From assembly GCA_029866005.1 (NCBI GenBank), contig JARXAE010000003.1, positions 62,001-126,000 of the forward strand: 64,000 bases of DNA, given 5' to 3'. Below are positions 1 through 64,000 of the stretch, one piece after another. The first letter of the stretch is position 1. The number at the start of each line of letters is the position of its first letter. Origin of the DNA: Fimbriimonas sp. (GTDB taxonomy: Bacteria; Armatimonadota; Fimbriimonadia; Fimbriimonadales; Fimbriimonadaceae). A model generated the notes under the pieces. The model was not told the DNA's origin. It was given only the letters and a program-made list of their open reading frames with translations, and did not search any database. The position numbers and the translations under genes were made by a program.

Positions 1-124
1 GTTTTTCTATCAGGCAGGCGAAGGGGAGTTTAAGGTCTACTCCGCTGGGTCAGACGGAATCGATGATGGAGGCGAGTCGAACGAGTCCTTTGAGTCACCG
101 GATCTCGTACTCGAAAGCCGTTAG
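1..124 (+). CDS. C-terminal end of a gene cut by the left window edge
   Basis: One frame is open from the window edge to a TAG at 122-124 and encodes about 40 residues. It contains [15 protein letters not shown], a Gly/Asp pattern that resembles the C-terminal loop of type II secretion major pseudopilins and other prepilin-like proteins (family knowledge). The pseudopilin at the right end of the window has a comparable SSATGMDTEG. The stop overlaps the stop of the convergent ABC transporter gene by four bases. The start and most of the protein lie outside the window, so no function is assigned. Confidence 0.5.
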
Positions 125-924
125 ATCTGGAACGTCACTTTTTCAGCGGTCGGTTCGGGCGCCGTAACCGTTCCGACTGAGACTGCAACTTCCGCATCTG
201 GATCAGGGAGAGTTTTGATGATCTCTCGGGCGTCGACTGGGTTGGCAACAGCTTCGTCACTCTGGATACGTCCGTCTCGGAATCTGATAATGCGCTTGCA
301 ATGCTTCGCAACGTCTTCCTCGTGGGTGACGATAATGACGGTTCGACCCTGGCGGTTCACATCCTGAAAAACTGCCATGATCTCCTCGCTGGTACGAGTG
401 TCCAAGTTTCCAGTTGGCTCGTCGCCAAGAATCATGACCGGATTATTGACAATAGCCCTGGCAATGGCAACGCGCTGCTGTTGACCGCCCGACAGTTCGG
501 CCGGGGTGTGATCCATACGCTCCCCTAGTCCAACTTTCACCAATGCCTTTTTCGCGGTCTCCTCTCTGTCTTTTGCTCCTGCGTACATCAGGGGAAGTTC
601 GACATTTTTCAGTGCCGATGTTCGAGGAAGGAGATTGAAGTTCTGGAAGACGAAACCGATGTACTTATTGCGAATCCCGGCAAGCTCATTGTCGTTCATT
701 TTGGCGACGGGATTTCCGTCCAGGAAGCACTCACCTTCGGATGGTCGGTCAAGGCAACCGATCAGGTTCATAAAGGTCGACTTCCCCGAGCCCGAGGGAC
801 CCATGATGGCGACAAAATCGCCTTCGAAAATTTGGACATTGATCCCACGGAGAGCGTGAACCGTTTGATCTCCCATGACGTAACGCTTGCTAAGATTTTT
901 CGCCTCAACAACAACTCTGGACAT
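121..924 (-). CDS. ABC transporter ATP-binding protein, MacB/LolD type
   Basis: Cytoplasmic ATPase subunit of an ABC transporter, 267 residues. Walker [10 protein letters not shown] is at about 42-50, the Q-loop at Q94, the signature LSGGQQQ at about 144-150, Walker B with [11 protein letters not shown] at about 165-175, and the H-loop at H201. The [10 protein letters not shown] and DEPTGNLD forms are typical of the MacB/LolD/FtsE group, which drives export or lipoprotein release rather than import. About 30 residues after the ATPase fold have no recognisable motif. The ATG overlaps the stop of the TolC-family gene by one base, so the two are probably co-translated. No permease or membrane-fusion gene follows, because a convergent gene begins at once. 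The partner permease must be encoded elsewhere. Confidence 0.93.
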
Positions 925-2201
925 CAGTTATCCTCGCCCGGAATCGGCATCCCAGTAGCCAGTTGCAACCTCAACTGAGAGATCAAGAGGTCATATTTTG
1001 CATCGATTCGGTTGCTTTCGGCGGTTGCTAGGCTGACTTGGGCAGTGAGCACTTCAATCAGATCACTTGCGCCAAGTCGCCGCGACTCGGTGGTTGCCTC
1101 GAAGTTCAGTTTGGCGGCCTCAAGCGCTTTTTCGGCAGCTTCGGCTCGGGACTTGTTCTGACTGAAGGTAATGAACGCAGATTCGATCTCGCTGCGAGCG
1201 TCACGCTCCGCCTGAGTCAGGGTGGCAGTTGCCGATTCAAGGTTTGCTCGTTGGATGGCTACGCCACTCCTCGCGTTACCGCCATCAAACAGTGGATAAC
1301 TGAGTAAGAAACTGATGTTCTGGTTGTTTCCGTTGGTGGGAGTGAAGAAGGTGGTGTCCGTGTAGTCTAGACTCCACTGTAAGCTGGCTCCGATTTGAGC
1401 ACTGCGGAGCGATTGCTGGGTTGAACCGATGTTTCGCCGACGAGCGATCAAATCAGGGCGGATTGTCATGCCGACTTCAACGGCCTTGGAGAGCTCCGCT
1501 GGGCTGTCAATCTCGACCTTATAAGGACTGAGAACGGGGCGTTCGAAGTCTTTCTGGAGTCCGATTTGGCTTTTGAGCGTCGCCGCGTTTGTGTCCACCC
1601 GGTTTTTTGCCGTGATGACGTTCACCGATGCGTTGAGAGTGTCGGCTTGAGCTTGTAGGATCTCGCGTCGCGCGGCATCACCGACATTGACCCGAGCTTT
1701 GGTTTGCTCCAAGACTGTTTCGGCCCGCTTGAATTGGTAGTCGGCGAGGGACTCAAGCTCTTGAGCACGGAGGGTTTCGATGTACTGCTGATGAACACCG
1801 AAGATGACTTGTCGATACGTTTGGCGGCTTTGGGCGACCTGCGCAGCTTCGCCTTCTCGGGCCGACCGAATCTGGGTCAGGCGCTCACCAGAGTCGAGGA
1901 TTCTCCAGTTGATACGAGCTTGCGTTGCGGTTTGCTCAAATTCAAACGTCGTTCCACCGATTGTGGAGTTCCCCTGTTCGTTCTTCGTCTTTGAAAAGCT
2001 AAAAGCTGGTGTCAGAGAAGGAAAGAGGGCAGACGTCGCCTGGGCCTTCCTGGCCGTTGCAGCTTTAATGTCAGAAGCTGCTGCCTTCAGTGTCCCATTG
2101 TTTGTCTTGGCCAGTTTTAGAGCCTCTTCAAGCGTCAGGCTCTCTCCCGCCCAACTACTAGCCGCGAGCACGATGGTCCCTAATAATCCAAATCCCTTCA
2201 T
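924..2201 (-). CDS. TolC family outer-membrane efflux protein
   Basis: Predicted outer-membrane channel, 425 residues, about the usual TolC/OMF length. A signal peptide is seen at 1-18 (hydrophobic, ending SSWAG), followed by [15 protein letters not shown], the standard OMF start. Two alpha-helical hairpin repeats rich in Ala, Gln and Glu are visible (about 30-215 and 240-415), including [17 protein letters not shown] near the end, as in the second OEP domain. It is upstream of and coupled to an ABC ATPase, which suggests a tripartite exporter with a separately encoded permease and adaptor. The substrate cannot be inferred. Confidence 0.9.
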
Positions 2202-2268
2202 GTTCTGTTGTCTCCCACCAAGTTGTTACGCAGTTCTCGACGGCTAGGTTCGCCTTGGGGCGAGATAC

Positions 2269-3657
2269 CTAGGCGATCTTTAAAAATCCCCGCTCTGCGT
2301 GCAGTTCGGCAGCCAACGCAAGTTGGGTCGCCATCGCCTTTGGTCCCGGTCCGCCATAGGACTCTCTTCGTCGCACGCTATCTTCCGGTTTTAGCACGTT
2401 AAGAGCTTCGCTAGGAATCTCAGGAGCAATCTCTTTCAGGTTGCTCTCGTTGAGGTCTTCCAACGTGATTCCACGCTCATTGCATCCGATGACAACTTTG
2501 CCGACAACTTCATGAGCTTCTCGGAAAGGCATGCCGCTAGCGGCCAAGAAGTCGGCAAGGTCGGTGGCAGTTGAGAAGTCTCCTCGGGTTGAGTTAGCCA
2601 TTGTCTGGAGCTGCCATTCACAACTTTCGAGCTGCAGCTGGATGAGTTGTAGCGAGTCTTTGATCTTGCCGAGAGAGTCGAAAAGTGGCGGCTTGTCTTC
2701 CTGCGTATCGCGGTTGTAGCCGAGCGGGAGCCCTTTCATTACGGTGGCCATCGTGACCCAATTTGCGATGACACGACCGGTGCGACCACGGATGAGCTCC
2801 GCCATGTCGGGATTTCGCTTCTGAGGCATGATCGACGAACCGGTGGTCACGGAGTCGTGAAGCTTGATGAACCCGAACTCCCGACCCGACCAGAGTACGA
2901 GTTCTTGAGAAATTCGGCTGAGGTCGATCATGATAAGTGCGCAAACGTGCAGGGCATCCAAGATAAAGGAACGATCTGAGGTGGCGTCCAGCGCGTTGGG
3001 AATTGGGGCGGTGAATCCCAGTTCCTGAGCCGTCATATGTCGGTCAATCGGGAATCCCGTCCCGGCAAGAGCGGCAGCGCCGAGCGGTGAGTAATTCGCG
3101 AGTTCAAAAAGTCGCTCTGCCCGCCAGCCGTTGCGTTGCAGCCCCCAAAAATGCCCCATCAGGTGGAAGCCCAGCGTGATCGGTTGAGCGTGTTGCTGGT
3201 GAGTGTAACCAGGCATCAGCGCGCCTTTGTGCGCAGTGGCTTGCTCAAGCAAGACGCCTTGAAGTGACTTGATGAGATCAAGAACGATCAGGAGTTCGTT
3301 GTGGAGAAAGAGCCTGGCGGCGGTAGCGACTTGGTCGTTGCGCGAACGGGCGGTGTGGAGCTTTCCGGCAACGTCGCCGACGATTTCCTTGAGCCTTAAC
3401 TCAATCGCGGTATGAACGTCTTCGACGTCGATGTCCAGGGCTCGAGGTCCTTCTTCGTGGATCTTTTCGAGACCGTCGATGAGGATTTTGGCTTCATCTT
3501 TTGAGATGATTCCGGTCTCACCGAGCATCCGGGCGTGGGCGACGCTGCCGATCAAATCCTCTTGCCAAAAGTGCAAGTCGGTCTTAATTGACTGTCCAAA
3601 TCGATCTACAAGATCAGCGGTGGACTCGCTAAATGCCCCGCCCCAAAGTTTCTTCAT
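2269..3657 (-). CDS. argH: argininosuccinate lyase
   Basis: Last step of arginine synthesis: argininosuccinate to arginine and fumarate, cytoplasmic tetramer. The fumarase/aspartase superfamily signature GSSIMPQKRNPD is at about 274-285 of the 462-residue form. TARSRNDQVATAARLF and the THQQHAQPITLGFH segment with the catalytic His are also present. The start MKKLWGGAF at 3657 is preferred. An ATG 15 bases further upstream lies inside a perfect 11-bp inverted repeat (3669-3696), and ArgH proteins normally begin close to KLWGG. The arg genes are scattered: argD and argF are fused 34 kb away. Confidence 0.96.
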   Translation of the reverse strand: MKKLWGGAFSESTADLVDRFGQSIKTDLHFWQEDLIGSVAHARMLGETGIISKDEAKILIDGLEKIHEEGPRALDIDVEDVHTAIELRLKEIVGDVAGKLHTARSRNDQVATAARLFLHNELLIVLDLIKSLQGVLLEQATAHKGALMPGYTHQQHAQPITLGFHLMGHFWGLQRNGWRAERLFELANYSPLGAAALAGTGFPIDRHMTAQELGFTAPIPNALDATSDRSFILDALHVCALIMIDLSRISQELVLWSGREFGFIKLHDSVTTGSSIMPQKRNPDMAELIRGRTGRVIANWVTMATVMKGLPLGYNRDTQEDKPPLFDSLGKIKDSLQLIQLQLESCEWQLQTMANSTRGDFSTATDLADFLAASGMPFREAHEVVGKVVIGCNERGITLEDLNESNLKEIAPEIPSEALNVLKPEDSVRRRESYGGPGPKAMATQLALAAELHAERGFLKIA

Positions 3658-3668
3658 GCGAGTTTGTA

Positions 3669-3696
3669 GCATACCGGGGAAGTTGCCCCGGTATGC
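3669..3696 (-). terminator. perfect hairpin between the PEP-CTERM gene and argH
   Basis: GCATACCGGGG at 3669-3679 pairs with CCCCGGTATGC at 3686-3696 around the loop AAGTTG. It lies nine bases past the stop of the PEP-CTERM gene. No T-run follows on the minus strand, so it may be a factor-dependent terminator or RNA end stabiliser. It covers the first possible ATG of argH. Confidence 0.55.
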
Positions 3697-3705
3697 CAGG
3701 TGCGC

Positions 3706-5202
3706 TTAGTTGCGCTTGCGTCTTAGCAATCCGACGAGGCCGAGACCGAGGACAGCCATGGTGGCGGGTTCGGGGACAGCAACGATTCCGCTGAGATTGA
3801 CCGTTCGCATCTGTCCGGTGGCGGTGTCGGTGATCTGGAGGATCGCGTTTCGGATTCCGGTGGTGCTGGTGTCCATCCTGATCATCCTTGCGATGGAACT
3901 TCCGGCGGCTACCGTTCCTCCGCTGGGAAGGGTGAATCCGGTGCCGGAGAGCGAGAGCGAGAAGGTCGAACTTTGGACTCCGTTTGCACCGAAAAGCGCG
4001 GTGTTAACGGCATTACTGATGTTGACGCTCTGTTGAGCAACGTCACCGAGGAGAGCGGTACCGAAGTTGAGTGACGCTTCGGCTACCTTCAGGTCAGCCG
4101 GAACTTTGACATCGAGGAAGATTGGGAGGTGACCGCCGGTGACGGTGGGACCCGTGTTACCGATCGAATCCTTTATCGCGTTTGCGATGGTGGTTCCAAC
4201 CATTTGGTTGTTGGTAAGCGTCATTGTTCCGCCGACTGACTGCTGACCATCATTTCCCCAAACACGGTAGCTGTGGTTTGGGTCGTTCCAAGTTGGACCG
4301 TAGGCGGCAGTTGCAGACCCGACGTACTCAAGACCCTTTCCATCCCGAAGGGTTTGACCGAAGAGGATGAAGTCCATTCGGTCGTCCATTCCACCTGATC
4401 CGTAGGGATCTTGGGTGTGTAGGTGGCGATAGGCGTTGTTGTCTTGCCAGGTGATCGCAGCTCCTCCGGATGTGAAGGAGCTGTTGATAGGATCAAAGAA
4501 TCGACCACCGGTCACGGTTTGACCCGAATTGTTAGTAATCGACGCATCGGTGAGCTGTTTCATTCCGAGGTCACTTGACCGGCTGACGTTGAAGTCGCCC
4601 CCAATCAGAATATGACGACCATTGCTCGACTGGATCGCGGAATCGGTTCGAATGTTTCGAGTTTCGGTTCGGCGTCGCTGGGCGTCTTCCCCATTGGGAT
4701 CGGTTCCTGCCTTGAGGTGTGACGAATAAAGTGAGACGAGCGGGTTGGTGGTGCTTCCGGCGTCGTAGCCCTTCAGTTTAAAATCGTAACGCTGGGTGTC
4801 GCGCGGGTCTCCTGCGATGTTGGCGAGGCCAGTGTAGTCGATTTTGTTGGTCCGGTAATAGAAGACGGTGTCGGAGTCTCCGACGTCCGAGAACGGATTC
4901 ATCGCCCATTGACCGCTTTGACCAGGAGCAGAGTTCAGCATGTTCAGAAATGCGGTTGCTCCTGCAGAACCGTTGATTTCTTGAGCGATCAAGATATCCG
5001 GGTTCATCGAGCGACCTTCGAAGGAACCAAAAATGGCGGTCCTAAATGCGTTCTGACGAACGGTTGAAGCGGTCGATCCGAAATTGGTGACGTTCCAAGT
5101 TGCTACGCGAAGCTGACCAAACCCAAGCGACGAGATGGCGCTGATTGTGATTAGGCTGATGACGCGATGCCGGACGGAGATGCCAAAGCTAACAAAATGC
5201 AT
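3706..5202 (-). CDS. PEP-CTERM endonuclease/exonuclease/phosphatase-like protein
   Basis: Exported protein of 498 residues from the start chosen here. An N-terminal signal segment (VISLITISAISSLGFG) is followed by LRVATWNVTNFG, the opening strand of the endonuclease/exonuclease/phosphatase fold. Further fold motifs are LIAQEING (metal-binding Glu), SSHLKAG, IGGDFNVSRSSD and DRMDFILFG. The C-terminus has VPEPATMAVLGLGLVGLL followed by RRKR, a PEP-CTERM sorting signal processed by exosortase in diderms (family knowledge). A beta-sandwich-like stretch lies between the nuclease domain and the signal. Divergent from the TauE gene. An ATG at 5244 would add 14 residues and break up the signal peptide, so 5202 is preferred. 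The substrate is unknown; extracellular DNA or phosphoesters are possible. Confidence 0.85.
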   Translation of the reverse strand: MHFVSFGISVRHRVISLITISAISSLGFGQLRVATWNVTNFGSTASTVRQNAFRTAIFGSFEGRSMNPDILIAQEINGSAGATAFLNMLNSAPGQSGQWAMNPFSDVGDSDTVFYYRTNKIDYTGLANIAGDPRDTQRYDFKLKGYDAGSTTNPLVSLYSSHLKAGTDPNGEDAQRRRTETRNIRTDSAIQSSNGRHILIGGDFNVSRSSDLGMKQLTDASITNNSGQTVTGGRFFDPINSSFTSGGAAITWQDNNAYRHLHTQDPYGSGGMDDRMDFILFGQTLRDGKGLEYVGSATAAYGPTWNDPNHSYRVWGNDGQQSVGGTMTLTNNQMVGTTIANAIKDSIGNTGPTVTGGHLPIFLDVKVPADLKVAEASLNFGTALLGDVAQQSVNISNAVNTALFGANGVQSSTFSLSLSGTGFTLPSGGTVAAGSSIARMIRMDTSTTGIRNAILQITDTATGQMRTVNLSGIVAVPEPATMAVLGLGLVGLLRRKRN

Positions 5203-5245
5203 GAACTTTAAAGATACCAGCGGGAGGCATCTGGGTTCCGTCAAA

Positions 5246-6043
5246 ATGCTCAGTGTGCTTGTGCTTGCCTACTTCCTCATCGGGCTGACTGGAGTGTCGT
5301 TTGGGCTGATTGGGGCGGGCGGGGCGATTTTGATCGTGCCGATTATGGTTTACATGATGGGCATTGAGTCGGGGGCGGCGACGGGGTATGCGTTGCCCAT
5401 TAGCTTGCTGGTCAGTGGAACTGGGGCGTGGATTGCTCGGCGGCAGGAGCAGGTGGACTTGGCTCGGGCAGTGCAGTTTGGTGTGCCGACGGCACTTTCG
5501 ACATTTGCGACTCGGAAGCTCTTGGTTCCGCAGATTCCTCTGACTTTGTTCGGATTGCCGAAGTCGAGCGCGCTCATGTTTGGGTTTGCGCTGATTTTGG
5601 TTGGGGCTTCAATTTCGATGTTCTTTTCAAATCGGGTGAAGTCGCACGAGGATGCGCATCCTTGGACGGGGACGTTGTTGGGGCTCGGGGTTGGGTTGAT
5701 TAGCGGTCTGTTTGGGATTGGAGGCGGGTTTATGATCGTTCCGATTCTGGTGGTGTTCTTTGGGATCGACATGAAAAAGGCGGTTGGGACTTCTTTAACC
5801 GCGGTGGTGATGATTACGGCTTTGGGGTTCTTTGCCGAGTTCTTGAACCATCCGCAGTTGCCATGGGCGTTTCTTGGCGGGGTGACGGTTTGCGCGGCGA
5901 GTGGGATGGTTGTGGGTTCAGTCTTGCGTGAGAGGGTGGATAGTACGGGATTGAAGTCGGGGTTCAAGTGGTTTGTTTTGGGGGTGGCGGTTTTGGTGGT
6001 TGGGCTTGAGGTTTGGAAGCTGGGGTCGGTTCCAAGTTTTTGA
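5246..6043 (+). CDS. TauE/SafE family sulfite/anion exporter-like membrane protein
   Basis: Integral membrane protein of 265 residues with about eight hydrophobic segments in two repeats. Each repeat carries a Gly-rich motif (GLIGAGGAILIVPIMVYMMG near the N-terminus and GLFGIGGGFMIVPILVVFFG near residue 155), which is diagnostic of TauE/SafE (DUF81). The family moves sulfite, sulfoacetate or other organic anions; the substrate here is not predictable. The start at 5246 (MLSVLVLAYFLIG) is chosen because it begins the first membrane segment; the longer open frame from 5135 overlaps the divergent gene. No transcriptional partner is evident. Confidence 0.88.
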   Translation: MLSVLVLAYFLIGLTGVSFGLIGAGGAILIVPIMVYMMGIESGAATGYALPISLLVSGTGAWIARRQEQVDLARAVQFGVPTALSTFATRKLLVPQIPLTLFGLPKSSALMFGFALILVGASISMFFSNRVKSHEDAHPWTGTLLGLGVGLISGLFGIGGGFMIVPILVVFFGIDMKKAVGTSLTAVVMITALGFFAEFLNHPQLPWAFLGGVTVCAASGMVVGSVLRERVDSTGLKSGFKWFVLGVAVLVVGLEVWKLGSVPSF

Positions 6044-6329
6044 GTGGCGTGTGTAGAGTTTGATGGGCGCATCAGGTTCAAGCATTGGTCCATTTGAGGT
6101 TCAGGATGGGCGCGAAGGGGCGCATTTCTGGCGACGTTCGGACAAGGGAGATTTGAGCGAGAGCGGCGCTGCCTTTCGCACGTTCTGGAAATGCTGATCA
6201 TCACTTACTAGACCACGATTCCGGGGGTTTGTCAACCTAGTGGAAGTATGTTTGGTAAGCCCAGGGATAAGGAACTTATGTCACAGGAACTCCTTCGGCG
6301 ATACGGTAGCATGCCGATGAGAAGGTCTT

Positions 6330-8837
6330 ATGGATTCAGAAAGTCGAATCGCCAAGTTGGAACAGAGCTTGGAGGAGTTGCGCGAACGATTTGCAGCTCT
6401 GGAAGCGCATCTTACGCCACCTTCCCTTCCTGGATCCCAGCTTGGACCAAGTCCAAACGCGGCGGCTGACTTCGTTGAGCACGAGGAGTCAGCAAAAGAA
6501 ACTCCGATTGAGATAGCAGAGACGCCGAGAGTCCCGCCGGTTTTCTTCGATTTGGATCCCAAAGTCGTTCCAAATGCGCCTCGTTTCCAGCCGCCGAACT
6601 ACGAGGCGATGGCAAAGTTCAATGAGGAGATCGAAAGCAACGTTCGTCAACCCTCGGGCATCGACCATGACGATCTGGAGTACAAACTCGGGATCAACGG
6701 GCTTCTGCGCGGCGGAGCCGTGGTTGTTCTGGCTGCGTTTCTGTTTCTTGCCGCGGTGATGATTTCGCGCGGTTACGTCACTCCGGTTGTTCAGTTTATT
6801 GGCGAAATTCTTCTCTGTTTGGGCTTTGTTGGGCTTGGATTCTGGAAGCGCGACGAACGCGAGGAGTTCGGGCAGCTGATGGTGGGGCTTGGTTCAGCGG
6901 GTTTATATGCCAGCTTTGCCGGGGCGCATCTTTACAAGCATCTTTTCGAAGGCGAGGTACTCGTTGGGCTTTACGTTTTACTCAGCTTCTTGAACCTGGG
7001 CTACGCACAGTCGCGGGCTTCTAAGTCGTTCTTGGCAATAGGAGTTCTTGGCGGATTTGCGGCGGCGATGATGCCCATGAAGGAATCGAAGGCCGTTCTG
7101 GATCTTTGCTTGCACTTCTTGATCCTGGTTCCTGCGGCGGCGATCACGCTCCGGAATCGGTGGTATGCAGTAGCAGCGGTCCTGTGGGTGGTTTCTTCAC
7201 TTGCTCTGGTTCCGATCTTGGGGTCCGAGGCGGGGCAGCTGGTCCGGATGGGCGCTCTCTATGCCAACACGGCCGTCGGGCTCTACGTCTGCGGAAAGCT
7301 GTTTGAGCCAGATCTGTTTGACACTCACGGGTTGCTCTTGGCGGGAATGATCTTCATCACGGGTTGGGTTGGGTTCGAGGTAGAGGGTCCTCGTGCACAT
7401 TGGCATACGCTGGTATTCGCGGTTATTGCCAGTGGGATTGGGGCAAGCTTGCCTCCGGAATCGAAGGCCAGACAAGGAGTCTGGATTGGATCGCTAGTTG
7501 TTGCCGCTGTGTTCTTCCCAATGGGCTTCGGCCCACTGGTGGCGGCATTTATGTACTCAGCGGAAGCGATAGTGCTTGGAATCTTGGCTCTCCGTAAGCT
7601 GTCGAGTGTGGCGTTTTGGGTGGGTGTCACCGCCTTCGGTCTCTCTTTGTCGGCTTATGCGATCAAGCTCGGTGCGGGCTCAGTCGCGGCTTCACCAATC
7701 TTGATGTCCTCGGAACTTATGTTGCTTTCGTCGTACGCCTGCAACATCGTTTTTGGTTCTCGGTTCGCGATCAAAAAATATGATCGAGATACGGGTGACT
7801 TGGCTCTGTTCATGGGATCTGCGAGTCTTCTCGCGATCTTTTTGCGAGGCGTGGTGCTGACCCTGCCCAAAACGGGTGCTGGCCTCGATTGGGAAGAGAG
7901 CGCAATGCTGGGCCTAGCCATTTGGAGCATTACGTCAACCGTGGTTACTTCGAAGGTGCGACGATTGGGTCTACTTGTTTCCTCCGGGATTTCGGGGGTG
8001 CTCTTGGCCAGCTTTGCCGTCATCCGAGAGCCGTCCGCATTGCCGCAGTGGGCAACGTTGGCATTGCTGTTTGGTGCTGCGCTGAACGCCACTTTGGGAG
8101 TGACCGCAGGAGCCAAGGATCTTGTCGGCAGTTATCTGACCGGAGTGCGAATCGCCTACGGAGGATTGCTCTCCGTGATCTTCATCCGGATTCTTCAGGT
8201 TGTTGGGCAGCACAAAGTTGGGTCGTTTAGCGAGGAAATGATTGTGTACCTGGGACTGGGCGTTTTGAATGTAGTTTGGACGGCCTTGGCCTTGCGGATA
8301 CGACGCCCTGAGACTCTGGTGCTTGCCGGGACGGCTTGGTTGTTTTGCGCGGCGGCTGCGGTTGGTGTTCAGACTCTTCCAAATCTGGAGTGGCTGCGAC
8401 CCACGCTTCAACTGACTTCTTTGGTCACTCTAGGTGTGTTGTACTGGATTACGCCTCGCAAGGAGTCGGATGAGGCCGGAGTGACGATCTTTAGCTCCTT
8501 CTTCGGCTTGGTTTTATCGTCGCTTTTACTCAGTGGATTGTTGGTGAAGCCGAATGTTGGAATGAATCAAGTTTCAGCGATTTCTGCAAGCTGGGTCGCT
8601 TATGCCTTGTTCCTAATCGTGGTCGGCTTCCGGGCTGATCGTCGGTATCTGCGCTATTGCGGTCTGGCAGTTTTTGGGCTGACGGTGGCAAAGGTTGTGC
8701 TGATTGATCTATCGGAGCTTGACTCGATGATCCGTGTCGGCATTCTTCTTCTGCTAGGGTTGGGGATGATCGGGACGGGCTATTGGTACATCCTTTGGGA
8801 CCGAAAGCGCAGGTCCGCTCATGGTTCAGGAGAATAG
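6330..8837 (+). CDS. DUF2339 large polytopic membrane protein
   Basis: 835 residues. The N-terminus (SRIAKLEQSLEELRERFAAL) is a short coiled coil and is followed by a Pro-rich linker. From about residue 115 (YKLGINGLLRGGAVVVLAAF) more than 20 closely spaced hydrophobic segments run to the C-terminus. This architecture matches DUF2339, whose members are predicted inner-membrane proteins of unknown function. There is no obvious Shine-Dalgarno site. It stands alone, with a bidirectional terminator behind it. An envelope role is only a guess. Confidence 0.85.
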   Translation: MDSESRIAKLEQSLEELRERFAALEAHLTPPSLPGSQLGPSPNAAADFVEHEESAKETPIEIAETPRVPPVFFDLDPKVVPNAPRFQPPNYEAMAKFNEEIESNVRQPSGIDHDDLEYKLGINGLLRGGAVVVLAAFLFLAAVMISRGYVTPVVQFIGEILLCLGFVGLGFWKRDEREEFGQLMVGLGSAGLYASFAGAHLYKHLFEGEVLVGLYVLLSFLNLGYAQSRASKSFLAIGVLGGFAAAMMPMKESKAVLDLCLHFLILVPAAAITLRNRWYAVAAVLWVVSSLALVPILGSEAGQLVRMGALYANTAVGLYVCGKLFEPDLFDTHGLLLAGMIFITGWVGFEVEGPRAHWHTLVFAVIASGIGASLPPESKARQGVWIGSLVVAAVFFPMGFGPLVAAFMYSAEAIVLGILALRKLSSVAFWVGVTAFGLSLSAYAIKLGAGSVAASPILMSSELMLLSSYACNIVFGSRFAIKKYDRDTGDLALFMGSASLLAIFLRGVVLTLPKTGAGLDWEESAMLGLAIWSITSTVVTSKVRRLGLLVSSGISGVLLASFAVIREPSALPQWATLALLFGAALNATLGVTAGAKDLVGSYLTGVRIAYGGLLSVIFIRILQVVGQHKVGSFSEEMIVYLGLGVLNVVWTALALRIRRPETLVLAGTAWLFCAAAAVGVQTLPNLEWLRPTLQLTSLVTLGVLYWITPRKESDEAGVTIFSSFFGLVLSSLLLSGLLVKPNVGMNQVSAISASWVAYALFLIVVGFRADRRYLRYCGLAVFGLTVAKVVLIDLSELDSMIRVGILLLLGLGMIGTGYWYILWDRKRRSAHGSGE

Positions 8838-8847
8838 GTTCGGGCAG

Positions 8848-8876
8848 AAAAAGACCCCCTGTTTAGAGGGGGCCAT
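8848..8876 (-). terminator. intrinsic terminator of the fasciclin gene, possibly bidirectional
   Basis: CCCCCT at 8855-8860 and AGGGGG at 8867-8872 form a GC stem. On the minus strand it is followed by TCTTTTTCTG, a good U-tract. It can also end the DUF2339 transcript from the other side, where the downstream sequence is only moderately T-rich. Confidence 0.75.
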
Positions 8877-8891
8877 TTTGCTTGGTGCCGA

Positions 8892-9293
8892 TTAGGCGGG
8901 CATCAGGACGGTGTCGATGACGTGGATGACACCGTTGGTGGCTTCGACATCGGCGGTTACGACGGTCGCGTCGTTGACCTTGACGCCGTTGCTGGCATCG
9001 ATTGTGACGTCCGAACCTTGGACGGTGGTTGCATTGTCAAGCTTGACTACATCGGCGGCCATGACCTTTCCGGCGACGACGTGGTAGGTCAAGATTGCGG
9101 TCAGCTTTTCCTTGTCGGCAAGAACTGCGGCAAGGGTTTCGGCTGGGATCTTGGCAAATGCTTCGTCGGTTGGAGCGAACACAGTGAAGGGGCCCTCTCC
9201 GGACAGGGTCTCGATGAGACCAGCGGCGGTGAGTGCGGTGGCGAGGGTGTTGAATGATCCGGCTTCAACTGCGGTTTCAATAATATTTTTCAT
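8892..9293 (-). CDS. single-domain fasciclin (FAS1) protein
   Basis: 133 residues forming one FAS1 domain. The family box [13 protein letters not shown] is at about 34-46, [15 protein letters not shown] follows at about 68-82, and the end has [17 protein letters not shown]1 domains mediate weak protein or surface adhesion. No signal peptide is visible (it begins [14 protein letters not shown]), although related bacterial FAS1 proteins are often exported. It is monocistronic, with its own terminator. A run of ten G at 9401-9410 lies about 110 bases upstream. Confidence 0.9.
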
Positions 9294-9400
9294 CGGTTTC
9301 TGAAAGTTCTGAAAGATTTAACAGAACAAACTCCTTGATGATCTACTCTGGCTGAGATGGATTCGTTCTTTTGTTTATCGAATCTTAATTTGTTTGTGTC

Positions 9401-9410
9401 GGGGGGGGGG
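9401..9410. repeat. homopolymeric G(10) tract
   Basis: Ten consecutive G on the plus strand in the 216-bp gap between the fasciclin and SRPBCC genes. It is upstream of the fasciclin start on the minus strand. Long G tracts are prone to slipped-strand mispairing, so length variation could affect promoter spacing. The rest of this gap shows nothing recognisable. Confidence 0.9.
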
Positions 9411-9509
9411 TGTTCCATGCACCAGCTTCCCTGTGGACTGGTGCCCGATTGCCCACTCCAACTGTTCGCTAACGCTTATCTATCCTTCGCCAGCAAGGGA
9501 TATCTCATC

Positions 9510-9977
9510 TCACCGGCTCCCCGTTGGGCTGGGGGTTTTGGATGGTTGGCTCACGAGAGCCTTCGTGCGGAGGTGGCGGAATTTGAAGAGGAGGGTGACG
9601 ATTAAGATTGACGCTAGGCGTCCTGGGGCACCACCGGGGGCGGTGAAGGAGAGTTCGTCGCGCAGGACAGACGTTTCGCCATCGACGCGGAAGAGGTGGT
9701 TGTGTGACCACTCGAGAAAGGGGGATTTGATGGCGCGGTCGGTGAAGCCGTTTGGCGGGTCGACGTTGAGGAGCTCGACTTCCCAGTCTTGGTTGATGAC
9801 GCCTAGAATGGTGCTTCGAACCTCGAGTTTGGCTCCGTTAATGACTTTGAGTTCACCTTTGAGCTGGACCTTGGTGAGTGGGGGGCTGAGGGAGTGGAGC
9901 GCCTCACTCGATGAGTGGAACTCCCAGAGCTTCTGCTGCGAGCAGGGCATTCGGGTTTCGAAGTTCAGGTTGGTCAT
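9510..9977 (-). CDS. SRPBCC (START-like) ligand-binding family protein
   Basis: 155 residues. The sequence follows the short SRPBCC pattern seen in cell-division-inhibitor-like ligand-binding proteins: FETRMPCSQQKLWEFHSSSE, LHSLSPPLTKV, a Gly-rich strand, QDWEVELL, FTDRAIKSPFLEWSHNHLF, and DELSFTAPGG. The family binds hydrophobic ligands in a helix-grip fold; no ligand is known here. Its ATG overlaps the stop of the YraN gene by four bases (ATGA), so both are co-translated. The competing plus-strand open frames over this stretch carry no family signal. Confidence 0.75.
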   Translation of the reverse strand: MTNLNFETRMPCSQQKLWEFHSSSEALHSLSPPLTKVQLKGELKVINGAKLEVRSTILGVINQDWEVELLNVDPPNGFTDRAIKSPFLEWSHNHLFRVDGETSVLRDELSFTAPGGAPGRLASILIVTLLFKFRHLRTKALVSQPSKTPSPTGSR

Positions 9978-10306
9978 AGAAAGCGCTCGGTGTGCCGCAT
10001 GCCTTGGGGACCGATGGCGATGAAGTCGAATCGGTAATCGCGCGCCTCGGGCATCTCAGAGAGATACGCAGTGGCGGCACGCCGAATTGCATCAACTTTG
10101 TCTTCGGTGACGGACCATTCGGCTTCATCATCGGTTCGCCAGCGGACTTCGACGAAGACCAATTCTTCGGCATCGAGGGCGATGATGTCGATTTCTCCGC
10201 CTCGAATCGTGAAGTTTCGTGTGACAATGGTATAGCCTTGAGCGCGCAGATAGTCTGCCGCCACTGCCTCGTACTCGCGTCCTTTTGGAACCCGATTCCC
10301 ACTCAC
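9974..10306 (-). CDS. YraN/UPF0102 family nuclease-like protein
   Basis: 110 residues from a GTG at 10306, the family's normal size. The markers are GREYEAVAADYLRAQGY (N-terminal helix with Glu), GGEIDIIALD (the Gly-Gly-Glu-Ile-Asp strand) and LVFVEVRWR. These form the restriction-endonuclease-like core; the biological role of UPF0102 is unsettled. The GTG start fits the family start (VPKGREYEA after three residues) and the divergent gene beginning at 10323. A longer open frame upstream (to 10462) would run deep into that gene. It is co-translated with the SRPBCC gene, an unusual partner. Confidence 0.82.
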   Translation of the reverse strand: MSGNRVPKGREYEAVAADYLRAQGYTIVTRNFTIRGGEIDIIALDAEELVFVEVRWRTDDEAEWSVTEDKVDAIRRAATAYLSEMPEARDYRFDFIAIGPQGMRHTERFL

Positions 10307-10322
10307 GACACCATTCTGAACG

Positions 10323-11648
10323 ATGTTTGCCTTCCCTATCGCGCCACAAATTGATCTAAAGGAAACGGTCTTACTGAAGCTTGATTCTAAGAAGATTGAC
10401 TTATCGAGCATGGTAGTGAGTCCGGACCGGGCTCGGGTTGGATGCACTTCGGCGGATCGCAAGTACGCGTTGATGGATGGTAAACGATTCGGACCTTTTG
10501 CGGTGGTTGGCTCGCCGGTGTTTAGCGGCGACTCGAGAACATTTGCCTTTGGAGCAATGCGGACTACTGACCAAGGCGGGGAGATGTACGTGGACGGCGC
10601 TTACGTTCAGACCGAGTTTGAAGTCACGCGGGTGATGCGCCTCGGTGACACGGGTCCGTTGGCTTGGATGGAGCGAGGGAAACCTGGGATCAGGGTTTGT
10701 ACCAACGAGTTTAAGACCATTTGGATGCCAAAACTTGTGCGATCAGCATTCAGCACGGACGGTAAGGGATACACGTTTATCTTCAGCGAACTGCCCAAGG
10801 TTCCGGAACAGAGCCCGCCGGAATATCTGCTGCAGGGAAACTCCCCGGTTGTGCCTCGGGCACGAACGGTTAATAGTTTTCCGGCTCCGGGCGGGAAGAA
10901 CTATTTGAGCATCCACCTCGATACAAAAGTCGACTTCAACTCACCCTCGGAAATCGGATATGGAGATTGGAATGGGCAGCGGTTTGCTTATGAGGGGAAG
11001 GTGGTTGGGCTTCCCATGTTCAACTCGACCGGGTCAGCTTGGGCGGTACGGAGCGAGTTCACCGGGGTCACGCCGAAGGGGAATATGCAGTTTTCTAAGT
11101 ACACCACTTCGGCGGGATCGGTGAAGGAACTGGAGATTCAGACCGGGCTTGCTTTCCGACCGGGAGGCGAGGAATTCGTGCTTTGCGGGAAGCGGGGGGA
11201 CGAGTTGTTCATCAAGAAAGCACCAGGGTTTGCGATCCCTTATGCGCAGTTTCCCGGACTTGAAGTTGCGCCGAAGGAGTTCTACCGCGCCGCGGCGTGG
11301 TCAGGCAGGAACATCATTTTGTTGTTCCAAAGCAAGAGGACAAAACCGGTCCTTTACGTTGAGGGCAAGGGGGTCGTGGATCTGAACGTTGATACTGCCT
11401 TTCCAAACACACTTGCCGTGAGTCCGGATGGAAAGTATCTGGCTCTCAATGTGTCGAGAAACGACTTGGGAAGCGTGATGGTGGTTCCGCTGGAGAACCC
11501 GGCTGCGATGACAGTGCTTGGTAAAGAAGATTTTGTGGTTGATCAAGCTGAGAAGGTGGCACCATTGTGGCTCGATAACCAGTCGCTACGGTTCCTTGCG
11601 CTTCGGAAATCGCAGTTGCTCCGTATGGACGCAACCATTCGGAATTAG
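10323..11648 (+). CDS. uncharacterised WD40/TolB-like beta-propeller protein
   Basis: 441 residues with no recognised family name. Repeating segments such as SPVFSGDSRTFAFGA, VRSAFSTDGKGYTF, LAFRPGGEEFVLCG and LAVSPDGKYLALNVS have the S-P/D-G-K rhythm of TolB/WD40-like propeller blades. About six such blades can be seen. No clear signal peptide is present (MFAFPIAPQIDLKETV). It starts divergently from YraN and ends by overlapping rnhB by four bases. A sensor, scaffold or stress-related role is possible; nothing decides between them. Confidence 0.6.
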   Translation: MFAFPIAPQIDLKETVLLKLDSKKIDLSSMVVSPDRARVGCTSADRKYALMDGKRFGPFAVVGSPVFSGDSRTFAFGAMRTTDQGGEMYVDGAYVQTEFEVTRVMRLGDTGPLAWMERGKPGIRVCTNEFKTIWMPKLVRSAFSTDGKGYTFIFSELPKVPEQSPPEYLLQGNSPVVPRARTVNSFPAPGGKNYLSIHLDTKVDFNSPSEIGYGDWNGQRFAYEGKVVGLPMFNSTGSAWAVRSEFTGVTPKGNMQFSKYTTSAGSVKELEIQTGLAFRPGGEEFVLCGKRGDELFIKKAPGFAIPYAQFPGLEVAPKEFYRAAAWSGRNIILLFQSKRTKPVLYVEGKGVVDLNVDTAFPNTLAVSPDGKYLALNVSRNDLGSVMVVPLENPAAMTVLGKEDFVVDQAEKVAPLWLDNQSLRFLALRKSQLLRMDATIRN

Positions 11649-12229
11649 AATAGGGTCGCCTGATAGAACGCGGCCACCGGGGCAAATGACCCACGATGGA
11701 TTGGGCATGGACCGTGGGTCTTCAGGGCTTCGAGGTGTTCCGGCGTTGGATATCCGAAGTGCTTTTCGAATCCGTATTGGGGGAATTGTTCTGCGATTTC
11801 GACCATGTATCGGTCGCGCGCGTTTTTCGCGAGAATTGACGCTGCGGCGATTTCGGCGATTTTTCCGTCGCCCTTGATCACCGTTTCGACAGGGATGCTG
11901 AGGCCCTTGGGGATTTGGTTTCCGTCGATCAGGGCGCCTTGGGGGGTTTCGAGGGCGAGGATCGCGCGGCTCATCGCGGCGAGGGAGGCGTGGAGGATGT
12001 TCTTTTGGTCGATCTCTTCCGGCCAGGCGAATTCGACGTGGAAGATTGCACCGTCGCGGATCCGCTGTTCGAGTTGGTTGCGTTTGGAGATGTCAAGCTT
12101 CTTGGAATCGTTGAGGCCCTGGATGTTGAAATCAGGCGGGAGGATGACGGCGGCGGCAACTACGGGACCGGCGAGGGGTCCGCGGCCAGCTTCATCGGCC
12201 CCGGCCCATCCGGGGCGGCGATCAAGCAT
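11645..12229 (-). CDS. rnhB: ribonuclease HII
   Basis: Removes ribonucleotides from DNA and the RNA strand of RNA-DNA hybrids; cytoplasmic. 194 residues. The RNase HII signature GADEAGRGPLAGPVVAAAVI at about 10-29 contains the first Asp-Glu pair. ALIDGNQIPKGL and AAASILAKNARDRYM carry the further catalytic carboxylates, and YGFEKHFGYPTPEHLEAL is typical of the C-terminal part. The ATG at 12229 lies inside the end of lipB, an eight-base overlap, so translation is probably coupled. Confidence 0.96.
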   Translation of the reverse strand: MLDRRPGWAGADEAGRGPLAGPVVAAAVILPPDFNIQGLNDSKKLDISKRNQLEQRIRDGAIFHVEFAWPEEIDQKNILHASLAAMSRAILALETPQGALIDGNQIPKGLSIPVETVIKGDGKIAEIAAASILAKNARDRYMVEIAEQFPQYGFEKHFGYPTPEHLEALKTHGPCPIHRGSFAPVAAFYQATLF

Positions 12230-12875
12230 CAAATACCTCGTGGAAGCCTTGGATCAGATGCGGTTTGAATTCTTCGATCGAGATGGGGCGACCGAGTTCT
12301 TGAGAGATGGAGGTGACGCCGTGGGTGCGGATTCCGCAGGGGACGAACCAAGTGAAGGGCTCGAGGTTGATGTCGCAGTTCACGGCGATGCCGTGCATGG
12401 AGACCCATTTCTTGAGCTTGATGCCAATGGCGCAAACCTTTCTTTGCTTGATCCAGACGCCGGAGTTGACGTCGAGCCTTTCGCCTTCGAGGGTGATCTT
12501 GCTCAGCCCTCGGATGACGGACTCTTCGAGTTGGCGCATCCAGAGGTGGAGGTCTTTGCCGCGCTGGGCGACGTTGAAGATGGGGTATGCGACGAGTTGG
12601 CCCGGGGCGTGATAGGTGACATCGCCGCCACGATCTGTTGGCTCGATCTCTATTTGTCGCTCTAAGTACCACTCGCGGGGGTGGAGCAAGTTCTCTTCGT
12701 GGAAACTGGCTCCGAGGGTGAGAACGAACGGGTGCTCGACGAGGATAAGCGCGTCCTTTCGACCTTCTTGGACCTCAGTGACGTACTGTTTTTGCACCTC
12801 GTGCGCCTCGCTATAGCCCATGCGCCCAAGGTCAACAACGTCGAAACTCGCCACTTCGTATGTAGTTTGATGCAA
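12222..12875 (-). CDS. lipB: lipoyl(octanoyl) transferase
   Basis: Transfers octanoyl groups from acyl carrier protein to lipoyl domains of 2-oxoacid dehydrogenases and GcvH; cytoplasmic. 217 residues, normal length. RGGDVTYHAPGQLVAYPIFN is at about 82-101. The usual second Gly of YHGPGQ is Ala here, a tolerable change. KVCAIGIKLKKWVSMHG carries the catalytic Lys, and PCGIRTHGVTSI carries the catalytic Cys. First gene of a lipB-rnhB pair; divergent from the hemolysin III gene. Confidence 0.95.
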   Translation of the reverse strand: MHQTTYEVASFDVVDLGRMGYSEAHEVQKQYVTEVQEGRKDALILVEHPFVLTLGASFHEENLLHPREWYLERQIEIEPTDRGGDVTYHAPGQLVAYPIFNVAQRGKDLHLWMRQLEESVIRGLSKITLEGERLDVNSGVWIKQRKVCAIGIKLKKWVSMHGIAVNCDINLEPFTWFVPCGIRTHGVTSISQELGRPISIEEFKPHLIQGFHEVFDA

Positions 12876-12877
12876 GG

Positions 12878-12883
12878 TACATT
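12878..12883 (+). promoter_or_regulatory. -10-like box of the hemolysin III gene
   Basis: TACATT stands six bases before the GTG start at 12890, and no Shine-Dalgarno site is present. With the usual -10 to start-site distance, transcription would begin at or next to the start codon (leaderless mRNA). The same arrangement recurs at many genes in this window. Confidence 0.5.
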
Positions 12884-12889
12884 CGAGTT

Positions 12890-13501
12890 GTGAGAGTTCG
12901 CGAGCCGTTTAATGCCTTTTCGCACCTTTTAGGGGCGGTTTTGGCGGTGCTTGGGCTGGCGTACTTGTTGTTAAAAAATGGAGCACCATCGGCTCCGGCG
13001 TATTTGGTTTATGGCTTTGGAACCTCGTTTTTGTTCATTTCCAGCGCGATTTATCACTGGACCAAGGTTGCAAAACCGGGGTTACAGAAGATGGATCATG
13101 CGGCAATTTATTGCATGATCGCGGGGACGTATTTCCCGGTCGCTCTGCTCGCGATTGGCGGGCAAGTGGGTTTGTTTATGGTGATTACGCAGTGCGTTCT
13201 CTGCGCGATTGGTGTGACTACGACCATTCGGATGGATAAGCCACCGACTTGGCTAAGACTCGTGTTGTATTTAGTGATGGGGTGGATGATGCTGCCCTTT
13301 GTTGGGATTTTGGTTCCGAAGATTGGCACGGTTGCGGTGGTGTGGATGTTCGCGGGTGGGCTTGCTTACACTGTGGGGACCGTGGTTTATGCCTCGAAGC
13401 GACCGAAGCTGTGGCCCGGGAAGTTCGGTTTTCACGAGCTTTGGCATGTGTTTGTGCTCGCCGGTGCGGTCTGTCACTTTGTGGTGATGACCTACATTTA
13501 A
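12890..13501 (+). CDS. hemolysin III family (YqfA/PAQR-like) membrane protein
   Basis: 203 residues with seven hydrophobic segments. The family marks are EPFNAFSHLLGAVLAVLG at the N-terminus, SAIYHW at about 51-56, LQKMDHAAIYCMIAGTYFP at about 65-83, and FHELWHVFVLAGAVCHF near the C-terminus. The conserved His, Asp and Ser positions of the PAQR/ceramidase-like superfamily are all present. A direct haemolytic role is unlikely; bacterial members influence membrane lipid homeostasis. The start codon is GTG. Confidence 0.93.
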   Translation: MRVREPFNAFSHLLGAVLAVLGLAYLLLKNGAPSAPAYLVYGFGTSFLFISSAIYHWTKVAKPGLQKMDHAAIYCMIAGTYFPVALLAIGGQVGLFMVITQCVLCAIGVTTTIRMDKPPTWLRLVLYLVMGWMMLPFVGILVPKIGTVAVVWMFAGGLAYTVGTVVYASKRPKLWPGKFGFHELWHVFVLAGAVCHFVVMTYI

Positions 13502-13506
13502 GTCGG

Positions 13507-13512
13507 TATCCT
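13507..13512 (+). promoter_or_regulatory. -10-like box of the LD-carboxypeptidase gene
   Basis: TATCCT lies 11 bases upstream of the ATG at 13524, and no Shine-Dalgarno sequence lies between. The same hexamer at a similar distance precedes uvrC, and it lies five bases before argDF. Confidence 0.45.
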
Positions 13513-13523
13513 TCTCATCGCCG

Positions 13524-14447
13524 ATGCGTAAGCCAAAAGCACTTAAGCCCGGAGACACGATAAGTTTGGTCTCCCCTGCTTCTCCTTTATGTCCCGAGCA
13601 GACTGCCAAGGGGATCGGAATACTGGAGTCAGCGGGTTACAGAGTTAAGCTGTCGCCAAGTGTTTACGCGGCGGCGGAATACCTGGCTGGATCGGATGAG
13701 GCGCGTGCGAAGGATGTGCAGGAGGCCTTTGATGATCCTGAGACTCATGCCGTTTTTTGCTCACGAGGGGGCTATGGTTGCTCTCGGTTGATGCCGCTTT
13801 TGGACCTGGATCGAATGGCTTCATCGAGGAAGCTGTTTAGCGGATTTTCGGATATTACGGTTCTTCATGCTGCTATGAACCGGCGGGGACTGGCGACATT
13901 ACACGCTCCAATGGCGCTTACGCTCCACACGGATCGAGAGCCTTGGGTTTATGAGTCGCTGCAGGCGGCGTTGGGCGGGAGGAATCCGATTACGGATGGT
14001 GCACCGAAAGGTTCTTGTTTGGTCGGGGGTCGGGCGCGTGGGCAAGTCGTGGGGGGGTGTTTAATGCTGCTTTGCGATTTGATCGGGACTCCCGAGCAGG
14101 TTGTGATGGACGGTAAGATTGTGCTTCTCGAGGATGTTGATGAGGCTCCGCATCGGGTGGACGCGATGCTGACTCATTTGATCAATAGTGGTTCGATTCA
14201 GGGAGCGGCAGGGATTGTGGTTGGCGAAATGACTCGCTCCGACGAACGGGTTGATAAGACGATTGGCGCGAGGCCATGGCGGGAGATTGTCGGAGACCGG
14301 CTCGGGAGCCTGGGGATCCCGACGATCATTGATTTTCCGTTTGGGCATGCGAAGCAGATGTTGTCGCTTCCGCTCGGTATTCAAGCCGAAATGGATGCCA
14401 ACCTTGGTACATTGAAATATACGGAATCGCTATGCGAGCAAGATTAG
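13524..14447 (+). CDS. LD-carboxypeptidase (peptidase S66 family)
   Basis: Cleaves the terminal D-Ala from murein tetrapeptides during cell-wall recycling (LdcA), or acts on peptide-nucleotide toxins (MccF branch). 307 residues. Key segments are FCSRGGYGCSRLMPLLD, FSGFSDITVLH with the nucleophilic Ser, the Glu in IVLLEDVDEAPHRVD, and the His in DFPFGHAKQMLSLPLG, giving the Ser-Glu-His triad. No signal peptide, so it is cytoplasmic as in the family. The downstream glycosidase gene starts inside its 3' end (16-base overlap), which fits a murein- or envelope-related pair. Confidence 0.93.
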   Translation: MRKPKALKPGDTISLVSPASPLCPEQTAKGIGILESAGYRVKLSPSVYAAAEYLAGSDEARAKDVQEAFDDPETHAVFCSRGGYGCSRLMPLLDLDRMASSRKLFSGFSDITVLHAAMNRRGLATLHAPMALTLHTDREPWVYESLQAALGGRNPITDGAPKGSCLVGGRARGQVVGGCLMLLCDLIGTPEQVVMDGKIVLLEDVDEAPHRVDAMLTHLINSGSIQGAAGIVVGEMTRSDERVDKTIGARPWREIVGDRLGSLGIPTIIDFPFGHAKQMLSLPLGIQAEMDANLGTLKYTESLCEQD

Positions 14448-15820
14448 GTCTCATTTTCCTTGTGCCGGTCTGGTTGACCGCGAGTTCGTTCCAATCGGCG
14501 CGGAGTCAAGTTTGGGAGAAACCCATCGCGCCGGGGCTCATCTATCGAGAGGAAATTCAACTGGATCCTCCCCGGATGATCCACTCATTACGTGTGATTG
14601 GGCAAAATCCAGTCATTTCGTTCCTTCCTGAACTTGCTGGAAAGACAGTTTTTGAGGCGAACACAAACGGACTTGGAAAGGTCAGCAAGATCGTTGAAGA
14701 TACGGGTGCAATCGCCGCCATCAACGCGGACTTTTTTGCCGTGAATCCGGCTCAGGGTGATCCTCTCGGCCTGATGGTCAGACGCGGCACATTCCTGAGC
14801 CTCCCTAATCCTCGTCGAGCAGTTTTTGCTTGGGGACCGACGAATTCGGTCTTTGGTTTTGCGCGATTTAGTGGCTCCGTTACTCCGGACGGTGGTTCCC
14901 CGATCATTATCGACGGTTTCAATCAGGAGTGTCCAGAAAACAAGGTGACCCTCAACACTCCGGATGCCGGAATTTCGAAGTCGAAATCTCCCTGCTTGAC
15001 GGTGGTTCTCAAGGTGGACGGATCGAGGATTACGCCTTCAACCCAGGTTGGGGCCACCGTAGTCAGTGCCTCTGCAGATGCGGCAAACATGCCGCTCACC
15101 GACGGAAAATTCACGTTGGTCGCTCAGGGCTCGAAGATCGAGCAACTGGCTGATCTTCAACCCGGACAGCGACTCACAATCAAGCTCTCAACGGCGGGAT
15201 TCGATTGGGAGAAGATTGAAAACGTAGTGAGCGGCGGATCGCTTTTGATGCGCGACGGAAACATTTACGTTGACGCCGAGAACGAGGGATTTGGGACAGA
15301 TTTTGCGAACGTTCGGCATCCGAGGACGGCGGTTGGGCGAACAGGGGACGGGGATCTTCTTTTCGTAACGATTGATGGACGCCAAAAGATGAGCGTCGGT
15401 GCGACTTTGAGCGAGGCGGCCGAGATTATGAAGGAGCTCGGTTGCCGAGATGCCCTCAACTTGGATGGAGGTGGGTCGACGACGATGAATATTCTTGGTC
15501 TCAGTATCAACCGTCCAAGCGACAAAACGGGCGAGCGAACGGTGGCAAACGGGGTGGCTTTTTACGGTCCTAAGTTGCCGAGCATCGACACCAAGATGAA
15601 ATTCCAGATTATTGGACCGCTGATCGTTGATGGCAAGGCTCAGGCGCGAGTTGTTGATGGCAGTGGCAAAGAAGTTCCCAATATTGAGATTCTCTGGAGT
15701 TTACAAGGCGGGGCATGGATTGACCAAGGTGGGCAGATCAACGGCCTCGAGAAAGGGCCGGTGACTCTCCAAGCCTTTTGCCGAGGAACGATTTTAACGG
15801 CCAAGATCACGATCAAGTAA
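14432..15820 (+). CDS. secreted phosphodiester glycosidase family protein (NAGPA/DUF2233)
   Basis: 462 residues. A signal peptide (LGLIFLVPVWLTASSF) is followed by the NAGPA fold: AIAAINADFF at about 90-99, the RRGTFLSLPNPRRAVFAWG region, and the strongly conserved RDALNLDGGGSTTMN. These enzymes hydrolyse phosphodiester-linked sugars such as those in wall teichoic acids or exopolysaccharide; the bacterial substrate varies. The last 80 residues look like an extra beta-sandwich. It overlaps the LD-carboxypeptidase gene by 16 bases. Confidence 0.88.
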   Translation: MRARLGLIFLVPVWLTASSFQSARSQVWEKPIAPGLIYREEIQLDPPRMIHSLRVIGQNPVISFLPELAGKTVFEANTNGLGKVSKIVEDTGAIAAINADFFAVNPAQGDPLGLMVRRGTFLSLPNPRRAVFAWGPTNSVFGFARFSGSVTPDGGSPIIIDGFNQECPENKVTLNTPDAGISKSKSPCLTVVLKVDGSRITPSTQVGATVVSASADAANMPLTDGKFTLVAQGSKIEQLADLQPGQRLTIKLSTAGFDWEKIENVVSGGSLLMRDGNIYVDAENEGFGTDFANVRHPRTAVGRTGDGDLLFVTIDGRQKMSVGATLSEAAEIMKELGCRDALNLDGGGSTTMNILGLSINRPSDKTGERTVANGVAFYGPKLPSIDTKMKFQIIGPLIVDGKAQARVVDGSGKEVPNIEILWSLQGGAWIDQGGQINGLEKGPVTLQAFCRGTILTAKITIK

Positions 15821-15839
15821 TTGACGTAGGAAGAGATCG

Positions 15840-16934
15840 ATGTACCAACCGCCATTGCCTCCCGAGTACAGCAATTTGAGCGATGACGAGGTTCGAAACC
15901 GGATCACTACGGCAAGAGCGAAGCTGGGTTCACGACTGGTGATCCTCGGGCATCACTATCAGCGTGATGAGATCATCGAACACGCTGATTTTCGAGGGGA
16001 TAGCTACAAACTTGCGAAACTGGCAGCGGCAGCTCCGGAGGCGGAGTTTATTGTCTTCTGCGGAGTTCATTTCATGGCGGAAAGTGCGGATATTTTGACT
16101 CCGCATGACAAAGTGGTTATTCTGCCCAACCTTGCGGCGGGTTGCAGCATGGCGGATATGGCGAATCTGTTTCAGGTTCGGGCGGCGTGGAAGCAGATTC
16201 ATTCAGTGATTGGTGCTGACGAGAAGGTCATCCCAGTGACCTACATCAACTCAGCGGCGAATCTCAAGGCGTTTGTTGGCGAGCATGAGGGCACGGTTTG
16301 CACCAGCACCAATGCACCCACGGCAGTGAAGTGGGCTCTAGAGCAGGGGACCAAGATGTTCTTCTTTCCTGACCAACATTTGGGGCGGAATACGGGCGTG
16401 AGGCTCGGCTACTCACCAGATGAAATGGTCCTGTGGAATCCTTTCAAGCCGATGGGTGGGAATACGCCGGAGGCGATTCAGGCGGCAAAATTTATCCTCT
16501 GGAAGGGGCACTGCTCTGTTCATAAACGGTTTACGGTCGAGCAGATCGAGAAGGCTCGTCGCGAGCATCCGGGCGTTCATGTGATTGTTCACCCTGAGTG
16601 TGAACTCGAAGTCGTGGCGGCTGCGGACAGCAACGGCTCGACGGAGTTCATTCTGGACTCGATTACGAAGGCGGCAAGCGGCACGAAGTGGGCAGTTGGA
16701 ACCGAGATTAACCTGGTTTCGAGGCTTGCCAAGGAGATGCCCGATAAGGAGATCGTGTGCCTTGATCCCGAGATCTGCCCTTGCGCCACGATGTACCGAA
16801 TTCACCCCAGCTTCCTTTTGTGGATTCTGGAGAATTTGGTCGAGGGGAATGTGCTGAATCAGGTCAAAGTGCCGGACGAGATTCGGGCTAACGCTCTTCT
16901 CTCGCTTCAGAGAATGCTGACCGTCTGTGCGTAG
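15840..16934 (+). CDS. nadA: quinolinate synthase
   Basis: Condenses iminoaspartate with dihydroxyacetone phosphate to quinolinate, the NAD precursor; cytoplasmic 4Fe-4S enzyme. 364 residues. ILGHHYQRDEI near 35, VFCGVHFMAESADIL near 82, VCTSTNAPTAVKWAL and EICPCATMYRIHP near 315 supply the substrate residues and the three cluster cysteines. No nadB or nadC is adjacent. The 3' end overlaps the convergent lon gene by 28 bases. Confidence 0.96.
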   Translation: MYQPPLPPEYSNLSDDEVRNRITTARAKLGSRLVILGHHYQRDEIIEHADFRGDSYKLAKLAAAAPEAEFIVFCGVHFMAESADILTPHDKVVILPNLAAGCSMADMANLFQVRAAWKQIHSVIGADEKVIPVTYINSAANLKAFVGEHEGTVCTSTNAPTAVKWALEQGTKMFFFPDQHLGRNTGVRLGYSPDEMVLWNPFKPMGGNTPEAIQAAKFILWKGHCSVHKRFTVEQIEKARREHPGVHVIVHPECELEVVAAADSNGSTEFILDSITKAASGTKWAVGTEINLVSRLAKEMPDKEIVCLDPEICPCATMYRIHPSFLLWILENLVEGNVLNQVKVPDEIRANALLSLQRMLTVCA

Positions 16935-19234
16935 TTAAACGAGTGTTCGAGGGCTTCTTCGAATCGGCTAACAGGGTGCAATGTGATCCCTTCGAGCACT
17001 TCAACTGACATCCGTTCGACCTCACCTTGGAGCATTGCGGGGTACAAGACTGCATCGTAGCCGAAGCGCTTTGCAGCGAGGATTTTCTCACGGAGACCAC
17101 CAACTGGCAAGACTTGACCTCGTAACGTGATTTCCCCAGTCATAGCAACTTTGCCACTGGCTGGTCTTCCCGTGAACGCAGAGAAGAGAGCGATGGCGAT
17201 GGTGATACCCGCGCTCGGGCCGTCCTTAGGAATTGCCGCTTGGGGGAGGTGGAGATGGACATCGAACTTTGAGTCAATTTGGCGGGTGTCGAGCTGAGAT
17301 CGAACAAAGGTGAGTGCGGTCTGGACAGACTCCTGCATCACTGGGCCAAGAGCGCCGGTGAGGGTGAGTTTTGGCTCCTGCCCGAGTGGTCTGGCCAGAC
17401 CGACTTCTACTTGCATGATGTCTCCTCCGTATCCGGTGACGACGAGGCCGTGGGCGGTTCCTACCTGGGAGGCATGGGAGACCTGCATGTCGATGGGCGC
17501 GGGACCCATGAGGTGAGCGAGTTCGTCAACCCCGATGACACTTGGAAGGGCCTGGTCGGTTGCATGCAGAGTCGCAAGCTTTCGGGCAAGTCGCTTGCAC
17601 TCCCGGGTAAGCCCTCTGACTCCTGCTTCACGACAATACGAGGAGGATAACATTCGGGTAGCTTCTTCGGTTAGCGGAGGCATAATCGAATTAAGACCAG
17701 AACCGGCGGCGGTGGCGGGAAGGATGTGCCGCTTCGCGATCTCAACCCTTTCGGCTTCGGAGTAACCCGAAAACTCGATGACTTCGAGACGGTCAAGTAA
17801 TGCGCTGGGCAGTCGATCCAAGAGGTTGGCAGTCGCGATGAAAAGAACCTCAGAAAGGTCGAATGGAACTTCGAGATAGTGATCAACGAACGTACAGTTC
17901 TGCTCGGCATCGAGGACTTCAAGCAACGCGCTGGCGGGGTCACCTTGGGCTCCGTCATGCATTTTGTCGATTTCATCAAGGATGCAAACCGGATTCTTTG
18001 CACCCGCGGTTCGGATTGCATTCATGATTTTTCCCATGCGGGAACCGACGTATGTTCGGCGATGTCCTCGTATCTCGGCTTCATCCTTGAGACCGCCGAG
18101 GGCAATGTTGACTACCGGACGACCGAGGACATCAGCGATGGTGTGAGCGACACTCGTCTTCCCGACTCCGGGAGGTCCGACGAAGCAAAGAACGGAGCCC
18201 TGACGCGAGCCATTCAGCTTATGAACGGCCAAAAATTCGATCATCCGCTCTTTCACCGAATCAAGGCCATAGTGATTGGCGTCAAGCGCAGCCTTTGCTC
18301 GCTTGAGATCAATCGGCGGGTTCTGGCTGTCGTTCCAAGGCAACGAGAACACGGTCTCCAAGTAGGTGCGAGAGGTTTGTGCTTCAGCAGAATCGGGATC
18401 GGCAGTTCTCAGCTTGCGGATTTCGATTTGGGTCGCAGTGTTTACTTTTGGGGGCAGATTCTGTGACAGTTCTTCGAATCGGTCGGTCTCGGATTGACCT
18501 TTGCCGGCTAGCTCGAATTGAATTGCTCTCAGTTGCTCTTTAAGGAAAAATTGGCGCTGAGCGTGTCCGATTTCAGAGTCGACTTGATCTCGAATTTCTT
18601 GCTCGATTGATATGAGGTTTTCCTCTTGCTTTGCCAACCTGATGAGGGCCGAAAGCCGTTGGCCAACATCGGTTTGCTCAAGAAGGGTCTGCTTGTCCAA
18701 CGCTGGGCAAGGAAGGAAGAAAGCGATCGCGTCGGCAAACGCCGAGTTAGATTTTGCAGAGGTGAGCGAATCCAGGCTTTCCGGCGGCACCAATCGATGG
18801 TTTCCCGCGAGATGCGCAAAACACTCGGTTAGGATGCGACGTGATGCCAGAACGCTGAGGGGTTCCCCGTCGATTTCAGCCATGGGAGCGTAGCTAACTT
18901 TTCCATTCTCTAGCGAGCCGACGGATACACGACTCACCCCGCGTAGAACTGCTCTTGAGCTACCGTCAGGAAGTGGCACAACATGTAAGACCTCACTCAG
19001 AATTCCGACGCTATACAGATCGGACAGAAGAGGATTCTCAACAGAGCTGTCTCTTTGGAGCAGGACGACAACCAGTTGGTCACCCGCCAGTGCGGTGTCA
19101 AGTGCCGAGAGCGTCGCGGGCCGAGAGACCATGAGAGTCATGATCATGCCGGGGAACTGAACTTGATCCCTCACCGCTACTAGGGGATGCGATCCGCCTT
19201 TTGCCTTTGCCGAAGAAATGCCCTGACGAGCCAT
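16907..19234 (-). CDS. lon: ATP-dependent protease Lon
   Basis: Cytoplasmic AAA+ protease for damaged and regulatory proteins, 775 residues. The LON substrate-binding domain occupies about 15-210 and is followed by a coiled-coil stretch around QRQFFLKEQLRAIQFELAGK. Walker A GPPGVGKT is at 353-360, and Walker B carries CILDEIDKM. The C-terminal protease domain has KDGPSAG with nucleophile Ser674 and general base Lys717, the same 43-residue spacing as in E. coli. The upstream gap (19235-19338) holds an AT-rich TATATT three bases before the ATG and no HSE-like repeat that I can see. Confidence 0.97.
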   Translation of the reverse strand: MARQGISSAKAKGGSHPLVAVRDQVQFPGMIMTLMVSRPATLSALDTALAGDQLVVVLLQRDSSVENPLLSDLYSVGILSEVLHVVPLPDGSSRAVLRGVSRVSVGSLENGKVSYAPMAEIDGEPLSVLASRRILTECFAHLAGNHRLVPPESLDSLTSAKSNSAFADAIAFFLPCPALDKQTLLEQTDVGQRLSALIRLAKQEENLISIEQEIRDQVDSEIGHAQRQFFLKEQLRAIQFELAGKGQSETDRFEELSQNLPPKVNTATQIEIRKLRTADPDSAEAQTSRTYLETVFSLPWNDSQNPPIDLKRAKAALDANHYGLDSVKERMIEFLAVHKLNGSRQGSVLCFVGPPGVGKTSVAHTIADVLGRPVVNIALGGLKDEAEIRGHRRTYVGSRMGKIMNAIRTAGAKNPVCILDEIDKMHDGAQGDPASALLEVLDAEQNCTFVDHYLEVPFDLSEVLFIATANLLDRLPSALLDRLEVIEFSGYSEAERVEIAKRHILPATAAGSGLNSIMPPLTEEATRMLSSSYCREAGVRGLTRECKRLARKLATLHATDQALPSVIGVDELAHLMGPAPIDMQVSHASQVGTAHGLVVTGYGGDIMQVEVGLARPLGQEPKLTLTGALGPVMQESVQTALTFVRSQLDTRQIDSKFDVHLHLPQAAIPKDGPSAGITIAIALFSAFTGRPASGKVAMTGEITLRGQVLPVGGLREKILAAKRFGYDAVLYPAMLQGEVERMSVEVLEGITLHPVSRFEEALEHSFNYAQTVSIL

Positions 19235-19338
19235 AACAATATATTCAAGCTACCACTCGACTCCAGCTTTCCGAGGGTTGAGCAGCTAGATATGGTTCCT
19301 TTACCGGGAGAGAACTAGCCCGAATACTTGCATCGGCG

Positions 19339-19977
19339 CTACTTGCTGCCCAAGTTCCGGTTATCTATCTTTACAGAGCTCATCAGTGCGAGGATCTCAT
19401 CCATGCTACGCTCGACACCGAAAACTTGGTTATAGGCTACATCGATGAGATCGAATATTTCGAGCAGGGATGATAAGCGGTTTCGAAGTCCCTGAACTTC
19501 TTGTGAGGGATCCGAGTCTGGGAGCTTTCCGAGGACTTCGCGGATGGCATCTGCAGTCGGATCAAGTTCTCTTCTTTTTCGTTCTCGAACGACTCGCAAA
19601 AACATCTGGTAGGGATCCGTTTCGCTGAAATATGTATCTTTTCGGTCACCAGGTTGCCTAAATCGACGAACTATTCCCCAGTCCATTAGCTCGCGAAGAT
19701 TCATGCTGGCGTTACCGCGAGATATCTGCAGCCGGTCCATGATGGCGTTGACTTCTAGGGGATGTCCTGTTACGAACAGCAGCGCGTGAATCTGAGCCAT
19801 AGTCCGGTTGATGCCCCAAGAACTACTCATTCGGCCCCATTCGAGCACGAATAAATCTTGCGCTTTTCGTAGGTTTACGTTTGGTTCTCCAGCTTCAGAC
19901 ATGTCAACTTTCAATATCTCCAAAATTTTTGAAGACATGCCAAGTATAGACTGTTGAAGCGGCTGAAGCCCCGTCAT
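19339..19977 (-). CDS. GbsR/MarR-like winged-helix transcriptional regulator
   Basis: 212 residues from the ATG at 19977; a TTG at 19989 is an alternative. The central part (AQIHALLFVTGHPLEVNAIM, then ISRGNASMNLRELMDWGIVRR) is the helix-turn-helix and wing of the GbsR family. SETDPYQMFLRVVRERKRRE continues as in that family. GbsR proteins repress or activate osmolyte or membrane-stress genes. It is divergent from the two PilZ-like genes, with about 70 bp between, and may control them; this is inference from position only. Confidence 0.85.
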   Translation of the reverse strand: MTGLQPLQQSILGMSSKILEILKVDMSEAGEPNVNLRKAQDLFVLEWGRMSSSWGINRTMAQIHALLFVTGHPLEVNAIMDRLQISRGNASMNLRELMDWGIVRRFRQPGDRKDTYFSETDPYQMFLRVVRERKRRELDPTADAIREVLGKLPDSDPSQEVQGLRNRLSSLLEIFDLIDVAYNQVFGVERSMDEILALMSSVKIDNRNLGSK

Positions 19978-19994
19978 GAGGGTGTTCAATTCAC

Positions 19995-20016
19995 AGTATT
20001 TATAGCAGGTCTTTGC
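19995..20016 (+). repeat. copy A of a 22-bp upstream element
   Basis: AGTATTTATAGCAGGTCTTT plus GC matches the element at 21597-21618 in 19 of 22 positions. It sits in the divergent region between the GbsR-like regulator and the first PilZ-like gene. Read on the minus strand it contains TATAAA, which could be the regulator's -10. Confidence 0.6.
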
Positions 20017-20044
20017 ACCTCCACATGGGGAACTTACAAAGGAT

Positions 20045-20659
20045 ATGGCGGCAGGGACATCATCCGGGAGAGTGCACGATCGAACTCGGCTCTTGCTGTC
20101 GAGTACTGCGCAACGCCGATGTCGTCTGCAGGGTCTTCAAGATGCCAGCTTGCACAACGGTTGGGTTCTGAGCTTTGATGCGGGAGTAATCCAGGTTGAA
20201 GTCAATTCAAAGCGAGTTATCCACCATGGCGAATTCCTCTACTTGGAGGTCAGCGCAGCAAAAGTGCTTCTCACATTTATCGCGTACGTCACGAGTTCGA
20301 CCGGATCTACGATAAGTCTACAGGTCTCCTCCGACGTGGAAGAGAGGAAGCTGACATCCGATAGTCGGTTGCGTATTCGCCCAATTGATGGCTATATCAA
20401 TTCCTCATGCGGGGACAAAAAAAAGATCTCCGTGGTGGATGTGAGTGAAAGCGGTTTTGGATTTGTTTCAGAGGAGTCTGTTGAATTGGAGGGACTACGC
20501 GGAATACTCTTGTTGTCGGCTTACGGAGCCATTAATCTGCAAGGGGAAGTACGACATTCACATCATGATAAAGAATTATCAGCCTATCGCGGAGGGGTGC
20601 ACGTTACCGATATGAATAGAGTGGGCCGTGCACGGTGGGCTAGATTGTTGGGAGGATAA
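20045..20659 (+). CDS. PilZ-like domain protein (first of a tandem pair)
   Basis: 204 residues, no signal peptide. An N-terminal beta-rich part (RRCRLQGLQDASLHNGWVLS) aligns by eye with the start of the next gene (VRVRLQRLPDAKFFAGWVRQ). The C-terminal half has SRLRIRPIDG, then VVDVSESGFGFVSEE, close to the R..R and D-x-S-x-x-G marks of PilZ c-di-GMP receptors, and ends GRARWARLLGG. The RxxxR motif is imperfect, so c-di-GMP binding is uncertain. The start is uncertain too: a GTG at 20072 also gives a plausible N-terminus. Two bases separate it from its paralogue. Confidence 0.65.
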   Translation: MAAGTSSGRVHDRTRLLLSSTAQRRCRLQGLQDASLHNGWVLSFDAGVIQVEVNSKRVIHHGEFLYLEVSAAKVLLTFIAYVTSSTGSTISLQVSSDVEERKLTSDSRLRIRPIDGYINSSCGDKKKISVVDVSESGFGFVSEESVELEGLRGILLLSAYGAINLQGEVRHSHHDKELSAYRGGVHVTDMNRVGRARWARLLGG

Positions 20660-20661
20660 GG

Positions 20662-21255
20662 ATGTCGAAGGTGAGCACAGGCGAAAGATCAGAAAGTTTT
20701 ATCAATGTAAGAGTGCGATTGCAACGGCTTCCCGATGCAAAGTTTTTTGCGGGCTGGGTGCGGCAAATGACCGACACCGAGATCACGATTGACTATCAGG
20801 GTTCAGAGTGGTTTGCCCCGGGAGCAAAGTTTTTTGTGACCGTCAACGGCCTAGAGTCCGCAGCTCTTTTTCCGGCGGAACTCCAGAGTCAGTCGCCAGG
20901 CTTTATCATTCTTCGAATTACTGGGGAACCTCGATATACCAAGGCCAGTGAGGAGGCTCGACGAGCGATCGTTGGTTTGAACGGGGTTCTCCACGTTGGC
21001 GAAGCGGAAATTGAGATTCAAATCCTTGACGTTTCGGCCAAGGGAATGGGAGGCATGATCGAAGGGGCTATTCCGCGCGGCAACATTCTTGACTTCGACG
21101 TAGATACTCAATTTGGTGCCGTCATCGGCAAAGCAGAGGTTCGGTATTGTCGACAAGAAGGCAAAGAGTCTACAAGACACCGAATCGGACTTCAGATCGT
21201 GAGCATGGGCCGTATCGAAACCGCACGATGGGTTCGCCTTTCAGACGAGCGGTAG
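20662..21255 (+). CDS. PilZ-like domain protein (second of a tandem pair)
   Basis: 197 residues, paralogous to the preceding gene: the same N-terminal beta segment, then IEIQILDVSAKGMGGMIEG (the D-x-S-x-x-G strand) and RHRIGLQIVSMGRIETARW at the end. The upstream Arg motif is degenerate (EARRAIVGLNG), which weakens a c-di-GMP call. ATG at 20662, three bases after the TAA/GGAT junction, so surely co-transcribed with its partner. The two together may sense a second messenger for adhesion or motility (inference). Confidence 0.65.
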   Translation: MSKVSTGERSESFINVRVRLQRLPDAKFFAGWVRQMTDTEITIDYQGSEWFAPGAKFFVTVNGLESAALFPAELQSQSPGFIILRITGEPRYTKASEEARRAIVGLNGVLHVGEAEIEIQILDVSAKGMGGMIEGAIPRGNILDFDVDTQFGAVIGKAEVRYCRQEGKESTRHRIGLQIVSMGRIETARWVRLSDER

Positions 21256-21258
21256 CGA

Positions 21259-21510
21259 TTATTTCTCGTCGGAGATCTTTCGCCCAAGCGTCGCATTCTT
21301 TTCGATGAATGAGCGCCATTCGGCGGGAACATCTGTGTCCACAAAAATCGCGGTGACTGGGCACTCAGCTTCACAAAGTCCACAGTCGATACACTCATCG
21401 GGATTGATAACGACTTGGTCGTCTGTTTCATAGATGCAATCGACCGGACAAACGGTCATGCAGGACTTATCTTTCACTCCGATACAGGGTTCAGCGACGA
21501 TGTAAGGCAT
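21259..21510 (-). CDS. FdxA-type ferredoxin with two Fe-S clusters
   Basis: Small cytoplasmic electron carrier, 83 residues. It begins PYIVAEPCIG. The first cluster motif is CIGVKDKSCMTVCPVDC (Cys spaced as in 7Fe ferredoxins), and the second is CIDCGLCEAECP. The tail DVPAEWRSFIEKNATL is typical of FdxA. The start at 21510 is chosen over an ATG nine bases upstream because AGGTGAGG lies at the right distance before it. Redox partner unknown. Confidence 0.93.
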   Translation of the reverse strand: MPYIVAEPCIGVKDKSCMTVCPVDCIYETDDQVVINPDECIDCGLCEAECPVTAIFVDTDVPAEWRSFIEKNATLGRKISDEK

Positions 21511-21596
21511 GTTCCTCACCTAAATTGTAGCAAAGTTGACCTTCCGTTCGCCCTGCGGCCGAAAAAAGGGGGTTCATATTGAGGTTGAACTAGCCT

Positions 21597-21618
21597 AGTA
21601 TTTGTAACAGGTCTTCGC
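21597..21618 (+). repeat. copy B of a 22-bp upstream element
   Basis: AGTATTTGTAACAGGTCTTC plus GC, 19/22 identical to 19995-20016, ends two bases before the ATG of the barrel gene at 21621. It includes a TAGTAT hexamer that could serve as -10 with a short leader. Confidence 0.6.
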
Positions 21619-21620
21619 TT

Positions 21621-22730
21621 ATGAACCATCGAATTTCACTTACCATTCTTGCCAGCCTGGGCTTTTCTGCTCTGGCTAGTGCCGACGTCACTATCGGCGG
21701 AACTCGCTCCCAAGGAATGGGAGGTGCGGGCTTAGCACTCCCATTCGACATCGGGAACAACTACCGAATGAATCCGGCATTTCTCGCTTTTGGACCCAAG
21801 GCTCCCACACTTCAGTGGCCGCAGTTTGGATTCAAATTGAATGGGATCTCGTTTGGAGATGTGAGCGACGTCGTTGGGAAACTCAGCAATGGCGGACTTG
21901 ACTCAGACGGAGTCCTTACCCTCGCCCGAGACTACGCGAATAGCAACAAGGTCGTTGCCGTCAATACCGACTTCGGGGTTCAGTTTGCCGGATTTGCCAT
22001 CGGGGTTCGAGGAGAGCTGGGAATCAACAGCCGCCCGAACCAACAACTTCAGAACTGGGCCGCGGCGGGCGGAGACACGAGCAACGTTGATCTTGGCTCG
22101 CGCCTAGACGCCTATGGATACGGCTACCAGCAAGTTGACATTGGCTATGGAAATACCGTTAAAACCAAAGCTGGAAAACTCTCCATCGGATTCAATGCTA
22201 AGCGGGTCAAGTCCTACTATGCCCACAAGTTTGCCGACAAGGACACAATTCAGAACAATGACGCCAACGGTGTTCAGAATGGATCGGGCATTGCGCAGGA
22301 CTTTGCGGAGTCTTCCTCGTTTGGAATGGATCTCGGCTTGATCTACCGATTGCCAAACGCAGACGACGTATTCTTTGGTGCTGTGATCGAGAACCTTATT
22401 GAGCCTGGAATTGTGTTTCCGTTTGAAGCTCCGGGGGGTGGAAGTCTGATTGCAGCAGGTGGATTTGACCCATATAAGAGGACGATTAGTGCAGGTTTTG
22501 GGATGAGTAAGGGCAAGTTAATGATGGCAGCCGACTTTATTGATCTTGGCAACTCGGCCGGGCGACAAGAAGTACGGTACGGAGCTGAGCTGGCACTGAC
22601 CCGAGGGTTCGCAGTTCGAGCGGGATACAACTCGCGCACTGCGTTCACTTATGGACTCAGCATCGGTGGGCTTAACGTGCAGGTTGGAGGACAAGCTCCG
22701 TTGACTCTTGCTTCTGTTATTCGCTTCTAA
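21621..22730 (+). CDS. outer-membrane beta-barrel protein, TraF/PorV-like
   Basis: 369 residues with a signal peptide (ISLTILASLGFSALASA). The mature N-terminus is TIGGTRSQGMGGAGLALP, with the QGMGGAG motif of FadL/PorV/TraF-type barrels. It is followed by NPAFLAFGP and many alternating strands, and ends in VIRF, a C-terminal Phe as expected for outer-membrane insertion. The ALTRGFAVRAGYNSRTAFTYGLSIG segment resembles the conserved last strands of the TraF-like family. Ligand unknown. The upstream 22-bp element is shared with the PilZ-like operon. Confidence 0.78.
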   Translation: MNHRISLTILASLGFSALASADVTIGGTRSQGMGGAGLALPFDIGNNYRMNPAFLAFGPKAPTLQWPQFGFKLNGISFGDVSDVVGKLSNGGLDSDGVLTLARDYANSNKVVAVNTDFGVQFAGFAIGVRGELGINSRPNQQLQNWAAAGGDTSNVDLGSRLDAYGYGYQQVDIGYGNTVKTKAGKLSIGFNAKRVKSYYAHKFADKDTIQNNDANGVQNGSGIAQDFAESSSFGMDLGLIYRLPNADDVFFGAVIENLIEPGIVFPFEAPGGGSLIAAGGFDPYKRTISAGFGMSKGKLMMAADFIDLGNSAGRQEVRYGAELALTRGFAVRAGYNSRTAFTYGLSIGGLNVQVGGQAPLTLASVIRF

Positions 22731-22732
22731 GT

Positions 22733-22783
22733 GTGAATCTTCCTCAATTGCGAACCGGACGTATCACCAGATTCACCCGGTTC
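22733..22783 (+). other. two crossing inverted repeats ahead of the A-type Fe-S gene
   Basis: GTGAATCT (22733-22740) is complementary to AGATTCAC (22769-22776), and GAACCGG (22752-22758) to CCGGTTC (22777-22783). The arms interleave, so they form either alternative hairpins or a pseudoknot. They lie just after the barrel gene's stop and 45 bases before the next ATG. There is no T-run, so a plain terminator is unlikely. Confidence 0.45.
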
Positions 22784-22828
22784 TGCATTAAAAGGTCAAG
22801 ATTCATCGTAGAATAGAAGAGATCAAAA

Positions 22829-23221
22829 ATGATTACGTTAACCGAACGCGCAGCTAGTGAACTTAAAGACCTTATGGTGGGTCAGGGCAAAGCAGAGTCG
22901 GCTCTTCGCGTCTGGGTCGCGGGCGGCGGATGCTCAGGCCTCTCCTACGGAATGGCTCTTGACGACAATCCCCCCGAGGCGGACGACAAGATTTTCGAGC
23001 AGGATGGCGTGAAGCTCTTGATCGATACCCTCAGCCTTGGGTACATGGAAGGAGCATCCGTCGACTATGTTGACGACGTGCTGGGCGGCGGATTCAAGAT
23101 TGAGAATCCTAATGCAACCTCGTCCTGTGGTTGCGGAAACTCGTTTAAGACCGAAGGATCGGGCTGCGGATCAGGTGGCGGATGCGGCTCTGGTGGTTGC
23201 GGAAGCGGCGGTTGCGGCTAG
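22829..23221 (+). CDS. A-type iron-sulfur carrier (ErpA/IscA/HesB family) with Cys/Gly tail
   Basis: Delivers Fe-S clusters to target proteins; cytoplasmic. 130 residues. The A-type cysteines are C35 (GGGCSGLSYG) and C100/C102 (CGCGNSF), in the normal context DYVDDVLGGGFKIENPNA. Canonical proteins end about two residues after CGCGNSF. Here a tail of about 24 residues follows, built of GCGSGG-like repeats with four more cysteines (C113, C119, C124, C129). The tail could hold metal or cluster. TAGAAT stands 14 bases before the ATG. Terminator at 23286-23320. Confidence 0.93.
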   Translation: MITLTERAASELKDLMVGQGKAESALRVWVAGGGCSGLSYGMALDDNPPEADDKIFEQDGVKLLIDTLSLGYMEGASVDYVDDVLGGGFKIENPNATSSCGCGNSFKTEGSGCGSGGGCGSGGCGSGGCG

Positions 23222-23285
23222 TTTGATCAAGATAAGATCAAAATTAGGCTGAATTATCTTAATTCTCCAATAAATAACGTAAAAG

Positions 23286-23320
23286 AAAGGGATCTGCTTG
23301 ACAGCGGATCCCTTTTCGTT
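23286..23320 (+). terminator. intrinsic terminator after the A-type Fe-S gene
   Basis: AAAGGGATCTGC (23286-23297) pairs with GCGGATCCCTTT (23304-23315), with one T-G pair, around loop TTGACA. TTTTCGTTT follows. A second small hairpin CCTGTA/TACAGG stands at 23324-23340. Confidence 0.85.
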
Positions 23321-23396
23321 TAACCTGTAGAAGTTACAGGGATACGCCGATGTTTCCTATTAAGGCTATGTTGCCTAACACACGGAAACGCGACAA

Positions 23397-24494
23397 ATGA
23401 AACGAATTCTCGCCGCAGCTATTGCTCTCGCCCCCTTCTCGACCGCATTTGCAGGAGATGACATCAAAGTCACTGGCTGGGTTGACTTCTACTACCAGTA
23501 CGACTTTAACAAACCCGCCGTCGGAGCCGATGTTGCTGGTCGAGGATACGACCTCACCCAGAACAACTTCTCGCTTGCCAACGCCGTTGTTCGAGTTTCG
23601 AGGGGGGCAACAGCCAAGAACCCTTACGGTTTCACGTTCGATTTCGGAACGGGTCGAAACTTCGAGGTGAACGCCGGTTTAGACAACTCACAGGCCGCCG
23701 CAGTCAATAGGAACGCGAATAGCCCAACCAAGATGTTCCAGCAGGGCTTTCTGACCTATGCAGCTGCCGACGGTACCACCTGGGACTTCGGTAAGTTCAA
23801 CACCTGGATCGGCTATGAGAGCGTGTACGCGGTCGACAACGCTAACTACTCGATCTCGCCGCTGTTCAACTACTCACAGCCTTTCTGGCACGTTGGAATG
23901 CGAATGACCAAGCCGGTTAACGATTCGACGACGGTCGGACTTTATGTTGTGAATGGCTGGAACATCAGCGACGACGACAATGGCTCCAAGACGCTTGGAT
24001 TCAGCTTCAGCAAGGTTCAGAGTGACAAGCTCACCACCTCGCTCAACTGGATCGGTGGAAACGAAACCGGAGCAAACAACGGAATCGGCTTCGCCGCTGC
24101 TGGACAGAGCAACGTCAGCATGTTCGACTTCGTTGGAACCTATAAGGTCACCGACAAGCACACCCTAGCGTTCAACGCTGACTGGGCAACTGCGAAGCGA
24201 CTTGATACAGGTGCAGCCGACGGAAAGTGGTCGGGATACAGCATCTTCAGCAATCACAACATCAGTGACACTCGAGACTTCGGTCTTCGTTACTCAGTGA
24301 TTGATGATGGCGACGGCCTGCGCGGCCTCGGCGGACGACTCAGCTCGCTCACCGCGACCTACGCGGTCAAGACTGCTGAGAATGCTTCTCTGCGATTTGA
24401 ACTGCGACAAGATCAGACGAACTTCAACTTGTTCGCTGGTGACGATGCCCGAAAGCACTTGACGCTCACGTTGGCGCATCTGGTTAAGTTCTGA
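23397..24494 (+). CDS. porin-like outer-membrane beta-barrel (BBP2/OmpL-like)
   Basis: 365 residues with a signal peptide (ILAAAIALAPFSTAFAG). The mature protein starts DDIKVTGWVDFYYQYDFN, as in beta-barrel porin-2 proteins, and carries about 16 alternating amphipathic strands. KMFQQGFLTYAAADGTTWDFGKFNTWIGYE is the conserved central region of that family. It ends LAHLVKF with a C-terminal Phe. Its likely role is diffusion of small solutes across the outer membrane; selectivity unknown. It is monocistronic, between two strong terminators. Confidence 0.85.
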   Translation: MKRILAAAIALAPFSTAFAGDDIKVTGWVDFYYQYDFNKPAVGADVAGRGYDLTQNNFSLANAVVRVSRGATAKNPYGFTFDFGTGRNFEVNAGLDNSQAAAVNRNANSPTKMFQQGFLTYAAADGTTWDFGKFNTWIGYESVYAVDNANYSISPLFNYSQPFWHVGMRMTKPVNDSTTVGLYVVNGWNISDDDNGSKTLGFSFSKVQSDKLTTSLNWIGGNETGANNGIGFAAAGQSNVSMFDFVGTYKVTDKHTLAFNADWATAKRLDTGAADGKWSGYSIFSNHNISDTRDFGLRYSVIDDGDGLRGLGGRLSSLTATYAVKTAENASLRFELRQDQTNFNLFAGDDARKHLTLTLAHLVKF

Positions 24495-24511
24495 GCGGGA
24501 AGACTTTAGCA

Positions 24512-24559
24512 AAACGCAGCAAGCGGCAAGTCAATAGTGGCTTGCCGCTTGCTGCGTTT
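24512..24559. terminator. 19-bp perfect hairpin, convergent terminator
   Basis: Positions 24512-24530 are the exact reverse complement of 24541-24559, with a ten-base loop. The arms start AAACGCAGC and end GCTGCGTTT, so each strand meets a short T-run. It separates the porin-like gene from the convergent queF and should serve both. Confidence 0.9.
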
Positions 24560-24569
24560 CTGATTCCGG

Positions 24570-24914
24570 TTAGGGCCGTGAGCCTGTTTCAGCCGTGATC
24601 ACCGAACTGATCCCGCCTCGGGCGGCGAATCGACCGGTGATACGCATCCAGCGAGGGTTGCAGGCGGCTACGAGGTCGTCGAGCATCTGGTTGGTCACTG
24701 CCTCGTAAAAGATTCCCTTATTGCGAAAGTCAAGATAGTAGTATTTCAAGCTCTTGAGTTCGATGCAGGTATCGCCGGGAATGTATTCAAGTTCGATGGT
24801 GGCGAAATCGGGCAGACCCGTTTTAGGGCAGACGCTGGTGAACTCGGGGTTCACGTGCATGATCGTATAGTTGCGTGCTGGGTTGGGGTTTGGGAAAATC
24901 TCGAGTTCTGCCAT
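24570..24914 (-). CDS. queF: NADPH-dependent 7-cyano-7-deazaguanine (preQ0) reductase, short type
   Basis: Reduces preQ0 to preQ1 in queuosine synthesis; cytoplasmic. 114 residues, the size of single-domain (type I) Que[17 protein letters not shown] contains the catalytic Cys that forms the thioimide, [20 protein letters not shown] is the family segment, and a conserved Asp is in PDFA. No other queuosine gene is in the window. No preQ1 riboswitch was recognised in the gap upstream. Confidence 0.95.
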
Positions 24915-25049
24915 CGAAACGCTAGTTTACTTGGCGCATCGGAAACCCTAGGGGCGACAAATCCGTATTGCACGGGCAGTGAAGCCAAACAAAATGCCAA
25001 AATAGCTTGAACCTTCTCGCCTCGGCGACCCACTTTGGAGATAACTACA

Positions 25050-25616
25050 TTGGCAGACACAAGCGACTTTAAAACAGGCATGGCTTTTCAGATGGACGGA
25101 GACACTTGGACGCTCATCGAGTTCCAACACGTTAAGCCTGGAAAAGGCGGCGCGTTCGTCCGTACCAAGCTTCGCAAAATCAAGACCGGCCAGGTTCTGG
25201 AAAAGACCTTCCGTTCCGGCGAAAAGATCGAACCAGTTTTCATCGAAAAGATGAAGATGCAGTTCCTTTTCCGGCAAATGAACAACGTCACTCTCATGGA
25301 CATGGATTCGTACGAGCAGATCGTGATCGAAGCCAGCGTGCTTGGCGACCAAGCCGATTTCCTGAAAGAAGACATGGAAATCGTTTGCGTTCAGGTTAAC
25401 GGTGAGGTTTTGGGCTATGAACTACCGAACTTTGTTGAGCTTGAGGTCGTTGAGACTGATCCAGGTGAGCGAGGGAACACGGTCAGCGGCGGAGCCACCA
25501 AAGCGGCGAAGATGGAGAGTGGTGCCACGATCCAAGTTCCGTTCCACATTAACATTGGGGACATATTAAAGGTTGATACCCGTAGCGGTTCCTACCTTGA
25601 ACGTGTTAAAAAGTAG
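25050..25616 (+). CDS. efp: elongation factor P
   Basis: Rescues ribosomes stalled at poly-proline motifs. 188 residues, the standard size. KPGKGGAFVRTKLRKIKTG contains Lys32, the position modified in many bacteria. The C-terminal OB domain ends GDILKVDTRSGSYLERVKK, typical of EF-P. The start is a TTG at 25050: it gives ADTSDFKTG at the N-terminus and has GGAG nine bases upstream, whereas another TTG at 25035 would put the start over that site. No epmA or epmB gene is nearby. The next gene starts three bases after the stop. Confidence 0.96.
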   Translation: MADTSDFKTGMAFQMDGDTWTLIEFQHVKPGKGGAFVRTKLRKIKTGQVLEKTFRSGEKIEPVFIEKMKMQFLFRQMNNVTLMDMDSYEQIVIEASVLGDQADFLKEDMEIVCVQVNGEVLGYELPNFVELEVVETDPGERGNTVSGGATKAAKMESGATIQVPFHINIGDILKVDTRSGSYLERVKK

Positions 25617-25619
25617 TAG

Positions 25620-26696
25620 ATGAAAAATAATCGTCAGAAGGATCAGGCCGACTTTTCGCCCGACTCGCTCGGTGAGCTCCCGATGACGATTGCGAGGTAC
25701 GCCCTTTATGGCGGAATAACCGTCTTCGCGCTTTGCGTGATCGCGGTTATTTTCCTGATGAACGTCGCCGCCGGAGACGCTGCGAAGGCCGCTCAAGTGG
25801 CGACGAACATGAGCATGTTTGAAAAGGGGTTGATCCTCGGCCCCATTCTGATTGCTCTCGGCTCAGCGTGGCTTTTCTGGGAAGAGGAGATGATGGTCGG
25901 GATGAACATCATCTTCGCGCTCGTTGTCTTCTTCGCGCCAATGTGGCTTCCATTGGTTCTGACCAATGCCCAGCCGGAAACTTCGAATCCAGGTGTCCTG
26001 AAAGGGTACGAGTCGCTAGCAGTTGGTGGGCAAATTTATGTTGGATTTGCCATCGCGATTTTGATTGGTGACATCATTACGCGAGTTCGCAAGCGCATGG
26101 TGTACGGCACTAAGGCCGCGCTGCTGAAATACGGCACCAACATCAAGGAAGAATCAGATCGGAAAAATGTGTTCATGGGCAAGTGCTGGCAGCTTCCGTT
26201 CTGCCGCAAGTTTGTCCGTGAAAAGTGCCCGATCTACCACGCCAACCGAACTTGCTGGCGCGAGCTTGTCGGTTGTATGTGCGAAGAGGCCGTTATCTCC
26301 GCGGCAATGACGGGCAAGCCTGTCTCCAAGGAAGCGCTACTTAACGGCACGGCGATCCCGCGCAACAACAAGCTCACCGACAGCCAAAAGCGACAGCGAT
26401 GCCATAACTGCGTGATTTACAACGAGCACCAGAAACACAAGTACAAGCTAGCGATGCCACTCGCGATGATTTTCTACGGCATCATCTTCCTGCTATTCCG
26501 CGAGTCTTTGGGCGGCTGGGTTTCGGGAATGATGACCGGCGCAAGCAAAAAGGTGAACGAGATCACGGTTGGTACGGTTAAGACCGTCGGAGCAGGTGAA
26601 TACTTCAACCAATTCCTGACCGTAGCCATTATCTTGGTTGCTTTCGCCTACACCGTCAAGCTGATCGAGCATGCGATCTTTAAGTTGAAGATCTAG
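25620..26696 (+). CDS. uncharacterised polytopic membrane protein with an eight-Cys soluble domain
   Basis: 358 residues with six likely membrane segments (about 25-48, 68-88, 93-115, 133-153, 277-295, 330-348). Between the fourth and fifth lies a soluble part with cysteines at 189, 195, 203, 212, 219, 221, 261 and 264. It includes GKCWQLPFCRKFVREKCP and RCHNCVIYNEHQKH. By the positive-inside rule it is probably cytoplasmic. The cysteines suggest zinc or Fe-S binding. No family recognised. It lies between efp (three-base gap) and rtcA (no gap), forming an efp-this-rtcA operon. Confidence 0.7.
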   Translation: MKNNRQKDQADFSPDSLGELPMTIARYALYGGITVFALCVIAVIFLMNVAAGDAAKAAQVATNMSMFEKGLILGPILIALGSAWLFWEEEMMVGMNIIFALVVFFAPMWLPLVLTNAQPETSNPGVLKGYESLAVGGQIYVGFAIAILIGDIITRVRKRMVYGTKAALLKYGTNIKEESDRKNVFMGKCWQLPFCRKFVREKCPIYHANRTCWRELVGCMCEEAVISAAMTGKPVSKEALLNGTAIPRNNKLTDSQKRQRCHNCVIYNEHQKHKYKLAMPLAMIFYGIIFLLFRESLGGWVSGMMTGASKKVNEITVGTVKTVGAGEYFNQFLTVAIILVAFAYTVKLIEHAIFKLKI

Positions 26697-27755
26697 ATGG
26701 CAGAACGAGAGAGCCTGCTCAAGATTGATGGTTCGCATGGCGAGGGTGGCGGTGCGCTTCTTCGAACTGCGTTGCAGATGTCGGTTCTCACCCAGCAAGG
26801 GTTTCGGATTGACCACATTCGATCGGGAACGAAGTTTATCGGGCTTGATGTCGAGGACATCACTCTGATCAAGGTTCTTGCTTCTTTGACAGATGCCGAA
26901 GTGAGCGGGCTGGAGCCGGGTTCGCATTCCCTCTTGTTCGTTCCGAGTCGGACTCCAAAGCTACTCAAGGGGTCGGTCAAGACGGAGCGGAACGAAAACG
27001 GACGCGGGGCAAATTCTTTGGTGATTGCCTCGTCGCTGATTCCTGTGCTGGCGACCGCAGGTGGCTTTTCTGAGTTCACCGTTGAGGGAGAGACATTTTC
27101 AAACAATTCAATGTCGTTTGATTACTTCGCCGGAGTGGTCGGAACTGTCCATCGAAAGCAAAATCTGTTTGCTACCCTCGAGATTGAGAAGGCTGCTTAT
27201 AACCGGGAGTCCGAGGGTGCGATTTCGGTTGAGGTTGAACCAGGCCCGTTTGCTGGTCTGAAGTGGGCAGACCGGGGTCGACCAAAGTTGATGAGAGCGG
27301 TGATTAGCTACAGCGGCTTTCCACATCCCGTGGCGGAGCGGTGCATCGCCCACCTTCAGAAGCTGGCGCAGAGTTCGAGACAGACGATTGATGCAGATGT
27401 GTTCGACTTAGAATCTGATGGACCAGGGATGCACTGCACGGTCTGGACACAGTACGAGAACGGAGTTGGGGGAGCTTCGGCCTCGGGGACGCGCACCCTT
27501 CGGGCGGAGCAACTTGCCCACACCTCGTTCGAGAAGTGTTTCGAGTGGATGACGACTGAGGCGTCGCTGGATCCGATTACCGCCGAGCACGCGCTTCTTC
27601 CGGCCTGCCTGGCCACGGAAAGTTCGGAGTTCAAAGTTTCCGAGTTAACATCTCGGTTTTTGACTGCGATCTGGGTGATTAAGCAGTTCTCGCCAGTCAG
27701 AATTACGGTGAAAGGGAGTCAAGGAGGATTTGGACATGTCAGCGTTAGTCGGTAG
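26697..27755 (+). CDS. rtcA: RNA 3'-terminal phosphate cyclase
   Basis: Converts RNA 3'-phosphates to 2',3'-cyclic phosphates using ATP, through a histidine-AMP intermediate; RNA repair. 352 residues. KIDGSHGEGGGALLRTALQMS at the start replaces the usual GSxGEGGGQ with a conservative change. GFPHPVAERCI and the C-terminal PITAEHALLPACLA with the nucleophilic His are present. Its ATG directly follows the stop of the Cys-rich membrane protein gene. No rtcB or RtcR regulator is nearby. Confidence 0.92.
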   Translation: MAERESLLKIDGSHGEGGGALLRTALQMSVLTQQGFRIDHIRSGTKFIGLDVEDITLIKVLASLTDAEVSGLEPGSHSLLFVPSRTPKLLKGSVKTERNENGRGANSLVIASSLIPVLATAGGFSEFTVEGETFSNNSMSFDYFAGVVGTVHRKQNLFATLEIEKAAYNRESEGAISVEVEPGPFAGLKWADRGRPKLMRAVISYSGFPHPVAERCIAHLQKLAQSSRQTIDADVFDLESDGPGMHCTVWTQYENGVGGASASGTRTLRAEQLAHTSFEKCFEWMTTEASLDPITAEHALLPACLATESSEFKVSELTSRFLTAIWVIKQFSPVRITVKGSQGGFGHVSVSR

Positions 27756-28359
27756 GATAATCGGTTCATTCTGCGCGTTGGTCGTGGCTGGGGTTGCGAG
27801 TGCAGATCGGCTGGTGAATGTTCCGACGGCGCGGCCGCTTAGCACGAATGCCATCCGATTTGAGTATCTCGGAGGTCTTAACAACTCAACTGCAGAGGAG
27901 CAGTTCGTCGCATTCTCCGTCTTGAGCGGGCTGGAGTTTGAAGTTCGTCGTCGAATTCGACCGGACGAGAATGGCAGGTCGACCTTTGACCTGGGCTACA
28001 ACATCCTAAGTCCAGTTGCATCTACCGCCCCAGGGATCTCTGTGGGCGTGCTCGACGGCCTCGGAGAGACTTTAGACGGGCGCCGAGCATTCATCGCGCT
28101 CACCTTTCGGGAGCTTCTGGACATTGGCGAGGTCGGCGAAAGCGGCGATGTCACGCTTGGGTACCAGACCGGCTCATTGAGTGGACTATTCGTGGGTATT
28201 TCTCTGCCTTTCTCGGGTCGGACTCGCATGATTGTCGAGCACAACGGTGCCCGACTGACGAGTGGATTCGAAACCAATCTATTGAAAGGTCTCGATGCGC
28301 GCCTGTTCATCCAAGATCAGCTGTTACTGGGCGGAATCAGTTTTTCTCGAAAGTTTTGA
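27736..28359 (+). CDS. exported protein of unknown function, beta-rich
   Basis: 207 residues. A signal peptide (LVGRIIGSFCALVVAGVASA) precedes a beta-strand-rich sequence that ends FIQDQLLLGGISFSRKF, so it could be a small outer-membrane barrel. The ATG at 27736 follows AAGGAGG (27720-27726) with nine bases spacing, one of the few strong ribosome-binding sites in this window. The gene starts inside the 3' end of rtcA and its end overlaps the convergent plsC-like gene. No family recognised. Confidence 0.65.
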   Translation: MSALVGRIIGSFCALVVAGVASADRLVNVPTARPLSTNAIRFEYLGGLNNSTAEEQFVAFSVLSGLEFEVRRRIRPDENGRSTFDLGYNILSPVASTAPGISVGVLDGLGETLDGRRAFIALTFRELLDIGEVGESGDVTLGYQTGSLSGLFVGISLPFSGRTRMIVEHNGARLTSGFETNLLKGLDARLFIQDQLLLGGISFSRKF

Positions 28360-28999
28360 GGGGTAGTCCCTGAGCCGCGCAAAGCTCAATGATTCGTCGC
28401 TCGAGTTCTCGACAGAAGATTTCACGATTCTCTCTTTCGTTTGCCCCGGTTGCCACTTCAGCGTAGGTAAACGGCTTGCCGTAGACAATCGAGACCGGGG
28501 CGAATTTAGGGAGTGTTGATCCGCGCGGCATTTTGCGATGGGTGCCTACGATGCCGGCCGGAACAACTGGTACGCCGGTTCGCTTGGCAAGCATTGCCAC
28601 TCCCCGGCTGATCGGGTTCATCGTCACAGCGTCGCCACGGACACCTTCAGGAAAAACGACCAGTGCCTCGCCCGCTTCGAGGATTTCTATTGAGAATCGG
28701 ATTGACTCCGTATCCCCTTCTCCCCGCTTCACGGGAAAGGCGCCCAGAGATCGGCAGACAACACCGAAGAAACCACCGAAGAGCTCTTCTTTTGCCATAA
28801 ACCTCATGGGACGGCGTCCGCCACAAGCAACGGCCGGCGGATCAGCGTTGCTGACGTGGTTTGGCGCGATGATCACCGGACCGTTCGCGGGAATGTTTTC
28901 CCATCCCGACGACTTGAATCCCCCTCCGCAACGGAAGAAAAACACTCTTACGAGCCAACGCACGATGGCGAACCAGGTTGGATGGGATTTGGTGCTCAC
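28337..28999 (-). CDS. 1-acyl-sn-glycerol-3-phosphate acyltransferase (PlsC family)
   Basis: Adds the second acyl chain to make phosphatidic acid at the inner membrane, or a related acyl transfer. 220 residues. The HX4D box is NHVSNADPPAV at about 46-56. Block II is PMRFMAKEELFGG, block III FPEGVRG, and block IV VPVVPAGIVGTHRKMPRG. A hydrophobic segment near the N-terminus anchors it. Its ATG overlaps the stop of the next upstream gene (ATGA). Confidence 0.93.
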   Translation of the reverse strand: MSTKSHPTWFAIVRWLVRVFFFRCGGGFKSSGWENIPANGPVIIAPNHVSNADPPAVACGGRRPMRFMAKEELFGGFFGVVCRSLGAFPVKRGEGDTESIRFSIEILEAGEALVVFPEGVRGDAVTMNPISRGVAMLAKRTGVPVVPAGIVGTHRKMPRGSTLPKFAPVSIVYGKPFTYAEVATGANERENREIFCRELERRIIELCAAQGLPLKTFEKN

Positions 29000-29592
29000 T
29001 ACTCGGCTTTCTTGTACATCACTTTGAGAAGCTCGTAAGTAAGCCCGTCAAGAAAGACGGCTCGGAGATAGAATCGTCGCTTCTCCTCGTCCGTCATCTT
29101 ATCTGGCTTTGCCGATGGATCGACCGACCTTGGATCAAGAATGTTGACCATCACCTTTAGCTGGCCCTCGTCAAGGCTCAGTTTTGCCGCATCTTCAAGG
29201 ATTTGAACATTTTCATTGACAACAATTTTTCTTCGGGTGATGATTGCCTCTTGTACCGCGATGATCTTCCCCTGCAACGCCTTGTCGGGATAGTCGCCTT
29301 TCTCAACTGCTCCTGAAACTGCTTTCTTGATGTCAGCATCCAATTTGAGGAGTTCCTTGGCATCAGACTCCCGGACTTCGAGTTCCTTAGAGCGGCACTT
29401 CTCCATTGCGGCCATCATGTCACCGATCTGCTTCTTCTTGAGCAGCAACGGAAGCACAAACTTGACGACATTCAGCTTGTCAATATTGACGAGCACCATG
29501 TTTGCGTCTTGAATGTTCTTGCTCGGGGTCTGGGCTCCGGAATATGCACCGAGGGCCAAAGCTCCGGCTATGAAAAATGGGACAAGCTTCAT
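28999..29592 (-). CDS. exported helical protein of unknown function
   Basis: 197 residues with a signal peptide (VPFFIAGALALGAYSGAQ). The rest is mostly Lys/Glu-rich amphipathic helix, including QIGDMMAAMEKCRSKELEVR and ITRRKIVVNENVQILED, with one Cys. It is co-translated with the PlsC-like gene. TAATAC stands 12 bases before the ATG. A periplasmic helical chaperone or stress protein is one possibility, by composition only. Confidence 0.6.
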   Translation of the reverse strand: MKLVPFFIAGALALGAYSGAQTPSKNIQDANMVLVNIDKLNVVKFVLPLLLKKKQIGDMMAAMEKCRSKELEVRESDAKELLKLDADIKKAVSGAVEKGDYPDKALQGKIIAVQEAIITRRKIVVNENVQILEDAAKLSLDEGQLKVMVNILDPRSVDPSAKPDKMTDEEKRRFYLRAVFLDGLTYELLKVMYKKAE

Positions 29593-29743
29593 GATAGGTC
29601 TTCCGTATTATGGACGGTTCGGAGTGGCTTCTGTTTCCAAAGCGATTTGTTTCCCTTTTGGAAAAGGGTGAACACAAAGCCCTAGGACAAGCCGGAAAGG
29701 TACTTGAGTAGGTAAAGTTTTCCGGAGGAAAATCGCACCCGGA

Positions 29744-30649
29744 TTGGTCATTGTCTACGGCACCATATGTGTTGATCGGATTCGGCGTATCACAGATATG
29801 CCGAAGAAGGGTGGCTATTGCCCGGTTTTTGACCAAATCGAGTTACTTGGTGGTGAGGCGGCCAATACCGCTTGCTATTTGACCATGTGGAGGCAAGAAG
29901 TTGCGCTGGTCGGAAACACCATCGGTTCGGGTTTTGAAGGCGAGCAATTGCGAATGCTGTTGCTCGAAAAAGGTCTCGACATTCACCTTTTGTCACGGCA
30001 GGGAACTACGCCCGTCTGCGATGTCTACGTCACCGATGATGGAGACCGGACGATGTTTGGCTTCGGCTTCCATGATGAGGAGTTCTGTACCGGGAAGGGC
30101 TCCATCCCCGTGAGGAAAGGTGCCTGGTTCACCGCCGACCCGAATATCGCCGACGGAAGCCGCGAAGCGATAGCTGGGGCCTACGCCGCCGGGATGCACC
30201 TTTATCTCATGGACTTCTTCCGCGAAGATGAGCGCATTCCTGAGGGCTCATTTTGCCAGTACGGGACGGACTGGGTGGGCGAAAGACACAACGACTCGGT
30301 CAACCTGAGATGGGTCACTGACTGGACGGCGAAGCACAACTGCACAACCATCCTCACCGATGCCGGGCAAGGCTGCTACGTTTGTGCTCCCGAGGAAGCC
30401 GCGATCCACTTGCCCGCGTACCCGGTTGAAATGACAAAAGATACGACCGGAGCTGGCGACGCTTTCCGCGCCGGGACTCTCTACGGACTGACTCACCGCT
30501 GGAGCCTCGGTCACTCACTTCGATTTGGCGCCGCTGCCGCCGCTCTGAAAGTTCCCCATCTGGGAGCTACTGAGCACATCCCGACGATCCACGACGTGAA
30601 GGACTACATTCAGCAATTCCCATCGGTGAGCAAGGCATACGACTTCTAA
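29744..30649 (+). CDS. PfkB family carbohydrate/nucleoside kinase
   Basis: 301 residues. The N-terminus IVYGTICVDRIRRI and GGEAANTACYLTMWRQEVALVG is the substrate half of the ribokinase fold. The PfkB signature 2 is DTTGAGDAFRAGTLYG near 237-252, with the catalytic Asp. The substrate is not predictable from these motifs. The start is a TTG at 29744. A GGAGGA lies about 15 bases upstream, rather far, so the start is uncertain within a few codons. uvrC follows 23 bases later with its own TATCCT box. Confidence 0.88.
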   Translation: MVIVYGTICVDRIRRITDMPKKGGYCPVFDQIELLGGEAANTACYLTMWRQEVALVGNTIGSGFEGEQLRMLLLEKGLDIHLLSRQGTTPVCDVYVTDDGDRTMFGFGFHDEEFCTGKGSIPVRKGAWFTADPNIADGSREAIAGAYAAGMHLYLMDFFREDERIPEGSFCQYGTDWVGERHNDSVNLRWVTDWTAKHNCTTILTDAGQGCYVCAPEEAAIHLPAYPVEMTKDTTGAGDAFRAGTLYGLTHRWSLGHSLRFGAAAAALKVPHLGATEHIPTIHDVKDYIQQFPSVSKAYDF

Positions 30650-30655
30650 AAAGCG

Positions 30656-30661
30656 TATCCT
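30656..30661 (+). promoter_or_regulatory. -10-like box of uvrC
   Basis: TATCCT lies 11 bases before the uvrC ATG at 30673, with no Shine-Dalgarno sequence between. Same hexamer and distance as for the LD-carboxypeptidase gene. Confidence 0.45.
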
Positions 30662-30672
30662 TATGTCTACAG

Positions 30673-32667
30673 ATGCGCGGTGAGAAGAAGCCAAAGATTT
30701 GGCCAGAACAGGTGACGGAGCGGCTTAAGAACTTGCCGACTTCCCCTGGTTGCTACATCTACCGCAACGAGAATGCTGAGGTTTTGTACGTCGGCAAGGC
30801 GATTAACCTCCGGAATCGAGTTCGCAACTACTTCCAAGCGAGCACGAAGCACTCGGCGCGGATCGCGCGACTGGTTTCGAAGATTCGGGACATTGAGTGG
30901 CTGGTCGTCGATAGCGAGCTTGAGGCACTGGTTCTTGAGTGCAACCTGATCAAGGAGCATCGGCCGCCGTACAACGTGCGCCTACGCGACGATAAGAGCT
31001 ACCCGTACATCGTCATCACCAACGAAAAATACCCGCGGGTTCTGTTCACTCGGAAAGTGCGCAAGGACGGGGCGAAGTATTTTGGGCCCTACACCAACTC
31101 GTTCTCGGTACGCGACACGTTGCAGCTGCTGCACAAGGTCTTCCCACTGATTCCTTGTAACAAATCCTGGAGCGGGCGCCCCGAACAGCGGCCATGTTTG
31201 TACTTTCACCTCGGTCGGTGCATGGCACCCTGCGCGGGGATGTCGATCAAAGAGGAGTATGCGGCGGTCATCGATCAAGTCGAGCAGTTCCTGAAAGGCA
31301 AGGAGGACAAGATTGCTTCTGACCTGAAGGCGAAAATGGAGGCAGCGGCCGAGGTGCTGGACTTTGAGGCAGCGGCGAAGATTCGCGACCAGCTTCTGGC
31401 AATTGAGCATACGCTTCAGAAGCAGAAGGTTCTGAACTCCGACGCGGCGGATCAGGACGTCATCGCAGTCGTGAAGGATGAGCGATCAACCGCGATTCAG
31501 ATGCTTTATATCCGGGGAGGAAAGCTGATTGGCCAGCGGCAGTACATGCTGGACGGAGCGGGAGAGGCAAATGCTGGAGAGTCTGTTCAGGAGTTTGTGA
31601 AGCAGTATTACGCAGATGCAGCCGAGGTTCCGCGTGAGGTTTTGCTTCCAGTTGAGATTGATGAACGTAACATCGTTCAGTCTTGGCTCCGACAGAAGAA
31701 GGGGTCGGCGGTGTCGGTGGAGGTTCCGCAGGGCGGTGAGAAGTTGCGGCTGCTGGAGATGGCGGCGAAGAACGCCGAACTGGCGCTGAACGTGCTGACC
31801 CAGGAGATGGTAGCGAAGGAGGATTGGGCGGCGGAGGCGATGCAGCAGTTGCAGGATTCGCTTGGGTTGCCTACACTGCCCTTGCGGGTTGAAGGGTACG
31901 ACATCTCGAACATCCAGGGGACGGCACCGGTGGGGTCGATGGTTGTTACGGAGAACGGCGATGCGGCAAAGTCGGAATATCGGCGGTTCAAGATCAAGTT
32001 CAACCCGGAGAGCCCGAACGACTTTGCGATGATGCATGAGGTGATTTTGCGTCGGCTTCGGAACTATCTGGATGGCAATGAGAAGTTCATCAAGCTTCCG
32101 GATTTGTTCATGATTGACGGCGGAAAGGGGCAGTTAGCGGCGGCATTGCGGGCTCGGGACCAGCTGGGGCTGACGGTGCCGATGGTGGGGCTGGCGAAGA
32201 AGCAAGAGGTGCTGTTTATCCCGATTCCGAAGAATCCGGGCGCGTGGCAGTACGAGGCGGAGGGAGAGGATATTCCGGTGAAGCGGTCGATGGAGGAGAT
32301 GGTGGCGATGTACAAGACTAAATCGGCTCCGGTGTTCTCGGAGGCTAGGGTGAAGGCATTGCCTGAGTACGATTATCGCGAGGTCATTCTGCCTTTGAAC
32401 TCGCCGGGGTTGATGCTATTACGGCGGCTGCGGGATGAAGCCCATAGGTTTGCTTTGACTTTCCACCGAAAGATTCGGGACAAGCGGATGAACGGTTCGA
32501 CGCTGGATGAGATTCCGGGCGTTGGTCCGCGTCGGAAGCGATTGTTGCTGCGCACGTTTGGTTCGATCGAGGGGATTCGGCGGGCGTCGGTGACGGAAAT
32601 TGCAGCGGTTCCGACGCTGACCTCGGGGCTGGCGGAGCGGATCAAGGATATCTTGAGCGAGGCGTAG
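30673..32667 (+). CDS. uvrC: excinuclease ABC subunit C
   Basis: Makes both incisions around bulky DNA lesions after UvrAB loading. 664 residues. The GIY-YIG nuclease domain is at about 15-90 (GCYIYRNENAEVLYVGKAIN). A Cys cluster lies around 165-185, the UVR motif (VLDFEAAAKIRDQLLAIE) near 225, the RNase-H-like endonuclease domain with EGYDISNIQGT and PDLFMIDGGKGQL, and a C-terminal helix-hairpin-helix (LDEIPGVGPRRKRLLL). Complete and of normal length. Confidence 0.97.
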   Translation: MRGEKKPKIWPEQVTERLKNLPTSPGCYIYRNENAEVLYVGKAINLRNRVRNYFQASTKHSARIARLVSKIRDIEWLVVDSELEALVLECNLIKEHRPPYNVRLRDDKSYPYIVITNEKYPRVLFTRKVRKDGAKYFGPYTNSFSVRDTLQLLHKVFPLIPCNKSWSGRPEQRPCLYFHLGRCMAPCAGMSIKEEYAAVIDQVEQFLKGKEDKIASDLKAKMEAAAEVLDFEAAAKIRDQLLAIEHTLQKQKVLNSDAADQDVIAVVKDERSTAIQMLYIRGGKLIGQRQYMLDGAGEANAGESVQEFVKQYYADAAEVPREVLLPVEIDERNIVQSWLRQKKGSAVSVEVPQGGEKLRLLEMAAKNAELALNVLTQEMVAKEDWAAEAMQQLQDSLGLPTLPLRVEGYDISNIQGTAPVGSMVVTENGDAAKSEYRRFKIKFNPESPNDFAMMHEVILRRLRNYLDGNEKFIKLPDLFMIDGGKGQLAAALRARDQLGLTVPMVGLAKKQEVLFIPIPKNPGAWQYEAEGEDIPVKRSMEEMVAMYKTKSAPVFSEARVKALPEYDYREVILPLNSPGLMLLRRLRDEAHRFALTFHRKIRDKRMNGSTLDEIPGVGPRRKRLLLRTFGSIEGIRRASVTEIAAVPTLTSGLAERIKDILSEA

Positions 32668-32698
32668 TTCATGTTAAAATGTAACTGAGGCAAAATTT

Positions 32699-33172
32699 AT
32701 GCTTTCGTCACTTCGTTCACGATTTCGGGGGTTTCTCAAACGTCACTTCGAGGTATCGTTGCCGGAGTTATCCGCTGAAGAAAATCAGCTGTGGACTGAG
32801 TCGGCCGCGCGATCAGCGACCGGCATATTCATGATCGGGCTTGGGCTTTTCAAGTTTGGAGAACTGCACGATGAACTCCCGACTCGTCTCTTGTTTGGGT
32901 TCGTTTGGACTTTTCTCGGACTAGTACAGCTGTTCTTGTTTCGACAGAAGCCTCTTCCAATTCGGCAACCTCAGTTCTGGTTAGGCTCGTTACTCATTCT
33001 CTCGTTTTTCGGAATTGCGAGAATACCGATGTCGCAACGCCCAAGCCTGGTAGGAGTCGCTGGGGTACTTCTGTTTTTGTTTGGGTTAGTTTCATTCGGA
33101 TTAGCCTGCCAAGCTCGGGCGGCAACAAACGAAGCAGTCAAGTTGGCTCTCCGTCAGGATTCACCCGTCTAG
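32699..33172 (+). CDS. small membrane protein of unknown function
   Basis: 157 residues. A charged N-terminus (SRFRGFLKRHFEV) is followed by four likely membrane segments (about 40-55, 63-80, 92-108, 118-138) and a short polar tail. TAAAAT lies 18 bases before the ATG. No family recognised. It lies between uvrC and ribBA with its own spacing to each. Confidence 0.6.
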   Translation: MLSSLRSRFRGFLKRHFEVSLPELSAEENQLWTESAARSATGIFMIGLGLFKFGELHDELPTRLLFGFVWTFLGLVQLFLFRQKPLPIRQPQFWLGSLLILSFFGIARIPMSQRPSLVGVAGVLLFLFGLVSFGLACQARAATNEAVKLALRQDSPV

Positions 33173-33286
33173 GGGCACGGGACCGGGGGGGGATGTTCCC
33201 AGAGCGAATGCGGCGGGAATGGACACTTTCCGGGTGGGGTTTGGCTATGGGCCGGCGGGTGACAGGCGCACTTTCCTCACCCCCTG

Positions 33287-33312
33287 CCCCCTCTCCACGA
33301 GTGGAGAGGGGG
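33287..33312. repeat. REP-like palindrome, CCCTCTCC type
   Basis: CCCCCTCTCC (33287-33296) pairs with GGAGAGGGGG (33303-33312) around ACGAGT; it is preceded by CTCACCCCCTGC. Palindromes of this wording recur between genes in many bacterial genomes (general knowledge), so this may be one copy of a dispersed family. It can also work as an RNA hairpin. The remainder of the 185-bp gap has a seven-G run near 33184 and nothing else recognisable; no FMN riboswitch. Confidence 0.6.
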
Positions 33313-33345
33313 TTCCTCGGACGAACTCACCAGCCGAAGAAGACG

Positions 33346-33351
33346 TAAACT
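33346..33351 (+). promoter_or_regulatory. -10-like box of ribBA
   Basis: TAAACT ends six bases before the GTG start at 33358, the leaderless arrangement; an overlapping TATAGT lies even closer. Confidence 0.5.
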
Positions 33352-33357
33352 ATAGTT

Positions 33358-34563
33358 GTGAGCGTATTTGCCTCCATCCCCGAAGCCCTAGAAGAACTTA
33401 AGAAGGGCAAGATGATTATTGTGGTCGATGACCCCGACCGCGAGAACGAAGGGGATTTGGTGGTGGCTGCCGAGACCTGCACCACTGAGATCATGAACTT
33501 CATGATTCGCCACGGGCGCGGAGTACCGTTCATTCCGACGACTTCGCAGCGACTGTCTGAGCTTGGAATTCCGATGATGACCAAGCAGAACACGGCTCGC
33601 CACGGGACTGCGATGGCGGAGACGGTTGACGCGATTCACGGTGCTACCACTGGCGTTTCGGCCGGAGACCGAGCGTTGACTGCGGCGGTATTTGTTAACG
33701 ACAATGCAAAGCCGAGCGACCTTGGGCGACCGGGACACATTATTCCGCTACGCGCAGAAGAAGGCGGAGTTCTGGTTCGAGCCGGGCACACGGAAGCGAT
33801 TGTAGATCTGTGCAAGCTCGCCGGGTTCAAACCGGCTGGGGTCGGGTGCGAGATTTTGAATGAGGACGGCACGATGATGCGCCTCGACGATATGGTTCCA
33901 TTCGCTGAGCATCATGATCTGAAGATCGTCACCATTGCTGACCTGATCGCTTACCGACGACATCAGGAGATTTTGATCAAACGGGCGGCGGGGCCGATTG
34001 ACTTCCCGACGAAGCATGGCCACTTCCAACTTTATGCCTATGAGCCGACGGTTGAGCGCGATCCTTACGTTGCCATTGTGAAGGGTAACGTTTGCACCGA
34101 GGAGCCGGTGTTGGTGCGCATGCACTCATCGTGCCTCACTGGAGATTTGCTCGGTTCGCTTCGCTGCGATTGTGGCGAGCAGCTTGAGCTTGCTCTTCGG
34201 AACATCGAAGAAGAGGGTCGCGGAGTTGTGGTTTACATACAGCAGGAAGGGCGTGGGATCGGCCTGATTCCGAAGCTCAAGGCCTACGAACTACAGGATG
34301 GGGGCATGGATACAGTTGAGGCAAACCTTGCTCTCGGATTCAAAGCTGATTCCCGCGACTATTCACTCGGCGCCCAGCTCCTTGCCGATCTTGGAATCCG
34401 CAAGATCAAGCTGATGACCAACAACCCCGCCAAGCGAGCCGGGCTGATGGGCTACGGGCTAGAGATTACGGAGTACGTGCCCATTATCGCCGAGCCCGAC
34501 GAGCACCGTGAGCGGTACATGGCGACGAAGCGCGATAAGATGGATCACCGACTACCGGAGTGA
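33358..34563 (+). CDS. ribBA: bifunctional 3,4-dihydroxy-2-butanone-4-phosphate synthase / GTP cyclohydrolase II
   Basis: Provides both precursors of riboflavin; cytoplasmic. 401 residues. The RibB half (1-200) has VDDPDRENEGDLVVAAE and GHTEAIVDLCKLAG. The RibA half (205-401) has HSSCLTGDLLGSLRCDCGEQ with the three zinc cysteines, QQEGRGIGL with the catalytic Arg region, and NNPAKRAGL. All key residues are present. The start is GTG. The other rib genes are not in the window, and the usual FMN riboswitch is not seen upstream. Confidence 0.97.
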   Translation: MSVFASIPEALEELKKGKMIIVVDDPDRENEGDLVVAAETCTTEIMNFMIRHGRGVPFIPTTSQRLSELGIPMMTKQNTARHGTAMAETVDAIHGATTGVSAGDRALTAAVFVNDNAKPSDLGRPGHIIPLRAEEGGVLVRAGHTEAIVDLCKLAGFKPAGVGCEILNEDGTMMRLDDMVPFAEHHDLKIVTIADLIAYRRHQEILIKRAAGPIDFPTKHGHFQLYAYEPTVERDPYVAIVKGNVCTEEPVLVRMHSSCLTGDLLGSLRCDCGEQLELALRNIEEEGRGVVVYIQQEGRGIGLIPKLKAYELQDGGMDTVEANLALGFKADSRDYSLGAQLLADLGIRKIKLMTNNPAKRAGLMGYGLEITEYVPIIAEPDEHRERYMATKRDKMDHRLPE

Positions 34564-35942
34564 GCTAGCCACATGCTGCCATAAAGGCCAGCTTCGGCTC
34601 CGTAGGGGCTGGGCTTGCAGTTGAGCCTAGCTACGTACGGGGCGAGCCACGGCGAGAGTCCGACTCCGCCGCAGACTACAATATGGTCGGGGTAGTACAT
34701 CTCGCGGACCAGTTTGACAGCGGTTTCGAAGGCGACGATGGCGTCTTCTTGTTGCTCAAGAGTTGGATTTGGGGAGAGTCCGGCACCGCCGAGGAGGTCC
34801 TCAATGGTGCGTCCGAGCGGGGTCATGACGTCATTGAGGCGGGGGTACTCGCCGCGTTTGCCGCAGATGAGTTTGCCTTCCCGAACCATCCCGGCTCCGA
34901 CCCCGGTTCCAAGGGCGAGAGTGGCGACGTTGGAGCCGGCAAAATCCGGATGGCAGGCGTGGCCCCAGGCAGTGGCGAGGCCATCGTTGAGCGCGCGGGT
35001 TGGAACCCCGAGGGTTTCGACCGAGAACATCGAGCCTTGGTGACCGGGGATGATTGGCTTGGCCTCCCAGACTTCGCCGGTGGTGGGGTCAACGGTTCCG
35101 CCGGTGCCGACTCCGACGGCGGTGACGCTCGTTGATTCGATCTGCTGGCGAATCCAATAGAGACGATCTTCACGATCATCAGGGCGTTCCACTTTTTGGA
35201 TATCGACAAGTTTTGAGTTCTCAAATAGTCCAAATCTTATCCAGGTTCCGCCGATGTCGACGGCTCCGATGCGACCCTCTGAGCGGGTGGGCATCATGGC
35301 TCGTGTCTGTTTGACAGGATCGTTGATGGCTCCGCCAACGACTACGGCGGTTGCGCCGATCCGAAGCGCGGCTTCAATTTGCCAGCGATGGGCGTAGCGT
35401 CCTTCGGCGATAACGGGCTTGCCCTTCGATACTGCGTAACGAACGAGCTCGAAATCTGGGCCCTCGGTCATTTCCCGCGCGGTCGTGTAGCCGGAAAGAG
35501 TTGTTCCGATGAGGTCGCAGTCCAAGGAGACGGCCAAATCGACGGCCTCTGGTGAGTCGCAATCCGCCATGGCAAGTGCCCCGCCTTTGTGAATCGTATG
35601 AACCAGTTCAGCGAGGGATTGAGAAGGTCGCTCTCGCGGAGTTGCATCAAGTGCGATCACCTCACAACCCAGTTCAAGCAGCTGTTGAACCTCAGCTTCC
35701 GTCGGAGTGATGTAAACCTTGGAATGGGGATAGGCCTTCTTGATAAGGCCGATGACCGGTTTTCCAGTCGCCGCTTTAATGAACCTAATGTTCTCGACGC
35801 CTTGCAGACGAAGAATCTCCACTCCTTGATCAATAGAACACTGCGCGAGTCGAAGTAGGGTCTCCGGATCGTCCACCGCCGCCCCATCGCTCGCCTGCAC
35901 TGAGGCAATCAGCGGGCATCGGCGAAGGGCGTCGAAGATCAT
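34545..35942 (-). CDS. fused N-acetylmannosamine-6-phosphate 2-epimerase and ROK-type kinase
   Basis: 465 residues. Residues 1-215 are a NanE-type TIM barrel: CPLIASVQASDGAAVDD, GLIKKAYPHSKVYITPT, ALDATPRERP, MADCDSPEAVDLA, TTLSGYT and KPVIAEGRYAHRWQIEAAL. Residues 222-460 are a ROK fold: IGAVDIGGTWIRFGLF, ALNDGLATAWG with the catalytic Asp, and LALGTGVGAGMV. The conserved ROK zinc motif (C-x-C-G-x2-G-C-x-E) is missing. A NanE-NanK fusion would phosphorylate ManNAc and epimerise ManNAc-6-P to GlcNAc-6-P. Co-translated with the upstream aminotransferase gene (ATGA). Its 3' end overlaps the convergent ribBA by 19 bases. Confidence 0.9.
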   Translation of the reverse strand: MIFDALRRCPLIASVQASDGAAVDDPETLLRLAQCSIDQGVEILRLQGVENIRFIKAATGKPVIGLIKKAYPHSKVYITPTEAEVQQLLELGCEVIALDATPRERPSQSLAELVHTIHKGGALAMADCDSPEAVDLAVSLDCDLIGTTLSGYTTAREMTEGPDFELVRYAVSKGKPVIAEGRYAHRWQIEAALRIGATAVVVGGAINDPVKQTRAMMPTRSEGRIGAVDIGGTWIRFGLFENSKLVDIQKVERPDDREDRLYWIRQQIESTSVTAVGVGTGGTVDPTTGEVWEAKPIIPGHQGSMFSVETLGVPTRALNDGLATAWGHACHPDFAGSNVATLALGTGVGAGMVREGKLICGKRGEYPRLNDVMTPLGRTIEDLLGGAGLSPNPTLEQQEDAIVAFETAVKLVREMYYPDHIVVCGGVGLSPWLAPYVARLNCKPSPYGAEAGLYGSMWLAHSGSR

Positions 35943-37039
35943 CGGAACGCGCGAATTTGTTCGCAGGTGTACGTCACATGTTCATCCGTTAGGTACGGCT
36001 GAATCGGAAGGCTGAGGACTTCGGCGGAGACCAAATCGGTTGCAGGCAGTGCCCACGATGGCGTGAACTGCTTGTACGGAGTGTGGTGATGGATGGGAAC
36101 TGGGTAGTAGATCATCGACGGGACGCCGTTTTGCTTGAGGTGCTCTTGAAGGGCATCTCGCTTGGTTGCGCGAATCGTGAACTGGTGGTAGGTGTGGTTG
36201 TTCCCTTCTGAGATCAACGGGAGCTGAATCCCCTCAACCCCGGCGAGTTCGCGCCGGTAAATCGCGGCGATCTCGTTGCGGCGAGCCGTCCAATCCGGAA
36301 GCTTTTTCATCTTGACCCGCAGAATTGCCGCTTGAAGTTCGTCAAGGCGTCCGGTGTAGCCGAGGTGGTCGTAGTAATACCGCTCGCGACCCATTCCGTG
36401 AACCCGGATCGAACGGCATGTCTCGGCAATTTCGTCGCTATTGGTGACGATCATCCCTCCGTCGCCAGCCGCACCCAGGTTCTTGGTGACATAGAAGCTA
36501 AAGCCGGCAGCGAGTCCAAAATTGCCGGCTAGTACTCCGTTGTGCGAACTCTCGATGGCCTGAGCCGCATCTTCCAAGACGATGAGGTTGTGCTTCTCGG
36601 CAATCGCGCGGATTGCGGAAACATCGCAAAGCTGACCGAACAGGTGGATCGGGAGGATCGCCTTCGTTCGCGGGGTGATTGCCGCTTCGATACAAACGGG
36701 ATCCATCATGAAGGTATCGGGGTCAACGTCAACAAAAACCGGAGTTGCGCCAGTTTGCACGATGGTTTCGACGCTGGCGACGAACGTGAAGGCGGTGGTA
36801 ATGACCTCGTCACCTCGGGTGATACCGGCGGCATCCATGATGATGCGAAGGGCATCCGTGCCACTGTGAACGGCAATCGCGTGCCTGGTTCCGTGGAGGG
36901 CGGCGAACTCCTCTTCGAAGGCTTTGTTGTGTTTGCCTAAGACGTAGGCTCCGCTACTGATGACCTCATGAACGACCGCGTCGATTTCGGCGGCCTGAGA
37001 CTCGTATTGGGCTTTGACGTCATAGAAAGGAACATTCAT
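35939..37039 (-). CDS. DegT/DnrJ/EryC1/StrS family sugar aminotransferase
   Basis: PLP enzyme that aminates keto-sugars for surface polysaccharides; cytoplasmic. 366 residues. The family marks are FYDVKAQYESQAAEIDA at the N-terminus, HAIAVHSGTDALRIIM, PIHLFGQ, LEDAAQAIES, and FYVTKNLGAAGDGGM with the PLP lysine. YTGRLDELQAAILRVKM and YYPVPIHHHTPY follow. The pairing with the NanE-ROK fusion suggests an amino-sugar route for a surface glycan. Confidence 0.94.
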   Translation of the reverse strand: MNVPFYDVKAQYESQAAEIDAVVHEVISSGAYVLGKHNKAFEEEFAALHGTRHAIAVHSGTDALRIIMDAAGITRGDEVITTAFTFVASVETIVQTGATPVFVDVDPDTFMMDPVCIEAAITPRTKAILPIHLFGQLCDVSAIRAIAEKHNLIVLEDAAQAIESSHNGVLAGNFGLAAGFSFYVTKNLGAAGDGGMIVTNSDEIAETCRSIRVHGMGRERYYYDHLGYTGRLDELQAAILRVKMKKLPDWTARRNEIAAIYRRELAGVEGIQLPLISEGNNHTYHQFTIRATKRDALQEHLKQNGVPSMIYYPVPIHHHTPYKQFTPSWALPATDLVSAEVLSLPIQPYLTDEHVTYTCEQIRAFR

Positions 37040-37073
37040 TGTTCGTTTGTTAAATTGTGACAGATTTACGCGA

Positions 37074-37105
37074 CAACGCCCCGCTCAAAATGAGTCGGGG
37101 CGTTG
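37074..37105 (-). terminator. hairpin after the small lipoprotein gene
   Basis: CAACGCCCCG (37074-37083) pairs with CGGGGCGTTG (37096-37105); the inside CTCA/TGAG extends the stem, with one bulged T. It lies 24 bases past the lipoprotein stop on the minus strand. No long T-run follows. Confidence 0.7.
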
Positions 37106-37128
37106 AAGTCGCTAAATGCGCGAATGCT

Positions 37129-37269
37129 TTACTTGGAATCGCCTTCAGCAGCGCCAGCAGCCGGAGCAGCTGGAGCAGCAGCACTTGCATCTGCAGCACC
37201 ACCGCTGCAACCTGCAAGAACGCCACCAATAACACCGAGCACCATAACGAGAGCGAGAATTTTCTTCAT
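37129..37269 (-). CDS. small lipoprotein, 46 residues
   Basis: Reading the minus strand from ATG at 37269 to TAA at 37129 gives MKKILALVMVLGVIGGVLAG, then CSGGAADASA and an Ala/Pro-rich tail ending AAEGDSK. V-L-A-G-C is a lipobox, so Cys21 is the expected lipidated residue. The mature peptide is only 26 residues, mostly Ala, Pro and Gly. AAGGA lies eight bases ahead of the ATG, and AGGAGGT lies further upstream. A strong hairpin follows the stop. Tiny lipoproteins of this build resemble entericidin-like or spacer lipoproteins in form only; no function is assigned. Confidence 0.75.
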   Translation of the reverse strand: MKKILALVMVLGVIGGVLAGCSGGAADASAAAPAAPAAGAAEGDSK

Positions 37270-37597
37270 ATTTTTTATCCTTTACACCTCCTGAGTGTAG
37301 TTTTGCCTCGCGGCGTTCCCCCGTATAAATACGATGAACCGCGTTGCAAGGTCATTATAGTGCACGCGAGAACGTTTGCAAACGATTCCGTCAAGTTTTT
37401 TTCGTGCTATGCTACGTTTGTGGTTACAGCTGAGTTCAAAACGAACTTTGCCGGCGCAGTTGCGCTGGTAGCCCGGCGTCGCGTTTCGCGTCGTATTTAG
37501 GGGAATCGCCTCACTTCGAGCAAAGTCGCTCCTCTCGATTCCCCAAGAAACTCCTTACATCCTCATCCGACGACGGATTCCATTTTTATCCTTTAAC
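37270..37597. other. 328-bp gap between the small lipoprotein and argDF
   Basis: No gene fits here. The gap holds the lipoprotein ribosome-binding site on the left. On the right, GGGGAATCG (37500-37508) pairs with CGATTCCCC (37536-37544), enclosing GAGC/GCTC (37518-37521, 37528-37531). This two-part hairpin lies 53 bases upstream of argDF and could be a terminator or a leader structure. TATCCT at 37587-37592 stands five bases before the argDF ATG. No T-box was recognised. Confidence 0.5.
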
Positions 37598-39712
37598 ATG
37601 CTGAAATACGACACGATCAAATCGCTCGACACTGAATATGTCGCGCCGACCTATAACCGACAACCTGCCCTGTTCGTCCAGGGTTCTGGAGCAATCCTTT
37701 GGGACAACCGAGGGAACGAGTACCTTGACTTCCTGGCCGGCATCGCCGTCAATAGTCTTGGACATTGCCACCCCGCCATCGTCACCGCGATCACCCGACA
37801 AGCCCAACAGCTGATTCATACATCCAACGTTCTCCTGACTGCACCTCAAGCTCAGCTCGCCGAGAAACTCTGCCGCTTGTCCGGGATGGATAAAGTGTTT
37901 TTCACTCCGTGCGGAGCGACGGCGAATGAGACGGGTCTGAAGATAGCGAAGAAGCACGGTAACAGCAAGCGGCCTGATGGCGACTACGAGATCATTACTC
38001 TTCATAAGTCGTTTCACGGTCGCACCATCGGCGCGATTTCCGCGACTGGACAACGCCGATATCAACGCCCATTTGAACCTTTGATGCCCGGGATTCGCCA
38101 TATCGAGGCCAATAATCTCGATGAACTTCGCGAAGCATGCAGCCACAAAACCGCCGCGATATTGCTTGAGCCGATCATGGGTGAAGGTGGAGTATTAGCC
38201 CTTACTACTGAGTTTCTTGTGGAGGCAGAACGTCTTTGCCGGGAGTACGACGCCTTGCTCATGCTTGATGAAGTGCAAAGCGGGGTTGGTCGAACTGGAG
38301 CTTGGTTCTGCTTCCAGCATCACGGCATCCGCCCGGATGTGATGCTTCTGGCGAAGGGACTTGGCGGCGGACAACCGATTGGCGCATGCCTCATGGCCGG
38401 AAAAGCGGCGACCGTTCTCGAAGCAGGTGATCACGGGACCACTTTTGGAGGCTCACCCATCTCGGCGGCCTGTGCTCTGGCGGTCATCGACACCCTTGAG
38501 CACACGGACATCATGGAGCAGGTGAAGATCACCGGCAAGCTCCTAAGCGAGGGACTGAAGCAGCTCAAGGGAGTTTCCGAGACGACCGGAATGGGGCTGA
38601 TGATCGGTGCGAAACTTGAAAAACCGATCGCCCGCGATGTCGTGCGAGAGGCTTTCGATAAAAAGCTGATCATCAACGCCACCGACGAGCACACCCTTCG
38701 ATTTGTCCCGCCACTGATCATCACTCCGGAGCAGGTTCAGCAGTGCCTCAGCGTTGTCGCCGAAGTTCTCGGGGTCGAAGCTCCCAAACCCGTTTCGATT
38801 GGCACGACGAGCCGGGTTACGCGAAAGCCCTATGGCGATCTGCTTTCCATCGACGATCTGATGGACTCTCAGATCGACGATGTTCTTGATCTCGCTTCCT
38901 ATTTGAAGCAACGCCGGAAGCTTGCGCCATCGGCGATCACCCCAGTGGAGGGACGCAGCGTCGCCATGGTCTTCGAAAAGTCTTCGCTTCGCACGCGAGT
39001 ATCGTTCGAAACAGCGCTCTATGAACTGGGTGCTCATCCGATCTATCTCACTAAAGCAGACATAGGAATCGGTAGTCGCGAGGCGATGAAAGACGTTGCG
39101 CAGAATCTCAGCCGTTGGTGCACGATGGTCGTTGCCCGACTGTACTGGCAGAAGGATCTTCAAGTGCTTGCTGATAACAGTGATGTTCCAGTGATCAACG
39201 CCCTTACCGAATGGGAGCACCCCTGTCAGGCCCTTGCCGACATGCTGACAATTAAGGAGAAGTTTGGTGATGAGAAGGTGAAGATCACCTACGTCGGCGA
39301 CGCGAACAACGTCTCTCGCTCATTGGCTAAGCTTGCAACTCGAATGGGATATCCCGTCACGATCTGTGGTCCTGAGAACTTCCGGCTCGATCCACTTCCG
39401 GGTCTCCATCAAACGGCATCCATCGAAGAAGGTTTGACCGACGCAAAGGTTGTCTACACCGATGTCTGGGTCTCGATGGGCGATGAACACGAGCAGGAGC
39501 ACCGGATGAAGATCTTCCAGCCCTACCAGGTGAACGAACGTGTGATGGCAATCGCCGATTCTAACGCGATCTTCCTCCACTGTTTGCCGGCTCGGCGAGG
39601 ACTCGAGGTGACGGATGGCGTGATGGATTCGGTTCAGAGTTGCGTCAACGACCAAGCCGAAAACCGTCTCCATGCCCAGAAGGCGCTTCTCCAGAGAGTG
39701 CTAGGATTATAG
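37598..39712 (+). CDS. fused acetylornithine aminotransferase and ornithine carbamoyltransferase (ArgD-ArgF)
   Basis: One open frame of 704 residues. Residues 1-395 are an ArgD-type PLP aminotransferase: GAILWDNRGNEYLDFLAGIA, FHGRTIGA, LLMLDEVQSGVGRTG and LLAKGLGGGQPIGA with the PLP lysine K253. After a linker (about 395-415), residues 416-704 are an ornithine carbamoyltransferase: carbamoyl-phosphate loop SLRTR at 463-467, HPCQ at 541-544, DVWVSMGDE at 622-630, HCLPA at 661-665. Both sets of key residues are intact, so both reactions should work: N-acetylornithine formation, then ornithine to citrulline. They are not consecutive steps, since deacetylation lies between. mtnA follows after one base. 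Confidence 0.95.
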   Translation: MLKYDTIKSLDTEYVAPTYNRQPALFVQGSGAILWDNRGNEYLDFLAGIAVNSLGHCHPAIVTAITRQAQQLIHTSNVLLTAPQAQLAEKLCRLSGMDKVFFTPCGATANETGLKIAKKHGNSKRPDGDYEIITLHKSFHGRTIGAISATGQRRYQRPFEPLMPGIRHIEANNLDELREACSHKTAAILLEPIMGEGGVLALTTEFLVEAERLCREYDALLMLDEVQSGVGRTGAWFCFQHHGIRPDVMLLAKGLGGGQPIGACLMAGKAATVLEAGDHGTTFGGSPISAACALAVIDTLEHTDIMEQVKITGKLLSEGLKQLKGVSETTGMGLMIGAKLEKPIARDVVREAFDKKLIINATDEHTLRFVPPLIITPEQVQQCLSVVAEVLGVEAPKPVSIGTTSRVTRKPYGDLLSIDDLMDSQIDDVLDLASYLKQRRKLAPSAITPVEGRSVAMVFEKSSLRTRVSFETALYELGAHPIYLTKADIGIGSREAMKDVAQNLSRWCTMVVARLYWQKDLQVLADNSDVPVINALTEWEHPCQALADMLTIKEKFGDEKVKITYVGDANNVSRSLAKLATRMGYPVTICGPENFRLDPLPGLHQTASIEEGLTDAKVVYTDVWVSMGDEHEQEHRMKIFQPYQVNERVMAIADSNAIFLHCLPARRGLEVTDGVMDSVQSCVNDQAENRLHAQKALLQRVLGL

Positions 39713-39713
39713 G

Positions 39714-40679
39714 ATGCTGACTCCCCTTCGCTGGACCGACGGCGCGCTTGAAATGCTTGATCAACGAATCCTTCCAACGCGTGTTGAATGGATTCGCTAC
39801 ACCACGGCCGAAGGCGTGGCGGAGGGGATCAGAGAAATGGTTGTCCGCGGTGCACCCGCGATAGGGATTGCGGCGGCTTACGGAATGGCGCTGGCGGCCC
39901 ACAGCCGAAGTGATCTGAAATCGGCCGACGCAGTGCTTCGTGCATCTCGACCGACTGCAGTGAATCTGTTTTGGGCACTCGACAAAATCCAGGCTCTGGG
40001 AACTGATCACCCCGACCAGATTCTTGCGATGGCAAAATCAATCGAGCAAGATGATCTTGAAATGAATCTTGCTATTGGTCGCCATGGCGCAGAACTCGTT
40101 CCCAAAGCGGCCAATATCCTCACGATTTGCAACACCGGCGCACTCGCAACCGCTGGGCATGGAACTGCCTTGGGAGTAATCCGTTCCGCTTTCGCAGGTG
40201 ACAAAGAGATTCACGTCTGGTCGTGCGAAACTCGCCCCCGCCAACAAGGACTCCGGCTCACCGCCTTTGAGTTGATGCACGACAAGATCCCATTCAATAG
40301 CATCAGCGACGGGATGGCGGCGTCTCTCATGCGTGCGGGCAAGGTTGATTTCGTGATTGCAGGAGCAGATCGAATTGCCGCAAATGGCGACACCGCCAAC
40401 AAAATCGGTACTTACATGCTTGCCGTTCTCGCCAAGCACCATGGCATTCCATTTGCGATTGCCGCTCCCTCATCAACATTCGATCTGAGCCTTGCGAACG
40501 GCGACTTGATCCCAATTGAGGAACGGACCGGGACGGAGATCACGCACATCGAGGGCGTCCAAGTCGCTCCCGACAATTGCCCGGTGTTCAACCCTGGTTT
40601 TGATGTGACCCCAGGTGAGTTGATCACCTACATCATCACCGAAAATGGTGTCTTCCGGCCACCCTTCCAGTTCAAATAA
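39714..40679 (+). CDS. mtnA: S-methyl-5-thioribose-1-phosphate isomerase
   Basis: Methionine salvage: methylthioribose-1-P to methylthioribulose-1-P; cytoplasmic. 321 residues. The RGAPAIGIAAAYGMAL segment is near 43-58. CNTGALATAGHGTALGVI carries the catalytic Cys, ETRPRQQGLRLTAFEL follows, and GADRIAANGDTANKIGTY carries the catalytic Asp. It starts one base after argDF and so is probably in the same transcript. No other salvage gene is in the window. No SAM riboswitch was seen. Confidence 0.95.
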   Translation: MLTPLRWTDGALEMLDQRILPTRVEWIRYTTAEGVAEGIREMVVRGAPAIGIAAAYGMALAAHSRSDLKSADAVLRASRPTAVNLFWALDKIQALGTDHPDQILAMAKSIEQDDLEMNLAIGRHGAELVPKAANILTICNTGALATAGHGTALGVIRSAFAGDKEIHVWSCETRPRQQGLRLTAFELMHDKIPFNSISDGMAASLMRAGKVDFVIAGADRIAANGDTANKIGTYMLAVLAKHHGIPFAIAAPSSTFDLSLANGDLIPIEERTGTEITHIEGVQVAPDNCPVFNPGFDVTPGELITYIITENGVFRPPFQFK

Positions 40680-40699
40680 TCCAAGGTAAAACGGAAGCC

Positions 40700-41452
40700 A
40701 TGGCACTCCATCACGTCAACTATTACTCAAACGTCCTTGGAAAGGCGATGGGTGCGTATGTGATCCATCCGGACGCGAGTGTGCCGCGACCTTACCACTG
40801 CATGTTGCTGCTTCATGGGTACAGCGACGACTACACGATTTGGCAGCGTCGGACGAGCATCGAGCGGTATGTTGACGGGAAGCCACTCATTGTCGTCATG
40901 CCCGATGGCGGGCACAGTTTCTATGTCAATGCAGTGAATGGCTACCAGTATCTCGATGCCATTGCCGATGAGCTTCCTGACCACTTAAAGCATTGGTACA
41001 ACATCGATGGTGGTTGGTGCACTGCGGGACTCTCGATGGGGGGTTACGGTGCTCTTCGAGTCGCTCTTGCGCATCCGGGCTTCTTCCGCTCGGCAGTATC
41101 CCATTCAGGGTCGCTGATGATTGGGCACAACTACCCCACTGCAGGGGCAGGCCACCGCGCGGACGACGATGGCTTTTTGCGCCAGCAGGTCCTTAACTTT
41201 GGCGACGTCAAGGAAACGGGCGGCCCTAACGATCTTCTTGCCCTTGTTAACGCCGCCGATCCCAAGCCAGCGATTCGAATTGATGTCGGCACAGAAGACT
41301 TCCTTCTCGATCAGAACCGCGGGATGCATAAACTATTCACCGATGCTGGAATCGAGCACGAATACGAAGAGTTCCCTGGGGCTCACACCTGGGAGTACTG
41401 GGATAAGCACATTCAGGAAGCGATTGCGTTTAACTTGCGGAAGTTGGGCTGA
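40700..41452 (+). CDS. alpha/beta-hydrolase, esterase D family
   Basis: 250 residues, no signal peptide. The nucleophile elbow is GLSMGGYGALR with Ser at about 115. Oxyanion segment LLLHGYSDDYT is near 32-42, and VVMPDGGHSFY is the conserved Asp-containing loop. DVGTEDFLLDQN gives the acid, and the C-terminal HTWEYWDKHIQEAI gives the His. The group includes tributyrin esterases and S-formylglutathione hydrolases; acyl substrate unknown. A second, truncated copy of its 3' end lies at 45182-45280. A CGGGAC/GTCCCG hairpin follows at 41475-41493. Confidence 0.9.
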   Translation: MALHHVNYYSNVLGKAMGAYVIHPDASVPRPYHCMLLLHGYSDDYTIWQRRTSIERYVDGKPLIVVMPDGGHSFYVNAVNGYQYLDAIADELPDHLKHWYNIDGGWCTAGLSMGGYGALRVALAHPGFFRSAVSHSGSLMIGHNYPTAGAGHRADDDGFLRQQVLNFGDVKETGGPNDLLALVNAADPKPAIRIDVGTEDFLLDQNRGMHKLFTDAGIEHEYEEFPGAHTWEYWDKHIQEAIAFNLRKLG

Positions 41453-41562
41453 GCGTGAGCAGGTGAGTCTGAGACGGGACTAAACGCGTCCCGGCTGCTA
41501 GGTTTATGGCCCAGTCTGAGCCAGTGGCTCGCCGTCAAAGTCGATGAATTGCCAAAAGTGGC

Positions 41563-41589
41563 CAGGTGCTAGCACTAAGCTAGCACCTG
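41563..41589 (-). terminator. hairpin ending the HAF-repeat gene
   Basis: CAGGTGCTAGC (41563-41573) and GCTAGCACCTG (41579-41589) form an 11-bp perfect stem around ACTAA. It lies nine bases past the stop on the minus strand, and a TTTT follows after about seven bases. Confidence 0.75.
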
Positions 41590-41597
41590 CTTGAGAG

Positions 41598-43172
41598 TTA
41601 GCGAACAACCAACATGGTGGCTCTTGCGGTTGCCGGCTTCGCCATTGTGTCGCCGGAGAAACGGGCCTCCAAAGGAAGTCGCGCTCTGGAGAGGTTTCGC
41701 AAACGGAGTGTTGTCCGGGCAAGTCCTACAGAGTTAGTCCTCGCCTTTGCAACGACCTTTCCTTGAAGCATGAACGAAACTTCACGATTTGCGAGCGGTT
41801 CGTTGGTTTCTACAGTTCGCAAGGTTGCCTGTAGAATCACATTTCGGTTGTTATGACCAGTTACCGGACTGACCGAAGCGGCAACAGAGCTCTTCCCTAC
41901 AACAATGCTTCGCAACAAATAGGTGCTGCCACCAAGTGAAGCCATCAACGTCAGACGGTCTGTTGATTTCGATGGGACTGTGTAGTTCATCCGAGCAGTT
42001 CCAGTGGCGTCTGTCTTAACGCTCCCAAGTGATAGATTATTGACCCGGAATTCCATGGGCTTGTTAACTACGGGCGTGTTGCCGCGCTTGGCTGTCGCAG
42101 TCAATGTCACCGTCTGACCAGCCGATCGCGTGTAGTTGCTCATTGAGATGATGTCGATGGAATTAAGTCGCCAAAGCACAGGAATTTGATTTAGCCCATC
42201 TGTTTTGTCGAAGCCAACGATGAGTCCGCTTTCATTTGCCGCCGTAGCAATGGCCTCACGACCGCTATCGAGAGGTAGTCGAACGGCACCGTTGCTGTCC
42301 CAATAGGTTGGAATCTTGTAGCCATCTAAGTCTTCGTAAGCACCAAAGTACACACCTTTCGCATTGACACCATAGGCAATGCTATTGCCAACTCCGAATG
42401 GTCGTTGCAACTCCCGGTATTCACCGTCTTGCCAAGCGATGGCAACGTTGATGAAGTAATTCGATCCATCTGGAAGAGTCTGCCGCTGAATTTGATAGCC
42501 AGAAGTTCGACCTGAGCCTGACTTGTTGATCCCTACTACACCGATATAGTCGACTCCAAAATTGGTTGGAAGGGACATTGGAACATCATTAGTCCACTGC
42601 GTAGGAATCTGGTCTCCGGTGTCGTTCAGGCCTACCGACAATCCGGAAATTCGACCTTGCTCATCAATTGATATCGCGTTTCCTCCCTTTCCATAGACTC
42701 CGTCTAGAACCTTGAGTTGACCGTTTCGCCAAACCGCTGGGGCCGCGAATTGATTCGTATTTACCCACCCTACGATGTCGCCTTGTTCGTTGATGTCAGT
42801 TGCTGCTCCGCCAAGGCCTAAAGTTGGTAGGTACGATACTACGCCGTTTACCCACATAATCGGATTTGACACGCCTTCTATCGAAAACTGACCTGATCCG
42901 ACGATCGCCCCCGAGTCATTTATCGCACTTGCAAAACTGTATGTTGGGCCAGCAAGGGGCAATACTGCAGAATCGGTCCACTGAACCGCTTTGATTCCAG
43001 AGGTGTAGTTAAATGTGTAACCTACGATCTTCCCCTGATTATTGATATCAATTGGATACGTAAAGTTGCCAGGGATGGAAGGTAGGGGCTCCGGATTCTG
43101 CGCCATTGCAGATGTTGGCCCAAGGGCAATGACGAACGCCACGGCTCCTACTAATGTCAGTTTAATGCTCAT
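41598..43172 (-). CDS. secreted HAF-repeat protein with C-terminal Ig-like domains
   Basis: 524 residues with a signal peptide (LTLVGAVAFVIALGPTSAMAQ). Up to about residue 335 it is made of repeated units such as INNQGKIVGYTF, INDSGAIVGSGQF, INEQGDIVGW and IDEQGRISGLSV. These are the 'HAF' beta-propeller repeats of extracellular proteins. From about 340 two Ig-like units follow, with YTRSAGQTVTLTATAKRG and TGTARMNYTVPS, as in cell-surface proteins. It has a good ribosome-binding site (GTAGGAGAG). No sorting signal is seen, so it is probably released. It lies in the segment between the esterase and its broken copy. Confidence 0.8.
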   Translation of the reverse strand: MSIKLTLVGAVAFVIALGPTSAMAQNPEPLPSIPGNFTYPIDINNQGKIVGYTFNYTSGIKAVQWTDSAVLPLAGPTYSFASAINDSGAIVGSGQFSIEGVSNPIMWVNGVVSYLPTLGLGGAATDINEQGDIVGWVNTNQFAAPAVWRNGQLKVLDGVYGKGGNAISIDEQGRISGLSVGLNDTGDQIPTQWTNDVPMSLPTNFGVDYIGVVGINKSGSGRTSGYQIQRQTLPDGSNYFINVAIAWQDGEYRELQRPFGVGNSIAYGVNAKGVYFGAYEDLDGYKIPTYWDSNGAVRLPLDSGREAIATAANESGLIVGFDKTDGLNQIPVLWRLNSIDIISMSNYTRSAGQTVTLTATAKRGNTPVVNKPMEFRVNNLSLGSVKTDATGTARMNYTVPSKSTDRLTLMASLGGSTYLLRSIVVGKSSVAASVSPVTGHNNRNVILQATLRTVETNEPLANREVSFMLQGKVVAKARTNSVGLARTTLRLRNLSRARLPLEARFSGDTMAKPATARATMLVVR

Positions 43173-43344
43173 TTGCTCTCCTACCGGGTCACGCTATTGT
43201 GCTCCGTCTCGGAGATTCTACGTCCGAGTTATTGAGATAATCCAAAATTCCTTTAGCTAACCTGGGACGAAAAGTTGTTTCTGGTCCAAAATAACAGAGA
43301 CAACTTGGTTATGGAAAAGAATAATCAGTGTTCGAACGAAGACG

Positions 43345-44094
43345 ATGCCAAAACTGACTTGGGTTGGATGTGATGACATTGATGCAGCGGCCAAAATCGT
43401 TGGGCCGAGGATCAAAAGTCTGCGCCAGGTGCGCGGGCTAACTCTTCGGGGCCTTGCGGACAGAGTTGGCGTGAGCAAAAACACACTCTTGCGACTGGAG
43501 CAGGGATTTCCAATTGCCGAGCCTACGCTGATAAAACTTTGCAACGCTTTGCAGACTATTCCTCCAAATCTAATGGTATCTGATGAAGATTGGAGCTTGC
43601 CCTATCGAGTCCACCGCGGAACAGCGGGTTCATGGAGAATCGCATTCCGGAAAGAATCTGCACCGACGAAGATAAAGGATTTTGAGCCAATAGAGCCAGA
43701 ACGGGAGCGCCTTCGGCTGGGATGTTTAGGCTTTGTCAGCGGCTTTCTCCATAACCTAGATTGCGGCATCCAAAATGGAAAGTTGCAGGCAGCGGTCGTT
43801 GAGTTGTATGGGGATCAAGAGCGAGCCGGATTCCGTCACTCTGGAGAAGAGATGATCTTCTGTCTGCAAGGACGGCTCAAGTTTACGATTTCAACCCACC
43901 AACTGATCCTTGAACCAGGTGACGCGGTTACTTTCTGGAGCCGGTATCGCCACCGTTATGAATCTGATCTAGACTGTGACACAGAGATCGAGCCTACTCG
44001 AATGCTAATGGTTTGGATTGAAGATGAAGAAGAGGCGATTTCGACTAAAAGAGACGAAGAGTGCGAAATTGGATACGCGCAAGAGTCACTTTGA
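43345..44094 (+). CDS. XRE-family regulator with C-terminal cupin domain
   Basis: 249 residues. The N-terminal HTH (IKSLRQVRGLTLRGLADRVG followed by SKNTLLRLEQG) is at about 25-60. The cupin is in the C-terminal half: GEEMIFCLQGRLKFTISTHQ and LEPGDAVTFWSRYRHRYES. This HTH-cupin layout belongs to repressors that sense small ligands such as polyamines or amino-acid derivatives (PuuR/SutR-like, family knowledge). The spacer between the domains (about 80-165) is longer than usual. Target unknown. A 14-bp palindrome TTTGCAATTGCAAA follows the gene at 44099-44112. Confidence 0.87.
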   Translation: MPKLTWVGCDDIDAAAKIVGPRIKSLRQVRGLTLRGLADRVGVSKNTLLRLEQGFPIAEPTLIKLCNALQTIPPNLMVSDEDWSLPYRVHRGTAGSWRIAFRKESAPTKIKDFEPIEPERERLRLGCLGFVSGFLHNLDCGIQNGKLQAAVVELYGDQERAGFRHSGEEMIFCLQGRLKFTISTHQLILEPGDAVTFWSRYRHRYESDLDCDTEIEPTRMLMVWIEDEEEAISTKRDEECEIGYAQESL

Positions 44095-44098
44095 TCGT

Positions 44099-44112
44099 TT
44101 TGCAATTGCAAA
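44099..44112. repeat. 14-bp perfect palindrome
   Basis: TTTGCAATTGCAAA lies five bases after the XRE-cupin stop. A dimeric regulator could bind such a site, but it lies behind the gene rather than before it. The rest of the 245-bp gap is AT-rich with no gene. Confidence 0.5.
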
Positions 44113-44299
44113 CCTTTTGACTTGCAACCTGGACTCTTGAAGAAACTGACTCACAAAGAGAAGTCTCCTGTGGATTCAATCCAAACCGCGCGTTCGAATA
44201 ACTAAAAGGCTACTTAGAAAACTGCACTTTTAGAAAATTTGAGTCTAAGCTCGATTTCTATAAAAGGGCATATGGGGCGGCTCCTTATAACGTGTTTTA

Positions 44300-44331
44300 C
44301 TGCCAGCCCTTCGCTTTCGAAGGGCTGGCAG
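44300..44331 (-). terminator. 14-bp perfect hairpin ending the DUF4397 gene
   Basis: CTGCCAGCCCTTCG (44300-44313) pairs with CGAAGGGCTGGCAG (44318-44331) around CTTT, nine bases past the stop on the minus strand. Only a weak T-containing stretch follows. Confidence 0.8.
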
Positions 44332-44339
44332 TGAACAGC

Positions 44340-45023
44340 TCAGTAGCTCGTTGTATAGAGCCGTGCTGTCAGCGGCGAACCACCAGATGCCTTATCGAGG
44401 GCGGCGGCAATTGTGACCGAGTTAGAAGGAAGTGCGATGGAGCCGGTGTCAATCGCAATCGTCCCTGGAGTACCAGCAGGCGTGATGCGCACGCGATAGT
44501 TGCCAGCTGCGACGGTAAGTGCCGCGCTCACACCTTTGAATGGAACGTTCGCCACAGTTGGAGTTGCCGGTAGGGTGGCGGTTGGAGCCGTTACGTAGAT
44601 GTCTACGTTCCCCGTACTTGGAGAGGCGTGGACGAGTCTGACTCTGGCTTGGCCAATGCCGGGTCCTAGATCGGGCTCAGTGACCACGAGTGGTTCGATT
44701 TGTGCCAGGTTGTTGACGGCCAGAATGGTCGTGTAGTTACCGATTGCCAAGATCGGACTCGCGTTGATCACATCAGTGGTGCTTCCAGTCGCACGCACCC
44801 GCACCTGCGTGGTACCAGCGGGCAAGGTCCTGAGGCCCTCACTGAAATACGGAACGTTGGAAAACGCCACTGCACTGCCAACCACAACGTCAACGTTGGG
44901 TGCGTTAGGCGATGCGTGGACGACGCGGAGCTTGGTTTCAGTGACGCTATGGCCACTTCCTCCGCATCCGAAAAGAGATAGAGCCGTGACTCCGAGGGTT
45001 AGGAAAAGGGGAGAGTTTTTCAT
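44340..45023 (-). CDS. DUF4397 lipoprotein
   Basis: 227 residues from the ATG at 45023, chosen because it begins MKNSPLFLTLGVTALSLFGC, a lipoprotein signal peptide with L-F-G-C lipobox. The mature part has two copies of the DUF4397 start, LRVVHASPNAPNVDVVV and RVRLVHASPSTGNVDIYV. Each is followed by beta strands with LPAGTTQVRVRATG and VAAGNYRVRITPAG. The domain is a beta sandwich of unknown role common on bacterial surfaces. Probably anchored in the outer or cytoplasmic membrane. Confidence 0.88.
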   Translation of the reverse strand: MKNSPLFLTLGVTALSLFGCGGSGHSVTETKLRVVHASPNAPNVDVVVGSAVAFSNVPYFSEGLRTLPAGTTQVRVRATGSTTDVINASPILAIGNYTTILAVNNLAQIEPLVVTEPDLGPGIGQARVRLVHASPSTGNVDIYVTAPTATLPATPTVANVPFKGVSAALTVAAGNYRVRITPAGTPGTIAIDTGSIALPSNSVTIAAALDKASGGSPLTARLYTTSY

Positions 45024-45181
45024 TGGTTTCTCGTTTTGGCGTGTCCGCCATCGGTAACTTACCAACGGAACTCCACACAAGTTGCCAAGCTGAAAATCTT
45101 AGAAATCTTATGTTGGGACAAGCGCCCAAACTTGGTGCAATTTGCTACTACAAAAGCGGATGTTCGGCTCCAATATGATTC

Positions 45182-45280
45182 GGGTACGGATACGAAGAGT
45201 TCCCCGAAGCTCATACGTGGGAGTACTGGGACAAGCACGTTCAGGCAGCGATTGCGTTTAGCTTGAGGAACTTGGGTTAG
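45182..45280 (+). pseudogene. 3' fragment of a second esterase-D-family gene
   Basis: The frame ending at TAG 45278-45280 reads YGYEEFPEAHTWEYWDKHVQ, then AAIAFSLRNLG. The intact esterase at 40700-41452 ends EYEEFPGAHTWEYWDKHIQ, then EAIAFNLRKLG. About 30 residues match nearly throughout, and homology stops abruptly on the 5' side. No start and no catalytic Ser remain. It marks a former gene copy next to the DUF4434 gene. Confidence 0.88.
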
Positions 45281-45296
45281 GCAGTTGCGAAACCGG

Positions 45297-45302
45297 TAAC
45301 CT
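45297..45302 (+). promoter_or_regulatory. -10-like box of the DUF4434 gene
   Basis: TAACCT lies nine bases before the ATG at 45312. It lies just behind the esterase fragment, so the promoter sits in retained flanking DNA. Confidence 0.4.
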
Positions 45303-45311
45303 TGAGGCAAT

Positions 45312-46271
45312 ATGCCGACCTTGCCGCGCATCACTGGAACGTTCCTTGACGAGATTACGCACGATATTCCGAGCCAGAACTGGACGGAGAGGCACTGGCG
45401 GCGCGAGTTTGAGCTTTACAGCAAAATCGGGCTAGACACTTTGATCATCATTCGCGCGGGATACAAGAATAAGTGCATCTATCCGTCGCAGGTCATCCCT
45501 TCCCTGTTGCCGGTTTACGACGATATCGGCGAAACGTTCTTCTCGTTAGCGGACGAGTTTGGGCTAAAGCTCTACTTTGGCACCTACGACAGCGGCTTCT
45601 ACTGGTGGCGACGGACGTGGTGGAAGGAAGTTGACATTAATAAGGCGTTTATTGATGAGGCGTATGCCCGATATGGCCACCACTCATCGTTTGCGGGCTG
45701 GTACCTCACCCACGAGACGGGCAAGAACGACGCACACATCATCGAGATTCACAATCATATTGGGCAGCACTGTAAGAGCAAAGCGGATCTTCCCGTGCTC
45801 ATCTCACCTTATCCGCAGGGAGCGAAGCAGTCAGGCGAAAACGCGCTTGCGCTCGAAGAGAGCTTCGATCACTGGGATCGGGTTTTTGCCGAAACAAACA
45901 AGTCGTTTGACTTGTGCGCGTTCCAGGACGGGCAGGTGCATTACGAAGAGTTGCCTAAGTTCATTGAGGGCATCGCGGCGCTTGGTAAGAAGTACGGAAT
46001 CACGATCTGGTCGAATCTGGAAACTTTCGATCGTGACATGCCGATCAAGTTCCCTCCCGCCGACTGGCGTTACCTGCGCTTCAAACTTGAAACCGCCGCC
46101 CAGATCGCGGAAAAGATCATCACCTTCGAGTTCCCCCACTTTGTCTCGCCGTTCAGTTGCTATCCTTCGGCGCACAATCTGTTTGAGAGGTATGTCACTT
46201 ACGAGGGCGCTCAGTGGGAGGCGGGCTTTGCCGCTGAGACCCTCACCTGGGTTAAGTCCCAGCGGGATTAG
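45312..46271 (+). CDS. DUF4434 family, glycoside-hydrolase-like TIM barrel
   Basis: 319 residues, no signal peptide. It begins ITGTFLDEITHDIPSQNW, the DUF4434 opening. It continues with GLDTLIIIRAGY, LADEFGLKLYFGTYDSGFYW, FAGWYLTHETG (Glu as possible catalytic residue) and WSNLETFDRDMPIKFPP. The strand-helix order suits a TIM barrel related to glycosidases. The cytoplasmic location is odd for an extracellular polysaccharidase. No reaction is known for the family. Confidence 0.8.
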   Translation: MPTLPRITGTFLDEITHDIPSQNWTERHWRREFELYSKIGLDTLIIIRAGYKNKCIYPSQVIPSLLPVYDDIGETFFSLADEFGLKLYFGTYDSGFYWWRRTWWKEVDINKAFIDEAYARYGHHSSFAGWYLTHETGKNDAHIIEIHNHIGQHCKSKADLPVLISPYPQGAKQSGENALALEESFDHWDRVFAETNKSFDLCAFQDGQVHYEELPKFIEGIAALGKKYGITIWSNLETFDRDMPIKFPPADWRYLRFKLETAAQIAEKIITFEFPHFVSPFSCYPSAHNLFERYVTYEGAQWEAGFAAETLTWVKSQRD

Positions 46272-46292
46272 CGCCATAATAGAAAGGTTTGC

Positions 46293-46368
46293 GGCTCCGT
46301 AGCTCAGGGGATAGAGCGCCTCCGTCCTAAGGAGGGCGTCGGGGGTTCGAGTCCCTCCGGGGCCGCCA
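46293..46368 (+). tRNA. tRNA-Arg (anticodon CCT)
   Basis: 76 bases, complete cloverleaf. Acceptor stem GGCTCCG/CGGGGCC (one T-G pair), D-arm GCTC...GAGC, anticodon stem CCTCC/GGAGG with loop GTCCTAA giving anticodon CCT (reads AGG). T-arm GGGGG/CCCTC with loop TTCGAGT, discriminator G, CCA encoded. CATAAT stands 12 bases upstream. The 3' part, 46329-46366, is duplicated at 51023-51060, so this tRNA is the attachment site of an integrated element. Confidence 0.96.
46329..46366 (+). repeat. attachment site, tRNA side (38-bp direct repeat)
   Basis: The anticodon-stem 3' side through the acceptor stem of tRNA-Arg is repeated without mismatch at 51023-51060. It contains the T-arm, a common crossover site of tyrosine recombinases. 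The element lies downstream of the tRNA, which stays intact. Confidence 0.9.
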
Positions 46369-46441
46369 AGATTTGAACTAGGTTGGATCTGCCCAGCTTC
46401 GTGGCCCGGCGGCCAGGAACTTTTTAGTGGGACAGACGTTT

Positions 46442-46447
46442 TAAACT
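46442..46447 (+). promoter_or_regulatory. -10-like box of the island's first gene
   Basis: TAAACT ends six bases before the ATG at 46454, the same layout as host genes such as ribBA. No Shine-Dalgarno site is needed if the mRNA is leaderless. Confidence 0.45.
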
Positions 46448-46453
46448 GTAAGG

Positions 46454-46951
46454 ATGCGAGATTTGACGCTCATCAAGCGATGTTTGATTCTTCTAGCACT
46501 GGTTTGGGCTCAGATTCCTGCCAGTGTGCTCGCAGTGGCCCACCAATCGACGCCTGCTTGCAACATGACTTGTTGCGCGGTTAAGGTGATCCAGCCAAAA
46601 GTTCAAGAGGAGCCGGCATGCAAAAAGTGCCCTTCCGAGAACGTGGCAAACGCGTCGTACTCGAGCGATCGACCTGAAACTGCTATTTCTGCTCATTCCG
46701 GTAAGGACTCCTGTCGGTGTAAGATCGCGCCTCGTTCTTCACCCGGGGAGCATTCAAATACGCCTTGTCTCACAAGTTCTGGCGTTACCGATCAGACCTT
46801 CGATGCTAGTCTGGCTCACACAAGATTGCGGTTTGACGTAGCTGCTTTGATGGTTGCCAGCCCGGGGATCGTTGGAACTGATTCTGGTCCGCCGACTCAC
46901 CGGCCAAGTTGTGTCTGGCTCGGCCGTGCTCCTCCTGTTCACGTTGCTTAA
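46454..46951 (+). CDS. exported cysteine-rich protein of unknown function (island)
   Basis: 165 residues. The N-terminal hydrophobic segment (CLILLALVWAQIPASVLAVA) is a signal peptide. The rest is polar with cysteine pairs CNMTCC, CKKC and CRC, then an ending with PPTHRPSCVWLGRAPPVHV. Short exported proteins of this build often precede periplasmic copper-resistance genes (general pattern, not a named family). It is 71 bases ahead of the four-gene operon. Metal binding is inferred from the cysteines. The frame could be a weakly conserved leader, so confidence is moderate. Confidence 0.6.
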   Translation: MRDLTLIKRCLILLALVWAQIPASVLAVAHQSTPACNMTCCAVKVIQPKVQEEPACKKCPSENVANASYSSDRPETAISAHSGKDSCRCKIAPRSSPGEHSNTPCLTSSGVTDQTFDASLAHTRLRFDVAALMVASPGIVGTDSGPPTHRPSCVWLGRAPPVHVA

Positions 46952-47022
46952 CTTCGCTGTGCTCACTCTTCGGGCCAGTCACTTTGCGCTCCGGCGCACT
47001 TTGCAACAAATAGGAATTACAC

Positions 47023-48243
47023 ATGTTATCAACTATCGCGATCACAGCGGTTCTGCTCGGACAGGCGTCATCTCTCGCGCGCCTTTCCGTAGGTGGACCG
47101 ACCGTATTCACCACAAAATCCTTCGGGTTCAGCCTGGAGAGTCTGATTACTCAGAAGACCAAGGTTACGTTTGGCAAATATCAAGCCGAGCTTCGAATTC
47201 CTGAAGGAGGGTTGTTCGCCGGTGAGGAACTCGATGTCGAGTTTCGAGTCACGGATACAACTCAAAGAGATGCTGTTGAGGAGGGATTCAAAGGCGTTGG
47301 TGCGATCGAAGCAACCGCAGTGATGACCATGCCCAGCATGATGGGCATGCCCGAGGTCAGACCAAAGGTGCACCGCGAAGGAGTGCCAGGCGACTATGGA
47401 ATGGAGTTGTACTTTCCGCATGGCGGCGATTACAAGATCGACCTCGCGCTGAACATTCCGGGCGAGGGCACTAAGAACATCGCGTTTGTCGTGGATGTGA
47501 AGGATGAAAAGCCGGCGACCGCAAGTAAAGTTCAGCCTTACAAGCTCAAAGTGGTTGAGTGGCCCAAGAAGGCACAATCCGGAGTTACGACGACTCTTAA
47601 ACTCCAAGTCGTCGACACAAAAACTGGAGCGATTCAGAAGTCGTTTGACGAGGCGCATACGAAGTACTTCCACTTGCTGATTGCGAGTAAGGATCTCAAT
47701 TGGTTCGTTCATGAGCATCCGGTCATGGATGCCAACGGTACTTGGTCTGTGCCGATCAAGTTTCCCGCGGGGACTGACTATTGGGTGTACGGCGATGTCG
47801 CCCCTACCGGCAAGGGTTCAAGGGTTCTGATCAGCTCGGTCAAAGTTCTAGGAGCCAAACCGTCCTGGAACACCAAGTTGATTCTGTCGAAAGCAGGCAC
47901 TGATGGAGGCCTCAAAGGACTCATCTCAACCCTAGAGCCGATCGAGATTGGCCGGAGGGCGACGATCCAGGTCAAGCTTTTCGACACCAAAACGGGTATG
48001 CCAGCGGGAGATACGGTTAAGTGGCTTGGCGCAGCCGGACACATGATGATCTTCCACAAGGATGGTCAAACCGTTGTCCACAGCCACCCCGCTGAGGACG
48101 CTGAAAATGAGGCGCTCGTCAAAAAGGGCATCGTTCGCTTTAGCGGTCGGTTCCCGAAGGCAGGCAAGTACAAGGTGTACGCCCAGTTTGATTGGAATGG
48201 GAAAGTCCGAACGCTTCCGTTTGCTATCGAGGTCAAGAAATGA
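47023..48243 (+). CDS. secreted three-domain protein with YtkA/FixH-like and HEHP-type segments (island operon gene 1)
   Basis: 406 residues. A signal peptide (ML STIAITAVLLGQASS) is followed by three beta-sandwich-like parts. The first (about 45-165) has MTMPSMMGMPEV and PGDYGMELYFPHGGDYKIDL, the wording of YtkA/FixH-like periplasmic domains. The second (about 175-285) has YFHLLIASKDLNWFVHEHPV and GTDYWVYGDVAP. The third (about 290-406) has AAGHMMIFHKDGQTVVHSHP and FPKAGKYKVYAQFDWNG. The two His-x-His-Pro loops and Met-rich strand suit copper binding outside the cytoplasm. The stop overlaps the next ATG (ATGA). Confidence 0.75.
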   Translation: MLSTIAITAVLLGQASSLARLSVGGPTVFTTKSFGFSLESLITQKTKVTFGKYQAELRIPEGGLFAGEELDVEFRVTDTTQRDAVEEGFKGVGAIEATAVMTMPSMMGMPEVRPKVHREGVPGDYGMELYFPHGGDYKIDLALNIPGEGTKNIAFVVDVKDEKPATASKVQPYKLKVVEWPKKAQSGVTTTLKLQVVDTKTGAIQKSFDEAHTKYFHLLIASKDLNWFVHEHPVMDANGTWSVPIKFPAGTDYWVYGDVAPTGKGSRVLISSVKVLGAKPSWNTKLILSKAGTDGGLKGLISTLEPIEIGRRATIQVKLFDTKTGMPAGDTVKWLGAAGHMMIFHKDGQTVVHSHPAEDAENEALVKKGIVRFSGRFPKAGKYKVYAQFDWNGKVRTLPFAIEVKK

Positions 48244-48704
48244 AACGAATCCTTATCGCCTTGCTCCTGCTTGTCTCCGCTTTTGCATTCTCGCATGAGG
48301 GGGATTGCCCATACTGCAAGATGCCACTGGTCCAAAACTCGAAGGATCAGGACAACGAGGTTGTGGTCAAGTTTGGCAACAAACGGATCGAGTACCGATG
48401 CATCTACTGCGTGATTAAGGATCAAAAGCGCTACAAGAGCGACCTGATCGTCTATGCGCCAAGCGAGAAAGTTGGTGAGCCGGTTGTGCTGAAACGCACA
48501 GCCGGAAAGTGGTCGGCTCCCGAAGGGGCGATCTTCCTGAACACTTTCAAGAAGCACTCTGAGTGCGCCGAACTCTCAAGGGCGTTCAGCTCAAGGTCGG
48601 CGTTTGACAAGTATGTTGCCGACAAGAAAGTGGTCGATGCCAAGCCGCTCACGTTGACCGAGTTTATTGATGTGGTGATGAAGCCGGTTGGAACTGATAA
48701 ATGA
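48240..48704 (+). CDS. NosL-like exported protein (island operon gene 2)
   Basis: 154 residues with a signal peptide (ILIALLLLVSAFAFS). DCPYCKM is a C-x2-C-x-M motif as in NosL copper chaperones, and YRCIYCVIKDQKRYK supplies a second Cys pair. The end FKKHSECAELSRAFSSRSAF, then a helix, is shared with the next gene's C-terminus. NosL proteins deliver Cu(I) to nitrous oxide reductase, but no nos gene is here, so the client must differ. The start at 48240 is chosen because it overlaps the previous stop by four bases and opens the signal peptide. Confidence 0.75.
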   Translation: MKRILIALLLLVSAFAFSHEGDCPYCKMPLVQNSKDQDNEVVVKFGNKRIEYRCIYCVIKDQKRYKSDLIVYAPSEKVGEPVVLKRTAGKWSAPEGAIFLNTFKKHSECAELSRAFSSRSAFDKYVADKKVVDAKPLTLTEFIDVVMKPVGTDK

Positions 48705-50200
48705 GCGTCCTTGCTTTGATTCTGGGTGCAAGCATGCTCAGAGAGGATTCGACCCGGCTCCAGTCGGCGATGCCAAAGGTGCCCGAAAATCTCCCCCGGT
48801 GGCTCAATAGCCGGGGAGCAGACCACTTGTTTTACAAGGCTGCTCCTTACAACTGGGCGATCAATCGGATCCCCGCATTTGCCCAAGACATGTATGCCAC
48901 CGGCGTGGGTCATGCCATGGCATACGAGGCTCTGGTCACCGGGAAAAAGGGAGAACTCGAAAGCAAGACTTTTGCGACGATTGACTATGTGCTGAAGAAT
49001 CCTCCCTCCAAACCGATCGATGAAGCGGCAGTCTCACCGCGATTTGTTCAGAAGTATGGCTACCTAGAGAAAGTGTTTGACTGGGCTCATACCCTCCACT
49101 TCCAGACAATTGATGTTTTCACCCACCCCGGCTGGAGCGATGCCCAGAAGGAAGCCGAGATCGAGCGGCTGTGGACGTTTTACTCAGCCGAACCCTACGC
49201 CATTTCTGGTCTTCCGATGAACATGGAGTACCTCGACAGCTTCCCGTATAGCGGAGCGTTTCGCCAGAACTACCCGAAGGTCAATGGTCTCTTCTGGGGA
49301 TATCACTGGCTGCAGACCGTGAACTACGACATGCTTTTTCGAGTTCCGACTGCCGACCAACGGCCCCAGTACAGCCTTATCGGACAACGGTATCACGAGA
49401 ACGAACTCTACAAAACGGATCGTGACTTCATGCCAATGACCGCGGAAATGAGTCCGCGATTTGCGCGACGCTTTCCGCAGATTGCAAATGCCTTTGACAA
49501 CCTGCACATGCTTCACGACAATGTGAACGACATTCTCGCGCAAAGCAACCTTTCTGAAGCTGACAAGGCGACGCAAGTCAAAGTTGCGATCTATCGAGTT
49601 TTGGCTTCCACCCATAAGGGTGAGGAACCCGGCGAGGGAGAGGAAAAAACCCTTCACGACCATCGATTCCCTGACGGCATGCCGGGAATGGGAATGATGA
49701 TTGGCAGCGATGAGAACACCATGTACATGTCCGGAATGGGATGGATGGACATGAGCGAGTGTGCGCACTGTTCGATTTCACTTCCCGAAGAGGGTCCATG
49801 GGGTGCGACTGTTTCGGCCGAAGGGTGGACGATGACAGTGCGCTGCATAATGTGCGCGAGGGATATGGCAGCCGAGACTCCGGGCCGTGCAATCATTCGC
49901 GCGGCAACCGAAGATGAGAATCGACTCTTGGTGATGATCTCGGATGAGGAAGGAAACTGGAGCTCGAATATCAAGGGAATCGTGTTCTTAGAGGTCTTTG
50001 GCGAGCACCCGAACTGCTCGGTGTGGTCGAGGGCATTTACGTCTCGATCTGCATTCGAAAAGTTTGTTGGCACAGTTCCGGAGCTGAAGGGAGCGAAAGC
50101 CCTTAGCCTAGAAGAATGGTCAAAGCTTAACCATGCAACTCCGGACACCTATACAAAGATTGATCGGCCAAATCCTTACCGTAAGGGCGGTGCAAAGTGA
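48701..50200 (+). CDS. large Met/His/Cys-rich protein with NosL-like C-terminus (island operon gene 3)
   Basis: 499 residues. The N-terminal 330 residues belong to no family I recognise: LPRWLNSRGADHLFYKAAPY, VFDWAHTLHFQTIDVFTHPG, and several His in helices. A Met/His segment follows (HDHRFPDGMPGMGMMIG, then MYMSGMGWMDMSECAHC). The C-terminal 150 residues repeat the plan of gene 2: ECAHC, RCIMCARDMAAETPGRA, then GEHPNCSVWSRAFTSRSAF. The cleavable signal is weak (SVLALILGASML), so it may be anchored or exported. The Met clusters and Cys pairs strongly suggest Cu(I) binding. Coupled to both neighbours by ATGA. Confidence 0.72.
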   Translation: MSVLALILGASMLREDSTRLQSAMPKVPENLPRWLNSRGADHLFYKAAPYNWAINRIPAFAQDMYATGVGHAMAYEALVTGKKGELESKTFATIDYVLKNPPSKPIDEAAVSPRFVQKYGYLEKVFDWAHTLHFQTIDVFTHPGWSDAQKEAEIERLWTFYSAEPYAISGLPMNMEYLDSFPYSGAFRQNYPKVNGLFWGYHWLQTVNYDMLFRVPTADQRPQYSLIGQRYHENELYKTDRDFMPMTAEMSPRFARRFPQIANAFDNLHMLHDNVNDILAQSNLSEADKATQVKVAIYRVLASTHKGEEPGEGEEKTLHDHRFPDGMPGMGMMIGSDENTMYMSGMGWMDMSECAHCSISLPEEGPWGATVSAEGWTMTVRCIMCARDMAAETPGRAIIRAATEDENRLLVMISDEEGNWSSNIKGIVFLEVFGEHPNCSVWSRAFTSRSAFEKFVGTVPELKGAKALSLEEWSKLNHATPDTYTKIDRPNPYRKGGAK

Positions 50201-50964
50201 AATACACCGCAGTAGTAACCGTTGCCGGCATCCTTTGCGTTCAGTTGGCATCAGGCAGTGATCACAATAACATCGACAAGGAGCGGCCACTTCGGTTCGA
50301 TGATGCCTACTCGATTGCCTATCGATCTTTTGAGTTTCAGAGCGGCTTTCGGCTTGACACTTTCAACCGCAATAAACCGGTTTACAACTTCAGATCTGAA
50401 CTCCAATATGGGTTTGCGAAGAACAAGGACTTCTCGATTGGGCTCGAACCGTTTATCAGCAGCGAGAGTGGGAAGCTCATCGGAAACATCTTAGAATTGA
50501 GTTACTTTGAAGGTGTCTCAAGGGAGATTGGCAACAACCCAGCGTTCGGGTATCGGATCGACGCGGGGATTCCAATCTCGGGTGGAACTGGGACTGAGTT
50601 TCGAGTGCGAGGCATTCTGACCAAAACCCTGGGGCACTACGACAAGATTCACTTAAACATCGATCATTACAACTCAACGTCCACGGCGATCGGTCAGCGG
50701 TCGATGCGGATGGGCGCGATTCTTGGCTACTCAAATCCCATCGGTTACCCCAAGGCATTCGACCAGACTCTGCTGGCAGAGCTTGGAATCGAGCAAGGGT
50801 TGGCAACCGGATCGGGATACAACACTTGGGTTGGATTAGGACTCAGGCGGCAAGTCTCAGCAACGGCCGTTCTCGATGTTGGACTCCAGTTTGATCTGCG
50901 ACGCACGGAGCCAGAACCGAGATCTCCTGTCCGGCTAACGGTGGGATACTCGACAAGCTTCTGA
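50197..50964 (+). CDS. outer-membrane beta-barrel-like protein (island operon gene 4)
   Basis: 255 residues with a signal peptide (YTAVVTVAGILCVQLASG). About twelve alternating strands can be seen, for example YNFRSELQYGFAKNKDFSIG and NTWVGLGLRRQVSATAVLDV. It ends RLTVGYSTSF with a terminal Phe, as outer-membrane barrels do. It could be the outer-membrane exit or docking part of the system. The ATG overlaps the preceding stop by four bases; a weak terminator follows at 50977-51002. Confidence 0.72.
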   Translation: MKYTAVVTVAGILCVQLASGSDHNNIDKERPLRFDDAYSIAYRSFEFQSGFRLDTFNRNKPVYNFRSELQYGFAKNKDFSIGLEPFISSESGKLIGNILELSYFEGVSREIGNNPAFGYRIDAGIPISGGTGTEFRVRGILTKTLGHYDKIHLNIDHYNSTSTAIGQRSMRMGAILGYSNPIGYPKAFDQTLLAELGIEQGLATGSGYNTWVGLGLRRQVSATAVLDVGLQFDLRRTEPEPRSPVRLTVGYSTSF

Positions 50965-50976
50965 GGATTGAGGGAC

Positions 50977-51002
50977 CTCTGTAGACTAAATTCAGAGTTT
51001 TT
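50977..51002 (+). terminator. short hairpin with T-run after the island operon
   Basis: CTCTG (50977-50981) and CAGAG (50993-50997) are followed by TTTTT at 50998-51002. The stem is only five bp with an 11-base loop, so it would be weak. Confidence 0.4.
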
Positions 51003-51022
51003 AATCTGCTTTATTCAGTCCG

Positions 51023-51060
51023 AAGGAGGGCGTCGGGGGTTCGAGTCCCTCCGGGGCCGC
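51023..51060 (+). repeat. attachment site, far side (38-bp direct repeat)
   Basis: Exact copy of 46329-46366, the 3' part of tRNA-Arg(CCT). The bases before it (GTCCG against GTCCT in the tRNA) match four of five and then diverge. It lacks the 5' half, so it is not a working tRNA. It ends one base short of the encoded CA of the tRNA 3' end. Confidence 0.9.
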
Positions 51061-51062
51061 AC

Positions 51063-51290
51063 TTAAAACAAGCTGAAATTGAGCACATCCTAAAGGCGAT
51101 TGGCAAACCTCGAACACTCATAGAACTCCGCAATGCTCTCATCTTCCACACAGCCCTCGATACAGGTCTCCGATTATCCGAGTTGGCCGATTTGGAGCGT
51201 AAAGACTTAGATCTTCCCAGACTTATCGTTCGACGCGGAAAAATGGGCCAGTCCGGACAAACAAATGATTGGCGGATAACAAAAAATTAG
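51063..51290 (+). pseudogene. remnant of a tyrosine recombinase (phage-type integrase)
   Basis: The frame from 51063 to TAG 51288-51290 reads LKQAEIEHILKAIGK, then RNALIFHTALDTGLRLSELA and DLERKDLDLPRLIVRRGKMG. DTGLRLSEL is the first catalytic Arg box of tyrosine recombinases. The N-terminal DNA-binding domain and the later His-x-x-Arg and Tyr boxes are missing, so it is inactive. It begins within three bases of the right attachment repeat, the normal place for an integrase gene of a tRNA-directed element. It belongs to DNA right of that repeat. It fills most of the 328-bp gap 50965-51292; nothing else is seen there. Confidence 0.85.
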
Positions 51291-51292
51291 AC

Positions 51293-52150
51293 CTAATGCC
51301 TCTTGAAAAACTCCCACACTGCGTTTGTTGCAACGAAATCCCTGGCTGGCCAGCCGTGACCAGTTCCTTCTAGTCGGATGAAAACGGTCTCTGCTCCCGA
51401 CTTGGTTGCCGCATAGGTATTGGTCACCACACTGCCCTCTCTTGAAACTACCGGTTTATCAACCGCACCGTTAGCCTTAGCCCATTTGGCTACCAGTTCA
51501 GAGATCGGGGTAAACGGCTTTTGCTGCCGAGCCTTCACGAGCGCATTCCGGCTCATCCCTCCGTCGAAGGGGATTTCCTCATCGGCATCCCCGTTAATGA
51601 ACAGAATCGGGACTGGTGACTTCGGGGGCTCGTAATCCAACGGCACGGAGGCAACAACCACTGCTACTGCCGCACAGAGCTTCGGATACTTGGCAGCCAT
51701 GACGTGAGTCATCATGCCTCCGTTGGAACCACCCGTCAGGTAAACGCGCTGAGGATCGGCATGATGCTTCTCGATCACGACTTCAATAAGCTTCTTGAGA
51801 AACGCAACATCGTCAGTCTTTTGCCTGCTCGAATACGAGTCCACCCATCCCACATTCCAAGATCCCATGCCGCCTGGACCAGCGATTCCGTCGGGATACG
51901 CAACCAAGAACCCCTCACGATCCGCTAGGGTACTAAAGCCCGTTTTAGCTTCCATCGAAGCTCCTGTTCCCATGCCTCCATGGAGAGCGATGACGACGGG
52001 CAAAGGTTTCTTCTGGGCGAGTTGAGATGGCGTGTGCAGGATGCACGTTCGATTCTGACTCCCAACCTGTACCACCAATTCCTTGCGCGCGGAAGCTTGG
52101 TCAGGGGGACCAAAATGGAGCACCAACAATGATGAGATCAACGGGGTCAT
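51293..52150 (-). CDS. secreted PHB-depolymerase/LpqC-type esterase
   Basis: 285 residues from the ATG at 52150, which overlaps the previous stop by four bases and opens a hydrophobic N-terminus (TPLISSLLVLHFG). The alpha/beta-hydrolase marks are VVIALHGGMGTG (oxyanion), AYPDGIAGPGGMGSWNVGW, LTGGSNGGMMTHVMAAKYP with nucleophilic Ser, and EGTGHGWPA with the His. This is the LpqC/feruloyl-esterase/PHB-depolymerase branch. Last gene of a minus-strand operon. Confidence 0.87.
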   Translation of the reverse strand: MTPLISSLLVLHFGPPDQASARKELVVQVGSQNRTCILHTPSQLAQKKPLPVVIALHGGMGTGASMEAKTGFSTLADREGFLVAYPDGIAGPGGMGSWNVGWVDSYSSRQKTDDVAFLKKLIEVVIEKHHADPQRVYLTGGSNGGMMTHVMAAKYPKLCAAVAVVVASVPLDYEPPKSPVPILFINGDADEEIPFDGGMSRNALVKARQQKPFTPISELVAKWAKANGAVDKPVVSREGSVVTNTYAATKSGAETVFIRLEGTGHGWPARDFVATNAVWEFFKRH

Positions 52151-53064
52151 AGAGTCTCCTGCTTTGCCGCCAGGCAATCGCGATAGAACTTCCAGTTATC
52201 CTCACCAAGCGCGGAGAGCAGGGCGATTGTATCGTGGCTCACTTTGGGTTTCGTCACGAAAGTGTGAGGCACGCCGAGCTTGGTCAGATGGGCGGAGAAG
52301 TCGCGGTTCGCCGGCAAGGTGAAGTCCTCTTCACCGATGCAGACTCGAATCGTAATTCCAGATTTGAGTGTCGAGGCGTTCTGCTTAGCAAGCATCCATG
52401 GACTTTGGGCTTTGAAGTTTTCTATTTCACCTCCAAAAACCGTGTTTAAGATTTGCTCGCGCCCGACCGGGTTCGCCATCGCCTTAGGGCCCTTGAGCTC
52501 CAAGTCCAGCGGTCCACCGGCCAGCATCGAGACACCGGCAAACACCTTCGGATACTTGAACCCAAAACGTCCGGCACCGTAGCCACCCATGCTGAATCCT
52601 TCGACAATCCGTCCTTCGCGCTTGGCGATCGTTCGGAACTTGGCATCGACTTCGGGAATCAACTCTTTGATGACAATGGTCTCGATCGGCTGTCTGCCAC
52701 CCTTCGAATCGCACCACATCCCATTGGCAAAGCTGTTCGGAAAGACGATGATCATCGGCGGGATCTTCCCAGCTTCAATCGCCGCATCGAAGAAGCCGCT
52801 GACCGGCCGAATTCCGGCCAATCCACCACCCGAACCATGGAGCCAGTAGAGCACAGGGAATCGCTTTGACTTTTCTTCCTCGTAGGCTTTCGGGAAGTAG
52901 ACATGGTAACTAACTCGCGCCTTTGCAGATCCACTTTGGAACGTGCGTTGTTCAACCCGAGCCGCCCGCGCGGCTGGCGTTACCCACTGAACTGTCGATT
53001 GTGTTTCAGAGCACCGGGGAGAAACCGATGTCGCAGCGAGCATCGCGAAGGCTATCGGGGTCAT
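52147..53064 (-). CDS. secreted esterase D-family hydrolase
   Basis: 305 residues from the ATG at 53064 (four-base overlap with the gene before). A short hydrophobic signal (TPIAFAMLAATSVSP) is present. The fold marks are VLYWLHGSGGGLAG, IIVFPNSFANGMWCDS, EGFSMGGYGAGRFGF with the nucleophile, and a late His in KPKVSHDTIALL. Different in sequence from the esterase at 40700. It forms a pair with the LpqC-type esterase, probably acting on plant- or polymer-derived esters outside the cytoplasm. Confidence 0.87.
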   Translation of the reverse strand: MTPIAFAMLAATSVSPRCSETQSTVQWVTPAARAARVEQRTFQSGSAKARVSYHVYFPKAYEEEKSKRFPVLYWLHGSGGGLAGIRPVSGFFDAAIEAGKIPPMIIVFPNSFANGMWCDSKGGRQPIETIVIKELIPEVDAKFRTIAKREGRIVEGFSMGGYGAGRFGFKYPKVFAGVSMLAGGPLDLELKGPKAMANPVGREQILNTVFGGEIENFKAQSPWMLAKQNASTLKSGITIRVCIGEEDFTLPANRDFSAHLTKLGVPHTFVTKPKVSHDTIALLSALGEDNWKFYRDCLAAKQETL

Positions 53065-55100
53065 TGACTCCGACCCCGACCTCCACCAAAGAGCTTTCGC
53101 ACCTCGTCCAGCGTGACTTTGCCATCCCCGTTGGTATCTCCATCTTTGATTCGATTCCACAGCACGCCCGCTTCATCTTGCGTGAGGAAGCCGTCGCTGT
53201 TTCGGTCCAGGCGTTTGAACGTGGTCTCGATCTGGGCACCCGCACCGCCTCCAGCACCGCCACCGACACCTCCGCCTCCGGGACCTCGCCGGAGACCTGC
53301 TCCGCCCTCGCCAGGTTTTTCACCGGGGATGATGTACTCGACGTAGCCGAGGTGCATCTCGTCAAACGTCTGGGCGCCCCAGCGGACCGTTTTGGACGGG
53401 TCAGGATTGGCGGGGTTCTTGTCGCTATTGTCATACCACGCGGTGAACTTCAAAGAGTCTCCTGCCTTGATGTTCAGGGGTGATTTCAGGACGTAGTTCA
53501 GCTGCCAGTTGAAGTCGTACCTGGGAACATCCAAGAGCGAGGTCGTCTGTCCGCCTGCAGTCAGTTCGTACTTAGCCGCCTTCGCCCGTACATGCATGTG
53601 AGGAAGGAAGGACAGCAGCTGAACATCGATAGGAACTTTCAGCTGCGCATCCACTTTGAAGTTAGGGTCTCCCGGAGGAATCGCGAATCGCAGGTTTACT
53701 AAGCTTGCCGTGTGAACCTCGCTCTTCGGTGGTTCCTTTGCAAAAACAAACCCAACCTTCGATAGATCCGTCGTTGCTTTCCCATAAGGGGTGTAGTGAA
53801 TCTGGAAGCGTAAAACGGCACCTTTCGGGATGCGCTTAGCGAGTCCTTTAGGATAAACGAGAGCGCTGTTTCCGGGCACGTAGATGCCAAAGAACCCACT
53901 GATTTCCTCAATGGCGTCTGCACCGACTAGTCTCTGTAGCCGACCCTCGTTTGCGCCCTGCGCGGACTTGACGAACACCAGGATATGGTGCACAGCTCGC
54001 TTGTCTCCGGGGAGAACTTCGATCTTTTCAACCCATTGGTCTTCAGTGAAGTTGGTGGGCACGTTGATGTTTGCGTACGGCATGACACCGCTTTCTTTGA
54101 CGTTTACTGGCTCGGGTAGTTCGAAACTCACATCCGGTTTGCCAATCGTCCACCCCGAGGCATAGGAGGTTGAAGCAGGCGCATCCTTTGCATCGCCCTT
54201 TGGCATTCCTCCGGCAATCCATGCATTCAGCGCAGCCTTATCCGCATCTGGCAAGGACATGTCGTTACGCCATGGGCCAGAGCCCTTCTTCGCAAACCAG
54301 GGCGGCATGATGCCCCCGTCCATAACGAACTCGAGCATTTTCGCCCTTGACTTCACGGCTTCATATCCATCCAGCGAGAACGGACCGACACCGCCAGGAC
54401 GGTGGCAGGGCATGCAACTTCGCTGAACGATGTGCTGAATCTTAGCGTGAAATGTCGGGATGTCCTCATTCGTCGCCATCGGGGCGTCGTTCAGCACACA
54501 ACCCGGCGCTGAGGTGGTTGAGACCTTAACCGGCTTACTGGCGAGTACGGCATCCAGTGCGTCTGCTAGGTAGCGGTTCTTGGGTTTGGGCAGAGCTGCA
54601 CCGATGGCGTACTGATCATCGATCGCGCCCCGATACAACACGTTTCCGTCCTGATCCAACACAAATGTTTCGGTTGTGGTCTTGGCTCCCAGCTTCAGGG
54701 TCCATGTACCTTTCGGGTCATGCACGTAGGGACCATTAAGACCAAGCTGCTTCACGAGCTGACTCATCTCTCCCCCAGATTCGGTTGTCGAAGGGTTCAC
54801 AAAGACAAACTTGACTCCCTTTTTGGAGTAGCTGTCTTCCAGGGCAGCAAGCGTCGGACCGAACTTCTGACATAGCGGGCACGTGACGCTGGAAAGAGCG
54901 ACCACCGTTGCCTTTGCCCCTGTTCCAGGCGCAGTGACTTTGTTACCGGAAAGGTCGACACCAGCAAGACCCGAAACTCGCTTTCCAATGCCTTTCGCGG
55001 ACAACGAAGTCGGAGCAGCTACTTTTGCGGGCGGCTCGGACTGAAAGCATGAAGAGCCAACAATGGCGAGAAGTGAGGCAGTGAGAAGAAGAGACTTCAT
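53061..55100 (-). CDS. redoxin - cytochrome-c-like - Cu monooxygenase-like - EF-hand fusion protein
   Basis: 679 residues, exported (signal SLLLTASLLAIVGSSC; the Cys may be lipidated though the box is not canonical). A thioredoxin-like domain at about 40-190 has TCPLCQKFGP (C74, C77). A single CMPCH haem-c motif is at 229-233, in the FSLDGYEAVKSRAKMLEF context. From about 320 a type II copper monooxygenase-like double beta sandwich follows, with HH at 371-372, FQIHYTPYG and LPHMHVRAKA as likely Cu ligands. A Gly-rich linker and two EF-hands (DRNSDGFLTQDE, DTNGDGKVTLDE) close the protein. The redoxin-monooxygenase-like part is known from planctomycete and acidobacterial genomes; the EF-hand addition is unusual. 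Confidence 0.8.
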   Translation of the reverse strand: MKSLLLTASLLAIVGSSCFQSEPPAKVAAPTSLSAKGIGKRVSGLAGVDLSGNKVTAPGTGAKATVVALSSVTCPLCQKFGPTLAALEDSYSKKGVKFVFVNPSTTESGGEMSQLVKQLGLNGPYVHDPKGTWTLKLGAKTTTETFVLDQDGNVLYRGAIDDQYAIGAALPKPKNRYLADALDAVLASKPVKVSTTSAPGCVLNDAPMATNEDIPTFHAKIQHIVQRSCMPCHRPGGVGPFSLDGYEAVKSRAKMLEFVMDGGIMPPWFAKKGSGPWRNDMSLPDADKAALNAWIAGGMPKGDAKDAPASTSYASGWTIGKPDVSFELPEPVNVKESGVMPYANINVPTNFTEDQWVEKIEVLPGDKRAVHHILVFVKSAQGANEGRLQRLVGADAIEEISGFFGIYVPGNSALVYPKGLAKRIPKGAVLRFQIHYTPYGKATTDLSKVGFVFAKEPPKSEVHTASLVNLRFAIPPGDPNFKVDAQLKVPIDVQLLSFLPHMHVRAKAAKYELTAGGQTTSLLDVPRYDFNWQLNYVLKSPLNIKAGDSLKFTAWYDNSDKNPANPDPSKTVRWGAQTFDEMHLGYVEYIIPGEKPGEGGAGLRRGPGGGGVGGGAGGGAGAQIETTFKRLDRNSDGFLTQDEAGVLWNRIKDGDTNGDGKVTLDEVRKLFGGGRGRSQ

Positions 55101-55390
55101 CGAACCACCACGACGTTTGACTTTTGGGTTTTCATATTCATGTCCAGAAACTGATTGGCGTTCACTGATTTTGCCAAGACTCGCTGCCTGTTGGGAAGAA
55201 CGATTTCAAGATCAACCTTGTTCACCTCATCGAGTCCGAAGTGGGCTTCTAAAGCACCAGACGACTTGTAGCTATGATCGGAGTGTATCCACTGCGTTCC
55301 TAGGATTTTGTCGGTTCCCGATGATCGGACAGTCACCTTTGCCCCAATGCAGTTCGGGCCGTTATTCTGGGAAATGAGATGCCTCTTGGA
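55097..55390 (-). pseudogene. 3' remnant of an ASPIC/UnbV (CRTAC-type) gene
   Basis: The minus-strand frame reads HLISQNNGPNCIGAKVTVRS, then a variable part, then LEAHFGLDEVNKVDLEIVLP and ANQFLDMN. This is the ASPIC/UnbV domain that normally ends VCBS-repeat proteins of the CRTAC type. Upstream an in-frame TGA stops the frame before any propeller repeats, so the gene is cut at its 5' side. A GTG at 55336 could still allow a 79-residue product. It overlaps the next gene by four bases. The break near 55390 may mark the right border of transferred DNA. Confidence 0.75.
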
Positions 55391-55467
55391 TCAACCGCGG
55401 CTCGCTGTAAACATGGCCAGTCGAAGTCTCGCTTGGTATCGAGCTATGGCCAACCGATAACTATTGT

Positions 55468-56631
55468 GTGAGTCGTCGTCAGTCTATGCCAGACCTATGG
55501 TCGTTGTTTGATTTTCCACCCTTAGATGGAGATCACATTGAGGAGTATCTCGACACGATTCTGCAGCGAGTCGCCGAATGGTTTGATGCTCCTGTGGCTT
55601 CCCTTTTTGTTGCTGACGAGAAAGGGACGATTCGGTGCCGTGCCTCCGTGGGTGTTCCTGTTGCCGAGACAGCGGTGATTGAGATTGGTAAAGGGATTGC
55701 TGGTTCGGCTCTGTTGCACGGACTTCCGATGCTCGTGGAAGACCCCTCTGATAACCCACTTTTGGCGAATCAGATCAAGCAGACACGGAAGGAGATTTCC
55801 TCGGCCATGGTTGTTCCTCTGACAACCTCGCATGAAAGACTCGGGGTTCTGAACCTGGCGCGTCTTGACCAAGACTGTCCTTTCGATGAGACAGATCTCA
55901 AAAAGGCCAATACCCTTGCTCGAAACATCTCACTCGCTGTTGCAAACTGGAAACATCTGGGAGATGTCAAAGAGGTAAGCCGCGTCCGACGACTAGCAGA
56001 AATTGGTCAGATGACAGCGGCGATTGCCCACGAGATCAAGAATCCCTTGACAGGGATTCGGTCGGCGGCGCAACTCATTGTCTCAATGCCGGATCAAGCA
56101 GTGGAGCTGGCACAAATGGTTGAAGAAGAGGCAATGAAGCTCTCGGAGCTCTGTAATCAGTTCCTCGATTTCGCTCGACCGATTGAGCCAAACTTCGGGG
56201 CGGTCGATCTATTTGTGATTGCGACCAAGTTGCGAGAGATCCATCAACATGAGTTTTTGGAGCTTTCTGTCGAGCTCAGAATCATAGGTGATTCGAATCC
56301 TATTCTGGGGGATCGTCACCAAGTCGAACGCGTCATGCAGAACCTGATGCTCAACGCCTTGCAGGCGACGGGGTCAAGGGGAACTGTCACCATTCAGATT
56401 CTCCCCCGAGGGTTTTCGGTGTCTGATACCGGTAGCGGAATGGACAATGAGACGCTGTCAAAGCTGTTCCAGCCATTCTTTACTACCAAGCCCAAAGGCA
56501 CTGGTTTGGGGTTGAGCAACTGCCAAAAGATCATTTCGGCGCATGGCGGCGTGATCGTTGTGGACTCAAAAGTCGGCGAAGGGTCTAGCTTCCGCGTTCA
56601 GTTTGCCGACAATTATGTGGAAGCCGCATGA
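55468..56631 (+). CDS. GAF-domain sensor histidine kinase
   Basis: 387 residues, soluble. The GAF domain is at about 25-165 (VASLFVADEKGTIRCRASVG, IEIGKGIAGSAL). HisKA carries H188 in AIAHEIKNPLTGIRSAAQ. The HATPase has the N-box QNLMLNALQATG, the G1 box SDTGSGMD and the G2 box GTGLGLSNCQKI. The start is GTG. It overlaps the response regulator gene by four bases (ATGA), so the two form a cytoplasmic two-component system. The GAF ligand is unknown. Confidence 0.93.
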   Translation: MSRRQSMPDLWSLFDFPPLDGDHIEEYLDTILQRVAEWFDAPVASLFVADEKGTIRCRASVGVPVAETAVIEIGKGIAGSALLHGLPMLVEDPSDNPLLANQIKQTRKEISSAMVVPLTTSHERLGVLNLARLDQDCPFDETDLKKANTLARNISLAVANWKHLGDVKEVSRVRRLAEIGQMTAAIAHEIKNPLTGIRSAAQLIVSMPDQAVELAQMVEEEAMKLSELCNQFLDFARPIEPNFGAVDLFVIATKLREIHQHEFLELSVELRIIGDSNPILGDRHQVERVMQNLMLNALQATGSRGTVTIQILPRGFSVSDTGSGMDNETLSKLFQPFFTTKPKGTGLGLSNCQKIISAHGGVIVVDSKVGEGSSFRVQFADNYVEAA

Positions 56632-57812
56632 GCAAGAAACCGCAGATTTTGATTGTTGACGACGAGTTGAACATTCGTCGCATCTTGCAGATGGCTTTTG
56701 ATAAGGCCGGCTACGACGCGGTCACCGCCGAAGATGGTCGAACTGCACTGATCGAGCTAGAGAAGCAGCGCTTTGAAGCCGTAATTACAGATGTCACGAT
56801 GCCGGGAATGACCGGGTACGAGCTTCAGCGGCTCATCAACGAAGCGGCACCAGAGATTCCAGTGATCATCATGACTGCGTTTGGGACAATCCCGCAGGCG
56901 GTTGCTGCAATCCGAAACGGGGCGTTTGAGTACATTACAAAGCCCTTCGATTTAGAGCATTTGAAGAAGGTCGTGGCCAGTGCAGTGGACCAAGGCAATG
57001 AACCGAAGAAGCAGGTTCGCAAGGCGAAGAAAAGTGTGCTGGGAGACGAGCCATTCTTGGCAGTTTCGGATTCCATGCGACAGGTTTTGGAGACGGTTAA
57101 GCAGGTTGCCGATTCGCGTGCGACAATCATGATCGGTGGTGAGAGCGGAGTTGGAAAGGAGGTTGTCGCCAACGCACTTCATACGCTGAGCGGACGCGCG
57201 AAGAAACCTTTCGTGGCGGTCAGCTGTGCTGCGTTGCCGGAGACGTTGCTTGAATCCGAGCTTTTTGGCTATGAGAAGGGTGCCTTCACGGGTGCCAATG
57301 GAGCGAAAATTGGCAGATTTGAAGCTGCTGAGCAAGGAACACTGTTCCTGGACGAGATCGGCGAGATTCCTCACACGGTTCAGGTCAAGCTTCTTCGAGT
57401 TCTTCAGGAGCGGGAGATCGAGAGACTGGGTTCTACCAAGCCCACAAAGATCGACGTCAGATTAGTTACGGCTACTCATAGAGACCTTAACGCAGCAGTA
57501 GAGTCAGGTTCTTTCCGGCTTGACCTTCTCTATCGACTCCAGGTTGTCGAGATCAAGATTCCCGCGCTACGCGAGCGGATCGAGGATATCGTCCCGCTCG
57601 CGCAGATGTTTATGCAAAAGTTTGCGGCGGAGAATCAGAGGGAGCCTCTTGCGATTGGAGCGGCGGCCAAGGCGGCGATGGAGCAATATTATTGGCCAGG
57701 AAACGTCAGGGAGCTGGAAAACACGATCGAACGAGCAATGGTGCTCGCCCCAGGCAGTGCGACCGAACTGGAAGTTAAGCTTTTACCTGAGCGGGTTCAG
57801 AAGGCGGCTTAG
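56628..57812 (+). CDS. NtrC-type sigma-54 response regulator lacking a DNA-binding domain
   Basis: 394 residues. The receiver domain has phospho-acceptor D55 (AVITDVTMPGM). The AAA+ domain has Walker A GGESGVGKE at about 170-178, GAFTGA at 218-223 for contact with sigma-54, LDEIGEIP as Walker B, and the WPGNVRELENTIERAM segment. NtrC proteins normally continue to a Fis-type HTH; here the chain ends about 30 residues after that segment, with no HTH. It can still activate from solution, as known for a few members, if sigma-54 is present in the genome. Confidence 0.9.
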   Translation: MSKKPQILIVDDELNIRRILQMAFDKAGYDAVTAEDGRTALIELEKQRFEAVITDVTMPGMTGYELQRLINEAAPEIPVIIMTAFGTIPQAVAAIRNGAFEYITKPFDLEHLKKVVASAVDQGNEPKKQVRKAKKSVLGDEPFLAVSDSMRQVLETVKQVADSRATIMIGGESGVGKEVVANALHTLSGRAKKPFVAVSCAALPETLLESELFGYEKGAFTGANGAKIGRFEAAEQGTLFLDEIGEIPHTVQVKLLRVLQEREIERLGSTKPTKIDVRLVTATHRDLNAAVESGSFRLDLLYRLQVVEIKIPALRERIEDIVPLAQMFMQKFAAENQREPLAIGAAAKAAMEQYYWPGNVRELENTIERAMVLAPGSATELEVKLLPERVQKAA

Positions 57813-57836
57813 ACAGCCATCATCTAACATCAGGAA

Positions 57837-57849
57837 CGCGAAAGCGGTC
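57837..57849. repeat. 13-bp direct repeat, left copy
   Basis: CGCGAAAGCGGTC, repeated exactly at 58159-58171; the two copies flank the 60-residue gene. The 144-bp gap it lies in also holds a CTGGAC/GTCCAG hairpin (57892-57911). Confidence 0.5.
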
Positions 57850-57956
57850 CTCAACGTAGAAAGAAATAGGTTCGTTGAAGAGCCAGGACAACTGGACAAT
57901 GTCTCGTCCAGTCCAAGAGCCAAGGACATTGGCAAATCGACCGTAAGGAGGTATTT

Positions 57957-58139
57957 ATGGTCATTCCTACATTCATGCGCAGAACCTATTTGGTGCTGCC
58001 TAAACCGATGAAGCGTGCAATTCGCTTCGCGCTACCGAAACGAGCTCTTCGAGAAAAATCAACAGGGGCAAGCTTCGTAGACCAGATGGAGGAACTCGGC
58101 AACGCCGTTTTCTCACCCATTTGGAAGTGGCGCGGCTAA
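57957..58139 (+). CDS. small basic protein, 60 residues, unknown
   Basis: Begins MVIPTFMRRTYLVLPKPMKR and ends NAVFSPIWKWRG; rich in Arg, Lys and aromatic residues, no membrane segment. AAGGAGG at 57945-57951 with a five-base spacer is one of the best ribosome-binding sites in the window, which is the main reason to call it real. It lies between the two-component system and the serine hydrolase, flanked by a 13-bp direct repeat. Too short to place in a family. Confidence 0.55.
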   Translation: MVIPTFMRRTYLVLPKPMKRAIRFALPKRALREKSTGASFVDQMEELGNAVFSPIWKWRG

Positions 58140-58158
58140 GATGAACTTACTCTCGATT

Positions 58159-58171
58159 CGCGAAAGCGGTC
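58159..58171. repeat. 13-bp direct repeat, right copy
   Basis: CGCGAAAGCGGTC, identical to 57837-57849. It lies 13 bases upstream of the TATGAT box of the serine hydrolase gene and could be a regulator site. Confidence 0.5.
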
Positions 58172-58184
58172 GGGAGTTTTTGGT

Positions 58185-58190
58185 TATGAT
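58185..58190 (+). promoter_or_regulatory. -10-like box of the serine hydrolase gene
   Basis: TATGAT ends six bases before the ATG at 58197, with no ribosome-binding site. Leaderless arrangement. Confidence 0.5.
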
Positions 58191-58196
58191 AACCGT

Positions 58197-59114
58197 ATGG
58201 TTCCTGTTATCGCCGCTCTTGTTCTTGCCCCGAAGGGTCTCTCTGCACTTAAGTTAGAGTTGGACGCGATCTGTAAGCCGTTCCAGGGCCGAATTGGCTA
58301 TTGCATCGCTGACTTAACCACGGGTGAGCGAATTGACTTGCGGGGGATGGAGCGATTTCCGTCGGCATCCACGATCAAGACCAGCGTAGCTTTGGAAGCA
58401 CTTTGTCAGGTGGACGAAGGCAAGCTCAAGATGTCGGACAAGAAGCAACTGATGCCGCTGAAGGAGCGGCAGTCAAGTATGTGGACTTATCCAATGCGAG
58501 AGGCGGTTTCATTGGACTTGGACGGGTACGTGAATCTAATGATTGGGGTGAGTGATAACACCGCAACGATGCAGGTTCAAGACTGGATTGGCAGTAAGAA
58601 GATCAATGAACGGATGGCGTCGCTTGGGCTCCTCAACACGCAGATTCTGGGGCATTGGAAGGATCGGACACCCGAAGTTGCCGCACTCGGGAAGAAGTGG
58701 GGTTGGGGGATGACGACGCCCCGAGAGCAAGTTCGGCTGTTTGAACTCCTCTACAAGAACAAGGCGGCGAGCCCGGCGGTTTGCGAGAAGCTGCTAAGGA
58801 TTCTTGGTCGGCAGTATTGGGATGATATTGCGATCGCAGCGTCGCCGATTGACGTGAAGGTTTGCGCAAAAAGCGGGGCGATCAACCGCTCGCGGAGCGA
58901 AGTGGCGATTGTTTACGCGACTCGACCCTACGCCTTGGCTCTGTACACCGACGATCAGAAGGATCAGCGGTGGACAGGTGAGAACGAGGGTGAAGTCACT
59001 CTTCGCAAGATCTGTCAGTCAGCCTGGCGGTTCTTTGAGCCGAAGCGTCCGTTTGCTCTCCCGGCTGGTTATGAGAAATTCAACCCGACCGGCGGAGGAA
59101 TTTCTGATGATTGA
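58197..59114 (+). CDS. class A beta-lactamase-like serine hydrolase
   Basis: 305 residues with a short N-terminal hydrophobic segment (VPVIAALVLAP). It has the three boxes of the penicillin-recognising fold: SASTIKT (S-x-x-K, about 56-62), GVSDNTATM (S-D-N, about 117-125) and AKSGAINRSRSE (K-S-G, about 226-237). FPSASTIKTSVALEAL is typical of class A enzymes. The usual E166 loop is not clearly seen, so activity against beta-lactams is uncertain; a peptidase or esterase role is equally possible. It stands in a region with sigma-factor and cell-wall genes. Confidence 0.85.
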   Translation: MVPVIAALVLAPKGLSALKLELDAICKPFQGRIGYCIADLTTGERIDLRGMERFPSASTIKTSVALEALCQVDEGKLKMSDKKQLMPLKERQSSMWTYPMREAVSLDLDGYVNLMIGVSDNTATMQVQDWIGSKKINERMASLGLLNTQILGHWKDRTPEVAALGKKWGWGMTTPREQVRLFELLYKNKAASPAVCEKLLRILGRQYWDDIAIAASPIDVKVCAKSGAINRSRSEVAIVYATRPYALALYTDDQKDQRWTGENEGEVTLRKICQSAWRFFEPKRPFALPAGYEKFNPTGGGISDD

Positions 59115-59157
59115 GTCCCATAGACTCAAGTCACTTCACACAAAAAGTGTAAAATAC

Positions 59158-59187
59158 TTGGAACGGTTTGCCGAGGATAAGCGTTAG
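59158..59187 (+). promoter_or_regulatory. possible ECF-type promoter of the sigma-factor gene
   Basis: TTGGAAC (GGAAC at 59160-59164) is followed after 17 bases by CGTTAG (59182-59187). GGAAC near -35 with a CGTT-type -10 at 16-17 bases is the common pattern of ECF promoters, which often autoregulate. A TAAAAT just upstream (near 59150) could be a sigma-70 alternative. Confidence 0.4.
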
Positions 59188-59214
59188 AGCTTTCATACAA
59201 GGAGAAAACCTGAA

Positions 59215-59808
59215 ATGACGACTATGACCATGAATACAAGCGAAGTTGACAGCAAGCGGTTCAACGAACTGATGGAGCTGACCTACCGAAAGGTTTACAA
59301 CATGGCTTATCGCCTCTCGGGTAGTCGGCCTGATGCTGAAGATTTGACTCAGGAGGCTTACTTCCGGGCTTACCGGTCATTTAACGAATATGAGGGAGAT
59401 CGCCCGTTCGAAAACTGGATCTTCCGCATTGTAACTCGGTTGTATCTTGACCTTCTTCGCAATCGACGACGAAGAGTGCAGACGGTTTCGTTCGATGCTT
59501 CGCTTCCGACTGAGGTCGGTGGAGACTCGATGCGATTCGAAGTTGCCGACGACGGCCCTTCGCCAGAAGACGTGCTTCTTGATTCTTCGTTCAGCGAGCC
59601 TTTGCAGGCAGCATTGGCGAGTTTGACCGAAGAGCAGCGGGAGCTGATCCAGTTGGCTGACGTTGAGCAGGTTCCATATCAGGAAATCGCGGATCGAATG
59701 GGTGCTCCGGTGGGCACGATTCGGTCGCGGCTTCACCGAACGCATAAGGCACTTCGGGCGAAGCTTGAGGCAAACCGCGTTTCGCAGGCTTTGAGCGCAA
59801 GTCGCTGA
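59215..59808 (+). CDS. ECF-type RNA polymerase sigma factor
   Basis: 197 residues. Region 2: MELTYRKVYNMAYRLSGSRP, then DAEDLTQEAYFRAYRS and FENWIFRIVTRLYLDLLRNR. Region 4: LTEEQRELIQLADVEQVPYQ, then EIADRMGAPVGTIRSRLHRT. AAGGAG precedes the ATG with a suitable spacer. No anti-sigma factor gene follows, because the next gene is convergent, so control must be otherwise or by a distant gene. Confidence 0.95.
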   Translation: MTTMTMNTSEVDSKRFNELMELTYRKVYNMAYRLSGSRPDAEDLTQEAYFRAYRSFNEYEGDRPFENWIFRIVTRLYLDLLRNRRRRVQTVSFDASLPTEVGGDSMRFEVADDGPSPEDVLLDSSFSEPLQAALASLTEEQRELIQLADVEQVPYQEIADRMGAPVGTIRSRLHRTHKALRAKLEANRVSQALSASR

Positions 59809-59906
59809 TCATTCGACGATAATCGGCAACTTACTGAGGAGCCTCGGCATCCGTCCCCCTTCCCACCTTTGCACCGGAGTGAATAGAGGGGGGGCTTTCG
59901 GAGATT

Positions 59907-60893
59907 TTATACTCCTATCGAGTTGAGGCTAGCTCCGACCTCAAGCTTTCTCACTTCGTCGGCACGGTAGCAGGCAACCAGATGTCCATCGCCCATTGAG
60001 ACGGGTTGCGGCTCGACATCGCATTTAGCGTGACGCAGAGCGCAGCGGTCGGCGAAGGCGCATTCGCCTTTGAGCTGAGCAAAGTCAGGAGGCGAGCCGG
60101 CGATGCTTTCGAGGCGGTCTTGCCCAGCTCGTGGAAGCGAGTTGAGGAGTGAGCGCGTGTAGGGATGAGAAGGCGATCGGAGGACTTGCTCGGAGGTTCC
60201 GGTTTCTACGATCTTGCCGGCGTAGAAAACCGCGATTCGGTGCGAGACGGATGCGATAGCGCCGATGTCGTGACTGATCAGGATGACGCCCGTGCCTTCC
60301 TTTTCTTGCAGCTCACGAAGGAGGCGGAGGATTTGGGCTTGCAGGGTAACGTCGAGTGCGGTGGTGGGTTCGTCGGCAATGAGAACCTTGGGGCTACAGG
60401 CGAACGCCATAGCGATGACGACGCGCTGCTTTTGGCCGCCGGACATTTGGTGGGGGAACTTCTGAGCACTTTCGGCAGGTGAAGGAACACCCACTTTGTC
60501 GAGCATTTCGATTGCTTTGACTCTCCCCTCCGCCATTGACAGACCTTGGTGCAAGCGGTAGGACTCGGCAATCTGGTCTCCGACTCGCATCATTGGGTTG
60601 AGCGAGGTGAAAGGGTCCTGCATGACAAGAGCGATTTCTTGACCCCGAATTTGGCGATACTCCTTTTCCGGAAGGCCAGCAAGTTCGCGACCTTCGAGCT
60701 GAATCGAACCTTGCGTCACGCGACCAGGGCGTTGGAGCATCCCCATGATCGCGAAGCCGGTCATCGACTTTCCGCAGCCGGATTCACCGACGACGCCTAG
60801 GGTCTCGCCGGGAGCTAAATCGAAAGAAACTCCCCGCAGTACCTCTGTTTCGCCAAAAGCGACGTGTAAATCGTTCACGGAAAGCAGAGACAT
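59907..60893 (-). CDS. oligopeptide/dipeptide ABC transporter ATP-binding protein (OppD/DppD type)
   Basis: ATPase of a peptide importer, 328 residues from the ATG at 60893; TAGAAT lies seven bases upstream of that start, and an ATG at 60902 is also possible. Walker A is GESGCGKS, Walker B is VLIADEPTTALD, and the signature is MSGGQKQRV. The C-terminal oligo_HPY extension is CAFADRCALRHAKCDVEPQP, with cysteines that bind a cluster in some members. The partner permeases and OppF are outside the window. Divergent from the NarL-type regulator. Confidence 0.92.
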   Translation of the reverse strand: MSLLSVNDLHVAFGETEVLRGVSFDLAPGETLGVVGESGCGKSMTGFAIMGMLQRPGRVTQGSIQLEGRELAGLPEKEYRQIRGQEIALVMQDPFTSLNPMMRVGDQIAESYRLHQGLSMAEGRVKAIEMLDKVGVPSPAESAQKFPHQMSGGQKQRVVIAMAFACSPKVLIADEPTTALDVTLQAQILRLLRELQEKEGTGVILISHDIGAIASVSHRIAVFYAGKIVETGTSEQVLRSPSHPYTRSLLNSLPRAGQDRLESIAGSPPDFAQLKGECAFADRCALRHAKCDVEPQPVSMGDGHLVACYRADEVRKLEVGASLNSIGV

Positions 60894-60917
60894 GGCATTC
60901 ATTCTATCTGGAGTCCG

Positions 60918-60923
60918 TATAAT
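60918..60923 (+). promoter_or_regulatory. -10 box of the NarL-type regulator
   Basis: TATAAT, the consensus, ends 11 bases before the ATG at 60935, so the 5' leader would be a few bases at most. It lies between the divergent OppD-like gene and this regulator. Confidence 0.6.
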
Positions 60924-60934
60924 GACCACTACAG

Positions 60935-61603
60935 ATGTCAGAAAAAATCCGTGTAGTCATTGCCGACGATGAAGATAATTACCGAAAGGCGATTCAGAAG
61001 ACCTTGGGTTTTGCGACGGATATTGATGTGCTGGCAGTCTGCCGAGACGGGCAGGAAGCGCTAGATGCCTGTCAGGCCGAGGTGCCGGATGTGCTTCTTA
61101 CTGACATCAATATGCCGCGATTGAGCGGGATCGAGGTCGCACGGAGGTTGCTCCGGAAAGAGAAAGATGTTCACATTGTGATCCTCACCGTTCGCGAGGA
61201 CGACGACACGATCTTTGAGGCGCTACGCGCGGGGGCTACTGGTTATCTGCTGAAGACTTCGACGCCGCAAGAGGTGATTGAGAGCGTCCGGCTCGCGGCA
61301 AAGGGCGAGGCAAAGATCACTCCCCGGGTTGCGATGCGAGTGATTGAGGACTTCCGTCGGCACGAAAAGCCAGAGGGAGAGGCTGAGGAGGCTTCGTCAG
61401 AATTACTGGTTCTCAGCGATCGCGAGCAGGAGATTTTGCAGTTGGTCGCAACCGGTCTGCGCAATCGAGAAATTGCCGACAAGCTAGGAATTGCCGAGAA
61501 AACGGTGAAAAACCATGTCAGCAATATCCTCAAAGCACTTCAGGTGAATAGCCGCACCGAGGCGGCGATGAAGGCGGTTAAAGCGAAGATGACGAACGGC
61601 TGA
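60935..61603 (+). CDS. NarL/FixJ-type response regulator
   Basis: 222 residues. The receiver has D57 (VLLTDINMPRLSG), the conserved Thr in VILTVRED, and the Lys in GYLLKTSTP. The LuxR-type HTH is LSDREQEILQLVATGLRNRE, then IADKLGIAEKTVKNHVSNIL. All residues needed for phosphorylation are present. No cognate histidine kinase is adjacent, so it is an orphan here. The L,D-transpeptidase gene follows after about 56 bases. Confidence 0.94.
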   Translation: MSEKIRVVIADDEDNYRKAIQKTLGFATDIDVLAVCRDGQEALDACQAEVPDVLLTDINMPRLSGIEVARRLLRKEKDVHIVILTVREDDDTIFEALRAGATGYLLKTSTPQEVIESVRLAAKGEAKITPRVAMRVIEDFRRHEKPEGEAEEASSELLVLSDREQEILQLVATGLRNREIADKLGIAEKTVKNHVSNILKALQVNSRTEAAMKAVKAKMTNG

Positions 61604-61659
61604 CTTAACCCTTGATCCAACCGCACCATTTGGCATCCTCTATGCCTTATGATGTTGTG

Positions 61660-62421
61660 ATGAGTCAGAAGTGGATCGCGGGAATTGGGGTTGCTTTGTT
61701 GGTGAGTGCCGCATTTGCCGCGCAGTTTAATGGCAAGGCGAGCAGCAAGTTTGTAAAAGAGCTTGATCCGATGCCAGCAGTGACGTTCGCAGATAAGACT
61801 GGTGTGACCTATATCTCGGCACGCCAGGTGGCTCAGTTGTTTAACCACCACGTTGAGTACGATCGCTCGACCAAGACTCTTACGCTTGGCGATGATCAGT
61901 TCGCTTGCGACAAGACACTGTTCAACGGCAGCACTCTGATTCCCCTGCGAAAGCTAATTGACTGCGGGGCAACGCTTGATACAGAGACCGAACCTGGGAA
62001 AGTGTTCGTCACCACAACCGAAGGACAGTTTGAAGTTGTTCCAGGTCAGAAGATAATTGATATTGATCAATCGAAGCAGCTTCTGACTGGCTATCAAGGC
62101 GGTCTAGAGGTGATCAAGACTAAGGTGAGCACTGGGCGGTCTGGACACCGAACTCCAAACGGAGACTTTAAAACAGGACCCTACAAGTCAAAGATTCATT
62201 ATTCTCGACTCTACGACAACGCTCCGATGCCGTACAGCATCCAGGTGGTCGGCAACGTCTTCCTGCACGGTTACAGTTCTGTTCCCAGTTATCCGGCATC
62301 TCACGGTTGTATCCGGGTTCCGAACGGACGTTATAGCGCCACCAAGTATCTCTACAACTGGGCCGAGAAAGGCGTGGATGTGAAGATCCACGGTTCTTGG
62401 ACTCCGAAAAAGCGGCGTTAG
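61660..62421 (+). CDS. L,D-transpeptidase (YkuD) with N-terminal copper-amine-oxidase-like domain
   Basis: 253 residues from the ATG at 61660, which opens a signal peptide (WIAGIGVALLVSAAFAAQ). Residues 35-125 (VTYISARQVAQLFNHHVEYD, then TLIPLRKLIDCGATL) are the stalk domain named after copper amine oxidase. The YkuD domain follows, with STGRSGHRTPNGDF and the catalytic HGYSSVPSYPASHGCIRVPN (His, then S-H-G-C-I-R). It makes 3-3 cross-links or links proteins to peptidoglycan in the periplasm. Confidence 0.94.
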   Translation: MSQKWIAGIGVALLVSAAFAAQFNGKASSKFVKELDPMPAVTFADKTGVTYISARQVAQLFNHHVEYDRSTKTLTLGDDQFACDKTLFNGSTLIPLRKLIDCGATLDTETEPGKVFVTTTEGQFEVVPGQKIIDIDQSKQLLTGYQGGLEVIKTKVSTGRSGHRTPNGDFKTGPYKSKIHYSRLYDNAPMPYSIQVVGNVFLHGYSSVPSYPASHGCIRVPNGRYSATKYLYNWAEKGVDVKIHGSWTPKKRR

Positions 62422-63302
62422 TCAGCCGACTCCCAGTTGATATAGGTGTGGGTGAAGGTTCCGTCCCCCTTCAGTTCGATAATCGGGAAGGCGGGACCAA
62501 ACCCTTGGTTCGGTCCGTTCCACCACCCACCGCAAACCGCGCCGGCGCAAATGTAGCTCGTACCTGCATAGTCGACTCGGTCTTGCATGTGGGTGTGGCC
62601 ACTGAGGACAAGTTTCACATTTCCGGCTTCGCGGAACAGCTTGACTGCCTCGTAATGGTTGCTCACATGAGAATCAAACGGAATCGGGAAGGCTCGATCT
62701 TTGGGCTTTAGATTCGAATGCGCCAAAGACGTCACGGTGAGGATTGGAATGTGGCCGACAACCATTGTTGGAGTGCTCGTATCTTTGAGCTCTCCGGCAA
62801 GCCACTCGAGTTGCTCGGGGTCAAGCCAGCCTTTGAAGCCATTGCCGTCCTGGTGGACAGTGTCGAGACCGATGATCTTCCAGCCGTTTTGCTTGTGAGC
62901 CCAGAAGCGGCCCGGCATTCCAAAGTGATCGAGAGCCCGCTTTTTGCCGTTCATCACGGATGGGGTCGATTCCCACTGCTCAACATCATGATTACCCAAA
63001 ATCGCTCGAGAGGGCTTTTTGAGCCAGTTACCCATGACTCGCTTCCAGCCCTCGAATTGGCCCTTGATCGTCGGTTCATCTTTGTGATCGATTGCCATGA
63101 GATTGTCGCCGCCAAAGAGCACAAAATCGGCGTTACTGCTTGCGATGTCGATTGCCTCGGAAGCACGCTCCTGGATGAGGGGATCGACGGGAAGATGGAT
63201 GTCCGTGAGATAGCTGATCTTAAAGCTGGCAGGACGAGAGGGAATACCAGGCAGCAGACCGGCGGCAGCCAAACTAAGAGCTTCGCGACGTGAAAGATTC
63301 AT
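62418..63302 (-). CDS. Tat-exported metallophosphoesterase
   Basis: 294 residues. The N-terminus NLSRREALSLAAAGLLPG is a twin-arginine signal. The calcineurin-like metal motifs come in order: YLTDIHLP (D-x-H), VLFGGDNL (G-G-D), ILGNHDVEQWE (G-N-H-D), VVGHIPILTVTS, and LSGHTHMQD (G-H-x-H). The substrate may be a phosphodiester or phosphoprotein outside the cytoplasm. Its 3' end overlaps the transpeptidase stop by four bases, convergent. Confidence 0.92.
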   Translation of the reverse strand: MNLSRREALSLAAAGLLPGIPSRPASFKISYLTDIHLPVDPLIQERASEAIDIASSNADFVLFGGDNLMAIDHKDEPTIKGQFEGWKRVMGNWLKKPSRAILGNHDVEQWESTPSVMNGKKRALDHFGMPGRFWAHKQNGWKIIGLDTVHQDGNGFKGWLDPEQLEWLAGELKDTSTPTMVVGHIPILTVTSLAHSNLKPKDRAFPIPFDSHVSNHYEAVKLFREAGNVKLVLSGHTHMQDRVDYAGTSYICAGAVCGGWWNGPNQGFGPAFPIIELKGDGTFTHTYINWESAD

Positions 63303-63472
63303 TAAGCTTCAAGTTACCGGAACCCAATGATGGGTTGCTACCGTACAATTTTATCGTTCGGTAAACAATTCCGGGCGCTGAGTTACACCAGTAGAAGTCG
63401 CGCAACAATTTGACGTGGCCGTGTAATGCACGATCTCGCTCGTCCTGGCCTCAAGCGCCGGGACGCTTTTTT
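63303..63472 (+). ncRNA. possible small RNA ending at an orphan terminator
   Basis: A canonical plus-strand terminator (63441-63474) has no plus-strand protein gene before it: the neighbour to the left is on the minus strand and starts at 63302. A transcript starting in this 170-bp region and ending there would be a small RNA of up to about 170 bases. No known RNA family was recognised and the start is not determined. Confidence 0.35.
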
Positions 63473-63474
63473 TT
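63441..63474 (+). terminator. strong intrinsic terminator on the plus strand
   Basis: CGTCCTGGC (63441-63449) pairs with GCCGGGACG (63457-63465), with one T-G pair, around CTCAAGC. Eight T follow at 63467-63474. On the minus strand the T-run is on the wrong side for the pseudopilin gene. Confidence 0.85.
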
Positions 63475-63916
63475 AATAGGACGTGAAAGGCTTCCCTTCC
63501 GTGTCCATTCCGGTCGCAGAACTGAAGATTTGCAGTCGCCCTGTATCCGCTCGCTTCGTGAGAAATGGCAAGTCACTGACGGGGTCCTTGGGCTCAATCA
63601 GCTGCCCTTCGCCATAGGCCATATATGGGCCGTGCCACTCTACCGATTTGTTCCAGGCCCTTTCTTTGGCTTTCAGCCAAAACGATCTCGGTGGACTCTC
63701 GCGTAGCAGATCTTTGACCTCGTCGGGGTAGCCGCCGGTGTCGATGTAGAACTGATCCACCGCCTTGCGGAAGTTTCTCAGCTCGAACTTCAGAGCCGCC
63801 TCTTTTGCCCGGTGAGTCGCGTGCACGAATTTAGGAATCGCTACGACAGTTGCCGTGCCGATCACCGCAGTGGAAATTGCGATCTCTGTGATGGTGAGTC
63901 CTCGCTTGCGGTGCAT
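63473..63916 (-). CDS. type IV pilin-like / pseudopilin protein
   Basis: 147 residues. The prepilin signal is KRGLTITEIAISTAVIGTAT, with Gly before the cleavage point, Glu at the fifth mature position (L-T-I-T-E) and a hydrophobic helix. RAKEAALKFELRNFRKAVDQ, then FYIDTGGYPDEVKDLLRE is the GspG-like continuation. Cleaved by a prepilin peptidase at the inner membrane, it would join a pilus or type II secretion pseudopilus. The stop lies in the T-run of the orphan terminator. The remaining 84 bp to the window edge contain only a weak minus-strand tail. Confidence 0.85.
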   Translation of the reverse strand: MHRKRGLTITEIAISTAVIGTATVVAIPKFVHATHRAKEAALKFELRNFRKAVDQFYIDTGGYPDEVKDLLRESPPRSFWLKAKERAWNKSVEWHGPYMAYGEGQLIEPKDPVSDLPFLTKRADTGRLQIFSSATGMDTEGKPFTSY

Positions 63917-64000
63917 ATTGCTTTTTAGGTTCCATTGAACCTATCGGCAGGAACACGCAACTTTGCGGGGCTAGACCACTTCGTGGAGCTTGAACTTTTC

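Follow-up and report, generated by a model that had tools for sequence, protein, structure and literature searches.

The locus consists of five genes read in one direction, A to E (Table 1), in a 64,000-nucleotide stretch of the Fimbriimonas sp. contig JARXAE010000003.1 (the window, meaning the whole of that stretch). All four genes for exported proteins listed by the first-pass annotation (B-C-D-E) were present in the order given there, signal peptides being judged by eye, and of the 'exact ATGA' overlaps that it described between them, those at 48240 and 48701 were found as such while the one at 50197 is GTGA. The island on which it had placed them is real: 4.7 kb are bounded by tRNA-Arg(CCT) and a copy of the 3' end of this gene (identical at 44 of 46 nt), with a recombinase remnant beyond, and the repeat gave 0 matches in 100 shuffles. 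A search for phage DNA returned no match, and a scan for sigma-70 promoters upstream of A found none, a result that is uninformative for the host phylum.

Table 1. Features of the locus (positions in the window).
Feature	Position	Strand	Basis
tRNA-Arg(CCT), integration target of the island	46293..46368	+	ARAGORN
attL, 3' end of the tRNA gene	46321..46366	+	46-nt direct repeat
Gene A, 165-aa Cys-rich, signal-peptide-like leader with C-terminal GRAPPVHVA	46454..46951	+	ORF and alignment
R-A-P-P codons CGT GCT CCT CCT, predicted ribosome arrest site	46925..46936	+	stall register (PMC10951233, PMC10987492)
Hairpin 5' arm, UCCUGUU (46933-46939) and GUUGC (46943-46947)	46933..46947	+	predicted pairing, covariation
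Hairpin 3' arm, GCAAC (47003-47007) and AAUAGGA (47009-47015)	47003..47015	+	predicted pairing, covariation
Gene B, 406-aa YtkA-type protein with HEHP and HSHP sites	47023..48243	+	PF13115
Gene C, 154-aa exported MerB/NosL-type protein	48240..48704 (from its ATG)	+	CxxC...CxxC...HxxC
Gene D, 499-aa two-domain protein	48701..50200	+	ORF, phylum homologues, structure model
D, helical domain (residues 27-308)	48779..49624	+	alignment and fold of the domain alone
D, Met/His-rich linker, HDH...MPGMGMM...MYM.GMGWMDM	49625..49759	+	alignment
D, C-terminal domain of MerB/NosL fold, homologous to C	49721..50140	+	structure comparison, hhalign
Gene E, 255-aa predicted outer-membrane beta-barrel	50197..50964	+	terminal Phe; weak PF13557
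attR, copy of the tRNA 3' end (44/46)	51015..51060	+	direct repeat
Tyrosine recombinase remnant, past attR	51063..51290	+	PF00589 residues 3-66, E 3.3e-7

Homologues of D were found in 45 of 291 genomes of the phylum, most at 50-88% identity, and the named relatives carrying the module were Armatimonadota, mostly Fimbriimonadaceae. The order B, C, D, E on one strand was kept at every one of the 23 named loci. Variants included a longer B with YHS/TRASH domains and a DUF2231 gene between B and C in some relatives, and B relocated behind E at three loci (L057, L059 and L065). Conserved order and spread through the phylum show that the chained operon is more than a chance arrangement. In a sister genome (G091) the tRNA-Arg(CCT) 3' end occurs in an array of four copies, one cassette of which is the module. 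At locus L010 a perfect 54-bp repeat of the same 3' end flanks a version of the module that includes CsoR and CopA, an arrangement resembled by L156 (repeat 35/36); a single 3'-end copy follows the module at L004, L005 and L003, and at L007, L024 and L016 the module or its CsoR/CopA genes lie near a tRNA-Ala gene. Since repeat-flanked cassettes occur in relatives with or without CsoR/CopA, the unit moves both with and without pump genes, as a tRNA-bounded cassette passing between species.

The Cys-rich exported protein that the first-pass annotation saw ahead of the operon is present as gene A, but the evidence favours an arrest leader of the RAPP type over the accessory role given to it there, and A is probably a translational leader. 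Its N-terminus shows, by eye, a charged start, a hydrophobic stretch and an A-x-A-like site. Alignment of the A proteins revealed conserved CxMxCC, CxC, DSGPP and RAPP motifs and a constant end, DSxPP...GRAPP plus four residues, and the sequence is otherwise free to drift, as indicated by only 56% amino acid identity to the sister-species copy compared with 75-88% for B-E (88% for C and D). The leader is usually 127-185 aa long, with 60-71 residues (mostly 64-71) between CxC and RAPP. A falls into no known leader family, ten A proteins giving no DUF2946 match at E up to 1. Leaders were searched for as Cys-rich ORFs (at least 5 Cys) ending 2-4 residues after RAPP or RGPP and lying directly upstream of a coding gene with a recognisable ribosome-binding site. 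Under this strict script, leader and ribosome-binding site were both found in 28 of the 38 module loci; four more (L011, L013, L057, L059) have the leader and no ribosome-binding site that the script accepted, the contig of L003 ends short, the leader of L004 is frame-shifted ahead of the RAPP motif, and the search for a Cys-rich RAPP/RGPP ORF found no leader at L019, L020, L021 and L061. A RAPP/RGPP leader precedes B even where A has no detectable overall similarity. Control stretches totalling 400 kb, with 1878 ORFs, held one ORF with a RAPP/RGPP end, which was not Cys-rich, and none that combined such an end with at least 6 Cys.

The codons of the motif coincide with one strand of a predicted hairpin over the start of B. 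UCCUGUU, which takes in the end of the first Pro codon and then the codons for the second Pro and for Val, pairs with AAUAGGA, inside which lies the Shine-Dalgarno sequence of B (AGGA, 47012-47015), and GUUGC pairs with GCAAC; the hairpin of the window was calculated at -42 kcal/mol (z -2.0). Dereplication left 25 loci for comparison, in which the arms gave a duplex energy of -13.2 kcal/mol when each locus kept its own and -8.96 (sd 0.45) when they were swapped between species, and 0 of 20,000 arm permutations reached the energy of the true pairing. In 18 anchored arm pairs 84% of cells were paired, 21 cells had changed on both sides, and covariation was 0.300 compared with 0.098 for shuffled and at most 0.054 for slid arms; this anchoring used the duplex itself and is therefore biased towards the structure, a bias that does not affect the permutation test, the swapped arms having been optimised alike. 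At the second Pro position 17 of 19 loci use CCT, which makes up 17% of the Pro codons nearby. At four loci (L055, L056, L060, L065) C follows the leader directly, and there the pairing is weak or different. The predicted stall register puts the first Pro of RAPP in the P site and the second in the A site. A ribosome halted at this point would hold bases of the 5' arm in its decoding sites, so the Shine-Dalgarno sequence would have to be free. From these data A is likely to be a leader of the RAPP type that would control B through opening of the hairpin.

Gene B matches the YtkA-like family PF13115 just above its cut-off (26.7 bits compared with 25.9, residues 97-141), and both His-x-His-Pro sites reported for a YtkA-type protein in the first-pass annotation were recovered in it (HEHP and HSHP). 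Relatives of B include forms with YHS/TRASH domains or a lipobox, and its second half has relatives on Hymenobacter plasmids that adjoin heavy-metal ATPase, DUF305 and RND genes. In C, which may have an N-terminal His after cleavage, the C-x2-C-x-M motif described earlier is present as CPYCKM, although the family does not conserve the Met. What C and the end of D do conserve is CxxC...CxxC...HxxC, and the two are homologous (hhalign 99.4%, E 1.9e-21, with CxxC, CxxC and HxxC aligned). The MerB model PF03243 is the best Pfam model for the relatives of C and fits 14 of 34 C proteins; the NosL model PF05573 has no match in the genome and one in the 34 C-family members (E 0.012), on which account a role in denitrification was dropped. 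Profile searches with C, D and E against PDB sequences gave only weak matches, that of C being to MerB2 (E 0.07); in the profile alignment the first catalytic Cys of MerB falls on C57 of C, and no conserved Asp was found three residues after C57 in the C family.

Protein D (model pLDDT 87.8) carries the Met/His clusters noted in the first-pass annotation as a Met/His-rich linker between its two domains. The end of the protein (residues ~343-481) matches MerB better (Z 9-11.5; 3f0o: Z 11.5, rmsd 3.4, 131 aligned) than NosL (Z about 6-7; 7og7, with residues to 479: Z 6.9, rmsd 4.0, 114 aligned). The label 'NosL-like' thus holds for the fold of these proteins and fails for the sequence family, PF05573 being absent from the genome and the MerB model fitting better. 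NosL and MerB share the fold of the D C-terminal domain, to which C is homologous; they differ from C and the D end in the CxxC, CxxC, HxxC pattern, and no NosZ or MerA context was seen. An invariant C-A-R-D follows the second CxxC of D and recalls C96-x-x-D99 of MerB. The helical domain was modelled alone with pLDDT 94; its best fold matches, to seven-helix receptors, reached Z 4.4, which is background level, and the receptor assignment was rejected, a missing match that does not make the fold new. Ten of its residues (H71, H130, H133, H202, H269, H272, E249, M175, M244 and Q135) are invariant among 33 sequences that include Methylobacterium at 24% identity, and would look like a buried metal site. 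Pfam and NCBIfam searches gave nothing significant for D and E. The barrel proposed by the first-pass annotation agrees with the sequence of E, which has DHNN at the mature N-terminus, a conserved barrel-like alignment and a terminal Phe like that of outer-membrane barrels; PF13557 (Phenol_MetA_deg) was detected in 4 of 32 members of the family (best 3.6e-7). A function of E as conduit may be suggested from this barrel-like sequence.

The extracytoplasmic, probably copper-related role that had been proposed for the operon gains backing from what surrounds the module in many relatives: a CsoR/RicR-like Trns_repr_metal repressor, a copper ATPase (TIGR01511), DUF305/CopM, and a pump of the CusA type together with its partners. 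The neighbouring ATPases carry CPC and a GMTCASC domain. A CopA-type ATPase was found at 16 of 38 module loci, CsoR at 11 and CusA or CusB at 12, compared with 0, 0 and 1, respectively, in twenty random 20-kb stretches of the same genomes subjected to the same search; the loci are related, and the counts are accordingly not independent. That no CopA or CusA-type gene is present, as stated by the first-pass annotation, holds over family cut-offs for the whole of the own assembly (97% complete) and does not hold for relatives, where the module adjoins such genes. Within the island an RND pump and a Cu-ATPase are absent. The one P1B-like ATPase of the own genome has an SPC motif; the genome also has COX2, and a Cu2_monoox_C protein lies at 53061-55100, 2 kb from the operon. 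MerA was not found over cut-off in the own genome or among the neighbour families examined. Judged by this gene context, the metal of the operon is likely to be copper.

The explanation that we prefer, with somewhat better than even confidence in it as a whole, is that of a mobile envelope operon responding to copper, in which the first gene acts as the sensor and the products probably protect the envelope. A would be translated and exported, and metal would bind its cysteines on the periplasmic side; the CxC motif, 64-71 residues before RAPP, would sit in the periplasm, outside SecY, given the figures reported for CutF of ~30 residues in the ribosomal tunnel and ~17 across the membrane (PMC9973294, PMC8456105). 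Metal-bound A would cause the ribosome to pause at the C-terminal RAPP, whose codons form the strand hiding the ribosome-binding site of B, and the parked ribosome would free that site; B would be translated, followed by C, D and E through stop/start coupling. The probable role of the products would be to shield the periplasm or outer envelope against copper. B and C may bind the metal and D may carry it by the Met/His linker and the domain of MerB/NosL fold, with copper sequestered on, or exported through, the putative outer-membrane barrel E. This route through C, D and E is offered as a proposal, and the products could form one machine moving Cu(I) across the outer envelope. The module would resemble the Cus, Pco and Cop systems in combining Met/His-rich periplasmic proteins with an outer-membrane component, and in relatives it adjoins CopA, CsoR and CusABC; it differs in having no Cus or Pco structural protein, and E, a small barrel, is no TolC/CusC protein.

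Leaders of comparable kind are known. Ribosomes translating ApdA/ApdP-type RAPP peptides come to a halt with RAP in the P site and Pro in the A site (PMC10951233, PMC10987492). It counts against arrest in A that stalling was not seen for most of the RAPP proteins tested in E. coli and B. subtilis (PMC10987492). SecM and the ApdA/ApdP/RQH-type peptides share with A a RAPP/RAGP arrest motif upstream of the controlled gene (PMC10951233, PMC10987492); they monitor Sec/YidC, whereas A is Cys-rich and has genes for metal proteins downstream. Nascent-chain copper sensing has been described in two proteobacterial cases, which respond in opposite directions and for neither of which, according to PMC10987492, arrest was directly shown. 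CutF, of CutF-CutO-CutG in Rhodobacter capsulatus, is, as predicted for A, an exported leader with a Cys motif, a Pro-rich C-terminus, a short gap, a hairpin hiding the Shine-Dalgarno sequence of the next gene, and copper-related cargo. No family link between the two is detectable, and they differ in that the motif of A is RAPP, in the cargo (a multicopper oxidase for CutF; YtkA, MerB/NosL, novel helical and barrel proteins here) and in the spacing from Cys motif to C-terminal motif, which is 64-71 in A and 45 in both CutF and CruR (PMC9973294, PMC8456105, PMC9426467). A-type leaders also often exceed the 150-aa limit of the CutF survey (PMC9973294, PMC8456105). CruR (bp2923) of Bordetella pertussis likewise has RAPP near its end, an upstream Cys motif and a copper operon, but belongs to DUF2946, which A does not match, and has a long gap and Rho-dependent termination, with copper turning the genes off (PMC9426467). 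As CruR is opposite in sense (copper relieves arrest), the direction of the response is uncertain; the CutF-like layout and the efflux neighbours make it rather probable that copper turns the operon on.

The same leader-controlled operon could instead serve copper acquisition or cuproenzyme assembly, with arrest at copper scarcity and products feeding oxidases or the monooxygenase-like protein. CruR, with the same RAPP motif, turns on an uptake system at low copper (PMC9426467), NosL and YtkA-type proteins act elsewhere in copper delivery, and the own genome has COX2 and the Cu2_monoox_C protein and lacks CopA and CusA over cut-off. We nevertheless regard this alternative as unlikely, because the short gap, Shine-Dalgarno hairpin and putative Sec-type leader resemble CutF and not CruR, in relatives the module sits amid CsoR, CopA, CopM and CusABC efflux genes, and at one locus (L066) a second leader of A's kind precedes CusB-like genes. 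Very improbable is that A is an ordinary periplasmic metal-binding protein, with a hairpin that merely attenuates translation and a RAPP kept for some other reason: the many Cys and expected export of A would suit such a protein, and arrest at RAPP is a prediction, but the motif keeps a fixed C-terminal place and a fixed distance from CxC, codons and Shine-Dalgarno sequence covary, CCT is favoured at the pairing codon, and the sequence evolves fast elsewhere. A was also considered as a simple metallothionein-like protein, which was dropped. Mercury, organomercury or another soft metal as substrate of a MerB-like C and D end, an idea that draws on the kept cysteines, on the better fit of both proteins to MerB and on the C-A-R-D of D, is the least probable of all given the lack of MerA over cut-off, the copper-type neighbours in relatives and the missing Asp after C57.

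Under the preferred reading of a copper-responsive, protective operon, what is new is an independent RAPP copper leader in another phylum, controlling poorly known effectors; the kind of regulation is already known. As an independent case with strong covariation, it would let one test, on a natural example, how spacing and motif decide in which direction the system responds. It also names candidate genes for a copper route that needs neither CopA nor Cus, among them a helical family of no recognised fold. It is conceivable, if doubtful, that the helical half of D represents a new metal-site family paired with E, and that a new, mobile copper route of the outer envelope, switched on by a nascent-chain sensor with arrest codons that serve also as anti-Shine-Dalgarno strand, replaces CopA/Cus here. 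A plasmid of Methylobacterium and a megaplasmid of Gemmatirosa encode the D helical domain with an E-like barrel and without the MerB/NosL-type domain; in the 5.23-Mb genome that carries L066 (G080), this last domain is instead joined to another protein, which is barrel-like.

Copies of the tRNA-Arg(CCT) 3' end, all in one orientation, delimited tandem arrays of segments in several Fimbriimonadaceae, including the sister genome G091 (table below); these form a recurrent integration hotspot resembling cassette arrays. In other lineages the leader of the module was found close to a tRNA-Ala(CGC) gene (three loci), and in one locus a tRNA-Ala(GGC) gene was followed by the CsoR repressor gene, so that the module seems to have used tRNA ends repeatedly as its sites.

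tRNA-associated features and RAPP leaders in relatives
Feature	Location	Strand
tRNA-Arg(CCT) 3'-end tandem array	L073 4790-14169 (G091)	
tRNA-Arg(CCT) 3'-end tandem array	G095:C2:49711-54537	
tRNA-Arg(CCT) 3'-end tandem array	G096:C19:54498-71494	
tRNA-Arg(CCT) 3'-end tandem array	G150:C1:1648341-1716391	
Cys-rich RAPP-ending ORF upstream of CusB-like efflux genes	L066 4709-5317	-
Cys-rich RAPP-ending ORF upstream of CusB-like efflux genes	L012 6713	-
tRNA-Ala(CGC) near leader	L007 6989-7064	
tRNA-Ala(CGC) near leader	L024 5679-5754	
tRNA-Ala(CGC) near leader	L153 5336-5411	
tRNA-Ala(GGC), then CsoR gene	L016 4503-4578	

Since Cys-rich ORFs ending in RAPP, the putative ribosome-arrest motif, also precede CusB-like efflux genes, this leader type serves outside the B-E module too. 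The leader of the Uphvl-Ar1 copy (L004 6267-6900) carried a frame-shift ahead of its RAPP end, the operon being otherwise open.

The expected signal cleavage site of C-family proteins, read from window gene 48240-48704 and the family alignment, was A-x-A/H-E-x-D-C-P-Y-C, which suggests that the mature protein starts with a His, a possible metal ligand. Anchoring of gene B was variable, as a lipobox was present in L016, L017, L018 and L022 (VSAC, LSGC, VSGC, ITGC) and absent from the window's B.

Elsewhere in the window, an ORF 2 kb from the island (53061-55100, minus strand) combined redoxin, cytochrome-like, copper type II monooxygenase C-terminal (PF03712) and EF-hand domains, and its product is probably another copper protein. 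A single ORF at 37598-39712 (plus strand) fused a class-III aminotransferase to an ornithine/aspartate carbamoyltransferase, each domain being complete by Pfam.
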